NCBI RefSeq assembly: GCF_030936135.1
Contig: NC_082598.1
Location: forward strand, 13,272,687-13,336,686
Length of the DNA: 64,000 nt
DNA from: Gavia stellata
Lineage: Eukaryota > Chordata > Aves > Gaviiformes > Gaviidae
Direction: 5' to 3'
Under the pieces are notes generated by a model. The model searched no databases and was not told where the DNA came from. It saw nothing but the letters and a program-made list of their open reading frames with translations. A program made the position numbers and the translations under genes. Numbering within the stretch: position 1 is the stretch's first letter; every line of letters starts with the position of its first letter. Below, one piece after another: positions 1-64,000 of this stretch.

Positions 1-1070
1 CAGCCCTAACCACAGTTTTAGTTTTAAATTAAAACCTTGATTCATTTGTTCATATTTTTGGAACTACTTGGCCACTGTTAGGTACTTTTCTATAAAGAGC
101 TTGAGTCTCTATGGAGTTCTGCAGTTGTTAAAGTGACCCCTTCCTGAGAACTAGGTGATCCCTATAGATCTTGCAAGGTGCTTCCATAGGTGTTTTTTGT
201 TTAAACAGAAGACTTGTCCTCTGGTAATGCTCGTAGTGCTTCTTGGTAAGGAAAAAAAAACCATGTAAAATGTGAGCTAGAACTAAAAAAGCTGTCCGTG
301 GCTAAAACAAAAAAGAACAAGGCTACCAAAATGCAATGCCGTTTGTCATTGGCTTACCTCTACGTAGAAATGTGTTATTCTACTGAATCATTTTGATTTT
401 TCATGATTTCTAGAGACAGTTTGCCTTAAGTGAGATTAAGCCAGATTCTTTTAGTGTGAGCCAGAGAACAGCTTCAGGATATGGACTATTGTTAGCTTAG
501 GAATTGCTCAGTCTTTACCGAGCACAGCTTCTGACTCTGTAAAAGTGATATGTAGTGGGAGGAGAGGTGTGAGTTCTTTTCATTCAAGGAAGAATCCCTC
601 CTCATCAGCCTGACTTCTGCAAATATTTTTAGCACATCAGATTAAAGGGTAGTAATAGGGCAACATAATGCTTTAAACTTTAGGTGAATTCCAGGATGGG
701 AGAGACATGAGGAAATTACATTAAGCCATCTGAAGGTTTTGGTGATTTCGGTTAGAATTTTAACTGTTAATGTCAGGTCATTCAGCATAGCTTTAGCTCT
801 TTTAAGCATTAAGTTGAAATACATTTTTTTTCCATAGAACTAGAAGAGGTGGTGAGGATTTCAAGGTATCTGTTGTAGTTCTATATCATCAAGTAAAATT
901 GGGAAGGACATTTTACCCCAAATGTTTACAGTATCACACATCATGTTTAAAAAATCTAAAAGACTACAGATTATTGCTGTAGGTTTTGGGGTTGCGTTGG
1001 TTTGGGTTTCTTTAAGGCTTGTTTGCCTCTGTGGACTAATCCCATTCCCTTCTCTTTCATTTCTTCTTAG
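1..1070 (+). other. GRPEL1: GRPEL1 intron (3' part)
   Basis: AT-rich DNA with no supported coding exon. It ends in a pyrimidine-rich tract followed by ttcttcttag at 1061-1070, which serves as splice acceptor for the terminal GRPEL1 exon. Upstream GRPEL1 exons lie outside the window. Confidence 0.8.
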
Positions 1071-1417
1071 GGATTCAGAGCTTCTGTAAGGACTTACTAG
1101 AAGTTGCAGACATTTTGGAGAAAGCAACAGAAAGTGTTCCAAAAGAAGAAATTAAGGATGAAAATCCTCACCTGAAGAGCTTATATGAAGGTCTTGTTAT
1201 GACAGAAGTACAGATTCAAAAAGTGTTTAAAAAACATGGCCTGCTCAGACTGAATCCTGTCGGAGCCAAGTTTGATCCCTATGAACACGAAGCATTGTTC
1301 CATGCTCCCATGGAAGGGAAGGAGCCTGGCACTATTGCATTAGTATCCAAGATCGGCTATAAGCTGCATGGGCGTACACTGCGGCCTGCCTTGGTGGGTG
1401 TTGTGAAAGACGCTTAG
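1071..1417 (+). CDS. GRPEL1: GRPEL1 terminal coding exon: mitochondrial GrpE-like nucleotide exchange factor (partial)
   Basis: This exon encodes the C-terminal 114 residues and stop codon of GrpE protein homolog 1. In the mitochondrial matrix this protein releases ADP from HSP70 (mortalin) during protein import and folding. The exon starts after the AG at 1070 with two bases that finish a split codon. It then reads through FCKDLLEVAD, YEGLVMTEVQIQKVF, HGLLRLNPVGAKFDPYEHEA and GYKLHGRTLRPALVGVV, ending with TAG at 1415-1417. The PVGAKFDPYEHEA and GRTLRPA blocks belong to the beta-wing of GrpE that contacts the HSP70 ATPase domain. I prefer GRPEL1 over GRPEL2 from the wording of the C-terminus and from the TADA2B/CCDC96/TBC1D14 neighbourhood. 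There is no frameshift. The N-terminal half, including the mitochondrial targeting peptide, is outside the window. Confidence 0.95.
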
Positions 1418-1995
1418 CTGCTTAATCTGAGAATTTAAAATGCCATACAACTATTAAACAGCTGGATGGTTTTTCTCTTACACCATGCTTTCCTCATTCC
1501 TCTGCCCCCTGAGAGGTTTAAATGAATTGGTTGAGGTCTCCCAGTGAAAATGAAGCAACTGATGAAATTCTCCTGCTTAGTGGCCTTCAACATCACTGTT
1601 CCGTAAGCTTTCTTCTTAAGTGTGAAATACAAGAGCCATTAAGCCCTCTAATACTTTAGATTAGCTAACGTTTTTTACAACTGTTGCTACCGAACATGCA
1701 TTAAATTGAAAGGAACAAAATGCTCACAAGAATTTTGCAACCTCACGTTTATCACTGTGTGTAGACTGAAAATCCAAATAGTGGTTCAAACACTTCCTTT
1801 TGTTTTGTAGAATCTAACATTGCAGAAGTGGGTGAAGTAGTACAAATAACCCATTTTCTGCAAGTGTCCATCAGCTTTTACACACTGATGTGGTAAATGC
1901 CCTTTTATGTCTGTTCAGAAATAATCTCTCTCAACAACTGAAATTGAAACCTTTGTGAATTCTGATCTGTAAATAAAAGGCAATGCAGAGTAGAC
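1418..1995 (+). other. GRPEL1: GRPEL1 3' UTR
   Basis: Sequence after the GRPEL1 stop without coding potential. It ends at a canonical AATAAA at 1972-1977, followed about 20-40 bases later by a T/GT-rich stretch (ctgttgtaattgttc), which supports cleavage near 1990-2000. The minus-strand 65-codon ORF here is judged spurious. Confidence 0.75.
1972..1977 (+). terminator. GRPEL1 polyadenylation signal AATAAA
   Basis: Canonical hexamer 555 bases after the GRPEL1 stop, with a GT/T-rich downstream element (gttgtaattgttcaaccctttttgttctg). It is the first good plus-strand signal after the stop. Confidence 0.7.
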
Positions 1996-1999
1996 ATCT

Positions 2000-3840
2000 G
2001 TTGTAATTGTTCAACCCTTTTTGTTCTGTACTAACATTGACTCAAGAAAACCATCTAATACTTGTATGGCATTGAAGAACCAATAGAATTTATCCTATCT
2101 CTGGATTTTTAATTTAATATTGTATAAATTGGTTTAAACAATTTTGATAGTCTTGTAACTTCCAAGCTTTACAATCAGTTTGTTATGCAAACTGTAGTTA
2201 TAACCCTGCTGAAAGCCAGAATACCCAAAGAAGCGAGTAGCTGAGAGTTTGGTATATACTGTCTTTTAGAATTACATAAATAATTGCATGTAAGTGGCTC
2301 AAACAGAAATGTGAAATTAGTTTCATCTTCATTTCTTGCATTTACTCAGCTTGGATCTTAAGTTGCAACAGAACTTTTCCCATATGCAGCTCTTCCCATG
2401 TCTAACTCCACCTGCTGCTCCCAATCCTGCAGAATCGGGCTAAAATACAGTACATGATTAACTGAATGCTTTGTCCTACATTTGCCTGGTCACCTGGATA
2501 GGAGTGGATGGAACTTCGCAAATGACACAACTGACAAAGCATCTGTCCTCTTGTATCCTCAAAGCCCATACATTTAACACACAGGACAGAAACTTCAAAC
2601 TTAACTTAAGCATGTTGTAAGGACCTGGTAAACGGTACTTCTGAAGTTTTCATCCTTGTTTCTGGTTGTATTGGATTAAGGAGCTTCTTACCTTAAGGTC
2701 AAGTATTGATTATTATTTTTGGTTCAGATGCAGAGACACTAGACCTACTCATGGTGAGAAGTGTTTACTTGTTCTTTAAGACTTTTTCCAGTGCTGGTTT
2801 GCCTCATGGGAATCAGACAGTTAACTAGGAATAACCTAAGTGCATACTACTGTTTAGGGGTTACTCATGTTTAAGGATTTATTCATACTTTCTCAACTCT
2901 CAGAAAGAAACTCAGTGCTTTGACTGGGCAGGGGAGGGAGAAAAAATTTTTGGTGCATGTGAAAAGACAACTAGTGTGTTAATTTTTTTTAAAATTAATC
3001 AAGTACAGCGATCAAAATGAAAAGATTGAGTGTAAAACTACAGGGAAAGAAAGGGGGGAATTCCATATATTTAAGCTGAATTTGAAAGTGACTTCCTTCC
3101 ATCTGGATTAGAGCATGCTGTAGCTGTGTGAAGTAGGACTGAAGAAGTTTTGTTGCACCTTGATTGGAACCTGTGCTCAACTGGTATGTCATAAAGGGAC
3201 CAGCGTCCATTTATATACCTTTAAAGAACTGTCATGTGTTGTTTTGCCCCCTCCCAGCCCCTCTGGATCTAAACTACATCAAATAACAACTTCATTAGTA
3301 TAGAAGTTTTTCCAGTAGGGCAGTTAAAACAAAGGGACAGCTTCTTCTCTAGCAGATTAAGATTTTGTTAAGGAGCTTCCCAGCACCTGACACAAACAGT
3401 CTTTTTTGGACTATGTTACTTTACTTCATGCTGGGTGTTTTTAAATACAAGTTACTGTTAAGTGTTCAGCACAAGACTCAAACTAGTATCTTTAAAGCTG
3501 GTAAGTGAGTACCTTATTTAAGTGGTTCCTTTTCTTTGGCCTGCCCTTCCAGAGAGGCTTTCAGCATGGAGAGCTTCAGTCTTTACTGAGAGCACAAACC
3601 ACCTGTGCACTCTGCCATACTACACTAAGAAGCACTGAAGAAATCAAAGAATGGAGGGAGGTGGTTCTGAAGTTTAAGCATAAGAGCAGCCAACAAAGCT
3701 ACCACCAATACCTCTGGTTTAGCTATTTCATAAAGACCACTTCTCCACCCATCATCATTTAGCTAAAATGCATCACCATTTACTACTGCAAAGACTTAAG
3801 CCATTTTCCTTATTATGCAAGCTACGCTACCATTAAATCA
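2000..3840. other. Intergenic interval between the GRPEL1 and TADA2B 3' ends
   Basis: AT-rich, non-repetitive DNA between two convergent genes. No exon-like ORF with splice sites and no recognisable repeat was seen. Short ORFs on both strands are at the length expected by chance. Confidence 0.5.
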
Positions 3841-3849
3841 ATAATGGAA

Positions 3850-6800
3850 AGAAGCTTTAATACAAGTTTATTTACCAATATACAATACAAAAACCTAGTA
3901 AAATGCTGAGTGTGCACAACATCAGTTAGGTTTTACACTATTTCAGCACAGGCATTTGTGTGTCTGGTACAGCTACACCAGTACACTATTCAAATGAGTG
4001 CAACATTCCCTTTAAGGAAGCTGATGAGCTGAACATGCTCACCAGGTACCTTCCTTCACAGTATTTAATGTGTCATCACTTAAGAGCAACTGGGGCACAT
4101 GCAAAAACATTTTGCAAGAAGAGATAGTAAACCAAAAGGCTAATAAAGTCCGTTACAGTTGCAAAGAAATTTGATGCAGCCGCCGCACAAGAGAATAATG
4201 GCAGAGTGCTTAGTTTGTGTGATTTACAAGGCAGTTTATGGTCAAAGACTCATGCAAACCTACTAATGCTGTTCTTAATGCTTGCTGGAACTGCAAGGGA
4301 ACATCATCAGGCAGGAAGGTCTGTAGTCAGAATACTCTGTAACCAAGCCCTTCTGCACAGGGTAGTACACATGGAATGGAGATTAATGCTCCCTTCTTAC
4401 CTAGTAAGCAAATATTACTGTAAAACATCACTGGGACTGGACTGATTGAAGTAAACATACAGCATTAAAACAGACTTATTGCTGCCTCTATCAGTAGCAG
4501 AAGATCAGTATTTTGAACAGCTTATAGAGTGTCGCTTTTTCATAGGCTTGTATCAATGCTGTTAGGACAGATACTATCATTAGTAATATCTTTAATTAGA
4601 AAAGTCAAGAGCATTAAGCATATAAAACACCTTTTCATTAGCAACGTGAAGGCTAGGTTATTTGTACAGTACAGGAAGCACTTCCAGATCAACACAAGAT
4701 ACAAGCTGAAGAGCTCTTTGCCATGTTTTTTCTCAGCCCCTTCACCACAGACAAGAAGCAGCCTAGCTCTAATAAGTTGCTCGATTAACATAACTGCATC
4801 TCAACTTAAAAACAAACAAACAAGAAAACAGCAGCTTATAACACAGGAATGCTTAGACTAAATCAGTTCCATGTGAAAATATGGAACAGCAGCATCCTCT
4901 AGTGCAAGTCACCTTTAAAATTAAAAGCATAGCTGACAATGAGACATTGCTTCTAGGGAAGCCCTTTCCAAGGGACTAGTATTTGCTAAAGCAAACATTT
5001 ACCACCTTGAATTTGCTTGCAAGTATAAAATAAATATTGATATCCATATTTCATACATTAAAAATACTTTATTTTACATTCATTTTGATGTTCAATAAGT
5101 TACGTCTAGCACCAAAGAAACATTTTGGAGGGGCTGAGGAATTAAACTACAAAGTGTAAATGCAGAATTCACTTCAACATTTAAATGACTGATTGGTGCC
5201 TAGATTTATTTTTTTTTAAGTTACTGTTCAGGTGGGCTTTAGACTATTGCTTCAGTTAGACTTAGATGTGCCAAAACAGTGTAGAAATACAAAAATCACA
5301 GATCTGAGAAAAAAAATAATAGAAGAAAACCCCAATTCTTTTAAACTCCCAGCTACATGCAGAATCGAGGCTCCAAAACACTTATGGTATGTTATGGCAG
5401 TTAAGTAACAAGTTACAGGAAGAACCAAATTGCCTAACTGAAATACTAGAAAGAAAGGCTGAGCTTCCTTTCCACAGGAGTAGGACAGAGAAAATAACTA
5501 AGGGTTTATACCTTATGAACTTGTGTGCTGTTTGTACATGCATATAGGGTGGAAGTGGTTCTTAAAGCTACTCAGCACATTGCAGTTAGTTTCACTGCTG
5601 CCAAGGAGAGACAGTTTTGTCTTGAGTATTCCACAACAAGCCGCTTACAGTTAAGCCAAACAAAGTTATTACATGCGAGAGGACATAGCCCTTATCTTTT
5701 TTGAAGGGGCATAACATCACAAGCTCAAAAGAAAAAGGCACTAGAGTTTGGGTTTTTTCTTCCTTGGAAATGCTGGCTTTGTAATTGTACCCCTTTTATT
5801 CTAAACTCACTGGTAACACTTATTTTGGTAATGCTGGATATATTAACTAAAACCCAGTTCTGATCAGTATACCTCTGCCAAGTTGCAGAAGTAATACTGT
5901 TTTAAGATTCTGTGGTATCCTCACTGACAACAGCCCAAAGCATCAGACCAAGATGACATTTCCGGTGCTTGCACTTGTTCTGAAGCCAGTCAAGTTCCAT
6001 GTTTTGGCACACCTGCACTCCAGAAGACCTGCCCAGCTGGCCTCCAGTCACAGCTCCCTGCTCTGGGCACAACCAGTAGAGAGCCTTAGGCACAAGTAAC
6101 ACTGTGCCATCTTCCACATGGCAACCACTATTTTTTATTCATTTGGTTAAATACCAGCACGGGAATTTAAGGATGAAATGAGCATAAAAATCCTTTTCTA
6201 GTCTTTCAACATCTTTCCCTTCATTGGTAGATATTACTAAAACAGTACTGTGGATCCGGCATTTCTGTTACATGCTGTGTTACACCACCAGCTGGTGTCT
6301 GTCAAGCACCCAGACCATAGTTGTTAAGAGTTGTTATGAGTTACGTCTCAAGGTGCACTGTTCTCACTGCAGTGGGCTGCATTCACAGTTCTCCTACCAC
6401 GTCAGTAATTCCAACTTCAACGAGTTTAGTCCAGTACGTTTCAAGGTATGTGTACTTAGAACCCTGCAATGGCTTGATTTACAGCTCTGTACTACAGGAG
6501 CGCATTAGCTGTGCGTTTTGACCTAATCTCTATCACTTCTCATTTTTGTTTTTAAAAACCAATCTCAGTGATCACTCTCCGTTTGAGACTCTTGCTCCCT
6601 TTCCCTGTCCTTCCCAATCAAATTCTGAAGGAGGCAGCTACACCTCCTCAGCCCATACAAGCTCAGAAGTTACAGATCCCAAAGAAGGAGGAGTAGGCTT
6701 CCCCAACAAGAAGAAACGGTGATTCTGCTGCCTGAGGCTCCCAACCACTGCAAGACCTCTCACTGCCTATTTTCCCAAACCCCATTTCTGGCCCAAATCA

Positions 6801-7627
6801 GCCACTTCACAGTAGTGCTGACCCCTCCTTCGGAGCAGAGCACCACAGCTGCTGTGTACTCCTGCAACTTGGCTACTAATTAGTTAACATCAAAGCTTCA
6901 GTGGGGTCTGTTTCAGCAAAAACTCAAGTCAAAGCTATGTCCGGATCAGCTGGTTGTGAAGGTAGCTCTTCAAGAACCCTTTCCACAGTACAAGTACCTG
7001 AAGGCATCTCACCTACCACATTTCTTTCCTTCCACTCCCTGCCATGGTTCATCCCTGCTGTATTCTCGACAAACTCTCACCCTGCTGTCCCAGCGCCTTG
7101 GCTGTAGTTACTACAGAGAATGTTCTGAAAGCTTAGCGATGGTCACAAAAATCCCCGCTCCCTGTGCTCCTGAGCTCAGGACTTTTGTAAGCTTCACTTT
7201 GCTGCCAGCATTATGCCAAAAAACCAAAACAAAGGCAGAAGAAAGTTTCCGGCAAATGAAACTATTATCTCCCACCTTCAAACAAAAGCAAGGATTACAC
7301 TGATATTCATTTGTCCAATAGTAAGGAGTAAAGTAACTACTCTGGGACTACTGGACTTGAGTAAATTCACATGAAAGAAATCTGTTCTAATTATGTACCA
7401 AAAGCAGTGAAATCCAATGTAGAAGTTTCACAATTAAATATTTTCCATGATCCAAAGCAAAAGTCTATTTGAACCACGGATCATGAATACTGTAGGGGTT
7501 TATGTATTTGGGTTTTTTTGTTTTTAAGTGACATAATTTCTGTATCTTTGGGGAGGGAAGGGAAAAATAGCGGAGTCCTCGAGGCTATAATGGGCCTCTG
7601 CTGTGTTTTTTTCAGATCAGCTGAGTT
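3850..7627 (-). other. TADA2B: Probable TADA2B 3' UTR
   Basis: Non-coding sequence downstream of the TADA2B stop. Internal minus-strand AATAAA matches include 5068-5073 and 3867-3872. ORFs of 60-116 codons on either strand lack splice context and recognisable homology. A long 3' UTR is inferred from the distance to the first plausible signals and is not proven. Confidence 0.45.
3867..3872 (-). terminator. Candidate distal TADA2B poly(A) signal
   Basis: TTTATT on the plus strand is AATAAA on the minus strand. Use of this site would give TADA2B a 3' UTR of about 3.75 kb. A second minus-strand AATAAA at 5068-5073 would give about 2.55 kb. The sequence alone does not decide between them. Confidence 0.35.
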
Positions 7628-8620
7628 TCATGAAGCATCCCTGGATATCCAGCCACTTTCTGTTAGAAAGTTTAAAATCCTTTTCTTCAGTACCTTATCT
7701 AAGTAACTGGGAAGGCGACTCTTTGAAGGAATTCCTTGTCTTTTTTGGAGATGGTCTTTAATGATTATAGTTTTCACAGTCACGTAACGTGCAGGACTCA
7801 AATTTAGAGAGCTGCAGAGCACCTTTTCCCTGTCCGATAAGAGTTCAAAGCCAGGCAGGTTTTCAATGGCAGCAAATTCACCCTCTTTACCATCTTCCTT
7901 CCCTCTCTTGGAACTAGCTATGTTTTTGTTCTCCTTCCTCTTTTCCCGTTTATGCCTGGCTGCCTCATATTCTGCAGACTCTTCCATTTTGGTGATTCCA
8001 TTTCGACGATACCGCTGCAACTCCCGAATCTTTGCTCGAAGTATCCTCTCCTTGTGCATGTTCTCAAAGAAGTCTTCAAACTCCTTACAAGACATGAACT
8101 GGTACAGAGGCCTCAGTTTCAGCCTCAACTCCTTCTCTTCTTTTGTGATCTTTCGTTTGGGAGCTTTCTCCTTGTCCTTTTTATCCTTCCCCAGAAAGGC
8201 CGGCACCAAGTTATAGTCTCGTGCAATGTTCTTCCGCCGTTGCCTCTCCTTGAGTTTCCTTACGTACATGTCTACGTGAGCTCTTTTTAACTCTATTTCC
8301 ACATCATCGTCGTCATAGTTCACCGAAAGGCCACTGATGAGAGTCTCCGCATCTTGATCGTATTCAATCTCATAGTCATCCCGAAGCGGCATGTATCCCA
8401 ACTGCTGCTGCTCAGCCACAGATATATCCAACGGTGGGAGCGGCGTGGTCAAGCTAGGAGAAAGCGGGCCGCCGCTGGGACACGTGTGATCCGTTACTCT
8501 GTTTGGAATAGTGTCAGGGATGCAGGCTTTTCCCAGGTTGCCATGGATATACATGCTCACATAGTGTTCCATCACCTCCTGAGGCGTTCGGGATGCCCCC
8601 ACATGAGCAGCCATGTCCTC
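7628..8620 (-). CDS. TADA2B: TADA2B exon 2: transcriptional adaptor ADA2b, residues 91-420
   Basis: This is the terminal coding exon of ADA2b, the adaptor that couples GCN5/PCAF to SAGA-type histone acetyltransferase complexes in the nucleus. It begins after the acceptor tttag (complement of 8621-8625) with GAG GAC ATG, continuing the SANT domain (EDMAAHVGASRTPQEV). It then runs through a serine/proline linker, an acidic block (DDYEIEYDQDAE, YDDDDVEIELK), the basic helical ADA2 region (KLKERQRRKNIARDYNLVPA, IRELQRYRRNGI) and a C-terminal SWIRM domain (about residues 330-420, ending NFLTESGWISRDAS). TGA is at 7628-7630. With exon 1 it gives exactly 420 codons, the usual vertebrate length. No lesions are seen. 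Confidence 0.97.
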   Translation of the reverse strand, partial: EDMAAHVGASRTPQEVMEHYVSMYIHGNLGKACIPDTIPNRVTDHTCPSGGPLSPSLTTPLPPLDISVAEQQQLGYMPLRDDYEIEYDQDAETLISGLSVNYDDDDVEIELKRAHVDMYVRKLKERQRRKNIARDYNLVPAFLGKDKKDKEKAPKRKITKEEKELRLKLRPLYQFMSCKEFEDFFENMHKERILRAKIRELQRYRRNGITKMEESAEYEAARHKREKRKENKNIASSKRGKEDGKEGEFAAIENLPGFELLSDREKVLCSSLNLSPARYVTVKTIIIKDHLQKRQGIPSKSRLPSYLDKVLKKRILNFLTESGWISRDAS

Positions 8621-9876
8621 CTAAATGGAAAATAAGGAGGAGCGATAAAATGATTCCCATTACATCTCCTGCATGACAGGCACTCAGGTAAGAGCATGAC
8701 TCCTTCCCTGCTCCTCAAAAGCCAACTCGCAATACCTAAACTTTTCTAGCAGTACTTAAATTAGCCACATTTCCGTAAGATCTGCATTTGTAGGTCCAAA
8801 TAAGTATTCACAAGTGCACGAGGCATGTAAGCCATGAAAACAGCACCAGCAACATCACGAAGGCAAGCTGCATTAGATCCTCTGGGTACAGGAACACCAT
8901 CGAGACACTGGATCCGCATGGTGATTCCTGAGCATCCATCACTCTCTCAAAAAGTCAGCTTACCATCACCAGGAAGCTTTCTAAGTCCCAAGCCAGCACT
9001 GAGATCACTACATCGTTTGGATTTTGCTCACTTATATTGCACTACCAAAGTACTTTTAGAGCAACATAGAAATAAAGAAAGACAGTATTTACAGTAAGAA
9101 AGATAACATTTACTCTTTTCTAGTTATTTAAGAACTAACCCAAGCTACAACGATCATAAACTTTAAGATTTTTAAGAAGTCTTTACATTTAACAAAGCAA
9201 GACATAATCAAGTAACAATTAATGAATCAAATGATGATGGTTTTTACTACTGTTTTTTAAAAACGAGCCTGACTGTATACTGAGACAGAAGGCAAGCAGC
9301 AAGTTTACAGCTGTGACATCCTGAAGGAAAAGACCAAAACCAAGAAGAAGAGGGTATAAGATCTGTAACACAGCCAGGCTGGGGGGAGGGCATATGCCGG
9401 AACCTAAGGTAGCGACAGGTCCGAGAAGCCTGAAGCGCTCCTTTGACCAGCAGCTCTCCCCATGTAGCCCACGTAAGGCCACCGGCCCGGCACGGAGCCG
9501 CCTGCACCTGCCAGCCAGAGAGGCTGCTGTCTCCGCAGCGCGCTGCGGGGGGGAGAGGAGGGGGCTGCAGAGCAGGACGTGACACCGGGGCCCCCCGCCA
9601 AGACCGCGCACGTCCCCCGCTGCTGCCAGGCCTGCGGACTCCCCGCAGCCCGGGCCGGCGGCCTCCCTCAGGCCGGTCAGCGGCGGCCCGCTGCCCCACG
9701 CACCCGTGGCCGCCACGCCGAGCAGGGACGATGCACCCTCGGCACGGGGGAGCGTCCGCCGCAGGAGGGCCGGCCCGCCGCGGCCTGAGGGGCGGCGCTG
9801 CCCCACTGGGCGCTGGTCCCTCGCTGTCAGGCGCGACGCGGACCCCGCCGCCGGCAGCCCGCCCCGCGGCCCTTAC
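8621..9876 (-). other. TADA2B: TADA2B intron
   Basis: A single phase-0 intron of 1256 bases with donor GTAAGG (complement of 9871-9876) and acceptor TTTAG (complement of 8621-8625). The end nearest exon 1 (about 9390-9876) is very GC-rich and belongs to the CpG island. The exon 2 end is AT-rich. The many long ORFs in the GC-rich part come from scarcity of stop codons. Confidence 0.9.
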
Positions 9877-10146
9877 CCAGTTGCCGAAGCCGAACTGCTC
9901 GATGGCGTCCAGCAGCAGCTGCTCCTCCCGGCTGCTCCAGCCACCCTCGGCCTCGGCGCCCCAGAGGGTGAAGCGGCCGCCGTCGACGAGCTGGTAGCCG
10001 TGCCATCGGCGGTGCGGGCCGATCTCGGCGCCCGCCGAGAAGCAGTCGGGGCAGAGCTCGATGTCGGCGCACTCGGTGCAGCGGAAGCGCAGGGAGCTCA
10101 CCTCGGCCAGGCAGTACACGCAGTACTTCTTCCCCAGTTCCGCCAT
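9877..10146 (-). CDS. TADA2B: TADA2B exon 1: ADA2b residues 1-90 (ZZ finger and start of SANT)
   Basis: The ATG is at 10146-10144 in good context (A at -3, G at +4). The exon encodes 90 codons and ends in TGG just before GTAAGG. It contains a complete ZZ-type zinc finger: C9, C12, C23, C26, C32, C35, H45 and H49 are all present with family spacing. A GGRFTLWG segment follows, then the SANT domain, whose tryptophans W70 and W90 are visible. The phase-0 junction joins W90 to E91 of exon 2 inside the SANT domain. The start codon is 423 bases from the divergent CCDC96 start. Confidence 0.97.
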
Positions 10147-10149
10147 CTT
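10140..10149 (-). promoter_or_regulatory. YY1-like site over the TADA2B start codon
   Basis: The minus strand reads AAGATGGCGG, matching the YY1 core, and it includes the TADA2B ATG. YY1 sites at or just after start codons are common in TATA-less housekeeping promoters. Assigned by motif only. Confidence 0.5.
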
Positions 10150-10171
10150 ACCCCGCCCGCCGACAGGCCGT

Positions 10172-10181
10172 GCGCATGCGC
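10172..10181. promoter_or_regulatory. NRF1-like palindrome
   Basis: GCGCATGCGC is a perfect palindrome and the core of the NRF1 consensus. It lies 26 bases upstream of the TADA2B ATG, so it is probably near the TADA2B transcription start. Motif evidence only. Confidence 0.55.
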
Positions 10182-10205
10182 CGACACGCCCCCCCGCCAG
10201 CACCG

Positions 10206-10386
10206 CCAATGGCAGCGCGCCCGACGGGCGGAGCCCCACGACGGACGGCCAATGGACGAAGAGGGCTTGGCCCTCCTCTTGGACACCCGGCCAATGGGGC
10301 CAATGCGCCTGGGCGCCAGGGTTATCAAAACGAATGAACGGCTCGGATTGGCCGACCGGGCTCCGTCTTCCTTTCCCGCGACCAAT
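10206..10386. promoter_or_regulatory. Cluster of six CCAAT boxes (NF-Y type)
   Basis: CCAAT occurs at 10206-10210, 10249-10253, 10291-10295, 10300-10304 and 10382-10386, and ATTGG at 10347-10351. Several have the CCAATGG or CCAATCGG flanks favoured by NF-Y. Six in 181 bases of GC-rich DNA is far more than expected by chance. Confidence 0.7.
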
Positions 10387-10468
10387 CGGAGAGGCTACCC
10401 CCAGCGACCCCGTCGCTGAGTGGTAGTCCGAGGCGAGGGGGCGCGGCCGAGCCGGCGCCACGGGGAGA

Positions 10469-10494
10469 GGGGCGGGGCGGGGCGGGGCGGGGCC
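10469..10494 (+). promoter_or_regulatory. GC-box / GGGGC tandem array
   Basis: Five tandem GGGGC units form overlapping Sp1/KLF GC boxes about 80-100 bases upstream of the CCDC96 start codon. The G-runs could also fold as a G-quadruplex on the plus strand. Confidence 0.6.
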
Positions 10495-10527
10495 GGCCCG
10501 CCCTCCGGCCGGCCGGCGGGGCCGAGT

Positions 10528-10547
10528 CCCGTTGCCCGGGCAACGGG
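10528..10547. promoter_or_regulatory. RFX X-box palindrome upstream of CCDC96
   Basis: CCCGTTGCCCGGGCAACGGG is a perfect 20-base palindrome. Its core, GTTGCC-CG-GGCAAC, equals the two-armed X-box bound by RFX factors, the main regulators of ciliary genes. It lies 22 bases before the ATG of CCDC96, a cilium protein, so position and gene class agree. Confidence 0.75.
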
Positions 10548-10569
10548 CGAAGCGGGGAGCCGCCCAGCC

Positions 10570-11490
10570 ATGGAGGCGGCGGCGGGAGGGCCGGAGCTGG
10601 AGCAGCCCGAGGGGCCGGCGGGGCGGGGGCAGCTGAGCCCGGGTGCCCCAGGGGAGTCGCCGGGGCCCGAGGTGCTGGGCGGGGCGGGGGAGCCCGCGGA
10701 ACCGAGGCCGGAGGTCCCGGCAGGGCCGAGGTCCGAGGAGCCGCCGGGGCCCTGCGAGCCAGAGAAGCTGGGGCTGGAGGAGTCGGAGCCGCCGGGGCCC
10801 GAGGAGCCGCCAGAGCCGGAGGTCGCAGCAGGACTGCCGGGGCCCCCCGCGGCCGCGCCAGCAGCCGGCGGTGCCGAGGAGGAGGCGGCGAGCGGCGGGG
10901 ACGGTGCGGCGGGCCAGGCGCCTCCCGCCGCGCGGGCTGAAGGGGCCCCGGGCCCCCTGGCGCCGGCCGCCCCCGGCGGAGCCGAGCGGAGGAGCGGCGA
11001 GGAGGCGGGGGAGGCGCCCGAGGAGCGGGACGGCGCGGAGGAGGGCGCGGAGGAGCGGCGGGAGCGGGCGGCCCTGCTGGAGCAGCACCGCGGGCTGGCG
11101 GGCGAGCGGGAGCGGCTGCGGCAGGCCAGCGCCCGCCTGCAGCTGCGGCTGGGCGAGCTGCTGCGGCTGCGGCGGGGCGAGAGGCGGCCGCGGGCGGAGC
11201 TGGGCGCGGGCGGGCCGCAGCTGTACGGCCAGCGCCTCCGGCGGCTGCGGGAGCTGCGGGAGCAGCGGGAGCGGGCGGCCGCTGCCTGCCGGGAGCGGGT
11301 GGCGGCCCGGCGGCGGGGCGGCGAGGAGCGGCAGGCCCAGGCCCAGGCCGAGTGGGCCGCCTTCCAGGCCCGCAAGAAGGCGGTGGCCGTCTTCAGCCTA
11401 GGCCGGCGGCTGGGCGGCAGGGAGGCGGCGGCCGAGGCGGTGGACCGCATCCAGGCCAGGGAACGGGACAAAGAACAGCAAGTGCGCGAG
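10570..11490 (+). CDS. CCDC96: CCDC96 (CFAP184) exon 1, residues 1-307
   Basis: Coiled-coil domain-containing protein 96 is a cilium/flagellum-associated protein reported to act with CCDC113 at the axoneme and centriolar satellites. The start at 10570 (gccATGG, good context) is the only in-frame ATG after the open GC-rich leader. Residues 1 to about 160 are low-complexity Pro/Glu/Gly/Ala, probably disordered. From about 165 the chain turns into Arg/Glu/Leu/Gln-rich coiled coil (LLEQHRGLAGERERLRQ, LRRLRELREQRERAAAACRE). The exon ends at QQVRE before the donor GTGAGG at 11491. If unspliced, the frame stays open to a stop at 11680-11682. GC content is extreme, so this half can easily be lost from assemblies. 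The gene call rests mainly on exon 2 and synteny. Confidence 0.9.
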
Positions 11491-11789
11491 GTGAGGCTGA
11501 GGCCCCGGGTCGAGCTGTGGCTGCGGTCTTGTCTGTCCCATCTCTACCTATCTTCTCTTGTCAAAAAGGTCTCTGACGAGGCCAGCGTTTTGCTCTTCTT
11601 ACAGCCAGGGAGGGTACTTTCTTCCCCTGACATCTACCACTCGGTCTTAAACAACACATGTACGATGCTTTTCTCCCCTTGAAGCTTTTTATTATTGTCA
11701 TGCCTTATTTTAAACAGAAGCACTTCCTCCCTGGCAAGGCAAGGACTAAAGAAATGAGAGTCATTCTTATTTTATTTCTCCTCCTCTAG
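11491..11789 (+). other. CCDC96: CCDC96 intron
   Basis: 299 bases with donor GTGAGG and a strong acceptor, tttatttctcctcctctag, at 11771-11789. Phase 0. Splicing joins two coiled-coil segments in frame (QVRE to ARVENIKL). Retention would replace the conserved C-terminus with about 63 unrelated residues. Confidence 0.85.
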
Positions 11790-12344
11790 GCCCGCGTGGA
11801 AAACATCAAGCTGAAGCATGAAATCCAAACTCTTGAAACCATCTTGAAAGCTCAGGGAGAACTGGTCGACAGTCAACATTTTATGGACTTGGAAGACATG
11901 AAGAAAGAGAATCAGAAACGCAGCGAAAAGATTGGCGACCTCAGTGATGAAATCCTGAAGCTCAAAAAGAAGGTATCGAACGCAGTACATATTCTCAGCC
12001 AGTTCAAGGAAAAACTACAGTTTGTGGAAGCTGAAAATCAAGGCAGAAAGGTTGAACTGATGGACATTGAGATAATCTTGTCGCAGAAGAGAGACGTTCT
12101 GACCAAAAGCAAACAGGCCAGAGACAGACTGCAGAGAAACAATCTGAAACTGCAGCAGAAACGTGGGTTGCTTGGAAATGAGATACTGCTTCGGGACTTT
12201 GAGGAAATGGTGGGTAGCGTAGAGCTGCTAAGTCAGCGACTGGAAACACTGAAACATCACCATGCTCGTCTGATCCTTACTTGTAGGGGAATTCAGAAAA
12301 AAATCAAGGAAGCCAATTCCTCTTTCCTTGCTGAGGATGGCTAA
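11790..12344 (+). CDS. CCDC96: CCDC96 (CFAP184) exon 2, residues 308-491
   Basis: This exon encodes the conserved C-terminal coiled-coil domain shared by CCDC96 and CCDC113 (DUF4201 type). Recognisable blocks are ENIKLKHEIQTLE, LEDMKKENQKRSEKIGDLSDE, FKEKLQFVEAEN, LTKSKQARDRLQRNN, GLLGNEILLRDFEEMV and LETLKHHHARLILTCRG. It reads from GCC after the acceptor AG at 11788-11789 to TAA at 12342-12344. The two exons give 491 codons, somewhat shorter than the human protein as I recall it (about 555). The difference probably lies in the low-complexity N-terminal half. Confidence 0.93.
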   Translation, partial: ARVENIKLKHEIQTLETILKAQGELVDSQHFMDLEDMKKENQKRSEKIGDLSDEILKLKKKVSNAVHILSQFKEKLQFVEAENQGRKVELMDIEIILSQKRDVLTKSKQARDRLQRNNLKLQQKRGLLGNEILLRDFEEMVGSVELLSQRLETLKHHHARLILTCRGIQKKIKEANSSFLAEDG

Positions 12345-12395
12345 AGAAAAGAAGGCATGGAAAAGAAATAAACAAAGGAGTTTTCTGTAATTCTG
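12345..12395 (+). other. CCDC96: CCDC96 3' UTR (very short)
   Basis: AATAAA lies 23 bases after the stop. A T/GT-rich stretch follows (ttttctgtaattctgattttt, then a T-run at 12409-12418), which suggests cleavage near 12385-12395. Confidence 0.6.
12367..12372 (+). terminator. CCDC96 polyadenylation signal AATAAA
   Basis: Canonical hexamer only 23 bases after the TAA, with T-rich downstream elements. Longer 3' ends remain possible. Confidence 0.65.
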
Positions 12396-12399
12396 ATTT

Positions 12400-15386
12400 T
12401 TAACATGCTTTTTTTTTTGGTAAGCCCTGGGGAATACATTACACACATACTCCTGAAGCCTTTTCTAAGAGACATGTCAGTATTATGAATTCCATGAAGA
12501 GATTACAGTAGTTACTCATTTTGAATGAAACCATATACAGGTGCCTGTCTTAAAGAAACAAAAAAGCCTCAGTCAAAAGTCTCCGCTTTTAGAAAACCAT
12601 CTTTGCATTCAGTCCTTCAAGGCCATGGCAATACTGTAGAAGCAGAGCACTCGCCATACCCTAACTCAAATCCTGATCCTGCCACTCTCTGTATGAATTT
12701 TATAATTCAGTATTGACTTCATCTGTACGATAAATGTACCTGCCTTCTGGGCATGTCGTAAGGTGTCATTGTCATAGATGTGGCTGAGAACTGGAGAGCA
12801 GCTTATTGTCAATACCTGACGTGACTTGCCGACAGCCAATATGCTACAGAAGCACTAAATCATTCACCTGTTCTGTACATACACTTGGCTGCTAAGTTTG
12901 CCTTGGTGGTGCCCAAGAAGAAAGGTTTATTACTTTAAGAACTATTTTCATAGTATAAATATATACATAAACCTTATCACTCAAAACTAGAGTTTTTCAT
13001 TTTTTTGTTCATTCAGCTTTTACAGTTTTGGGAGGTCCTCAGCCTTGTCCTCATTCATGGTGTGTGAAGAGGTAGAGTAGCGTAAGCCCATCACTGTTTC
13101 GGTCCCCTCTGCACTCCCCTCAACTATAACGTATCAGAATTCCAGAAAAAATAGACCAAAGAAAAGAGGGGAGAGGGCGACAAACATTTACACATTTATG
13201 ACTGTACAGCTCACAGAGCTTTAGTTACAGGAAGCAGCTTCCCCTTTCAAAACAGTATATTCTTTAAACTCCAGTTCCCCCATGGCAAACAGTGGCTATG
13301 AGACTGATCTATATCCCACAGCTCTTGCTCCTGCTACTGTAGCATTATTAAAAAAAGTACACAAGTCACTGAATGCACCTATATGGGGACAAAAAGTAGA
13401 TAAACTGACATAAAAGACCTTTTAAGGAATGGCTCACACCTTTCTCTTTTAGATCATCTCTGAACTAGGTTTTTTGAATTGCCTGGATATTTAAAAGACA
13501 AAACATAATTAAGTGGTTATTACACCACTGAAGGTTTAAATCTTGTTATTTTGTCATAGCGAAAAGAGAGGAGAGATCAGTAATTTCTTACTCTTACTGC
13601 AATCCCACAGTAGCGATTTGGTTATATTCTAAGGTCCTTACAGTTCTGTAGAACTATTGCATAAACACAGCAGAACAGTGCAGGCTCTTGTTCTGCAAAC
13701 ACCTGACATACTCTGTATCTTCAGTAGCTCAAACACTATTCATGAAGAAACATTACGCAACTAACGTTCAAAAACTTTTCACAAAATACCAGCAGATCGA
13801 CCTCTGTCTGTTGTTGCTGGACAGTAGAAGGAGACAAGCGTAACTGCCAACCACTTATCTTAAAAAAGTGACACCAAAATCAGTACCTTTCACCTTAAGC
13901 CTTGTTACCAAAAGTGAGCTCTGCTCCTGCTGAAAGAGTGGCTATCGCACAAGTAGCCTCCTGGTGTTCCACGAAACTGTCTTCATAATTAGGATGATCA
14001 GCATTCATCTCCCTAAGAGAAGTTACTCTGCCCTGTTTTGACTTCTTACAAATCCCTGCCAGGAAAATTATTGCACGCCTTGCTGCTTTTGGCTTAAGAC
14101 ATATAAACCTTCTTTTAACTTCTTAAACACTATTAAGGAACAAATGTAGACAGATAAAGAGAGGAGAAGCAGGGAAAGTGGATCTTAGATGCTTTTCATT
14201 GTTTCATGTTTGACATCTGGAGAAGGCAAGAATTAAGGGTGGAAATGAGGCTGACAGTATATCCCCTGAATGAAGTATTTCTACTGAAACAAATACTACT
14301 AAGACATTTGCTTAAACTTCACACACTGTCTCCAGGACTTTTTTTCTTAGCGCTGAGTTGTTGAGACAACCCACTGCTACCCCAACGTTCCAAAGCATGC
14401 TGAGGATGAAGATTCCTCCATTTTCCTCTTATAAAGTTAGGAAGACATTCCGTCAGGAAGCAGTAAAGACAAATGTCTTTTTATTTCCTAATCTCATGTG
14501 CTGGCATGCAGGAAAGCATTTCACTTCTCTTCAAACAGACTGGAATTAGTACTGGGAAAACAGGTGAGGAAAAGTAAATCTGGTTTTGAACAGTTTTGTG
14601 CAACTCCTGTAATATATACGCTATAAAGCTCTATCGGTATCAAATTGGTACAGGCTTACATAAAGCAATTCTGATTTTACGTTCTAATCCAGCAAATCAA
14701 ACAGTAAGATACTTCAGTACAAGGAAGTAAGAGACGTGTTTACTGGAGAAACTAGAACCGTGGCAGCCAACTCTTCATCTGTGCTCCCCAAGTAGCCTTG
14801 TTGCACAGATACTGTCTTCTTTCCGCTGCGGTTATCCATCTCTTATTTGGTGCTTTAACCTCTTTTCAGTTAAGTAAGCAACAGGAAGCTTCTCCACTTT
14901 AATCTCTGAAGTTATGCCTATGTAAGAATTAAGAGAATACTACCTTAAGTTGAGCACAAAAATTGCCTTGTGAATATGAAACTTGCAATAAACCATGATT
15001 TCTTCTTCTAAGGCAAAGAAAGGAAAAGGTATTCAAGCATTTCTGAGTTCTGCGCATCTCACAAAGATGTATTTACATTCATTTTCCATAATAAATTTAT
15101 CAGATCTCAGACCTAGTCCAGAGTAAGGCATATGAAATAGATTAAACCATGGGCACCGTAAGTAATACATCTTCTAAATGTCACATGTAATATAGCAGGT
15201 ATTTTAACATGAGAACTTGGAAAGCATCACCAAAAAGTCCTCCACCTCCAATACTTAAATGTCCCAAAGTCCTGATTTTGGACAGACAAGAACTGCTAAA
15301 GAAGCCTGTAAAGAAACAGACAGGTACTTGAATTTTTGGTTTCTCAATTACACTGACAATAGGTGATTGAGATAACTTTACATGAC
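12400..15386. other. Intergenic DNA or distal TBC1D14 3' UTR
   Basis: AT-rich interval between the convergent CCDC96 and TBC1D14 genes. No coding signal or recognised repeat was seen. A minus-strand AATAAA at 12926-12931 could be a distal TBC1D14 poly(A) signal, which would give a 3' UTR of about 5.8 kb and bring the two 3' ends within about 0.5 kb. Confidence 0.4.
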
Positions 15387-15392
15387 TTTATT
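15387..15392 (-). terminator. Candidate TBC1D14 poly(A) signal
   Basis: TTTATT on the plus strand is AATAAA on the minus strand, 3.3 kb after the TBC1D14 stop. It is followed by attgtcagtgtaattg as a possible GT-rich element. It is one of several possible sites. Confidence 0.3.
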
Positions 15393-18300
15393 TAACAAAA
15401 CCATGTATTTACAGTTGAAAAAAGTTCCAGTTCGATACACATATCTAAACAACAAAAACTTGCTAACTACATAAAACCAATTTAAACATGATGTACAGGG
15501 GATGTATCAACAGTTCTCTATATGTCAACCTAGTCTTTAGAACATTCAAAAATAAGCTGTTACAAGGTACCTTTTTTCCCAAATGAAATTCTTTACTAAA
15601 TGGAATAACGTTAATGATTGGTTGCTGATTGAAGTTGCAAAACGGCTTTATTATAAAGTGCACGTTGTACAGAATTCTAAACGTGGCTGAAGTCTTCTGG
15701 TTTCTCTAATCTGCTGCATGTACAGTGGGGTAGTTGCAGACTTCTGATTTATTGCGGCATTTTTATTTTTCCTTAAACCCGTGAAGAAAAGAAAATTTAC
15801 TTGATAATAATTTACTTGCTGAATAATCTACTTGTAATTTACTTGCTGAATGAAAGAAAGTCTCATGCATCTTGTTACAGATACTCTCAGGCACCTGAAC
15901 AACAAAATTGTCAAAATTTTTTATGCAATCCCTGAATTTGTTACAGAAATCTTCCTTAATAGCTAATTAAGAGATTTGGTATGCTGCAAGAAACTTAAAA
16001 AGCTGAGTGGCAAGTAATTCTATGCCCTTACTACTCATCTCTGTTTTTATCAAAATTCAAGCGTTACCTTCAGATCAAGTTACTGAGAAGTTGAAACAAC
16101 TGCATCTTTAGGCAGGTGAGGTTTTTTTTTCCAATCTATTTTGTTTGAAAACAACTGTGCAAAGCTCCTTATTGCATTGCTTTTCTTCATTAAAGAACAT
16201 ACCTTATATACAGAAAGAAATCATTTAGAAAATATATACATCTTCTAAGAACAGAAAGATCAAATCACAAAACAAAATAATTACATTTGCAAGTAACAAA
16301 CAGTGCACAAGTGTTGCAGCAGGCCTTTTTCCCACAACTATGCCCATTTTCACTGTTACATTCAACATCTTAGTGAGAAGAGAAAAAGGAGAACAGGCTG
16401 TCGACGGCTGCAAAGATACCTAGTAGCTAAAGAATGCATTTTAACCAGACAAATGAGCCACACTTGTAGACTTGGTTTAAAAGGAAATACAAATCTAGTT
16501 GCAATGAAGACTTAAATCACAAAGTCAGTTACAGTACCACCTAAAAACGTATACTGGGGAAAAAGTTGTCTCTATGTTTAACAAACCATTTAAAAGCATA
16601 GTGCAAATGTTTCAGATGGTAGGCCTCTCATATCCTTTATGGAAAGGCGTATTTGTTGTAGTAATAGAAAACGTAATATTGAAAAACACTTACTGACCTT
16701 CCAGCTTTCTATTGCACTTCAAAGCAATGTAGCATACAAGTACCAGTCACCAAAGGAACAAAGCAAGACAAATTCTGGGAGAATTAACATGTGTTTCATA
16801 TCAACATCTTGATGTCTATTTTCAGTAAGTGATGACCTAGAAGTCTTACAGAGGAATTAAGATGGCCAACAAAAAAACACATCCATTACGCCAGGTACAC
16901 AAAGTGGACAGGAAAAGAGGCCAATGAGGTATCAGACTTGCAAGCTGCGTTTGCATTACACATCTTCCAAAGTGATTATGAGTCCTCACTTACCAGGGAA
17001 TCTTGCTCTCACTCTTTTTAATATTACTATCAAACTATCTCTTGCCGAAACAATGTTTGTACTAAAGGACAGTATTTTGATTTATGTCCCACAGTCCTTT
17101 ACATTATAGGTTGAGTTGAGCAGTGTGCAACTATTATTCTCATTTTTTTATTCAGACAATGCCAAAATAATCAGCATAAAACAGACCTAAGAGCATTGGG
17201 AACCCGCTGACCATATAGCTAGAGGATTTAGTAATGCCTGTTTACAGTTAACACAAATATTGCTTTAGTTAGTTTCCCTTTTCAATGATCATTATTTATA
17301 AAATAGACTTTACACTATACACTATGCAATAAACATTCTTGTAAATCAGAGGCACTGATGATTTACAGTTCAACATTCATCTGAATGCAGAGGGGATCTA
17401 AGCTGTATAACAGAATTATGCAACCAGAGTTTGCAGTCTCTGTAACTTGCTCCCGTGTATTAGAGGCTGGATAAAACACTAGGAAATGACAGCTTGTACT
17501 TATCCTGATGGTATTTGTCTGGCACATTCCCCAACTTCTTTCACTTGTCACTACATAAAGATCAGCTCCACATAACGCTTTCCGACTGTGGTAGCAGCAG
17601 CTTCAGGAGATCCCACAGAGCCTTTTCTTTTCAGCAGCAATGCTGGCTTAAATAACTTCTCCCCTGCATCCTTCCTCCTCAGTTTTGCCAGTGAGCAGAG
17701 CTGGGTTTAAAGTAACTATAAAATTGCTTTTAACCATTTCTCAATTTATCTGCTCAGCCCACAGTTTTATCAGCATGGCTGGAGAGGCAGCACAGGAGTA
17801 AGTAGCTGGTAGGCAAGAACACCCCGAAACGGCACTGCCCCAGAAGAGAGAGACATGGAAACATACATTTAGTAGTATGTGACCCTGTGTTTAAACAGAG
17901 GAAAGACAGTACAATTGGGAAATGATGCCAGCTTAATTCTAGAACAGGGCCCCCCCCCCGCCCCGCCGTGAGTTTGGAATCTAGTCTGATTAATGGAACA
18001 TCTCCCACATGCATCCAGATTGGAAACACAGATTTCCAAGGCATCTTGAAGAGTAATTGGGTTTGCACTGCTAACGTGGATTCTCTTCCAAGTTTACTTT
18101 CTACTTAACTTTTTCTTATTAAAGAATGTAGTTCTATGTCTACGTGATTTCTTTGGTAAATGGGACCCACAGCCTATAAAACAAGAAGCATTTCTAAAGA
18201 AATGGTCCTTACAACATTTAACTATAGATTCCAGCACCAGTTATATAAAATCCAGATCCAGCTACTGTTATGGGTATGGGAAATACATCCTGCCTAAGAA

Positions 18301-18687
18301 TGAAACTGGGGAATAGCTTTCAAAGCAACTGACACTGCTGAATGCCCAATATTTTAAAACACTAAAGGAAAAAAAAACTTAAAAAAACCCCTTAATATTG
18401 TTTAGTTTCACTGCCCTCATCAGAAATACAGAATGTGTAACGCTGTCCACAGCAAATGCTCATTCCACTAAAAGTTTAAGGCTAAGCCTACATTTCACTT
18501 ATAAGGGTTTTATCCTCCAATTTCCTTCCTTCCTTCTTTTTCCCTCCCTCCCCTTTAATGCTATCCTACTACTAAACAAAACTCTGAAATAACACTTTGA
18601 TTTGTAGGCTCATACATGTCAAACAGTACTCAATACTTCTGCCACTTCAGCTCTTTTCGCTGTGAGTCACTGGAGGCAACCATCATT
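15393..18687 (-). other. TBC1D14: Probable TBC1D14 3' UTR
   Basis: AT-rich sequence after the TBC1D14 stop, free of plausible exons. It contains a minus-strand purine tract at about 18520-18555 (complement of ttccttccttcc...ccctccctcccc), a run of ten C at 17950-17959 and short direct repeats near 15.8 kb. Confidence 0.5.
15808..15851. repeat. 17-base direct repeat
   Basis: TAATTTACTTGCTGAAT occurs at 15808-15824 and again, identical, at 15835-15851. A partial third copy (aatttacttg) is at 15794-15803. Probably local slippage duplication. Confidence 0.8.
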
Positions 18688-18753
18688 TTAACGTTTGAGT
18701 GAAGGACTTCCTTTTTCCATTTCCCGATTATCTTTCTGCAGAGCAGCCAGTAT
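18688..18753 (-). CDS. TBC1D14: TBC1D14 terminal exon, residues 393-413
   Basis: Acceptor gtctag (complement of 18754-18759) is followed by ATA CTG GCT GCT. The exon encodes ILAALQKDNREMEKGSPSLKR and then TAA at 18690-18688. The exon is short, and it was found by matching the conserved EMEKGSPSL tail and the phase-0 join after WAQ. It completes the 413-codon frame. Confidence 0.92.
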   Translation of the reverse strand: MLAALQKDNREMEKGSPSLKR

Positions 18754-21700
18754 CTAGACGTTTCAAGGAATGAAAGAGAAAAAAGTATTCGATTTAAAAA
18801 GTGACTCAATAAATCATTGTCTGAAGAGTTTCCAATTTAATTATCTTTGAACAATACTATTTTAACTATTAAATGTAATCAAATTTAGAGAACCTCTCCC
18901 CATTGATGGAGACCTCCCAGAAGTCCTTGTGGCATGGTAAATAGAAATGGATTTAACAAAGGTTTAAACTCATTCTCCCCCCAACGCACACTTTTGAAGC
19001 CCAGGGATGAGATTCTTACCCAGATTACACAAGTCTAGCACTATTAAAGGACGCTGCCTGAGGGGAAATTATAACTCTCAAGATAAATAGACTGCCTAAA
19101 AACACAGCAAGTGAGCAGCCTGAGCAGTACATTATCCTTATCCAGGAGTTCAGACCAGAATTACCTCAGTGCTGATTGGTGCTTGCCTAGAGCATGTCAC
19201 TGTCTCCAGAGCTGCTTATATCTTTTTCTGAAGCGACAAGTCTGCATTTGCATCCACGTTGATAATTTGTATTTCCTACTATCCGATGCACAATTTTGTT
19301 TTGTTAGCCCTTGTGTAGAGGGCACAAGGACAGCCAGTTTCTCATGCTGCTTAACGCACTCCCTGCCCTATAGTTAGTCTCTGCTGAAGAAGTCCAGCAG
19401 CATCCCCAAGAATCACCCTGGAATTGAAGGTATTGGGGGACATTTCATCGCAAAGAATTGCAGTTACAAGTAAGCAACCTTCTTTTCTCTCTGACCAACT
19501 TCAAACCAATCTCTGCACCATCGGAATTAACAGTGGGTCTAAATCACTCATCGGGCAACCACACAACACTGCCTATGCTTCAATGCGAAAGCAACCACAG
19601 CTGTTGCAACAGAAGAGTTCAACATGGGTCTGAACAGAGCCACAGCTGTCTGTCTGTTCAGCAATTTCTACAACTGGAGAGAGATTTCAGGGAGGTCTTC
19701 TTCACAGGGATTCAGGCTAAATCAAAAGCTACTCAATCAAATGGGCTTATGAGAGTTTCAAGTGCCACAGTAACAATGTCCTTGGTGGAAAAAAGTTAAC
19801 CTTTTTAAGGAACGTGAGAATGACACCAAAATATTGATCCAGAAAAGCAGAAAAACATAGACATTAAGACAACTAACAGAGCTCAGATTCTTTAGTTATT
19901 TGGAAAACTTTATGGAGCTAAGATTTGAAGCATAGATATTACAGAAATGCTAAGCCAACAGTCTAGTCTGTTCTCCCATCTCTATTTCTCTGCTGTTGAT
20001 AGTGAAGAAGTGGGTGTATCAACAGCCACTCACATTTCAAGCTAAGGCTATATCAGCACAAGGCCCTGGAGTTCTTTGTAGGTAATTCCAGAAGAAAAAC
20101 AGAGCTTGCAGGTTTCCTATTGATCACCAGAGTCCTTGTTATCACAAGTGCCATGTCTGTGATTCACCAGGACTCCCTTCAGTCTTTAGTTTCCTGATCA
20201 CATTGTCAGGGACCAAAGGAAAATGGAGTGAGATGGAAAACATAAACCAACTTGTCTGATGAGGGAACCAGGACTGTGGGATTGGGATTCATAAGCAGCC
20301 TGTAACATTTGAGATGAGGTCCTATACGTATCATCAAGCCAGAATGTGACCCATAGGATACCAGGACCATAATTACCATGGTGCAGCAAGATGAAAGGTT
20401 CAGTAAGAGGGTGTTTTTCTGAGTGCCAAATACACCTATTGTTGAGATGCGCAGCTGAATTTGACCAAATATACCCCTACAAAGAAGTAGTACCTCAAGC
20501 TCTGCTGCTTGATTATGCAGTACAGTTACTGTAACCAAAGGAGATGATGCTAGAGATGAGAACACAAAGCCCACTTTGCTAAGCTCAAGAGCACTCTGCA
20601 TCCTCTGGGAACTAATGCCCCTGGTCAGTCAGTCCACCTAGAGTTTATCTTAAAGGCAGTGCATCCATCACAATGGACATTTATTTTGCTACTTTGAAAA
20701 GGTATTTCCCTACAGAAAACATACGGGTACTACAGCAAAGCATCTCACTCCTACAACAACAGCCAGAAATAATTATCCAGCTAGCGAGCATCCCAACTGC
20801 AGCTACACTTCTCAAGCATATTGCATGGGTGCGTGCTGCCACAGCCCCAGCACTGCTATGAGTCCACCTGCGCAACCAAGTCACACACTACCAAAAGCCT
20901 CTCTCTCCTAGAAGTGCAAAGTTCAGGTTTCTGCATCCAAACTCATCCTGCTGAGCTTTCAAAACATGAAGAGAGATAAGAGGTCATCACGGGTAGCATC
21001 TTAGTAACAAAAAACATAAACCCATGCACTCTTTGTCTTGTTAATATTTCTAGGTTGGTTCCAACAGTGGTACCTCGGTGACTGAGGAGTGATGTGAGCA
21101 AACTCATAGCCTCTACCAACTTCTGGCTCGGAAAAGGATGGCAGGCTGGAGAGTGAAGTGGCTTTCCTGATGGAAAATTACTCAGCAATGGAACCACCTG
21201 GTGAAGAAAGCCAGTTGGTGCAGAAGTCAAGATAGGTACGAAGTCAACCAATACCAACCCTACAGAGTGCTAACTGTGTTTTGAGATATATCTGCACCAC
21301 AGTTCAGCAGCGTTTTTTCTTCAGTTTGCCACAACAAGCAAAAACAATTGGAAATTCCAGCGCAGTCAGAACAAAGCTGACTGTGGAAGACTGCTTTGGC
21401 TAGGTTACTCTGAAGTCTTCCTCCTATTGTGATAATCACCACTAAACCTTCACAGGTGTCAAAGACTGAAAATCACTGGCTAAGCAAGCCTATTACTTGG
21501 GTTACTTGGCAGAATAGGACCCCTATCACCCCTTCTCTGCAAAGGAAGCAGCAGTAGGCTGAGAATTTATGCGACCCTCATCCACATGTTCAAAGAAAGT
21601 GAACCACCTGAACAAGGAACAAGACCGGCAGGTTACTTGTAAAGACATTGCTGGCTGAAAAATGTTCTTAAGGATAGAAACAAAGCTGGATCTGGACTAG

Positions 21701-22724
21701 CAACTTATGACCAAGACCAGAAGGTAAATGCAAAATAAGCTGTGAGGAAAGCCATGTCAGGGAGGAAATGCTGGCAGTGTGCTGCTCTCAGCTGGGCAGT
21801 GCAGGTTGTGCTCCCCCTTATACACAACATAAGGCTCAGAAGGCTACAATCTAATCTACTGCAAATGTTAAAAATCCTCATCTGAAATAGCAAGCTGGCA
21901 GTCTCCCCCATCTACAGGCAGATTATCACTACAGGAAAGAACCATAAACTCCCAAACCCACTACATTTAACAACACTTCTCAGTTTTACTGCAAAAAAGA
22001 ATGGATAAACTGGACAGAGCTCTATTACAGCGTATTTCATGAAGCAGGCTGTATTACTTCTTTCAAGGGAAAAAAAAAATGAGTTTACACTCCAAATGCT
22101 ATGGAATACATTTGACTTAACTCTCCAGCATGATGGCTGTTGCAGCCACTTAACAACTTCCACATTCAGATGACACACTTCCATCTTTTTTCTTTAAGCT
22201 AGAATTTAGTTGGAATTACAGTGATGAGACTACAATTTTTGAAGTAAAGGATTCAGTTCTCAAATCCAGTGAAGAAGTCAGAGATGTAGCCACTTCTTTA
22301 CAGCCCAAATTTAGGCAAACTAGATCCTCAAGCATATTAAGATAATGACTGTATGATGATGTGTCCTGACAAATTGTCATCTTCTCCCAAAGAGTGAATT
22401 TCTGCTTTTAAATACCAAATTGTAATGCTGCTAGCAGCCTTTGTAATTAAGAAGTTAAAAAAGCCATATGATACTTTACTTCATTGACTTCACCCAACAC
22501 TGCAATTCTGAACGTTGACTTGAGCTCTCCCTTTCCAGAGAAGCAGCAGCTCAGGGAATCCACTCCCCTGAATGCATAGTAAAAGCAAGGAGTGAGCTAC
22601 ATAGTCCTACCTGCCTGTAAAATCAAACACTAGCTCTGCTAAAACATTTTTCCAGATGTTGCCAAACCCCATTTTCGTGAGTATGGTACAATCATCTGTT
22701 ATCAAAGATCAACATCCTCTTTAC
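18754..22724 (-). other. TBC1D14: TBC1D14 intron
   Basis: Intron of 3971 bases with donor GTAAAG. It contains several chance ORFs, the longest 131 codons on the minus strand at 20206-20601, without splice support or recognisable similarity. No repeat family was recognised. Confidence 0.85.
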
Positions 22725-22983
22725 CTGAGCCCACTTTTTGTTTCTACTTTGCATCTGAATGGCAGCAATAGATGTGAAGAATTCTTCTGAAGGCAAGTCC
22801 TCTGGTAGTTTTGTTAAAAACTGGGCTATATGGATGAAATCCATTTTGGTCAAAATATCTTCAAAAAGTTTTAATATTCCCAGGGCTGTACGGAATAAGA
22901 ACTCCTCTCCATCACGACAGAACACATCCCAGACACGACATGCCAAGTCTAGTGGCAAAGATTTGCTGTACAATGTGAATATC
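22725..22983 (-). CDS. TBC1D14: TBC1D14 exon, residues 306-392 (C-terminal TBC domain)
   Basis: 259 bases starting with G that completes W306 from the preceding exon. It encodes [59 protein letters not shown] and [12 protein letters not shown], the helical C-terminal lobe of the TBC domain. Acceptor ttttcag is the complement of 22984-22990, and donor GTAAAG follows WAQ. Phase 0 at the 3' end. Confidence 0.96.
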
Positions 22984-24546
22984 CTGAAAAACAAGAGTAA
23001 AATTTTCAGAGTTACTGCACAAGAAAAAACGTCTTGGATACTCACAAAAGTACACCGACTGATTATTAGTTAAGTCTGAGGCTTCTCAAATATTTGTATC
23101 TGGATACTTTTTTATTTCAAAAGTACTTCTATTATTTGCTGCATAGCAATACATGAAACAACATAAAATTGTACAACAGTTAAGGCATCTTGCTACCAGT
23201 CTGGGTCTCCAAGTCTAATTTTCTCGGATCACACCAGAAGAAACAATATACATGGTTTTTTGATGGACATGCACTGGCCACAGGTATAATCAAAGGTGTA
23301 TTTAATCACCACTTCAGAGTTGACGACTGATACAGTTTTAGCTGCGAGAACACAAAAAGAGGAACCTTTTTTGAAGAGCAAATGGAATTTTGTGGATCAA
23401 ATGAAGGAGCTGTGTAAAATTAACTCTGTGTTCCAGGCTTGATTGACTGGCAAAGTAATAATACCATGAGTTTTGCAGGAAAGATCAGTTCAAACTCTAG
23501 TGAGTTGAAAGAAACAGGCAAGATACCCAGAGAGAGTGCATAGATAGCTGTGGTAAGATGGTGGCTCAGCGTGCTTGAATGGATGTGCTCCCCAAAGAGT
23601 AAAGGTAACAGCAGAATCAAGAACCTCCTCCCAGTTGCTAAAACTGCATTTTCATCAACAGCCAAGAGCACACTTCTTCCTTCGTCATCAAAATGCTGAC
23701 AGCCTTGCAGCCAGGAACATGAAGATGCTCCCTACTCCCTCCTCTATCCAACATTTCGCTACAAGGCAGAGCAGTTTTCATTGCCACTAACAACGTCACA
23801 ACAGCAAGTAAAGAGAATTAAGTTTCCTGGAATCATGTTACAGTATATCAGGGCAAAGAGTTACAGTGATTTTTTTCCTTCAGAATTTAGAGAGAGAACA
23901 TTTCTCTGCACACACACGGCATAAAAGATCTCTGCAGGTAATTCTTTCTCCGGCAGAGGTCAGCAAAGCCTCAAATTTAAATAAAACATTTCCACATCTT
24001 CTAACGCAAAATTTCTTTTCAAGTGTGCTGAATCAAACAGTAGTTCTCTTGTGTTTAAGACTCCCCGCTGTTCCCTCCAATTTTTTATTTAGGAAATTCG
24101 GGTTTACATTAAAAAAATACAATGGACCATATATATACACACACAGAGATATATAGGTATAGAATATGAATGAATATATTTTCACAGCAAATTCTAATAA
24201 TCAAAGGTTTTCTGCAGTATCTGCTTTTTACTATATAAGATTATTTGAATGATGTGTCATCAAGTATCCGGCTTTCTCTGTGAATCAGCGCTCTTTAGGA
24301 AAATGGGAAAACATATTCATTTTACAAGCAGCAAGACAAGACTAAACCATTTGCACAAATTCAGGTGACAAGTAAATTGCAGGTTTAGGATCCTTAGGAT
24401 TTTCCTTTTCGTATTTTTACACCTTATTGCAATGTTTTCATAATAAGTGGAAATCGTTTAAATGCTGTTCGCCAAAAAGCTAAATTAGAAATATAAAAAC
24501 AAGCAAATAAGAGGTAGAGTCTGGGATGAAAAAAACCACTATTGTG

Positions 24547-24573
24547 CATGTATGTATTTTACATACATACATG
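24547..24573. repeat. Perfect 10-base inverted repeat
   Basis: CATGTATGTA (24547-24556), a 7-base spacer and TACATACATG (24564-24573). It could form a small hairpin. It probably arose from the (CATA)-type simple sequence around it. Confidence 0.75.
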
Positions 24574-27500
24574 AACGTGTAAGAATAGCATGATAAAAGC
24601 CCCCTCTCTGGGTTACTGGCTGATCATGCGTTGCAGACTTTCTATATGCTTTGAACATTCTTGTACAGTCACATGCCATATAAAAATGTCTTGCTACAGA
24701 ATACCTACACAGCAGAATTAAGACTTCTTGTCTATATACACACATGCACAGGAAACAGCAACAGCTTTTCCATTTAAAAAGAATACTGTAATAGGAAGCA
24801 ATTCAACCGAGTCCTTTCCTGGTCACCAAGTAGCAGGCAAACACTCAGCCAGAAACTAGTCCTGGTTAAAGATAAGTAACAACGCTGATTTTTTTTTGAT
24901 CTGTTTTTATTCACAAAAGCTATTATTCTGTCATGATTCAGACCTAGCCTCAATAACCCACGTGTATTAAATCTGCAACTATGCAGAAAATTAACTGTCA
25001 GAAGAAATAGTCAGAACTATTTGTTAGAACACTACTTTTTGTAGGAAAAGATTTACTCGCATCAAAAAAGCTGTCACATCAAATAAGGTATTTGACATCA
25101 ATCTCTTCATAATTTGGAAGTGCAAATTGCAGGAAATTTGTAAAGCAATTAACTTTCATTAATACTAGCATGGAATTAAATGCATCAAGCCCCAAGAACA
25201 GAGACTGGGCCCCCTAAAATAAGCAATGAAACAACAGTATGAATCATTACTGCTAAGAATGGATACAGCGTTCGCTCCCTTCAAACATTTTCCACTGAAA
25301 GACATTTTTTATTAGACATCTGAGCTACTGGTCTGAAACCCAACTGAAATTTATTGTAGTAATAAAGCAGCTGCTAGACTAAAACAGTTACAGCAGTGGC
25401 TCTCAGCAGCACTAGCACACTGCCTGCACATGATCTGCTCTCGCTGTACTGCAGGATGATTTTCTGCCTGCAGCTCTCTTCCAACTCACTAGAAATCCCA
25501 GATGCAGACAACACAGCTAACTAGCTCAGAGATATCTAGTATCAGAGTAATGCAAATGCAGGCTGCTATCTGTTTGGAGGAGGGAGAAAAAACCCAGAAG
25601 TACCGGATGCTCCTGCTCCTCCCAGCCCTGCTTATGATGAAAGTGTACTTTGTGGTAGATGCCCGAAATCCTGGCTGGTTTGCTACTCACAGGGAAAGCG
25701 TATGACCATAATGTTATCAAGAAAGGAAAGCACTGTTACCATGATAATCATAGGCTCTGTGTTTTCTTTCCTGTGTTCCTTCTTCCCCCTGCCCTCCTTT
25801 CTTTTTTAATTAAAATGTCTTCATAAGATATTGTTAGCAACAGCAATGAAGACAGGTATGCCAGATTGTGGATTGACAACTCACGCACAACGCTGATGCA
25901 AATCAGATCTTACCTATTCTTGCACTACACATTCTTTTCCCATGTCTGTTAGAGCACAAAAATATTTCTGCAACTTCTGAGTTCAGCTGTGGAAACTGAT
26001 GAACTAATTTACCTTCTAAACTTATTCTTGGATCCTCTCTCCTTCATCCTGGTAGTAATTTTTAGTTGTTACATTTTGTATCAATTTCAGCTACATCTGC
26101 TTTGAGACAACGACTGCATCTTTCTAAGTGTCCATGCATTACTTTCTCGTATAGTGGCATCTCTGTTCTCATTAGCACCTTTAGAGTTATTGCAATAAGC
26201 TTGTTGGTAACAGTTTATTTAGTACAACTTTAAAATCACTACAGCTGAAAAAAAGGGGAAGGATTTACTTTGTTCCTTATTAAGAAAAGAAAAACTTAAA
26301 TATTTATGTACTGTACAATATTGACTGCAACAGAGCAACTTCTTGGCGCTCAGCAAATCTGACTGCATTGTAAAATGTATCAATATAATACAAATACTGT
26401 GTGAGTTTCTGAGAAATTTCCAACCAGTAAGAAGCACCCAAAAAGCCCTGCTCTCTCACCTAGGAGTACTACACAGCAGTGCAATATTTCACTTGATTCC
26501 ACCCTAACCTGCAGTGACATAAGGATAAGCACACTGTAAATTGGGCTGAAGACTGATCTTTTGGAGTCTGCGAACAACTCCAATTCAAAAAATCCAGATG
26601 TCACCAGAAACCTTTGGACAGAATTACAGTCCATTTTTCCTTTGAAAAGGAGGCATGCATTTAAAGCATCATCCTAAGCTTCATTTTTCTGGGGGGTGGA
26701 GAGTTACTGGCATGACATGGACTATGTTTTTCTTAATGTAACAGACAGCAAGCTTTTAAATACTTCACTGGAAGTATCCACTACAAATGTCCACACAAAG
26801 TGGCTTGGACCTTTATCATAACAAGCCAATGGTGTCAATAGAAAGTTAGCGTTCAGGGAGCACAGTCACAATCAATGTAATACTAAAGAACCACTGATCA
26901 ATCCATCAGAACAAACAAAGCCCTTGGCTATAATTATTGCCAAAATCATTTTTCTGAGTAGGGATAAAGAGGTGTTTGTATAGCAGCAGCAGGCCATAAA
27001 TAGATAGCGTGTGTCCTTGGCAAATCCACATTCTGCTTTGCTCACAAGAGCCTGCGGTACATCAGCTGACAAAGCCGAGAGGCCAAAACTGGGCTATTCA
27101 GACACACTATTTCTCCTCTATTCTCTGTGAACCTGACTGTACGTTGCTCTTTACACCCCTCTCACACCTGATTCCCTTTATATTCTTCAAAAAAAAATAA
27201 ACACCTGTCTAGCTTTTGAATTCTTACCATGAGATTTATCAGTTGGAGTCTGGGCTTGAAGCATATGGGTCCTTTTTAAAAGTGATGCCTTACTTCTGGC
27301 AGGTATCCGCTGATAATCATGACACTGTACCTTTTAATTAAATTCTTAAGTCCCATCACAGAAGGCAGTGGTGGAACTGAACTGGCTAGGGGGCTCCCCT
27401 CCCTAAATCCTCTACCAGCCCCAAGAAAACCCAAAGCAGCATTGCATCACCTGCATAGCTGGACCCATCTATGTGCACAGCTTTTCTTTTTCTTGGAACA

Positions 27501-28218
27501 TATCCCTTCAAACATGATTTAAGCATACCAATTTTAGTGCCGTTCCCTGCGGCACTGGTTACAGGAAGCAGCACAAAGGAGACTAGTTGATTCCACTGTA
27601 ATTGCGGCAGGAGCAGGAGGGTTTCCCAGCAACTGGTCTGTGCAGCACTGGCTACTTGGAGCCCTCCCAGAGCCGGCACCAACTGAGATTTACTGCACAC
27701 ATGCCTGCACAGTAACCATGCCAGCCACCGAATAGCAGCAGGCATCCCTTTGGAGCTCAAAACAAATGTGCATTTAAATAAAAGTAATGTTGTTAAAGCA
27801 AGACTGTTTTATAGAGATTTTTACCTACAACCAAAAGTTATATCTATTCAGAGTGACACTGTACCACATTCTTCCCTGACTTTAAACACACTGAAACCAC
27901 ATTCTTATCTTTCTGGAAACAGTTCTGTTTTTAATGGAGTGACATCTGTACTATAGCAAATTCACTCTCAGCCATGCGCCACAGGCAACCTCAGAAACAA
28001 CATTTTCCAAAGTCCTTAGCTTTAATAGTTACTCATTTGTGAGAACACAGACCCACCTGATTTTTCCTTACATCTTTTCTATATTACTTCCTGGAAATAA
28101 TGGAAGGAGAGCACATGCAAGTCCAATTTGCTAAGTTTCCAGTGGCCATTTAAAATTAAAAAAAAAAAAAAAATCTGAATCTGCTTCCTACAAGATCAAA
28201 GTATTTTAAAGTAGAAAG

Positions 28219-28290
28219 TACACACAGGTATGTGCACACACACAGAGGTATACAAATACACATACATGCACACACGTATATATTTAAATA
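28219..28290. repeat. Degenerate CA/TA-rich microsatellite
   Basis: Alternating purine-pyrimidine sequence built of interrupted CA, TA and GT dinucleotides (acacacaggtatgtgcacac and onwards to cgtatatattt). Confidence 0.7.
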
Positions 28291-29439
28291 TTATACCTAA
28301 ATCTTACACAGTTAAATACCAACTCCGCTGTCTAACAAAATTAAAGAGAGTGGGACAACCTGTTGAGCTCAAGAAAAGTGTGAAAAAAGTTTAATATAGG
28401 ATTGGGCAGGACTACCTCAACTAGTCTACATTCCTGCGCAAGATCATAGTGTTGTGATGGGGAGGAACACAGTAAATTGTCCTTGGGATTAAAATAAACA
28501 GCTTTAATGTAGATGCAGGTAGTCAGCAAGAAATGCTAAGGGCTGTCAGTCCATTTATAAAAGACCTTGAGAAGCACCATCCACAATCACTCCTGGCAGG
28601 ACTTTCTTTCAAATGCTCTTAACAATACCCACAGAAGGAATGAAAGGGGGGTCTGATGTGCCCCACACACTCAGACTTCAACACATCAGTTCTTTGCTCA
28701 TCAGTCAGTCATTTTTCCCCTTTTTTTTAACCCTATAAATGTGCTCAGAGAGAACAACTGATCACATAAACGTTTACTCAAGAAAATACAATAAAGACTA
28801 ATCTATCAAAGCAAAATTGCTGAGGGGAATATAAACCTCCAACCTTCTGTCAAAACAGTCTTTTTCTAAATCTCCAATTTCTGGTGTTGTTACTCAAGAT
28901 TTCTTCTTTACAATGTAAAGCTCAAAGTTAGACAACAGAATGATATTAACACGCCTGCACCATGAAGACACTTGGTTTCGTCTCTCCAGCATAAAAAAAA
29001 AATCACCTTATTTATGACAGCATGATTAATATTAAACCAGTAATCCATTAAAAAGATTATAACCTGGTGATTTTAATGTTGTCTATCCAGTTATTCTCCA
29101 TCACATTTACAGTCTTCCTATTCTGATATCCCTTTTATTCAATTGCTTCCTCCACACACAGGCTTTTCACAACAATGTCTGAGGCAATACAATTTCAACA
29201 TCTTTCCTCTTATCACTGAACATACCGGCCTCTGCCCTCCTCCTTCCCTTCTATCCTATTCCAGTATTTTTTCTACCATCTTCCTGCTTGTGCATAGATC
29301 TAGTTCAGTTTAATATTCTCAGCCTTCCTTCCGATGGTATTTCTTCCATTAAATGTTGGGAGAAATGAGCCTATCCATTACACACCCCCTCGTTCTCCTA
29401 CACATGTTGCATTAAAATTTAATCACAGTGTAAAAGCCA

Positions 29440-31470
29440 AGTCAAACAAAGCCCATGTTACACTATCCTCTGTGCAAGAGGCATATGAAAATCAAGGAAC
29501 TCAGGCAAAGGCAGCAGGAGGTCAGTATGAACAAGATGAACAAGAACCTCCTGACAAAACTCAAATATAAAAAGGAAGCATATAAGAGAGTGAAGGAGGG
29601 GCAGATGACCCTGGAGAAATACAGAGACATTGTCTGTATATGCAGGGAAGGCGCTAGGAAAGCCAAAGCCCATCTGGAGTTGAATCTGGCAATGGATATT
29701 AAGGACAATGAGAAGGGCTTTCCACAGGTATATCAGCAGAAAGAAGAGACTCATGAAAACATGAGCCCGTTGCTAAATGGGGCAGGGTACATGGTGACAA
29801 AGTACATGCAGAAGGCTGTGGTACTCAACTGCCTTCTTCATCTCGGCTTTTACTGAGAAGACTTGCCTTCAGAAATCCCAGGTCCTCCAGACCACTGGGA
29901 AAGCCTAGCGCAGAGAAGCCCTACCTTAGGCGGAGGATGATCACGCTAGGGAACATTTAAACAAATTGGGCATACACAAGTGCACGGGACCTGGTGAGAC
30001 ACACAGGTGAGTGCTGAGGAAACTGTCTGGTGTCATTGTGAGGCCACTCTCAATTATCTTTGAAAGGTTCCAGTGATCAGCGAAGGTTCCTGAGGACTTG
30101 AAGAAAACGAATGTCACTCCTATCTTCAAGAAGTAGGATCCAGGGAACTACAGGCTGGTAAGCCTCACCTCTGTTCCTGGGAAAGTAATGGAAGAAAAAT
30201 TTCTGGAGATCATTTCAAAACATATGATGGGCAGAAAGGTGATTGGGAGAAGTCATTATGGATTTATGAAAGCAAAATCATGCCTGATCAACCTGATAGC
30301 CTTCTACAATGAGATGACTGGCTTTGTGGATGAGGGGAGAGCAACGGATGTTTTTTATCTTGATGTTATCAAGGCTTTCAACATTGTATCCCATAAAATC
30401 CTTGTTGATGAACTGATGAAGTATGGACTAGATAAATGGACAGTGAAGTGAACTGAAAACTGGCTGGAACTGCCAAGCTCAGAAGGTTGTCATTAGTGGC
30501 ATGAAGCACAGCTTCAAGCCAATCCACTGGTAAGAGTACTCCAGAGTTTGATACCCATCCAATACGTTTAAAGGTCTTCATTAAGGACCTGGATGATGGG
30601 TCAGACTGTACCCTCAGCAAGTTTGCAGGTGATACAAAACTGGGTGGAGTGGTCGATACACCACTCCATAAGGACCTTGAGACACTGGAGAAATGAGCTA
30701 ACATGAGTCTCATGAAGTGCAACAAAGGGAAATGCCAAGTCCTGCACCTGGGGAGGAAAGAAGCCTGGGCACCAATACATGTGGGAAGCCAACTGGCTGC
30801 AAAGCAGCTTTGCGGAAAAAGACATACAGGTCCTGGTGGACAAGAAGTTGAATGTAATTCAGCAACATGCCTTTGCAGCAAAGAATGTCCACAAACTCCT
30901 GGGCTGCATTAGGAACAGCACTGCCAGCAGGCCAAGACAGGTCATCCCTCCTCTCTACTCAGCACTGGAGAGCCAGCTCTGGGCTTCCCAGTACAAGAGA
31001 GACCTGGATATACTGGAGCAAGTCCAGCTTGCCATGAATACAATTAAAGGCTTGAAGCATCTGATACCCAGGAAGAGGCTGAGAAAGCTGGGACTATTTA
31101 GCCAGAAAAAGAAATGGCTCGGACCTAAATGTGTAAAAATACTTGGCAGGAGGGTGTAAAGAAGTCAGAGCCAGACTCTTCTCAGTTGTATCCACTGAAA
31201 TGACAAGAGCCAAAGAGCACAAATTGAAACACAGGAAATTCCATTTACACATAAGAAAATAAAAAACTTGTTCACTGTGAGGGTGGCTGAACACTGGAAC
31301 ATGTTGCCTGGAGAGGTTGTGGAGTCTCCATCCTTGAAGATATTCAAAACTTGACTGGACAAGCTCCTGAGCAACCTGCTCTAGCTTACCCTGCTTTAAG
31401 TAGTGGGTTTAGACTAGGTGATCTCTAGAGGTCCCTTCCACTGCCCCAGCAATTCTATGATCCTATGAAA
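29440..31470 (+). mobile_element. CR1-type LINE relic (5'-truncated ORF2 and 3' end)
   Basis: Fragments of a CR1 non-LTR retrotransposon protein occur in order on the plus strand. They are a segment before the reverse transcriptase (KKEAYKRVKEGQ, ARKAKAHLELNLAMD, 29.5-29.85 kb), the RT core (HYGFMKAKSCLINLIAFYNE, FYLDVIKAFNIVSHKIL, 30.25-30.4 kb) and the catalytic-box region at 30622-30642. Downstream CR1 segments (RNSTASRPRQVIPPLYSALE, EHWNMLPGEVVESPSLKIF) follow. It ends with the typical CR1 tail, gtgatctctagaggtccc and an ATTCTATG-type terminal repeat near 31450-31468. Frameshifts and stops separate the blocks, and the second residue of the FADD box is Gly instead of Asp, so the copy is dead. 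It lies antisense to TBC1D14 inside an intron. Confidence 0.9.
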
Positions 31471-32674
31471 ACTCATGCATTCAAACTTCTAGCTGCTGGA
31501 CTGGACTGAATTACTTTACATGGATTTTTGTCTAATAGATCAGCAACATGTTCAGTGCTAACAACTATGTCTTAAAAGATCACGAGGGTATTGAGAGCTT
31601 GGTTCAGGTAGAATTGCATTAACAGTACAAATGTTTTAAAAAATAGTAACTTCTGAATCTCAGAAAATAAATGCTGTTACTACTGGGAATTCCATCTTTT
31701 ACTTTTATTTAGTCAGATACCTGAGAACAGGAGAAGTTGTCAACAATTTAAGCGTAAATCAATTTTTCACAAAAAAGATTTCATATCATCCTGAAGCTAA
31801 CAACAAAGTCTTGCTGAGAAGAGACATTTTAGCTGCCCCAAACCCAAGCATGATAGGCACAAATGCAAATACTCCATTTGGAGTGCCTTATACCACACTG
31901 AAATTTGGCAGGAGTGCAAATAAGATCCTTGTCTTTTTTCCTCTCTAAGGAAAAAGGTTCTAATTACACTAGAACTAAAAAGGAAGGCAGTTTCACCAAA
32001 TAAAAAGATTGTAATTGCCTGTCTGCTAAGTGGAATAGCTGCAGTAATTAAAAAGATGCTAATGCCCTTTAGCTATTCAATTGGACTGTGTCAAGATTAA
32101 ACAACCTGTACTGGGATCCTCTAAACAGGATCTGGGATGACCTAACATAGGAGTGAGATACTCCCCAAGAGTCAAAGTTCATCCTGCTTAAAAGCCTTGG
32201 TGTTTGCTTTTCTGTAGCTTCTAGCTTTTTGCTGTATGGACCGAAACTCTGTGTTTTAACTACTCTTTTCCTGTTCTGTGCAAGTGGACAAACTGTAACT
32301 TTCAAATACAAGACTAGCAATACTTTCTGGATGTACACCCCTGGTACACGCCTGCACATAAAGCAGAAAAACTAGTATTTTCTCAGAAGATCAATCCAAA
32401 TATGTACTAAATATGGATAAACACTGCTATACAGCTGTATTTCAAAATAAGTTTCAAAGTCAACTGAAGTACAATAACAAAGGTTAGGCAAATGTTAAAC
32501 ATCACAGAAGTGTGTGGGAATGATTTGGATTGACAAATTCAAGTACTGAACAAAAGATAAAGCCTTTATCTTAAAAGAATACTGAACGAGGTAAGCGCGC
32601 TCCAGCTTCTGTCATGAACACCGACATGGAGCTATATGCGAGTATGCACATTAATTATACTTTCAATGTCTTAC

Positions 32675-32784
32675 CAATCAATAAGATAGATGTCTGGAGT
32701 TAAGTTATTTTTTTTGAAGTGAGCAAATAACTTTGGCAGATTTTCTTCAAAGAATACCTCAAACGCAGCAAAGTAAGTCAACAT
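32675..32784 (-). CDS. TBC1D14: TBC1D14 exon, residues 270-305 plus part of 306
   Basis: Encodes [36 protein letters not shown] and TG of W306. Acceptor tttcccag, donor GTAAGA, 110 bases, phase 0 in and phase 2 out. This is the middle of the TBC domain. Confidence 0.96.
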
Positions 32785-35700
32785 CTGGGAAAATACAATG
32801 GGAAGAAAAAAGCAGTTAGCTGTATTAATAGGCTTGAATGTATTATCTGTTGTTGGATTAATACTCTTCAAAAACAGGATCGTATGAATTACATGACATA
32901 ATAAAGAGCTAAACATTTACATAAAGGACATCATCTGCAAGCACATAGAGTTTAAGATCCAACCTGTATACTGTTCTCACACTAAACAATATAATTATTG
33001 TTTTGGGTCATGGCCAGCTTCCTTTGGAAAGAAGAATACCAGCAGGAGATAACTTATTTGCTGATTTGTCAAAATAATTATGTTAACAGAATGGTGCTTT
33101 ATGCTTGTGGCAGTCATTTAATATTAGACTGAATAAAATCCAAGGTCCAATGGATTATAAATTGAAATACAAAACTAAAATAATTTAATAGTCCACAGCA
33201 AGAGTGAAGTGTCCAGTTGGTTCCAATCTAAATCATATTCTAATACCAAAGCTTCTTTTATACCATACGTTTTAAAATTATATAAAAGCATTTCTGTTTC
33301 AAAGAGGGAGAGACAAAATTCACACAGAAAAGCCAAAGATCAAGACAAAACACCTATGCAAGAGAAACAGACTGTAACTCCCATCTGACACCATAACTCC
33401 TGAACTGTACTGCTTTTAACACGAAGACCTTAATGTTATTTTTAAAATTGAATATTTAGGTCAAATTTCATAACAGAGGGTATGGAAAAAGAAAATCTTC
33501 TAATCCAACTAAGAGTTAAAAACAAAAGGCTTTTTAGCTCCCCTACTCCCCCCTCCCTGTCCTCTTAATACTATAGGGAGAAAAGTTAAGCAAAGTCCTT
33601 GAATGCTTCAGTAATTTTAATTACAATATCCCAATAAAAGCAATAAAGAATGGCTGTGATTACTTCAAAGTATGAGTTGTATCAGCATGTTTCTCCCCAA
33701 AACACCACGACAATAAAGGGAAAAGAGGAGCCTTTTGGACCCTTATGTCTGAAATCCTTTTAAAGGATGACAGATTTGTTTTCCTTTTAGAAATTTTTCC
33801 CATTTCATCTGAATGAGGTGACAGATGGTGGACTACCTTCACTAACAGCAGCGAATAAAACATTGAGCCTGGTAGTCAGTAAGAGTATAACGCTTGAAAG
33901 CCAATCAGAGATGAGTGTATGCCACAGAAATAGCCATACAAAGTTACGTAAAAATCTCTGAACCGTCAGCTACTGAGAAACAGCTTCATGGCAAACACGA
34001 AATCAGAAATCTAGAAACCCACTTTAGAAAACTGTACAACTGAAACAGCTTCCCAATATGAATTTTTAAATGCGTGAAATCCAAGCATCACATGAGATCT
34101 GTGAGTATAAAGAAGGAAGCAAGTAATGCAACAGACAGTCCTACTTTCAAAACTATCTGTTTACATGCTAGCAGCACAGTAAGAGAGTTCTACTAAAGCA
34201 TTTCAAAGTACTTTAGAGAAGGGATCTTACACATAACTGCTACAATCACATCTATTGATAGTAATGCAGCCAGCTCTATTAGAAATGCAATAGCCATTCA
34301 AGTATTTACCTTGATCAAATCAACATTCAACAAGACATTTAGTTAGTAGTAATTAAAAGAAATTTCTAGTTTAATAAAACTGTAACCAACAAAAGAAGTC
34401 ACGATAAAGCGGTATAAATTACTATCATCTCCACAACCAACTCATGCTGGTTTTATTTTTTTAATTTATTGTATGTTAAGACAAATCAGCATTTGGTTAT
34501 GAAGCTGTAAAACTGACACAAAAAGATAAGGGTAGACAGCAGATCAGTATATTAACCACAGGAAGTGAAAACTGTCTCACTTTATGTGACACTGCTCTGA
34601 AGTATTAGGTATAAAATTTTCCTTGTGGTGTTAATCATGGCTTTTTAATTTCACTATATGTTAATATTATTTCATGTATCACCATCTCTACTTTTCTATG
34701 AGCATTCATTTATCATGTAGCCTCTATTCAGCTAGGCTAATAGAACTAAACGGCACTATCCAAGAGCATACCAAAAAATACTATTTCAGCTAAAAAAAAA
34801 AATCTTATTCTAGCAAATTTAATTCCAAGATCTCTTCGCAAGAACCGTTATTTACACACTGAATGCACGAGCATGTCCTCTTTTTCCAAGTACAGTAATG
34901 GAGATGATGGATACTGCTTCTAGCAGTGCTGTCTGCACTGTGGTACATCTCCCCATGGGCATTTACAACTGATGAGATTCAGGGGCTGCAATAGGGAATT
35001 ACATACTACTTTTCCAGCAGGAAATACTGATAAGATCCCTAGTTTCCTACTGTTCAAGCAACAAAAGTGATTGTTGTTGATGTCATCCATTCCCTTGCTT
35101 TGTTTCTCCCACTTGAACTCTTGAGAAGCAGATCCTATTTTCATAGTTTTAAAAGGTAAATAAGTGAGAAAGAAATACAGAATGCCATATATTTTACAAA
35201 AAATTACTTTTGAAGTAAATTAAAAACACACTTCAGGAGATGTGTCTTATTTTGCTATGGTACACAAGTAGCCCAGTGTACATGCTAACAAGGAATTGTA
35301 GAGACTCCAGAAAGAATCAGGCAACCAGCTCCCACTGAAAATCAGAGCGGTCTGCTCATCTGATTCCCCCAGGCTCCTTTTCAAACACAGCTGCTACAAT
35401 AAGAGATAGAAAACCTGGTTCTCCGTGCAACAGCCTATTTTTAGCAACCTGTTACTTTGGGATAAAAAGCACCTTCAAGACACTTCTTCTAATATTAAGG
35501 TGTTTTCAGCTTTCAATTACAGCGCTCAATTTGAAAACCACCTACAATAATATTCTCATAACTATTCTCTGAGCATCATAAAATAGCAGCTGAACAATTT
35601 CATTCATCTGCCTGTTCAAAAAGGTTAGTGGGGTGGGTTTTGGTTTGGTATTTTTCAGGGGGTGCGCATGTGTGCGTGTGTTCAGTTTCCTTTGTTTATC

Positions 35701-35829
35701 AAGCATGCTGCTTTGAAATAAATTCTGACTTATTTTCCAAGCTACTGAGCCCATCAATTTTATTTTTTTTTAAACTTTCCCTACACGTATTTTCAACATG
35801 TCGATTACAGTTTTGTCTTGCATACTTAC
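32785..35829 (-). other. TBC1D14: TBC1D14 intron
   Basis: 3045 bases, AT-rich. No supported exon or recognised repeat was seen. Confidence 0.85.
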
Positions 35830-35958
35830 AAGGCCATGGTCCACACGGAAAAATGCCATCTGACAGGGTTTATTTAAAAGGTTAGAAAAAGCAATGAAGG
35901 CATCTGCAGTATCCAAGTTCAAGATCAATACTGCTGCTATGAACGACATGCCCTGTAC
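35830..35958 (-). CDS. TBC1D14: TBC1D14 exon, residues 227-269 (glutamine finger)
   Basis: Encodes [40 protein letters not shown] and HGL. It starts with the VQG of the YVQG glutamine-finger motif (Q228). The preceding tyrosine is the last codon of the upstream exon. Acceptor cttcag, donor GTAAGT, 129 bases, phase 0 at both ends. Confidence 0.97.
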
Positions 35959-37266
35959 CTGAAGAAAGGAGAAGTGTAACCATTCAGCAATAACTGTATT
36001 CTTCCAAGAATACTGCCTCATTTTGTCCGTGTAATCACTAGTGTTTAATGCACTCACTGAGCTGCTAAATTTTGTTAAACATTCAGAAAGGCAGGATTTT
36101 TTAACCCACGTGACCCTTTGGTATTACATGTTCAGAGCATGGAAGCTAATGATCCCCATGTTGCCTCCTTTCAAAAACTCTAAGTAAAACTCCTAAGACA
36201 GGCTAGGATGACAACACTTTCAAATGTGCAGAATAAAGATTTTTTTTTTTTAAGAATAAGCTGTTTCTAAGTAATCCCTCTTCTCCTAGGGATGGGTCAT
36301 ATATACCCTTATGTGTGGAAAGCTGGACTAGGACACTAGAGACAAAGCCTGTTCTTTCCTTTTTCAGTCAATTACTGGCAGTTACAGACAAATGCAATGA
36401 CTCATTTGACAAGCAGTAAGTAGCCTTTTAAGATTAAGCCCTTGTTTCATTTACCATAAGCTCGTGATATGGTTGCAGTTTTCTACAAAGTATGCAATGC
36501 AATCAATGCTGAATCTAGGCAAAGCTCGCTCACTCAGAGGGTTTAACACTGCCATTGCAGAGTCACATGGACGAAGGTGTGACAGTCCTTCCAACCTGAC
36601 GAACAAGCTCCCTCCCAGCACAACAGCAGGTTCCATGCCAAATGAAGCACACCACCTGATCTGCCCTTCTAGTTTCCCGGCAGTCATGTTCAGCAGTTTT
36701 TGCCAAGCATCACATGGTACACACAGAATAGGAATGTTACCTTTCTACATTTGTCTTCTCTAAAACGGCTCCTGAATTAAGACTAAGCTCCTGTATATAT
36801 CCCTGTCCTGGGAAAAAAGACTAAATGAGGTATCTGAAATCCACTCAGTCCTCTCATAATACTTCAAATACTTTGAGGGAACTCATGTAGCCTTGATGGG
36901 CATTGCTTTAAAGACTGTTCCAGAAGCTCACAGTGCTAAGGCACAGAAATGCATATCAAGAGGAGTAAGATGCTCAACTTCAAAGGACCAGTTTAACTAC
37001 ATCTTCTCTTGTGACTCCAATTTTCAAGCACTACAAATATTTACTTTTGAGTTTTCCAATTACTTAACCTGTTAAAAAGCTTAAATCTAGCAACAGAATC
37101 ACTATATACGCTTCTCAAGCATGTATTGGAATAAAGAAAGCACACAGAAACCCCACAAGTATTCACAAAATAATTTAATACCAGTCTACAAAGGACTGAT
37201 TAACACAATCCTTCCTCCTCCTAGTTCTCCCTCCCCACCCCTGAAAAAAAATAATTCTTCACTTAC
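35959..37266 (-). other. TBC1D14: TBC1D14 intron
   Basis: 1308 bases separating the tyrosine from the VQG of the glutamine-finger motif. Nothing else was recognised. Confidence 0.85.
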
Positions 37267-37338
37267 ATAGCCTACATCAGGTCTGTAACAAGTATAGGCT
37301 CCTAAAATACTGTGCAATGTGTCATGGTAAGGACCACC
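37267..37338 (-). CDS. TBC1D14: TBC1D14 exon, residues 203-226
   Basis: A 72-base exon too short for ordinary ORF detection, encoding [20 protein letters not shown] and DVGY. Acceptor ttatag (complement of 37339-37344), donor GTAAGT (complement of 37261-37266). Phase 0 at both ends, so skipping would remove 24 residues without a frameshift. Confidence 0.95.
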
Positions 37339-38368
37339 CTATAATTAAACAAAAAACAAGACAATACATCTGAGTATATAACAAATATGTTAAAAACCAT
37401 TCAGTGCTACAGACAGTATCCATTACTTCTCATGAAAGACCCATTATTTCCCTATGTGGCTTAGAACAGCCTCAAGTCTTTCAAAATAATTTTGGCTTTA
37501 AACGCATGAAAACAGCCCTCCATACCACATTTATTACAGATGCATACAGTTCATTCAATATATCGATTACCTATTAAATGCTTATACAAGAGGAACATAA
37601 GCCTAAATTTCAACAATAGTGCCAAGAAAGCAAAACACTAATGAGAACTTCTTAATTGTCTATTAGACTAGAGGCAGAATTCTACCATGAAGAAAATAGT
37701 TAAGACAACAACATGCCAAAACACACACACAGCATATCAAGAATAACATGTGTATCTAAAAAGAATTTCACATTGTTGAATATTAACAGCTACACTAAGT
37801 AGTGTAACTGGCAGAGAATTTCCAAAGGCAGAAAAGTTTTTCACCCAAAAATGCTGATTTATCACAATCTAAACTTTTTACAGGGCTGCTGAAATTTGTG
37901 TAAAGAAGGACAAAGTATCTGGTTAAAATGAGTCATTAAAGCACACTGAAAACATACAAGTTAAACTGGTCTTGCATGGAACCAAAAAAAGGCCACCAAA
38001 TCTTGCTTGCTTGAGCTGTGCAGTCTCTCACTTACCATGTATTTGCAAGCCAGCAGTGCTGATTCACTAACTTGGAAAAACTCACCTGCATCACTTCATC
38101 AGACAGAAACCAGCATGAACTGGGCTAGATGAATCATGATGATTAGCCAACAGATTGGTTTTCTGCCTCTTCCAAATGTATAGATAGTACCTCGAGGTTA
38201 CTCTCTTCTAGATTATTTATAGTTTTCCAAAATCTTTAGGAACTTTTTCCTCTCAAGATGTCTAGTCCTTCAGATTTGAACTCAATGGGCTGTTTCAACC
38301 AAGGGACAGGCAAGATTATGTAAACTTAATTTCTCTGAGAAGTCAAGACAAAAGTTAACATTGCTTAC
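37339..38368 (-). other. TBC1D14: TBC1D14 intron
   Basis: 1030 bases with no supported feature. Confidence 0.85.
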
Positions 38369-38463
38369 TTGCTGGAATATACAGAGATTAGGAAACGTTC
38401 TTGAGATATCCAGTTTTATTAACTCCAAGCTTGCTTCTCTGTCAGCTGCAGAAAATCCAGCAT
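38369..38463 (-). CDS. TBC1D14: TBC1D14 exon, residues 171-202 (arginine finger)
   Basis: Two bases complete D171, then [31 protein letters not shown]. The IKLDISR motif supplies the catalytic arginine finger of TBC Rab-GAPs (R192, with D189). Acceptor ttgtag, donor GTAAGC, 95 bases. Confidence 0.97.
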
Positions 38464-39875
38464 CTACAAAAGCCAAAGGTACTGCATTTATTACATGGAT
38501 CAGTGAATGCTCTTCCCCCACCCCGTAAGGATTACCTTTTGCACAGTTCATTTATTTCGATGCAAATGCTACGGAATAAGGGTATAGACAGAACAATTTC
38601 CTCAATTCAGCACACAGGCTGAGGCAAGTATGTCCTGACTCAAACCAATTCTACAGTGTACATTGACCCTCCATATGTTTCAAAGCGATGGGGGGAAAGA
38701 CACAGGACAAGGCAGGCCAGGCACTTCACTGGTATTCACTGACAAATCATTAGACAGACACAAGCCTGTTAACTTGTGACCCCTCACCCTCAACAAGGCT
38801 TCCCAGTGGCTCCTGAAATAGCTGCCTCTGTGGAAAGGTTGTGGTGAGAGGGAGAAGTCCTAAAGCAGAAGCATTTGATGGATGCCACCTATCTCTACTA
38901 CTGTCAGCTCTCCTTCCAAAATCGTATTTATTTACTCTTTGTGTGTGTTGTTAAAGATCATAGACACTGCAATACATTCTCCTTAACGGAAATGGATCTT
39001 ATACAAAGTAAATTTCTAAAGTATTAGTTTTCTTTCTGCTATCAGGAAGTTTTATTTGTATTTTGTCTGTTCTGGTAAGTATAGTTGGGAATTACCTACT
39101 GCTACTTATTGAGCCATCAAAAACCAAGAGATGTCACTAGCCAATGCTTACACCAATCAAATAACCATCTACACTCCAGAAAATAAAGTGCAAAAGGAAG
39201 CTGGAAACGTGCTAGATGCCATCTTATTTAAAATGCAGACAATCTCAAGAGAACAAAGTAGGAAACTTCCAACCAAAAATATTTTTCTGTTGATAAATGC
39301 CAGTATGTATGTTCTCCTTTTTCTGCTCAGCATAATTACTTACCAAAAGCAATTTCAAGCACCTGCATGTAGATTTATAAACTCTCAAAAACATACAACT
39401 CTTCCAATCAATTTTTAAACATCAAACCACTTCATCTGCAAAAATAAATTGCTGCTCTCTGAAACACATCCAAGAAATGAGCTCAAAGCTGCAGTAAGGG
39501 ACTAAAATGCAATTTGCTGCTATAAATTGAGTTTCAATTCCAAAACTACAGATGCAGCAAAGTATGTTAGTGTTGCAATTCAAATTATAATCCCCAAACT
39601 TTCCTAGTTTTCCTACAAATTGGCATAAAATAAGAACTGTACCTAGAGATAGTTTATAAAAAAAAATGAACAAGTGTGTTTTATAAGAGACCATAGTTTC
39701 ATTGAGACGAAAGAATATAGCTATTTCTTGCTTCCAGAAAAAGAAGTTTTATTGTTACCAGATACATCTTTATAGCTGAAGTTTTTTGTTTAAAATCTGT
39801 GATTTCATTTTAAGGAACAATATTACAAAATTTCTTATTCTGTAACACAGCATAAATCATTCACGAAAAGCGTAC
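38464..39875 (-). other. TBC1D14: TBC1D14 intron
   Basis: 1412 bases with no supported feature beyond chance ORFs. Confidence 0.85.
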
Positions 39876-39956
39876 CTTCACATTCTACTTCAGCCCCTCC
39901 TGTGCTAAGTGATCGCCATTTCTCTTTGGCACGAGCCAGGCAAATATCGTACAGTT
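39876..39956 (-). CDS. TBC1D14: TBC1D14 exon, residues 144-170 with flanking split codons
   Basis: An 81-base exon found from splice sites and phase. It encodes (E)LYDICLARAKEKWRSLSTGG and AEVECE plus G of D171. Acceptor ttccag, donor GTACGC, which is weaker than its neighbours. It joins TBC-domain exons on both sides in frame. Confidence 0.94.
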
Positions 39957-41025
39957 CTGGAAAAAGAAAAACAGAGAAAACCAAGTCCACTATTTGTATA
40001 TGCTCCCGTCCACTGCCAGGTACTAACTATCAATGACTATCAACTAACTAAGGAGCAATGCTGCCCCAGTCACAGAATCACAAAATCACTAAGGTTGGAA
40101 AAGACCTGTAAGATCATCAATTCCAACCATTGCAAAAAAAAAAAAAACAAAACCAAAACCACACACACCCACACCACACACCACCATGCCCATCAAGCCA
40201 CGTCCCACAATGCCACGTCCACACACTCCTTGAATACCTCCAGGGAGGGTTACATGTAACAGTATCTCTATGGTTCTGAAAGACTTGTTCCACTGACCTA
40301 TAACTTAAGTGAAAAGGAAAGGTAATCGAGGCACAAGTTTTGTGTTCAAGCATTTACCTTTCTTACAGAGCACTGATGTTTAAAATTATAGTCTGACTGG
40401 ATAATTGGGATAAGTCTAGAAAATTCCATATAATAACTACACCCAAGGTAACTAAGCCAAGCACAGAAAAGCAGAAAAATGCAGCAGGAGTACAGGCAGT
40501 CTACCGCATTTCCATGTTGGAATTCATTACATATATCTGTCTTTCAGAGCTGTGTTTTTCTGTACTCTGAAGTAGCACACTATTTCTGTTTTCACAAACA
40601 CACACATAAAAAAAAGTACAAGTTTTCTCAGGGGTCTTTTAATCTCTCACAAACCTAATGTCTTGCTCTAAATCAAAGGAAGCACACTATACACATACTC
40701 ACAGACATAACAAAATTAACAACAATTCTAAGTTTCAAAAAGAAAAAATAAAGCTTGAGTCATAACTCTGACCATCTCCATCTAACATCAAAGCAAGACA
40801 CAGTGACAGCAATAATCACAAATAATTGACAGCAGCAATCCTAGAGCAGCTACAAGATTAGAAGACACAGTATTTTTGAACAAAGCACGTCAAAGCACCA
40901 CAAAAAAAGCATAAATAGATAACATGTCCTAACACCCACACCTCAGGTTCTGATACACCATAATAAATACAAGACCATCCCCTTACTCTCTTTCTAAGAC
41001 AATGTAGACAAAACAACAGTCTCAC
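39957..41025 (-). other. TBC1D14: TBC1D14 intron with a CR1 fragment
   Basis: 1069 bases. It contains a minus-oriented CR1 3' fragment at about 40068-40262. Confidence 0.85.
40068..40262 (-). mobile_element. CR1 3'-end fragment with internal A/CA expansion
   Basis: The plus strand reads as the reverse complement of a CR1 3' end: cacagaatcac, aaggttggaaaagacctgta, agatcatcaattccaaccat, then caccatgcccatcaagccac and cctccagggaggg. An A-run and ACACACCC-type tract at about 40134-40182 interrupts it after the ccaaccat block. Diverged and partial. Confidence 0.8.
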
Positions 41026-41132
41026 CATGGGTGATGTTTAACTCGTTGCCAATTGCCAAGCTCCAGACTTTGCCTCTCACACTTGGTGGAATGCCCTGCC
41101 ACCATAGCTCTCGAACTTTACGGGAACAACAC
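41026..41132 (-). CDS. TBC1D14: TBC1D14 exon, residues 108-143 (start of TBC domain)
   Basis: Encodes [35 protein letters not shown] and G of E144. The [14 protein letters not shown] block is the conserved entry motif of the TBC domain. Acceptor aaacag, donor GTGAGA, 107 bases. The first G completes M108 from the upstream exon. Confidence 0.97.
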
Positions 41133-42701
41133 CTGTTTAAAGTAAAACGGATTATTCTAAGAAATACTTCATTGCCAGCTGAATTGCAAATGTGTCCTCC
41201 TACCACTGCTGAATGGATCCAAACCAAAATGAACATCAACAGGCCAAGAAGTCAAACGCGATTTGCACATACCCATTCTTTAGTACTACGTTGCTTCGAT
41301 CTCTAAAGGAAAGCTTACTTCCTTCACGGTTAATGGCTTATTTTGACAGAAGCACTGCCATCACAATGTTCATAATCTGCAACCACACTTGACCAGCAAG
41401 AATCGTAGAGGACAAAAATAAACAAATGAAAAGGAAATCCGTATTTATGCCACTGCCTATGCTAATGACTGAACATCTCCATGTAAGATTAAATACAGAA
41501 ACAAGTTACGGAAGTCTACCCTCTCCCCTCTGTCATCACCCTGCTGTGCAAATGAAACATGCAGTTTACCACCCAGCTTTGCAGCTCTAACCCTCCAGAA
41601 AAATGCACGAAGAGGTAGCAAGTAACAACTTTTAGGTGGGAGCATGAAAGACATTTTAACAGAACACAGGCTTTGAAATGGCTGCAGCTTATGTTCATCA
41701 ATCTGAAAGCCCAGAAGCAGGAACAGAATAGCACCTAAGCACCTATGAAAGTTTGTGGTAGTGACAAAAAACACAACAATCCATTTATCTAAAAGCAGAT
41801 TCTGAACTAAAACGTAAAATAGTGAATACTGAGGAACTTCTGGATTTATAAACCAATACAGGAAAAGGTGTCCTTATTTTTACAGCAGCTACAACGGAGG
41901 CATCTTCAAATACTAAAGACAGACATGTAAATCCACAATTTGCTTATACTTATTACTTCAGTTCTCCAGAAATGCATTTTCCAACAAATTCTGTCCATAT
42001 TTTTAACATACATTCTCAGGACAACTGAATTCCATGATTAAGCAAATTGCAATTATGAGTGCTGTGGAAGTTGGTTTATGTTGTTGTGGTGATGGTGGTT
42101 TTTTTTTTTTTTTTTTTTTTTAAGATGACTAGCAAAGTCCATGAAAAACTAGACAGCAAAGGTAGCTTACCAATTGCCTGTGCTGTGTTTTTGTAGGAAA
42201 TCTTTTAGCACTTAATAGTTTTTTAAAATAACTTTTTCCCTACTTCTCTTTCCATCACTTCATTATCCCAGCAGGTATACCACCCTGTAATTAAAAAGGC
42301 TTCATAATACCATACACGTATTTCAATCTACATCTGATATTATAACATCAACAGCTCAAGTAGCCAAGGGAAGCTCATTCCTGATAAATGCAAGGCGTTC
42401 AAGCATTACACTTTCTGCTTTTACATTTTCTATCACAGATCACTGCTCAGTGTTTCACAGTTTCTGAATATCCTGAACCTCCACTGAACATAAACAATAA
42501 GAATTAGAACTGCATCAGTTCCAGTCACCTTGTAAAAATAATGACACGTATGTTGCTCATTTTCTTTACAGTTGTCCAAAAGTGACTTTCAAACAAAGGC
42601 TTCCAAGACCATTTAAAAGTATACTTGCTAACTTTGTAACTTCTCTTCAGGATACAGACTCAGCAATTTTAATTAAAACTCAGTATAACATACTGTCTTA
42701 C
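41133..42701 (-). other. TBC1D14: TBC1D14 intron
   Basis: 1569 bases. Contains a run of 23 T at 42099-42121 (A23 on the gene strand). No other feature was supported. Confidence 0.85.
42099..42121. repeat. Mononucleotide T23 run
   Basis: Uninterrupted T23. It reads as an A-run on the transcribed strand of TBC1D14. No flanking retroelement body was recognised. Confidence 0.9.
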
Positions 42702-42819
42702 ATAGTTTCCCAGTTGGGCAAGATTTCATTGTTCCAAGTTAAAACAGCATTGCCGATGCTGTCTTCCAGCTTACAGCGTTCTTCCAGTTGTTTCTTTCTC
42801 TTCTGGGCTTCTTTAAGCT
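42702..42819 (-). CDS. TBC1D14: TBC1D14 exon, residues 69-108 (coiled coil)
   Basis: Encodes (E)LKEAQKRKKQLEERCKLEDS, IGNAVLTWNNEILPNWET and AT of M108. It carries the second half of a charged coiled coil and the linker to the TBC domain. Acceptor tctgcag, donor GTAAGA, 118 bases. Confidence 0.96.
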
Positions 42820-44963
42820 CTGCAGAAAAGCAATTTCCTTTTTAAGTTAATAAAACCAGAAACCAAATTTTCAGAGTTAGCTAGTCATGCTTATACAGCC
42901 ATGTAAAAGCACACTATATTCACTTAGATATACAGTGGACTGTTCAAATTCTAAAAACTTCCCAGACATGCAGCAAGCTAAACAGTGATGCCAAATGTGA
43001 ATGAAGGACAAAGTGGAACTATGCATAAGGCTCATTTTCGATGGATAGGACAAAGGGAGTTGGATAATATATGGCTCCTTTGATCATTTCAATCTAACCA
43101 CATCAGTAACTTTGAATTACCATCCCTGACAGCCAACAGCCCCACCTAGTAGGACAGGTCAGAGTATTTCCTAATAAAGCCCCACCCCTTTTTTAGGCAG
43201 ACTCAAAAACACAGGCTAAAATAATACAATTTCTGTATTTTCTTTTCACTCTTATGTGTTGTCTTTGTAAATTATGATTTAGATATACTGTCAGAAAATC
43301 ACAAGAGCCACATTTTTGATGCTACTTAGCATATGGTTAATCTAAATGTCATACATCACAAATACATATATATTGGAAACCTTCAGTTCATTAAAAAGAA
43401 AACATTTTTCATGTTTAGTTTAAACATATTTTACATTTTTGCATTATCGCTCAATATTTCTTCTTGCATCAAGTACTATTTTTTCCACCAGCAAATTTGT
43501 TAGACATGCAATTTAACAAATGCAGGCAGACACTCTTTATAAAGAGCGTGCTATAGCAGCACAGTGGAAATACAGGACATCTGTACACACACACACTGTC
43601 TACAATATGGGAAGGTACTGACCGGGCAAGGAAAACTAACTGAAGAGCAGCAGTGCCATGAACAAGGTCTTTGGAACAAACACATACAACCTGATGGGTC
43701 CACTTTAAAGCCCAACAGAAGCTGTGCCTGAGCAGAACTGTACCAACTGCCTCATAGTATTTTCAGCTTTGATACGAGCTCTTTGTAAGCCTGCCTAAAT
43801 GCAGGCTTTGAACTTTTCTCTGAACAAAAAGAGGGTGTTTACACTCTTTGATTTCCTGACCTCTACACAATACATCACTCTGCAAAGTTGTTCATCTGGA
43901 GTGGCTTTAGGGAAAATAGGTTTGTCAGGGTATTTATCTGGACAGAATGACATGCTCCAGTCCAGTGAAGACAGGATAAGGACCTGGCCCTTTGCCTAGC
44001 CTGAGCATCATCTCGTTTCTCCCAAACCATCTACCCTGCGTGCAAAGAAAGAACAGAGACATTCCTTTGGACTACTACATGTTAAGTGAATATACTAACA
44101 TGGGAGTCACATGAAGTTAGAACTTCACTGGTAGGTGTATGATGTTCAAAACCACAAGAGGATACTTTTATTAATATATCAACTGCAGAAAGCAAGCAAG
44201 TCCTGTGTTCATATCACATTTCCACTGTTTCATATGGCTCAGGGGTCTGGCCAGCTGGAAAAAAAAAAAAAAAAATTTCCAGTAGCTCTCACTGGACACA
44301 ACACTTCTCTAAGTCCAAATTTCCTATTATTGCAATGCTACTTTTTAAATAGAAAACCCAGATGGTCAAAAATATCAGCATAAGGAAACCACCACTGTCA
44401 GCTCTACCAGATGTGCATGGTACAGTGTTGCTGAGAGACTTCTGTGAACAATGTAAGACAAGAAATTATGAGCAAAATCTCAGGAAAGCTGTAAATTTTA
44501 AGTGGGAAACAGATTATCAAATGAACATAACTATGTACATTTTCCTATGTGGAAAATTATGTATTTATGTACTTACAGCCTCAACAGATAGTTCCCAACG
44601 TGAAACTATCAAATATCCTGTAGATATCTAAATAAGTCTAGTCTTCACTAATTTGACTGATGATCTACTTCAAAATATTAGTAAGTTTTTAAACACACAA
44701 ACAGATGCCACTCAATTATTTAGGAGTTACAAAAATTAAAAAATTCTTTCTTGCTGGATTCTAGGATTGTTGTCTTTTTCAGCTTGGGATGGGGCTTTTT
44801 AATGAAAACTGGCTTCGTTCCTCTCTCTTCTCTGGACTGATTCTTCTTTGAGGGGAGGTACAGATCCCTCACGTTGCAGAGCAAGACTGACATGACTGCA
44901 TTTCAGGTTTAGAAATACCCCTTAACTTTACTTCTCTCCTCTGAAGACCAGAAATTGAATCAC
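42820..44963 (-). other. TBC1D14: TBC1D14 intron
   Basis: 2144 bases. An A17 run at 44259-44275. The donor is GTGATT, a weak match to consensus. Nothing else was recognised. Confidence 0.85.
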
Positions 44964-45046
44964 CTCTTTTTTTTGCTTGAACTACCATTTCTTCGTACTG
45001 TTGTCTGTGTTTCTGAGCTTCTTCTGCTGGTTTTGCAGGGAGGTTC
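44964..45046 (-). CDS. TBC1D14: TBC1D14 exon, residues 41-69 (coiled coil)
   Basis: Encodes NLPAKPAEEAQKHRQQYEEM and VVQAKKR, with single-base split codons at both ends (A41 and E69). The acceptor, aaatttaag, lacks a strong pyrimidine tract and the donor GTGATT is non-ideal. Phase and protein continuity nevertheless fix both boundaries. 83 bases. Confidence 0.94.
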
Positions 45047-47706
45047 CTTAAATTTAAAAAATAATAATAATCAATATTTACAGTTGGCATGCCTGTCTAA
45101 AGAAAATTCTAGATACTTCTAGAAGAAAAGCATATACTGCTTCTCGTCAAAATGTCTGATCAAAGAGTAGAGCAACAGATCCTTGGAAAGAATTTTTTTT
45201 TGCCAGAGTCAGCAGAAGAGAAGGAAAGAACACTGACCAGCTACGACTACTTTTATACACAAAATATGCTGAGTAATTTCCTTATGTTTGGTAATTTCAG
45301 CATTTTTATTATTAAACCAACTGAACCCACAGGCTGATCTTCATAAATAAAGGGAATATACTGGTATATACCAAGCTGGTAGTTTTGATTTAAACTGATC
45401 TCTACAGATAAGATAGAAGACCGTACTCTCTCTTACTGTGCACCTTGTTTAAGAGTTACATCCACAACTTTCTTCACCCAGGCAATTATGACTCCCCACA
45501 CCAGCTTCCTTTTCCCCTCTGCTCTTTGAGACCCCCTTTCTATTTTAAAGGCTTAACTCCTCCCTCTCACTTCTACAGCAACAAGTGGCACTGCAGTCAT
45601 CCTCTATATTCTCCATTTATCAACACCAACATAGCCATTTTGATATGTGATTAAAGCCTGGACTGGTAACATCTCTGCCACACAAATACACATGCTTATA
45701 GGTCAGACGACATCAACCTTAAGATAATCATATTTGTCATTAAGATAACCACTATGTACCTCATACAACTACAGGATCACCAAAGCATCAGAACAGGAAA
45801 TGACTAAGTATTTTGTTCTTCTGTATTGCAGAAGACTGTATTGTCTTCCTAGGACCGTTTATATCGTCGGTTAATAAAAAAGATACACAAAAATTCACTT
45901 TAACATTCCTGTAAGGTGTCACACATAAGGCAGCTGCTAGCCATCAACAGTCACCATTAATAGTAGTAATGCTTTACTATTTACATAATCATATTACCCA
46001 TAAAGTATGCGTAGCCATGCGATACATGCCTATGAATATTTTTTAAAATCAAGATCGTTACAAGAACAAGAGAAGTGGATTTTCACAATAGTGTCATTGT
46101 TAACCACAGAGAACAATCTACTCTTTTCCAGTTTCATTTATGTAAATTGACCAGCATCTTTTTTAAATTCAAGTCTTTAGAAATGGTGTAAATTAGGGAA
46201 AGTTTGGAAAGGAAAATCAGATGAAACAATGCAAGTTCTGCTAACTTCAATTCCACCACTTAAATTACTTGGTCCTGTCTCTTAACGACATCAACCATCC
46301 ATGTGAGATCATGTTTAGTATCTATCAAGATTTTTCCAGTTTATGGAATATTTATTCATTTTTCCTAGAAAGTTTTACCTAAACCCTACAAGTGAGTGCA
46401 AAATCAAGAGCAGCCATTTCAGAAGAAATCTCACTGCTTTTTTCCTCTGAAAGTCTTAAATCTTTTTGTCACAGGAAATCAAAATGAAATTACTTAAAGC
46501 CTAATAGGTTTAAAAAAAAAAAAAGTACGCAAACTGTAAGTAAACAATGAAAAAAGAGTCTTTAGAAAGATTTATCAGAGGACAGCACGGCTGTCCAGAG
46601 CAGTTTTCCCTACCAGACAGAAGAAGTGATGATTCGATTGTCTAGAATCTTAAAAATACCTTTTCTGCTAGGAGTTCCTCAGTCTATCAACAGTAGGGAA
46701 GAAAGCAAAATCTGAATGCTATCCTGTAATGCATCACTAATTCAATATATCCCAACACTGCACCTCTCAGATTATCTCACATAAAGAATGATTTTTAACA
46801 GACAGGTTTTAAACACAATAAATAAGCTAGTATGTATTGTTTTCAGCTGTACATAATAAAACCTGCTATAACAAATAATCACTCTTACATTGTTCTAGAT
46901 GTCCCAAGAAGTCTTGTCACATAGTCTACCAGTCAAGCCAAAAAGTCTTAAATGACCCTACAACTAGACTACTTTGATATGAGCATTCTTCATACAGATT
47001 CGTTGATGAAAACAGAGACCTATGTTATTCCAGTTCTTTACACCAATGCACAGCTACATTAAAAATGCAGACGCCACACCTGTAAAGCTGGGTACCATTC
47101 ATAAATTGACTAAGCATGACTGAATTTGTCTAATTCAGGAGCAAACCATAGTAGACCAGCTGCCAGTAAATCATTATGGAGTTAGTCTGCATATGCAAGA
47201 ATCTTCTTGCAGCAACAGAAGCGTGAAACAACTTATCAAGTACTTGACAAGCTTTAAAATGTGACGCTGAACCCACTGCAGAACAATCATTATCTTGTTT
47301 AATTATTTATGGAGGTGTGGTCTTTCTCTGTATAAACAGGACACTGTATCCTTGCTTCTCAATTTCTTTAGCATATAGCAGCTTCACTTTTATGTTTACG
47401 TTCTCTCAGGGAAAATAAAAATCCCTTATTCATGTTTAGAAGCTAGAATTACTCAAAACTAGAGCCCTGCTCCCCTAATTACCTCCTTTCACACAAAGCC
47501 ATTGCTTTTATTATAAAATAAGGTTACTTTGCTTAAATAATTTTTCTCATAATCATCCCACTTTCATATTCACTAGCCTGAAAAAAATTTCTACTTTACA
47601 TTTTAAATCATCTATTTAAGTTAGAGTAATCAAATACAAACAGTAAGAAAAACTTTGCTAGCCTAATTTTAAAGGGACCCTCACTGTGGTACCTCCCAAA
47701 ACTTAC
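45047..47706 (-). other. TBC1D14: TBC1D14 intron
   Basis: 2660 bases, AT-rich, with no supported exon or recognised repeat. Confidence 0.85.
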
Positions 47707-47825
47707 GCTGGTCTGTCCTCTAAAATAAGTGCTGTAGTGGAGAGTGGTTCAAAATCAAGATTCTTCCTCACATTCTGTTTAGGAGAGAGTGGTCTGTGAG
47801 CTTGTCCAGTTTTTTCTTCATATTC
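47707..47825 (-). CDS. TBC1D14: TBC1D14 exon, residues 2-40 of the short isoform
   Basis: Encodes [39 protein letters not shown] and GC of A41. It is the first exon common to long and short isoforms. Acceptor tctctag, donor GTAAGT, 119 bases. It begins in phase 0, so it can be joined either to the large upstream coding exon of the long isoform or directly to the ATG that ends the CpG-island exon at 52267. Confidence 0.95.
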
Positions 47826-48439
47826 CTAGAGAAGCAAAAGACAGGGCAAGTTAAAAGAGCAGAGAACATCAAGATGATGCACATGAGAATTTAAACACGG
47901 TCTACAAAAGTCTTCAAGGTAATGCTTTCACATCTCTGCCCAGCTGCGTTCCCTTTAAAGCTTTCTAACCAGAGCAACCTCAGAATTGAAAACAATGTTA
48001 AAATCTATGTTCAGGACTAAGTTTTGGTGGTTTTTTCCATTCCTTCTATTTGTAGAAACATCTGACTGGCAGCCTGCTTTTACAAAGTACTGCTGAGAAC
48101 TAGCTTACAAACAGCAGATACTATCTGAGGTATAAAATAAGACCTATTTAAAATATTTTTGGTTTGATTTACATGGTTTTGAAATTGAAGCCAAAAATGA
48201 CAACAAGCTCCTTGTCATAAAATCTCATCATAAGACTTCTCCTACCCAAGCTATTTTCAGATGCAACAGTCCAACGATGGGAAGAGAGAGAGAGAAAAAA
48301 AAAAAGGTTAAAATCATGGTTAGACAGAAACCCCATACTTGCTATAATGCCTTGAAGTACAACAATTCTAAATCATAACAGAGCATAACGTATTAACTTG
48401 CGTTTGTAATATAGGCACTGAGACACCAGAGCAAGACTA

Positions 48440-48875
48440 GCAAAGAGGCGGCAAGATGACGTGGGTCTGGAGCAAGCGACACACAAAGAGAGGCTGAGAG
48501 AACTGTGCTTGTTCAGCCTTCAAAGAAGGCTTCATAGGGATCTTTGGTAGACAGCAGTAACAGGATGGTGAAGGTTGAGTACAAGTCTCTGAGGAGCTTG
48601 TATGAAGAACATGAAGACAACAGGAACAAACTGCTACAAGGGGAATTCTGGTCTTAGGAAAAAAAAAAAGAAAAATCACTAGGAAGGTAGTCAAACACTG
48701 GGACAAGTTTCCTGAGACACGGTGGAACCTCTGACCTTGAAGGCATTCAATGCTCAGTTGGATGAGCCCTGGGAACGTGGTCTAAGCAAACTCTGCTCTG
48801 AGAGGGGAGTTAGCCCCTCAGAGGTCCTTCCACCCTTAATTACTGTATCACTATGATCTACATTAGAGGACTTGG
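48440..48875 (+). mobile_element. Diverged CR1 LINE 3' fragment
   Basis: Similar to the CR1 C-terminal coding region and 3' tail: agaggctgagagaactgtgc, ttgttcagcctt, gaaggcattcaatgctcagt, ggatgagccctgg and aggtccttccacccttaatt. An A-run interrupts it at 48658-48669. Antisense to TBC1D14, with no intact frame. Confidence 0.75.
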
Positions 48876-49047
48876 CATTACATGCTACTTTTATTTCTCC
48901 TACAAACACTGTTCTGGAAGATAATGTACCAAAACCATGACCTAATGGGATAAAACAACCTTTGCACAACTCCCATCCACTCCAAAGCTTTAAGTACTAC
49001 AGCAAACATTAAGTATGCAATGTATCAGTGATATACAAACAATGAAC

Positions 49048-49127
49048 AGAAAAAACTAATCCGTGTCATAGATACTTTTACATTCCTACAGAAAAAACTA
49101 ATCCATATTATAGATACTTTTACATTC
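49048..49127. repeat. 42-base tandem duplication
   Basis: AGAAAAAACTAATCC...TAGATACTTTTACATTC occurs at 49048 and again at 49090. The copies differ at a few positions (cgtgtca against catatta). Two copies only, in an intron. Confidence 0.85.
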
Positions 49128-52100
49128 AAATTTGTAATGAATTTGCCGCTTCTAGAAACCACCTGCTTTCATATGTAGCTTGTTTGTACCATTCGTATTA
49201 AAATAAAAAAAAAGAGGAAACTATACTGTGAAAACTAATAATTATAAATGAGCACGATGAACAGTGTTCCAGCGCGTGGACTTTTTCCTGTTAGCACAAA
49301 CAGCTCCTCAAATGGTACTAATTTCTTTCTCTCAACCTAACCTGTCAATTACGTCAAAACTTCCTTGGGCAATAGATCCAACCTTTCCAACGTAATCAGA
49401 ACAGCCTGGATCATTCAGAAACTAAAACGGGATCCCTACCACTTCCAGAAAGGCCTTCTCCTCCACCACCACCTAAAAAAAAGGATGGATGAAAACCACA
49501 CATGAATGCAGAGCAACGTGGCTGTAGTTTTGTACTCTGTCATACAATTCAATTCTACTTCAAGCTAGTTCTGTGGGACTCATGAGTGCAGGTCTGTGAA
49601 GCTCTCGGGACACAGAAAAACCCCTTTTTCCTTGTTAACTGGGCACTGTCTCAACAATCAATCTTATGATGCCTGCATTGCTGTGACCGGAAACATTGTC
49701 ATGAATTTGGAATGTCTGGCTCATTAATACCAGTTAATACTGCTATGCATGACATCAATTTGAAAACAAGCAAAAGAACCAAGAAAAACGTATTTCAACT
49801 ACTGAATAGTACTTAGCTTTGTTAGTAAAGGGATAGCGCTCATGTTGACAAAGCTGTTCACTGAGAAAAAAACCTCCAGCGAGAAAATAAGCAAAGAAAT
49901 ACAGTAAAAAAGGTATTGCGATCAACAGCATGTTCAGAAAGCTAAGACATTATTCTTGCATTAGTAACTCCTTGCAAGCAGCTGATAGTGACGACTGTAT
50001 GAGTGCACCATCATAACGTGCTTCAGCTGCACCATCAACTGCAGAATATATCCACTGTGCTGACAGGAATGAAACAAATGGCTATTCTTTCTCCCAGTTT
50101 CTATTAGGAGACTGATTTTTTTATTAGCTGTTTTTCACAAATTAACATAGTCAAATATTAACCTCTATTACTGCTTCCTCAGACAAGGTGAATCTTGTCC
50201 CTAAATCTAATGGTTTTACTCCTTTGAGACACTACTTGTGAAAGAAAAACCATCTGGCAACAAGAAGAAACTATAATATGAAGAAATCATCATATATTGA
50301 TCTCCCTAAAGCATCACAGAACTTGACATTAAGACACATGCACCCAATGCTTATTACAATAGAAGCTCCAGAAAAGCTGTTTAATTTTGGCTTACAAAAA
50401 TTATTTTCAGGGTCTTCTTTCATTGAAAGCCAACTGCAGAGCAAAATTCTTTTGGAAGGTGAGAAAAACTGTTCACACTGGGCTGCAATGGGGATTTTAG
50501 TCCATACAGTAGAGTTAATTTGAAAATCTCATGCAGCTAAGCAGAAAGTCTTCCAGACCAGCACTACGTACATCATTCCTCCAAGAACTTCTTGGTTAAG
50601 GAATGTTTTATTTTGGAACATGGGTGGCTAGTTACAGTATTGGCATATTAGTACAGTTATTCCAACCTCTTAAAGAGCAAAAGCCCACCCTGCATTTCAC
50701 TGACGTGTTCTACTCAGCACTACCCTACAGTAAAGAAAACAAACCAGCACAAAAATGGGAGTGGCACATTTTATCAGATTACGAGTCCTTTGTAGTAAAT
50801 TCATCCTTTTCAGTGGTAGTCAAAAAAGAATAAAAATGTCTGGTGGTCTGTCTGTATCTACAAAACTGTTTTTTAATAAGCGAAAATTACAACACAAACA
50901 AAAAAACCCCCACTCCACCCCCAAAAATCCCAAACAAAACAAAATGCCCAAAATTCACAAAAGACAAAAGCTCATGAAAATGATCTTTTATTCCAGTGAG
51001 AAGAGAATGCAATTTTGAACTGAGCACAACGTACAATACAGCAATGAAGCACATTGAAGCCTCCACAAACTCTTATTATTAAGAGTATCTGCTGACTGAG
51101 CAAGTAGAAGTATTTGCACATACAGACATACTGCAATAGGCTGAACCACACAATAGCTCATTTTAAGCTTTTTCTTTTTTTAAAAAAACCAGACTCGAAT
51201 TTCTCACAGATACAAATAATTCAGCATCTATTTAAATCCTATACCATAATTAGGGGTTACTAACCTGATATGGTTGCAAGTTAATTTTAGGATCAATTTA
51301 GGATGAGCTGGTCGTTTATGATTTAGAATACATCATTATCACCCAGATCAGTTAGGCTTTCTTCCAGGTTTCGTCTTAATCTACCCAGCATTCAGCCACA
51401 ATAGCTGAACTAGGGTTTGAAGATGTTCTAAGACAGTGTGCTGTAGATTAAAGCACTGATTTAAAAAACCCAAACCAAATAAACAAAAAACCCCACAGAA
51501 ACACACCCCCCCGAAACCAAGTTTAATTCTGGGTGGAACCTGGCAGCTTTGCAGTTGAGGTGCAAGATGCTTAAGTTGTGGTGATCCTCCACAATTCTTC
51601 AAGAAACAGAAGCTAAAGCTAACCTGCAAGGGGATCCTAAACCATCTCTGCGGAGAAACACAAGTAACCCACCAGAACACAGGGCAAGTGCTACAAGATG
51701 AACCGGGAGAGGGCTGTGTGACTTCGCACACGCTCCGAGCCTCCCCGGGGACCGGCAGCACGGCATAATTGAACCTACAATACCCAAACTGCTCTATCAA
51801 GGTCATCTTGTTTTGGCCCTGTTTGTTTAAAGGTAACCACTCTCCAAGGAAGTCGAATACTTAATATTCATGCTAGGCGACAGAGTGGCAAACACCAGGC
51901 TGCCCGACCCGTGCTCCATGGCGAGCAGCTTTGCACGGGATGGGAGATGGCTGGCCGTAAGCACACCCGTCGGTTCCCGGCTGGCAGCCTCCACGCCAGA
52001 ACAGCCCAAGCCCCGGGTGGGCCTGTGCCGCCGCCTTCCACCCCCGGCCGGGGTCTCGCCGCCCCGCCCCACACAAAGGGGACCCCCTTCCCGGGAAGTT

Positions 52101-52266
52101 CGTTCTCCACCGGACCCAGCAAGGCGATTTAAAAGGGAACAAGGCTGGCTTTACAGATACGCGCTGAAGTCCGCGCCCACCCATCCCGTCTCCCCCCGAC
52201 CCAAGCGCCCAGCAGCCGCCCGCCCCGCCCTGCCCGCACCCACACCCCCACCGCGGCCTCGCTCAC

Positions 52267-52269
52267 CAT
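52267..52269 (-). CDS. TBC1D14: TBC1D14 short-isoform start codon (ATG ending the first exon)
   Basis: On the minus strand this exon ends TTC ATG and is followed by GTGAGC. Joining it to the phase-0 exon at 47825 gives ATG GAA TAT GAA, with G at +4. In-frame TGA at 52287-52285 blocks any upstream extension. The resulting 413 codons equal the length I recall for the human short isoform. The 5' end of the exon (the transcription start) cannot be placed from sequence. Confidence 0.75.
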
Positions 52270-52284
52270 GAAAGCTACGGTCCT

Positions 52285-52311
52285 TCACAGGCAGCGGCGC
52301 CGGAGCCCCAT
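52285..52311 (-). other. Upstream ORF before the TBC1D14 short-isoform start
   Basis: Nine codons including the stop, MGLRRRCL then TGA, with strong initiation context (G at -3 and G at +4). It is in the same frame as the main start and ends 15 bases before it. It matters only if transcription starts above 52311, which the window does not show. Confidence 0.5.
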
Positions 52312-52437
52312 GCCCGCCCCGCACCGCGGGCCTGGCTCCCCGCCGCGGCGCCGCCCGGGCCCGCACGGCCTCGCGGGCCGCCCGCCCGTCCCGACCCTGC
52401 CCTACCCGGGCCGCCCTCCGCGGGCGCAGCGCCTCCG

Positions 52438-52463
52438 CCCGTCCCGTCCCGTCCCGCCCCGCC
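52438..52463. repeat. CCCGT/CCCGC pentamer array
   Basis: cccgtcccgtcccgtcccgc and following ccccgcc: five near-identical pentamers in the CpG island, G-rich on the gene strand. Confidence 0.7.
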
Positions 52464-52614
52464 AGCCCCGCTAATCACCCGCGGAGCCGGCGCACCCGAT
52501 CGGTTCTCTCCGTCTCGCCCAGCGCTGCCTGAGCACGCGCGGCGCGCTCGGCGGCGCCCCAGGGGGAGACGCGGCCCCGAGCCATCGGCCTCGCCCTCAC
52601 CGCGCGGGGGAAGC

Positions 52615-52648
52615 GGCCCCGGCCACGGCCCCGGCCCCGGCCCCGGCC
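52615..52648. repeat. GGGGCC hexanucleotide tract
   Basis: On the plus strand GGCCCC, GGCCAC, then three GGCCCC and GGCC. On the TBC1D14 sense strand this is an interrupted GGGGCC repeat. It lies upstream of the short-isoform first exon. A G-quadruplex is possible. Confidence 0.75.
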
Positions 52649-53060
52649 GGCGGGACACACGTCCCTCCCCCGCCCGGACGCCCCGGGGAGGCAAGCGCTT
52701 GCCCTGCCAGGCGCCGTGCTCCCCCTGGCACAAGCTGTCCGCCTCCTGTGCCGCTCGAGCAGCTGCTTCCCAGCCCGCTTCAGGTCTAGGTCCAAGGTGG
52801 GCAACTGAAACATTGCCCAAGCTCACGTGCATTAGCTACGGTCATCGTTAGCTTTGCCTAAACCAGCCCAGAATTACATGTCCTGTTTTAGGACGCAGCC
52901 GAATTTCTTAGACGCTGGCGTCTCTCTCCATTGGTTTCCCACACCCGCGCTTCCCCGCGTCCCTGGCTCCAAGTCGGGCGTCCGCTCGTAGCGGGTGCCG
53001 CTGCCCCCCCCGCCCCGTGCCGAGGCGGCCGCTGTCACAGTGCCAAGTGCAAGAGCAGCC

Positions 53061-56000
53061 AAAACTCACAGGCCCTTAAACCGGTCCCGAAGAAACAGCA
53101 GCAGTGTTATGCTGAAATACTTCCTACGGCATAAGCACCTTTTCAGTACAACTCAGGCTCTGTCCTCTTCAGACAGCTCTAAAAGATGTATCTTCCACAG
53201 TTCAGACAACTTCCACATCACATCTTGTTAAATATTTTGCCTCAATCCAGATGAAGTAAGCTTGCCATTTTTCCTTTGTCCAAAAGCTCCATTCCCTAAC
53301 TCAGGGGAGATACCCAAGTTGCTGTGGCACCATCTTTGGTAGACCCACATTTTATCCCATTAACTATTCATCTGCAACCGTCAGTTGTCCTTTTCTCAGC
53401 ACTGTACCAAGGATTTCGTATTACTTAATCTCATTGACTACGGTGTGCAGCTGCCAGGCTGCATTGCTCAAGGCCTGATCCTGAACCCCAAAGTGAGCGG
53501 CAAAGACAGACTCAATACCAACCAAAGTCACTTAAGTATTCTACTTTCAAGAGGTGGCTTTGCAAAAGCTGAGATAACGTATTTTCTCAAAATTGCTAAC
53601 TGTTTTATCAGCTAATGTTTTCAACCCCAACTTCTCATCTAATTCACGGATGCAGCTATATGTCAAATGAGGAACAGCTCGCTGTTTAAAAGTACCTTAG
53701 CTTCATTCCCACCACCACCAATTAATTAGAGACATCCGCCATCCAAGCACCTGGTGTCAGAGCACTAATAATTACCTCAATAGCAAGTCAACATAGCTCA
53801 AGAAAAGCACTACAGCCTCCAATGCTAATGCTTTTTCTCATAAGCTATCTGAAGCAGTAAATTATCACAAATATCAAAAGATATCTATATAAAATTATAG
53901 CTCTTAACACAAAAAACCTTCAGATCTTGAGGAAGAGCAACCTTACGTGGACAACAGTATTCCTACGGCAAATGCCTGCGGTTTCACATGCTGAAAATAG
54001 AACAAAACTGCAGCTCTTCTGGATGTAGGAAATAGCCATTTGTCAATCCACAAAAAGAGGAGCTCAATCAACTATGCATTCTGCAAAACACTGATTGGGA
54101 GAGGGTGATGCCTGGTGACGTGGGAAGATACTTCTGTGAGTGAAAAGCTAAGTACGCTCAAACCATAGCTAGCCACACATCACACAAACATTTGGTAGCA
54201 GTCACTATTTTTAGGCTGCCGCAATTATAAGACTACCTGAGGCTACTCAAACAAGTTATGCACAAGCTTTAATTACATGATATTTTTTCCACTGGCATTC
54301 CCACCTCATTCAGCGCACGAGATAGGAACTGGACCAGGATTGCACAAGCAAACAAAATTGTTTTTTCCTGGTTTTTGAGTCTGACTGCTACCTGAATATT
54401 GCTTCTACTTTCCCTTCTGTTGCTTCATAGCCTTTTACTACATGTCCATCTGTCCATCTGCAATCTCTTGCCTTTTATTTATAAAGTGGTTTACCAGATA
54501 AATTTAAGCTGGTACACACCCAGCACTTCACTGACATCCCCTGCCCTCCTGGCCCCTCACACCATTTTTTTTTTGTGCCACTGTAAGTAGTTGTGTGTCT
54601 GTACAATACACTAGATTGGGGATATGATACTGCTAAAAACTAACCTTTTGTTTTGTTGGATCAGTTTGGTTTCTCTGGTAACGTCTGCTACGAGGCAATG
54701 TAAAAGTGGAAGTAAAAGGAAGGAAAAGGAACAAGCAGCAGGACTGTTTCTTTCAGCAGCTTAACTGAAAACAGCAGATCCTGAAAATTCTGATGATCTT
54801 GGGGTTGGCAAACTAAGATCTGATTCCTGACATGGCACCAGGCCATAAAAAACTAATCTTGCATATACAGTGATCAAAGAGAATTTAAGGAGACTGACAC
54901 CTCAGGCAAAGATCAGATTATGAGAATATCCTTCAAAACTTAACAGAAAGAGAAAACAAACTGCTGAGCTCAGATATTAAACTTTCAAACAACTCCTTAA
55001 GATGTATGTATGAGGGCTTTTTTATAACTCCAAAACCAGTACAGAACTATTCTGAAATGCAATTAGTTACTGATCTAACAACCTGAGAAATCCGAGTTGC
55101 ACACTCACACACTCAACCCGCACACTTTGCCAAAGTGATCTGGCAAGTTCTACAATTAATTAAAGGTTCAAGAACCATGAGCCCTCCTTGCTTTACCCAT
55201 ATATATATTTCATCCTCTTACATTATAGAAAGGATACCAGAGCAGAAGATAGACATGTGATGACATGACTGAAATAACATGATGTGCGTGAAGTTTTATC
55301 TTCCACCAGGATATCCTTCTCGTCTTCAGTACCACAGTATTCTCCTGTTCCATACTTAAATTAGGAATGCTTGAGCAGTATAAAGGTAAGAGACTATGGC
55401 CAGTTCACAAGGAAAACCTGACACTATCTATTTTTAGGTATCATTTCAAGTGCTCTGAAATTTCCCTCTTTTTCCCTGAGAAGTGCCTACTTCTCTATTC
55501 GGATTACAGGTGATACGGAACTTGGGCTTGCAACTGTGGTGCCATACAATCACACCAAAGTTAAATGAATAAAATAATGCACGCATCTTCCAAAAGGTTA
55601 ACAGTAAAGAGAGGACTAGAAGCCACATACTCTGCTTTGCAGTCCTGTGCTCCAGCCACTGGATTATTTTAAGATTTTTTAATACATGTATTTTTATAGC
55701 ATCATTATTTTGAGCAACAGAGGCATCAAATTAAGGAACATTTAAAACCTAAGCCTAGATGAGGCCAAGTTAGGTCTTCCAAGAAAGAGTAACAGTTTGC
55801 TGTTTTGCAGTCTGTCACATCTAATCATGCAATGTGCTACGTATCAGATGGTTTTCATCCTCAGGGTTCATGTTTCATTTGTGCTATATGTAAATAATTT
55901 AAGTGCTTTTTGGTTCATATAGAGTTACACGCTTTATTAAAAAAAAGGAAGGAACCTAGAATAGTTCCCTGCATTTGAAGTACTCTCAGAGATAAAACAT

Positions 56001-59000
56001 ACCTATAAACCATGCAGCTTAAGAACAGCTCTTTATTGTCAAATGTGGGATCTTTAATCAGATTGTGCAGCATACTCTTACAAGTTACTCCAATATGAGT
56101 CACATTAACAAAAAAAAACCCTACTAAGAACACTGAAAAGGATGTAATTTAATCTGCATGTAAAAACATGTGCACAGTTTCCCTATATACTGATACGATC
56201 TGATACACTACAGTATCAAACAAGTGGAAACATCTACTAGAAAGGCTTCCGGCAGGGCAAGCATCTGTTAAGTGCTTGAACATGACAATACAAGCTAAAT
56301 GGTTATTTTACTTTTTTTTTTTAATGAACATCTGGAAGAATAATACTACCAGCACCTGCTTTCAGTGTATCCCTTAAATGTCACTTCCAGGGAGGATTAC
56401 ACTGGATATGGACTTCATGTAAAAATATAATTTTACATAAACTGTATGTCAGCTCACTGATCTCTCCACCTCAATTTTCTGTATAGCCTCAGCACCATAC
56501 CCTTCCAAATCTCTCAGCAACTTTTTCTTCCGACATTTCACATTAGTACTGATGTTGCAGAAGAAAACTTATCTTTCCTATCTAGGGAAGACACTTAAGC
56601 AAGAAGTACCAGTCTGTTTTCTTTAAAATCCCTACATCTGGATCCTCAGGGTTTCCAGTAACACACATACAGTGACTCCATTCATTTTGCAGAGCCAAAG
56701 AACATCAGCTTGCTTTGTTGTTGCTAGTGAGCATAGTAAGAGTTAGCCTTTCAAAACCTTCAGCTCCCCCCCCATTCTTTAATTTTAGATGAAGTTTGAG
56801 AATGTATAAACTGGAAGACAGACAAAGAAAACCTTTGGGTAGAGTTTCTTGGGAGCTTGCTTCTGTTTAACACAAAACCAACATACTGAAGTCTAGCAAA
56901 GCTTTCTCAATTAATTTTACATTTTAGTAATGCAAGTTCTAGTCTCCTGTTAGGATAGGCAGTTCCACCACAATATTTCAGGCTAACACACCTGCCTTTA
57001 AGGATTTATCTCCAGCTTTACCTCACAGTAATATTTTGCCAAGTGTTTATGCCATGCAACATTCAGAAGTATGTGCCGGTATTTCCAGGCTCGCTCTTTA
57101 CAGACTTCTATTTGCTTATCAGCATGCATGGTGGAGGGTTACTACACTGAAAAAAACGTACCGGGTACACAAAGATGTAGGTGTTTAGGTATCTATCTAT
57201 AAGCACTATCAGACACACAAATGCCAGGTGCATGTTGGATTCTCATCTAACAGCAAATGAGAACAAACTTCCACCGATGTATCAGGTCTTCTGAAAAGTT
57301 TTCTTCCCCTGGCTTGAAATTTTGGAGGTAAGAGCAGTCAAGTATTTTCCCATGAATATGCATCTTCCTGCATTTAAAAAAAATCTTGTGCCATGTGAAT
57401 TTATAGTCCATCTAACACTAGGCATCAACTTGAGCTACAAAGTAACTGTTTCAATTCAGACAAACAAACTTTATGATCTCCCCGGACGACTTTGAACTTT
57501 CTGCATTTCCCCTAAAACATACCAATTGCATTGAAACAGACCTTTCAGTAGAGACTAGCAGCTGACATTTTAACTGCAATAACTAACAAAGCTTATACTT
57601 CTGTCTATTTAGTATGTTTTTTCCGGAAAGCCGGTAACTGTCCTTAAACACCACCTGTCACACCTATTTAGGATCCCTCCAGCTTCCAGGGCTTGTGACC
57701 AAGGCAATTTATGAGGAGTTTTAGAGAGCGATAAAACTAAAATAAAAGCTTCAAAACTGGAAAAGGGGAAAAAAACCCCACTCTTACTTCCTTTCAAAAA
57801 ATACTTTGTAGCTTGTCATAACTGTTAAACTGATACTCAAAGCCTATTATTTTCTGTTAGCCTAATGTTCTTAACATATTCTCTCTTCTCACATGTTCAT
57901 AACAGAAGGGAAGAAGTTCCAAAAGCATCAAAAGCAGCAATGAGCAGCTAGCCTCTTTGCTAGATTATGATACCTAGGTGGGTCATATTACATTCTTTTA
58001 TTATTAAAATACTCAGGAACAATCCTTCTGCCATAGTATTAAATTACTTTTTCATTTATTGTGGATGAAAGCTATTACTCTTGCTTTATGTGTTTAAATA
58101 TGATAGCAGATTTGTTTGAGGCAGGTAATCTTGAAGTCAGGACAAGGGCACACTCTTTGTAGAGTAATACAGCCTACTGGAATTGCTGAATAATCTATTT
58201 AGTACATTTATTCTTGTTGAAAAAAAAGATATGTAGGACTTCAGTGACAAAACAGATTTCCTTTCTTTACTTATTTTTATTTACTTTCACAAAAATTAGA
58301 TGCCCTTTACATATGATTACAATAAAATAAAAATATTTTTAATTGGATCGGAAGGAAAGACATGAAATAGCAGTGTATGAAGGCAACTTGAAAGTTTTGC
58401 GTTATAATTCTTAAGTGGTAAAATTAGAGTTACACCTTTATTTCTAGAGATTGCAACAAGAATAAGCATAGCTTAGTTTTAGACTAACCACAGTAACTAT
58501 GCCTTCTTGCACTGCAATTGCGCTTTTGTTTCTTTGTTCTTAAAAAAAGGAACTCAGACACACCACGACAGATCTAAATCCTGCCTTTTTGAAGGCTGAC
58601 AAGTAGAAATGAACCCAGAGGAGGAAAACACAGGAAGTGACTCATTTATACCCTCGGACTTCTACCGCGGAACAGAAAAAAATGCACTAGTTTATCGCCT
58701 AGAACTCTTTAAAGTGTGAATGCAGTCTACATTCAAACACTCACCCCAACATTAACAGCTATAGCCATTAGTCACAGCAATTTATCCAGTGATCTATCCA
58801 AAGACAAACTCAGTATGAGCAGAAGACAGTGCTTTATCCAAAATTGTAGATCTAGCTCCTGCCAGAATCAGCAGCCAGCTTGAACCAACCACTTCCTCTT
58901 CAAAAGGCCCTGAATGGTCTATCTGAAGCATGGTTAAGACAAATGCCTAGAAAAGCTCAGTATTTTTAGACAACTGTCACCCATCAGCAGAGGGCAAGAG

Positions 59001-62000
59001 GAAGCGGAACACATGGCGGCAGCTAGGCATGCTGTACAGCTTCCATCAGGAGTGCTCTTGCACAGGGAGCTGCATGAGAATCTCCACACATCAGCAGTCA
59101 AGAGACTTTTCTCTGAGTTGTTTTTTTTTCCCCTGGATAAAACACACTGCTTTCAACAGGAGCTCTTATCACCATCTGCCTAAAGCATGGGTTCTAGTAA
59201 TTCCTTTCAGTATTTCTTGATGGGTGCTGTTGCTCTGCAACTCTTTTCCACCTAATAGGTCCAAGCCAAAAGACAGCTTTGAGTAAAGTGATTTTATTAA
59301 TAATCAACTAGGATTATAGCTTAAAAAAAGGAAAATCAAATGAAGACTGACCTGAATGATAACTGACCCAAATCAACTTACAAACCTTTTCCCTTGAGTA
59401 CTGTTACAAGCTTACTATTCATACCATAAAGAAACATCGCCTATGAGCCAAGCAATGTATCTAGCTGTTTTGAGAGATCATTTTCACTTTATCATATGCT
59501 GCAGAGTGAGCCTCTTAAGTACAATTGATTTTAATTGACTGAAATGTTGATCCCACATATAGTCATGATCTAATTATTACCAAAAAACATAACTGGTAAA
59601 TCATGCTGATTTACTTCCTGTTAGTGCATCCCTCATAAAAGAGAGCCTTTTGTGTCTCCAGCTGAAGACAGCCCAGTTGGGAAATTCTATCATCAGTACC
59701 AAAAAAGAATGACACTTTTCCATCTCCCCTTCTCCTCGAAAGAAACAAATACAGGAATGACTGGAAAAAAAACCCAAAAATCAAAACAGTTTGATAGGAG
59801 CGGTGGGAACACGCTGCTGGCAGCTTGTATGATAGAAGCAATACTGTATTAATGTGATTATCAAGTCTGAACAATCGGACTCAAATGACTTTGCTGTAGT
59901 GGTTAAGAGCAGAACAAGCAAGATGTACTGAAAAACCTGGCTATTAGCTCTTATGCTGCCACTCCACCCACTGCACGCCTGCAATCTGCTCCTGAGGCCT
60001 TGTACAGACAAACTTGCTATACACAGCTGCATGTAAACTCCTGTGGTTTTCCACTGCATCCAAGGTGGACAGACTGTTTTCATCAGTGGTGGCTTCACGG
60101 CTGGAATCCAACTCCCCAGGCAATTAATTTATTTGAATCCTTATTCAGGGGGGGTGGGGTGGAGAGAAAAAAGTCTCGCCCACCCCCCACGAGAGCACAC
60201 TATGGCTTTCAGAACAGAAATCTTTTCAAGTTTGGGAAGATGACAATCCCTAGGTTAAAAATCAGAAGGAACTGCCATTAGAAATTCTAAATATTTTGAT
60301 ATGGAATGTCAGCAATCTTAATACATAAGATCTTGACTGGGCAATTGCAAACAAGTTCTGTGAAGACTGATCACATGAGAGGAGACAACCAAATGATATG
60401 CTGAGAACAACGTTACCTCTTCTTGAATTTTTAAAGGAGTTTCTTTTTCAAGAACATTCACTAACAAAACCACGGGGGGGTGGGGTGGGGAAGTTGCAAA
60501 CATATGGTATTTACATCTGCTGTTCTTGCCAATCCTGAAAGGAGCTCCTGAAAGAAAGAGTGGCTGCAAAGCCTAGCTCAGCTCTACAGTCTATTGGAAG
60601 GGAAAATAATTTAACTTTGGTTTATTACTCACAGTGAAGTACTGTCATCTGACTTTTAGTGCATTTTCACACATCAATTACAAAAGCAACTGGCATAACC
60701 AGTTCTGCTCAAGCAGGATTCCTGATGATAATTGATACAAAAAAATTAATCACGCAAGCCTCCATTGTAGATGTACTTCCAGCTTCTCAGGCGAGATTAC
60801 CAGTTATGACAGCTTTTAAGCTTTAAAACATTTAACTGTATAAAAACTGTATAAAACGTCTTGGTGATGATGCAAAGCAATCCAACCTTAGCCTATGCCA
60901 ATACTGATTCTTTATCAAAAGAGAAATATTCATGTATATTTTCAGCAGTAAAAGCAGGCCAAACACCAGCTTAGCTGGAGTGACTTTAATTCCCACATTG
61001 TTAAAACAGACTATGATGCTACGTCTTACATACACTAGTTGAACAAGTGAGTGCCGTTAGAAGTTTTTATAGGACTTGAGAACTTGAGGTTTATGTGCTC
61101 AAAAACCTGTCTGACCATTCTTTTGGTCGGAGGTCAGACAGAAAAAAATGCTACTGCTCCTTACAAATTGTGTCTGGCCTCAGTTGTATATGTACAGCCA
61201 TCTTCAGCTGTGGTATAACAACACTCAACTTGTGAACAGCAACTGAAGTTTGACGGTCTGGAGTTTTCATCATTTATTTATTAAGTAGCAGGCCAGAGGG
61301 AAATAAGAACTGGTATTTCTAAGAACAATCTTTAGCCACTTCACAGTTCAATTACTTCCCCCCCCTCCCCCTGCCATGCTTTACATAAACACATACCTTA
61401 CTATAGCATTCTTTCTTGCAAATTTCTTTCAATCCCAGACGAGATTATTGTGGGGAAAGTATCAGAACAATGTACAATATGAATGTATTTAAAGACTATT
61501 CCCTTCATGTAAGTTTAAAAAATGCGTACACAAACATCCATATCTTTCAGAAGACTAAGTTTGCAGTTAACTTTGTTCCTCTCATTATGGAAAAAAAATA
61601 CAAAGGTATTAGAAGATGAAACCATGAACATACCTATGAACTCACTATAGGAGTCTACAGCCAAATTAATGGGATAGTCACAGGTCTCTAATTAGTGACC
61701 TGGCACAAAGGATTTCTTTGATGTCTGTCCAGAAGCAAAAGAAGCTGACTTGAGAAAGGATTACTTGGTGGCTCAGTCACCTTAGTTCCTGTGCACAAAG
61801 AGCTTCATACCAAGCAGGTACGATCAGATGGATTACTCTAGGTATGTGAAACTTGAGGACTGATACAAACAGAAATTGATAACTGTAGCTACTACTACAG
61901 GCAGGCTATTTTATGGCATCTTAGATAATCCAAAGGACTTCTGATAGTCTAAACAAGTTACATGCAACTCGATTTTTTTTTTTTTTCCCCAAGATGGGAA

Positions 62001-64000
62001 ACCATAATCAAGTAAAAATCACAATGAAGAATTTATCACCTTTCCTCTAAATTGCCTTTCAGAATTAATTTAGACTAAGATTTTGCTAATAGAAACACTA
62101 CTCAGGAGCCCCTGTAGTCAGGCAGATTGACCCTCCCACAATCTATGGGCTAATGAGTATTTTACCACATAACAATAACATCATCGTGAACAGACAATTT
62201 GCAGGAAGACCTGGACTCCATAGCATGAATATGTTTGGTTTTTTTCCTTGAAAAGAATCAGTAAGTCAAGCCTGAGCAGGCAGAGAATGGAAAGGCTCTT
62301 GCTCAATAAACAAGCCCTGTTTCAAGTACCAGCACCAACAGAGGCAGGAACTGGAACAGGAGGGACAGGGTCAAGCTCAAGAGAAAGGCACAGCCTACAT
62401 CTCCACCCTTTCCCAAACTTGAGGCATCTCAAGTAACAGACTCTCAGAAGCCTGTCAGTTTTTTGCCACCAGCAAATAGACATGAAAACCTTTAACACAG
62501 CACTGAGTATCTCATTAGTACAAATCCAGATGAATACCCAAGGGGCGGAGTGATGAGAAGTTAAGTTACAAGGGCTCGCCAACGCACAATTCTTTTGTTC
62601 ACCATGTCAGAAGCACAAAACATTAGAAATAAGTCTGTCAGAGTACTGAATCCTATGAATAAAGTCAGATAATCCTGCACATACAGAAGACGGAAGGAAT
62701 ACAGTGTACTACGGAAAGGAAGCAATACCCACGATAACTGTGGCCAGCAGCACATTAGCAATGTCTATTTCTCATCAAGTTTGCACAAGCCCAGTTGTGT
62801 AATATAATCGGAAATTCATGGCATGGAGTGACAGGTGACTGCTGCTACCAATCACTATGTTAGCTCAGAAGATCAACAGACAGAACGGTTCAAAACCCTG
62901 CTGATTCCCCATGATGTCAGAAAAACAGACTCTCCCTTTTCTCCCTCCAGTTTGGTTTTCTTGAAGCGTATAGGAAGTTGCACACAACGCTACGTTAAAA
63001 GAATACTTAACTTTTTAATTAGTCCCTTCTGTCTATGTAGCATTTTCCACTCCGACTGTGTGATCTACACACTTCACTCAGTACTTAGAGCTGACAACCT
63101 TCAATTAACAATTACAATGTTGTCATCATTGTTCAGGGCCTCGCAGCTCCCCCGCACAGTCCTCAAGATCCGGCTCCCATACTGACACGGTCATGTAAGA
63201 CTGTTCCACAATGTTTTCCACATCTCTTTGCATAAGACAGTGGGGTAGTCAAGTCATGAAACACTTGTGATCAAGATATGGAGTCTCAAGCTCCAAAACA
63301 GTCACCAACTTTGCATCCCTAAACGATCGGCTTCTTAGGGCACTTAGTGTTTATAGTGGATTTCATATAATGCAAGTGTAACTCCCATTGCACTGAGCTT
63401 TAAGGAAGGCCCCAGCACTTCTGGAAAGAAAAATAAATTTAAAAAAAAAAAAAATCAAGCCCAATTTCAGGTAAAGTATACATAAAGCGCAGACAATTAA
63501 CAGCCGCCTATGAAAAAAAAATAGTTTAGACACCTTGTTTCATGCCCCACAGGAAAAAGTGCAGACACTGAAATAATTTACTAGGATACTAACCATTTAC
63601 CTTGATCACAGCCATCTTCTTCCCCAACTCCCCCCCACATTTCATTGCATACCTCTAAATTCTTCAATACATGAGATAAGGATCTTTCAAGCACCTACCC
63701 TTCTGGCCTTGGAAACAGAGCCAGAGCATTTGTTCTTCTGGCCTAGTACCCTTTTTTTCCAGAAAGGAGACGGAACTGGTGTTGGCCAACAGGCATCATT
63801 CCAATAGCCATATGATGTCACCTCCTCCACTTACACATATGAAAGTTCTTTAGGCACAAATCAAAGGGCAAAAAAGCATGCCTCTAAATGAGAAAAAAAC
63901 AGTGCAACCCCAAGTGCTACTCTGTCATTGTCAAAGCAACCTGTGAGGGGTAACCTAAACTGGGATGTGCTTTCAGGTGCTGGTGAGGCTGGACTAGTTG
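53061..64000 (-). other. TBC1D14: Probable TBC1D14 upstream intron (long transcript)
   Basis: About 11 kb of AT-rich DNA without a supported exon, RNA gene or recognised repeat family. Short homopolymer and G/C-rich runs occur at 60146-60165, 60474-60490, 61359-61372 and 63439-63453. The large TBC1D14 N-terminal coding exon would show as a minus-strand ORF of several hundred codons. None exists here, so this part is inferred to be intron. Confidence 0.55.

Follow-up and report, generated by a model that had tools for sequence, protein, structure and literature searches.

RFX sites at ciliary and bidirectional promoters

In Xenopus, RFX motifs far exceed all others in enrichment within 100 bases of the starts of multiciliated-cell genes, and similar enrichment was reported for human, mouse, zebrafish, fly and a cnidarian (PMC5245798). 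The same work described Rfx2 as stabilising FOXJ1 at multiciliated-cell promoters, often without strong forkhead sites, and its authors likened multiciliated-cell genes to housekeeping genes in their chromatin layout. RFX2 sites in mouse testis lie very near the starts of most targets (PMC4498915), and for human X-boxes a robust window from -500 to +500 around the start was given (PMC5838959). In mouse skin, 266 RFX2 peaks accounted for 328 gene promoters because some of these promoters are head to head, and many of the head-to-head ones are ciliary or mitochondrial (PMC10362062). Bidirectional CpG-island promoters in general are enriched for factors including NRF1, YY1, NF-Y, E2F4 and Sp1 (PMC4730256).

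The first-pass annotation of the window (the whole 64,000-base stretch of DNA analysed here) had proposed an X-box just before the ciliary gene CCDC96, on the premise that RFX sites lie close to ciliary gene starts, which is what PMC5245798, PMC4498915 and PMC5838959 lead one to expect. Given this literature on motile-cilia promoters, an X-box before CCDC96 is expected and unsurprising. RFX at cilia promoters, including head-to-head ones, is already in print, and the CCDC96/TADA2B pair would be a new instance. By way of caution, the name CCDC96 is absent from the main texts of the RFX papers PMC3889689, PMC4498915 and PMC5838959. Among the matches listed in a search of openly available full-text literature, none described an RFX site at CCDC96 or a promoter shared by CCDC96 and TADA2B, although three of the listed papers contain both gene names.

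The CCDC96/TADA2B locus

CCDC96 and TADA2B stand head to head on opposite strands within one CpG island, and the divergent genes are less than 1 kb apart as measured between their start codons (Table 1). Downstream of the candidate site, the first CCDC96 exon matched no Pfam family by itself; the second matches PF13870 (CCDC113_CCDC96_CC; E 1.3e-25) and the chains assigned to CCDC96 in 9fqr (E 9.5e-49) and in 8j07 (E 9.2e-43), both of which we take to be axoneme structures. These matches bear out the earlier naming of the gene, and its description as coding for a ciliary protein finds support in Tetrahymena, where CCDC96 is ciliary (PMC7987202). Two alternative donors also keep the joined frame open, giving 488 and 497 residues; with all three leaving open frames, the donor at 11490/11491 is the likeliest and is a prediction. 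Human CCDC96 is presumably a single-exon gene, and the 299-base intron in the present gene may show intron loss or gain between lineages. GC content falls from 0.82 in exon 1 to 0.45 across 11491-12300. No relatives of exon 2 were found among 8 pattern-matching viral-contig stretches or 58 genome-contig stretches. Genome-wide, the CCDC113/CCDC96 domain was found at the CCDC96 locus and in two pieces at a single place on contig C15, which is presumably CCDC113, the partner of CCDC96.

On the other side of the interval, the exon 1 frame matches chains of Transcriptional adapter 2, including 6cw2 (E 9.6e-11), and codons 7631-8620 of the downstream exon match PF22941 (TADA2A-like; E 8.8e-29) and PF24533 (Ada2b-like C-terminal; E 2.7e-10), so that the identification as TADA2B is sound. 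By eye, a half X-box, GTTGCCATGG, is present at 8537-8546 within this coding exon. The gene pair is flanked by a GrpE exon (1040-1417) and a TBC-domain exon (22692-23069), which, from the human neighbourhood, we take to belong to GRPEL1 and TBC1D14, respectively. Farther away, open frames at 29434-31159 resemble, by eye, remnants of CR1-type LINE reverse transcriptase, and 51800-52850, where numerous open frames overlap on each strand, looks by eye like another GC-rich island, perhaps a gene promoter; the consensus scan of the window found no full X-box there.

Table 1. Positions of the features discussed, in window coordinates unless another sequence is named.
Feature	Position	Strand	Basis or remark
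TADA2B downstream exon	7628..8620	-	Pfam matches
TADA2B exon 1, start codon at 10146	9877..10146	-	ADA2 chain matches; donor placed by eye
YY1-like AAGATGGCGGA, overlapping the TADA2B start codon	10139..10149	-	Consensus match
Interval between the CCDC96 and TADA2B start codons, 423 bases	10147..10569		GC 0.757, CpG observed/expected 0.97
NRF1-like core GCGCATGCGC	10172..10181		Consensus match
Six CCAAT boxes: 10206, 10249, 10291, 10300, 10347 (minus), 10382	10206..10386		Pattern match
E2F-like TTTCCCGC, adjoining a CCAAT box	10372..10379	+	Consensus match
Four overlapping GC boxes GGGGCGGGG	10469..10492	+	Consensus match
Full X-box GTTGCC-CG-GGCAAC, candidate RFX dimer site	10531..10544		RFX consensus match
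CCDC96 exon 1, 307 codons, ATG at 10570	10570..11490	+	Open frame; joins exon 2 in frame
CCDC96 intron, GT-AG, 299 bases	11491..11789	+	11490 joined to 11790 gives a 491-residue frame
CCDC96 exon 2, including the stop codon	11790..12344	+	Pfam and structure-chain matches
Perfect X-box GTTGCCGCGGCAAC, GC-centred, in a CpG island	L022 4996-5009 (C6:26160145)		Genome scan

Read from the TADA2B side, the interval carries YY1-like, NRF1-like, CCAAT, E2F-like and GC-box motifs, and then the X-box. The search patterns for YY1, NRF1, CCAAT/NF-Y, E2F, GC box, TATA and forkhead are assumed to represent these sites. Three of the six CCAAT boxes satisfy a stricter NF-Y pattern, and TTTCCCGC is one of three TTTSSCGC matches in the window; at 10100-10640, there was no match to a stricter NRF1 pattern, to TATAWAW or to either forkhead pattern. 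The interval thus has the make-up of a bidirectional promoter, with a CpG island, no TATA match and motifs of NF-Y, NRF1 and YY1 type (the strict NRF1 pattern excepted), and the earlier view of a promoter region common to both genes agrees with this compact head-to-head arrangement. The NRF1-, YY1-, CCAAT- and GC-box-like motifs are of a housekeeping type and, judged by sequence, probably serve TADA2B and basal two-way activity.

The candidate X-box

The sequence at 10528..10547, CCCGTTGCCCGGGCAACGGG, is a 20-base perfect palindrome, identical to its own reverse complement and built around the GTTGCC-CG-GGCAAC core, as had been noted on first reading. It is the longest perfect palindrome in the window and the only one of at least 18 bases, and it contains three CpG, one of them in the spacer. 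Its end lies 22 bases before the CCDC96 ATG, a distance that confirms the earlier figure and is counted to the start codon, not to a transcription start; 384 bases separate the X-box from the TADA2B start codon. The 16-base sequence CGTTGCCATGGCAACG, which we take to be the usual in-vitro RFX motif, agrees with the site at 14 of 16 positions, the sole change being the central AT to CG. Replacement of the usual AT spacer by CG calls for caution, as it counts against the X-box reading. The core is also the sole match in the window, on both strands and over all 64,000 bases, to GTNRCC-N0-3-RGYAAC, which PMC3414849 quotes as the reported consensus of human RFX1. The site accordingly fits the sequence consensus of an RFX X-box and adjoins a gene coding for a ciliary protein.

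Chance expectation was assessed at two levels. From local base composition, the window should contain 0.0013 exact copies of GTTGCCNNGGCAAC; with up to two mismatches, two matches were found (the other one at 53318, carrying two mismatches) against 1.9 expected from shuffles, which makes degenerate matches to this sequence meaningless. Promoter-sized sequences, 20,000 each, were then generated from order 1 and order 2 Markov models trained on the island at 9351-11500. A strict X-box with a 2-base spacer appeared in none under either model, GTTGCC-N0-3-GGCAAC in 1 and 0, and the looser RFX consensus in 38 and 32 (order 1 and order 2, respectively), whereas perfect palindromes of at least 20 bases appeared in 72 and 94 and those of at least 14 bases in 2618 and 2686. 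The improbable part is therefore the fit to RFX, palindromy alone being only moderately unlikely in such GC-rich DNA.

X-boxes elsewhere in the genome

In the 1.32 Gb genome, GTTGCCNNGGCAAC occurs at 153 places. Its reverse occurs at 8, an unfair control owing to the CpG in its arms; the control palindrome GTGTCCNNGGACAC was found at 63 places and the reverse of GTGTCCNNGGACAC at 205. As 153 falls between these two controls, abundance alone shows no selection, and no enrichment is claimed. X-boxes centred on C/G number 18 genome-wide, including the window's own, and 16 of these are in CpG-island-like DNA (GC and CpG observed/expected both 0.6 or more across some 500 bases, cut-offs applied by eye), as compared with 3 of 13 AT-centred places chosen by eye among 50 of the 153 (Fisher p 0.0005); three of the 18 are on stretches of 71-72% GC throughout, where the island test says little. 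We read this island bias as mostly a matter of composition, the CpG-bearing pattern surviving in islands. The sequence GTTGCCCGGGCAAC occurs at three places genome-wide, and the other two (L028 4992-5005 and L031 4993-5006) both lie in CpG-island-like DNA; no neighbouring gene was identified at either of them.

Of the other 17 C/G-centred places, 6 have a neighbour within 5 kb that could be named and 11 do not. Only one of the named neighbours is a cilia gene, namely LRRD1: an open frame about 0.6 kb downstream of the X-box in L022 matches LRRD1 in the structures 9fqr (E 3.9e-68) and 9ijj (E 4.9e-66), and 9fqr contains both LRRD1 and CCDC96 chains. This second instance speaks for the proximal X-box reading of the CCDC96 site. 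Among the neighbour searches, a joined query gave leucine-rich-repeat matches only. The other five neighbours, each with a Pfam exon within 5 kb, are a hexokinase, a phospholipid ATPase, a carboxylesterase-family gene, a CHHC zinc finger gene and a major-facilitator gene, the match of the last being weak and below its cut-off. With one of six named neighbours ciliary, C/G-centred X-boxes as a class cannot be taken to mark cilia genes. Inspection by eye pointed to VPS51 (L027) and, at an AT-centred place, to EML1 (L049), with no Pfam match for either.

Interpretation

We consider the palindrome likely to be an ordinary proximal X-box that RFX2/3 would use to raise CCDC96 in ciliated cells. Dimers of RFX2/RFX3 would bind the two inverted half-sites adjoining the CCDC96 start, FOXJ1 would be recruited through RFX2/RFX3 and not by binding a forkhead site itself, and CCDC96 transcription would rise as the cell builds motile cilia. 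The X-box lies where the head-to-head CpG-island interval borders CCDC96, and the remaining motifs of the interval appear to be of housekeeping type. The first-pass proposal that the site drives ciliated-cell expression of CCDC96 from a promoter shared with TADA2B stands in part: its observed side comprises the sequence and rarity of the site, the fit to the RFX consensus (quoted in PMC3414849), the gene identities, the ciliary role of CCDC96 and the geometry with TADA2B, while binding, activation and the direction of effect at the X-box are what we infer. An action confined to CCDC96, with two separate outputs from the one promoter as proposed on first reading, would go beyond these observations.

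That very GC-rich DNA produced the palindrome by chance, free of function, is improbable; palindromes of this length do arise in the simulated promoters, and many candidate motifs could catch the eye post hoc, but the complete lack of strict X-boxes in both simulations and the position upstream of an axonemal gene argue against it. Still less credible, and hardly to be entertained, is an action at the RNA level, in which a start upstream of the site would place an 8-pair hairpin in the 5' leader, 22 bases before the start codon, and damp translation. Folded by itself, the 20-mer reaches -13 kcal/mol, with 2 of 200 shuffles as good, and for the 91 bases at 10500-10590 only 7 of 200 shuffles fold as well; such a fold, however, follows from any perfect palindrome of like composition, another structure wins within those 91 bases, and the 51 bases at 10522-10572 are equalled by 80 of 200 shuffles. 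It would also leave the RFX consensus fit unexplained, and no Rfam match at gathering score was found in the 64-kb window. As a main reading, the hairpin was rejected on the fold-versus-shuffle results.

The alternatives that accept regulation at the DNA level deserve more weight. It is conceivable, if not the account we favour, that CCDC96 induction in ciliated cells depends mainly on E2F4/5-DP1 with GEMC1/MCIDAS at the E2F-like TTTCCCGC beside the CCAAT box, the X-box being a helper or dispensable. AD-293 cells are derived from HEK-293. In AD-293 cells, MCIDAS overexpression activates human CCDC96, and RFX2/3 are low in HEK-293 according to the authors (PMC10023806). Together with the E2F-like site at the present locus, this activation means that E2F4/5 may account for part or all of the specificity. 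On the other hand, E2F enrichment at multiciliated-cell promoters is weaker than that of RFX (PMC5245798), and CpG-island promoters commonly carry E2F sites; TADA2B may be the user of this one. The E2F/MCIDAS and RFX routes to CCDC96 are compatible. Rather unlikely, in our view, is use of the X-box in most cells and for both genes by the broadly expressed RFX1, RFX5 and RFX7, with no ciliated-cell switch; the CpG pairs of the 20-mer, including the one in the spacer, could then make binding methylation-sensitive. Probes with methylated CpG enriched RFX5 and RFX7 relative to plain ones and, relative to half-hydroxymethylated ones, RFX1, RFX5 and RFX7 (PMC13042984); broad expression was reported for RFX1-3, RFX5 and RFX7 (PMC5838959). 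RFX sites are not confined to ciliated-cell genes, and 15 of the 17 other C/G-centred X-boxes are in CpG-island-like DNA with the single ciliary neighbour noted above. CpG islands are usually unmethylated, however, and the gene at this site is axonemal, both of which weigh against such broad use. The proximal X-box for RFX2/3 is compatible with each of these two alternatives. A combined version, in which one CG-centred X-box drives both genes and RFX lifts CCDC96 and TADA2B in ciliated cells, with methylation of the spacer CpG tuning the response, is very unlikely; if it were true, the cilia programme would, by raising the SAGA subunit TADA2B, also lift a coactivator that it may use.

Should the proximal X-box act through RFX2/3 as proposed, CCDC96 in this lineage would join the direct RFX targets, and the locus would offer a compact natural case of one island with a housekeeping and an axonemal gene, useful for studying direction-specific X-box induction. 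The existing view of ciliary gene control is unchanged by the CCDC96 X-box.

Comparison with known systems

The closest described counterparts are the ciliary X-boxes bound by RFX2/RFX3 (DAF-19 in worm, Rfx in fly), which likewise consist of inverted half-sites with a 2-base spacer and lie tens of bases from the start codon with an axonemal gene downstream; the CCDC96 candidate differs in its CG spacer in place of the usual AT and in palindromy extending to 20 bases. The head-to-head promoters bound by RFX2 and MOF in mouse skin (PMC10362062) similarly comprise a short region between divergent genes, one of them ciliary, with an RFX motif, whereas the partner at the present locus is a SAGA subunit gene. 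Housekeeping bidirectional CpG-island promoters share with the CCDC96/TADA2B interval the lack of a TATA-like match, the CCAAT-, NRF1-, YY1-, E2F- and GC-box-like motifs and a spacing of less than 1 kb between start codons, but the present interval bears, in addition, a full X-box on its CCDC96 side.
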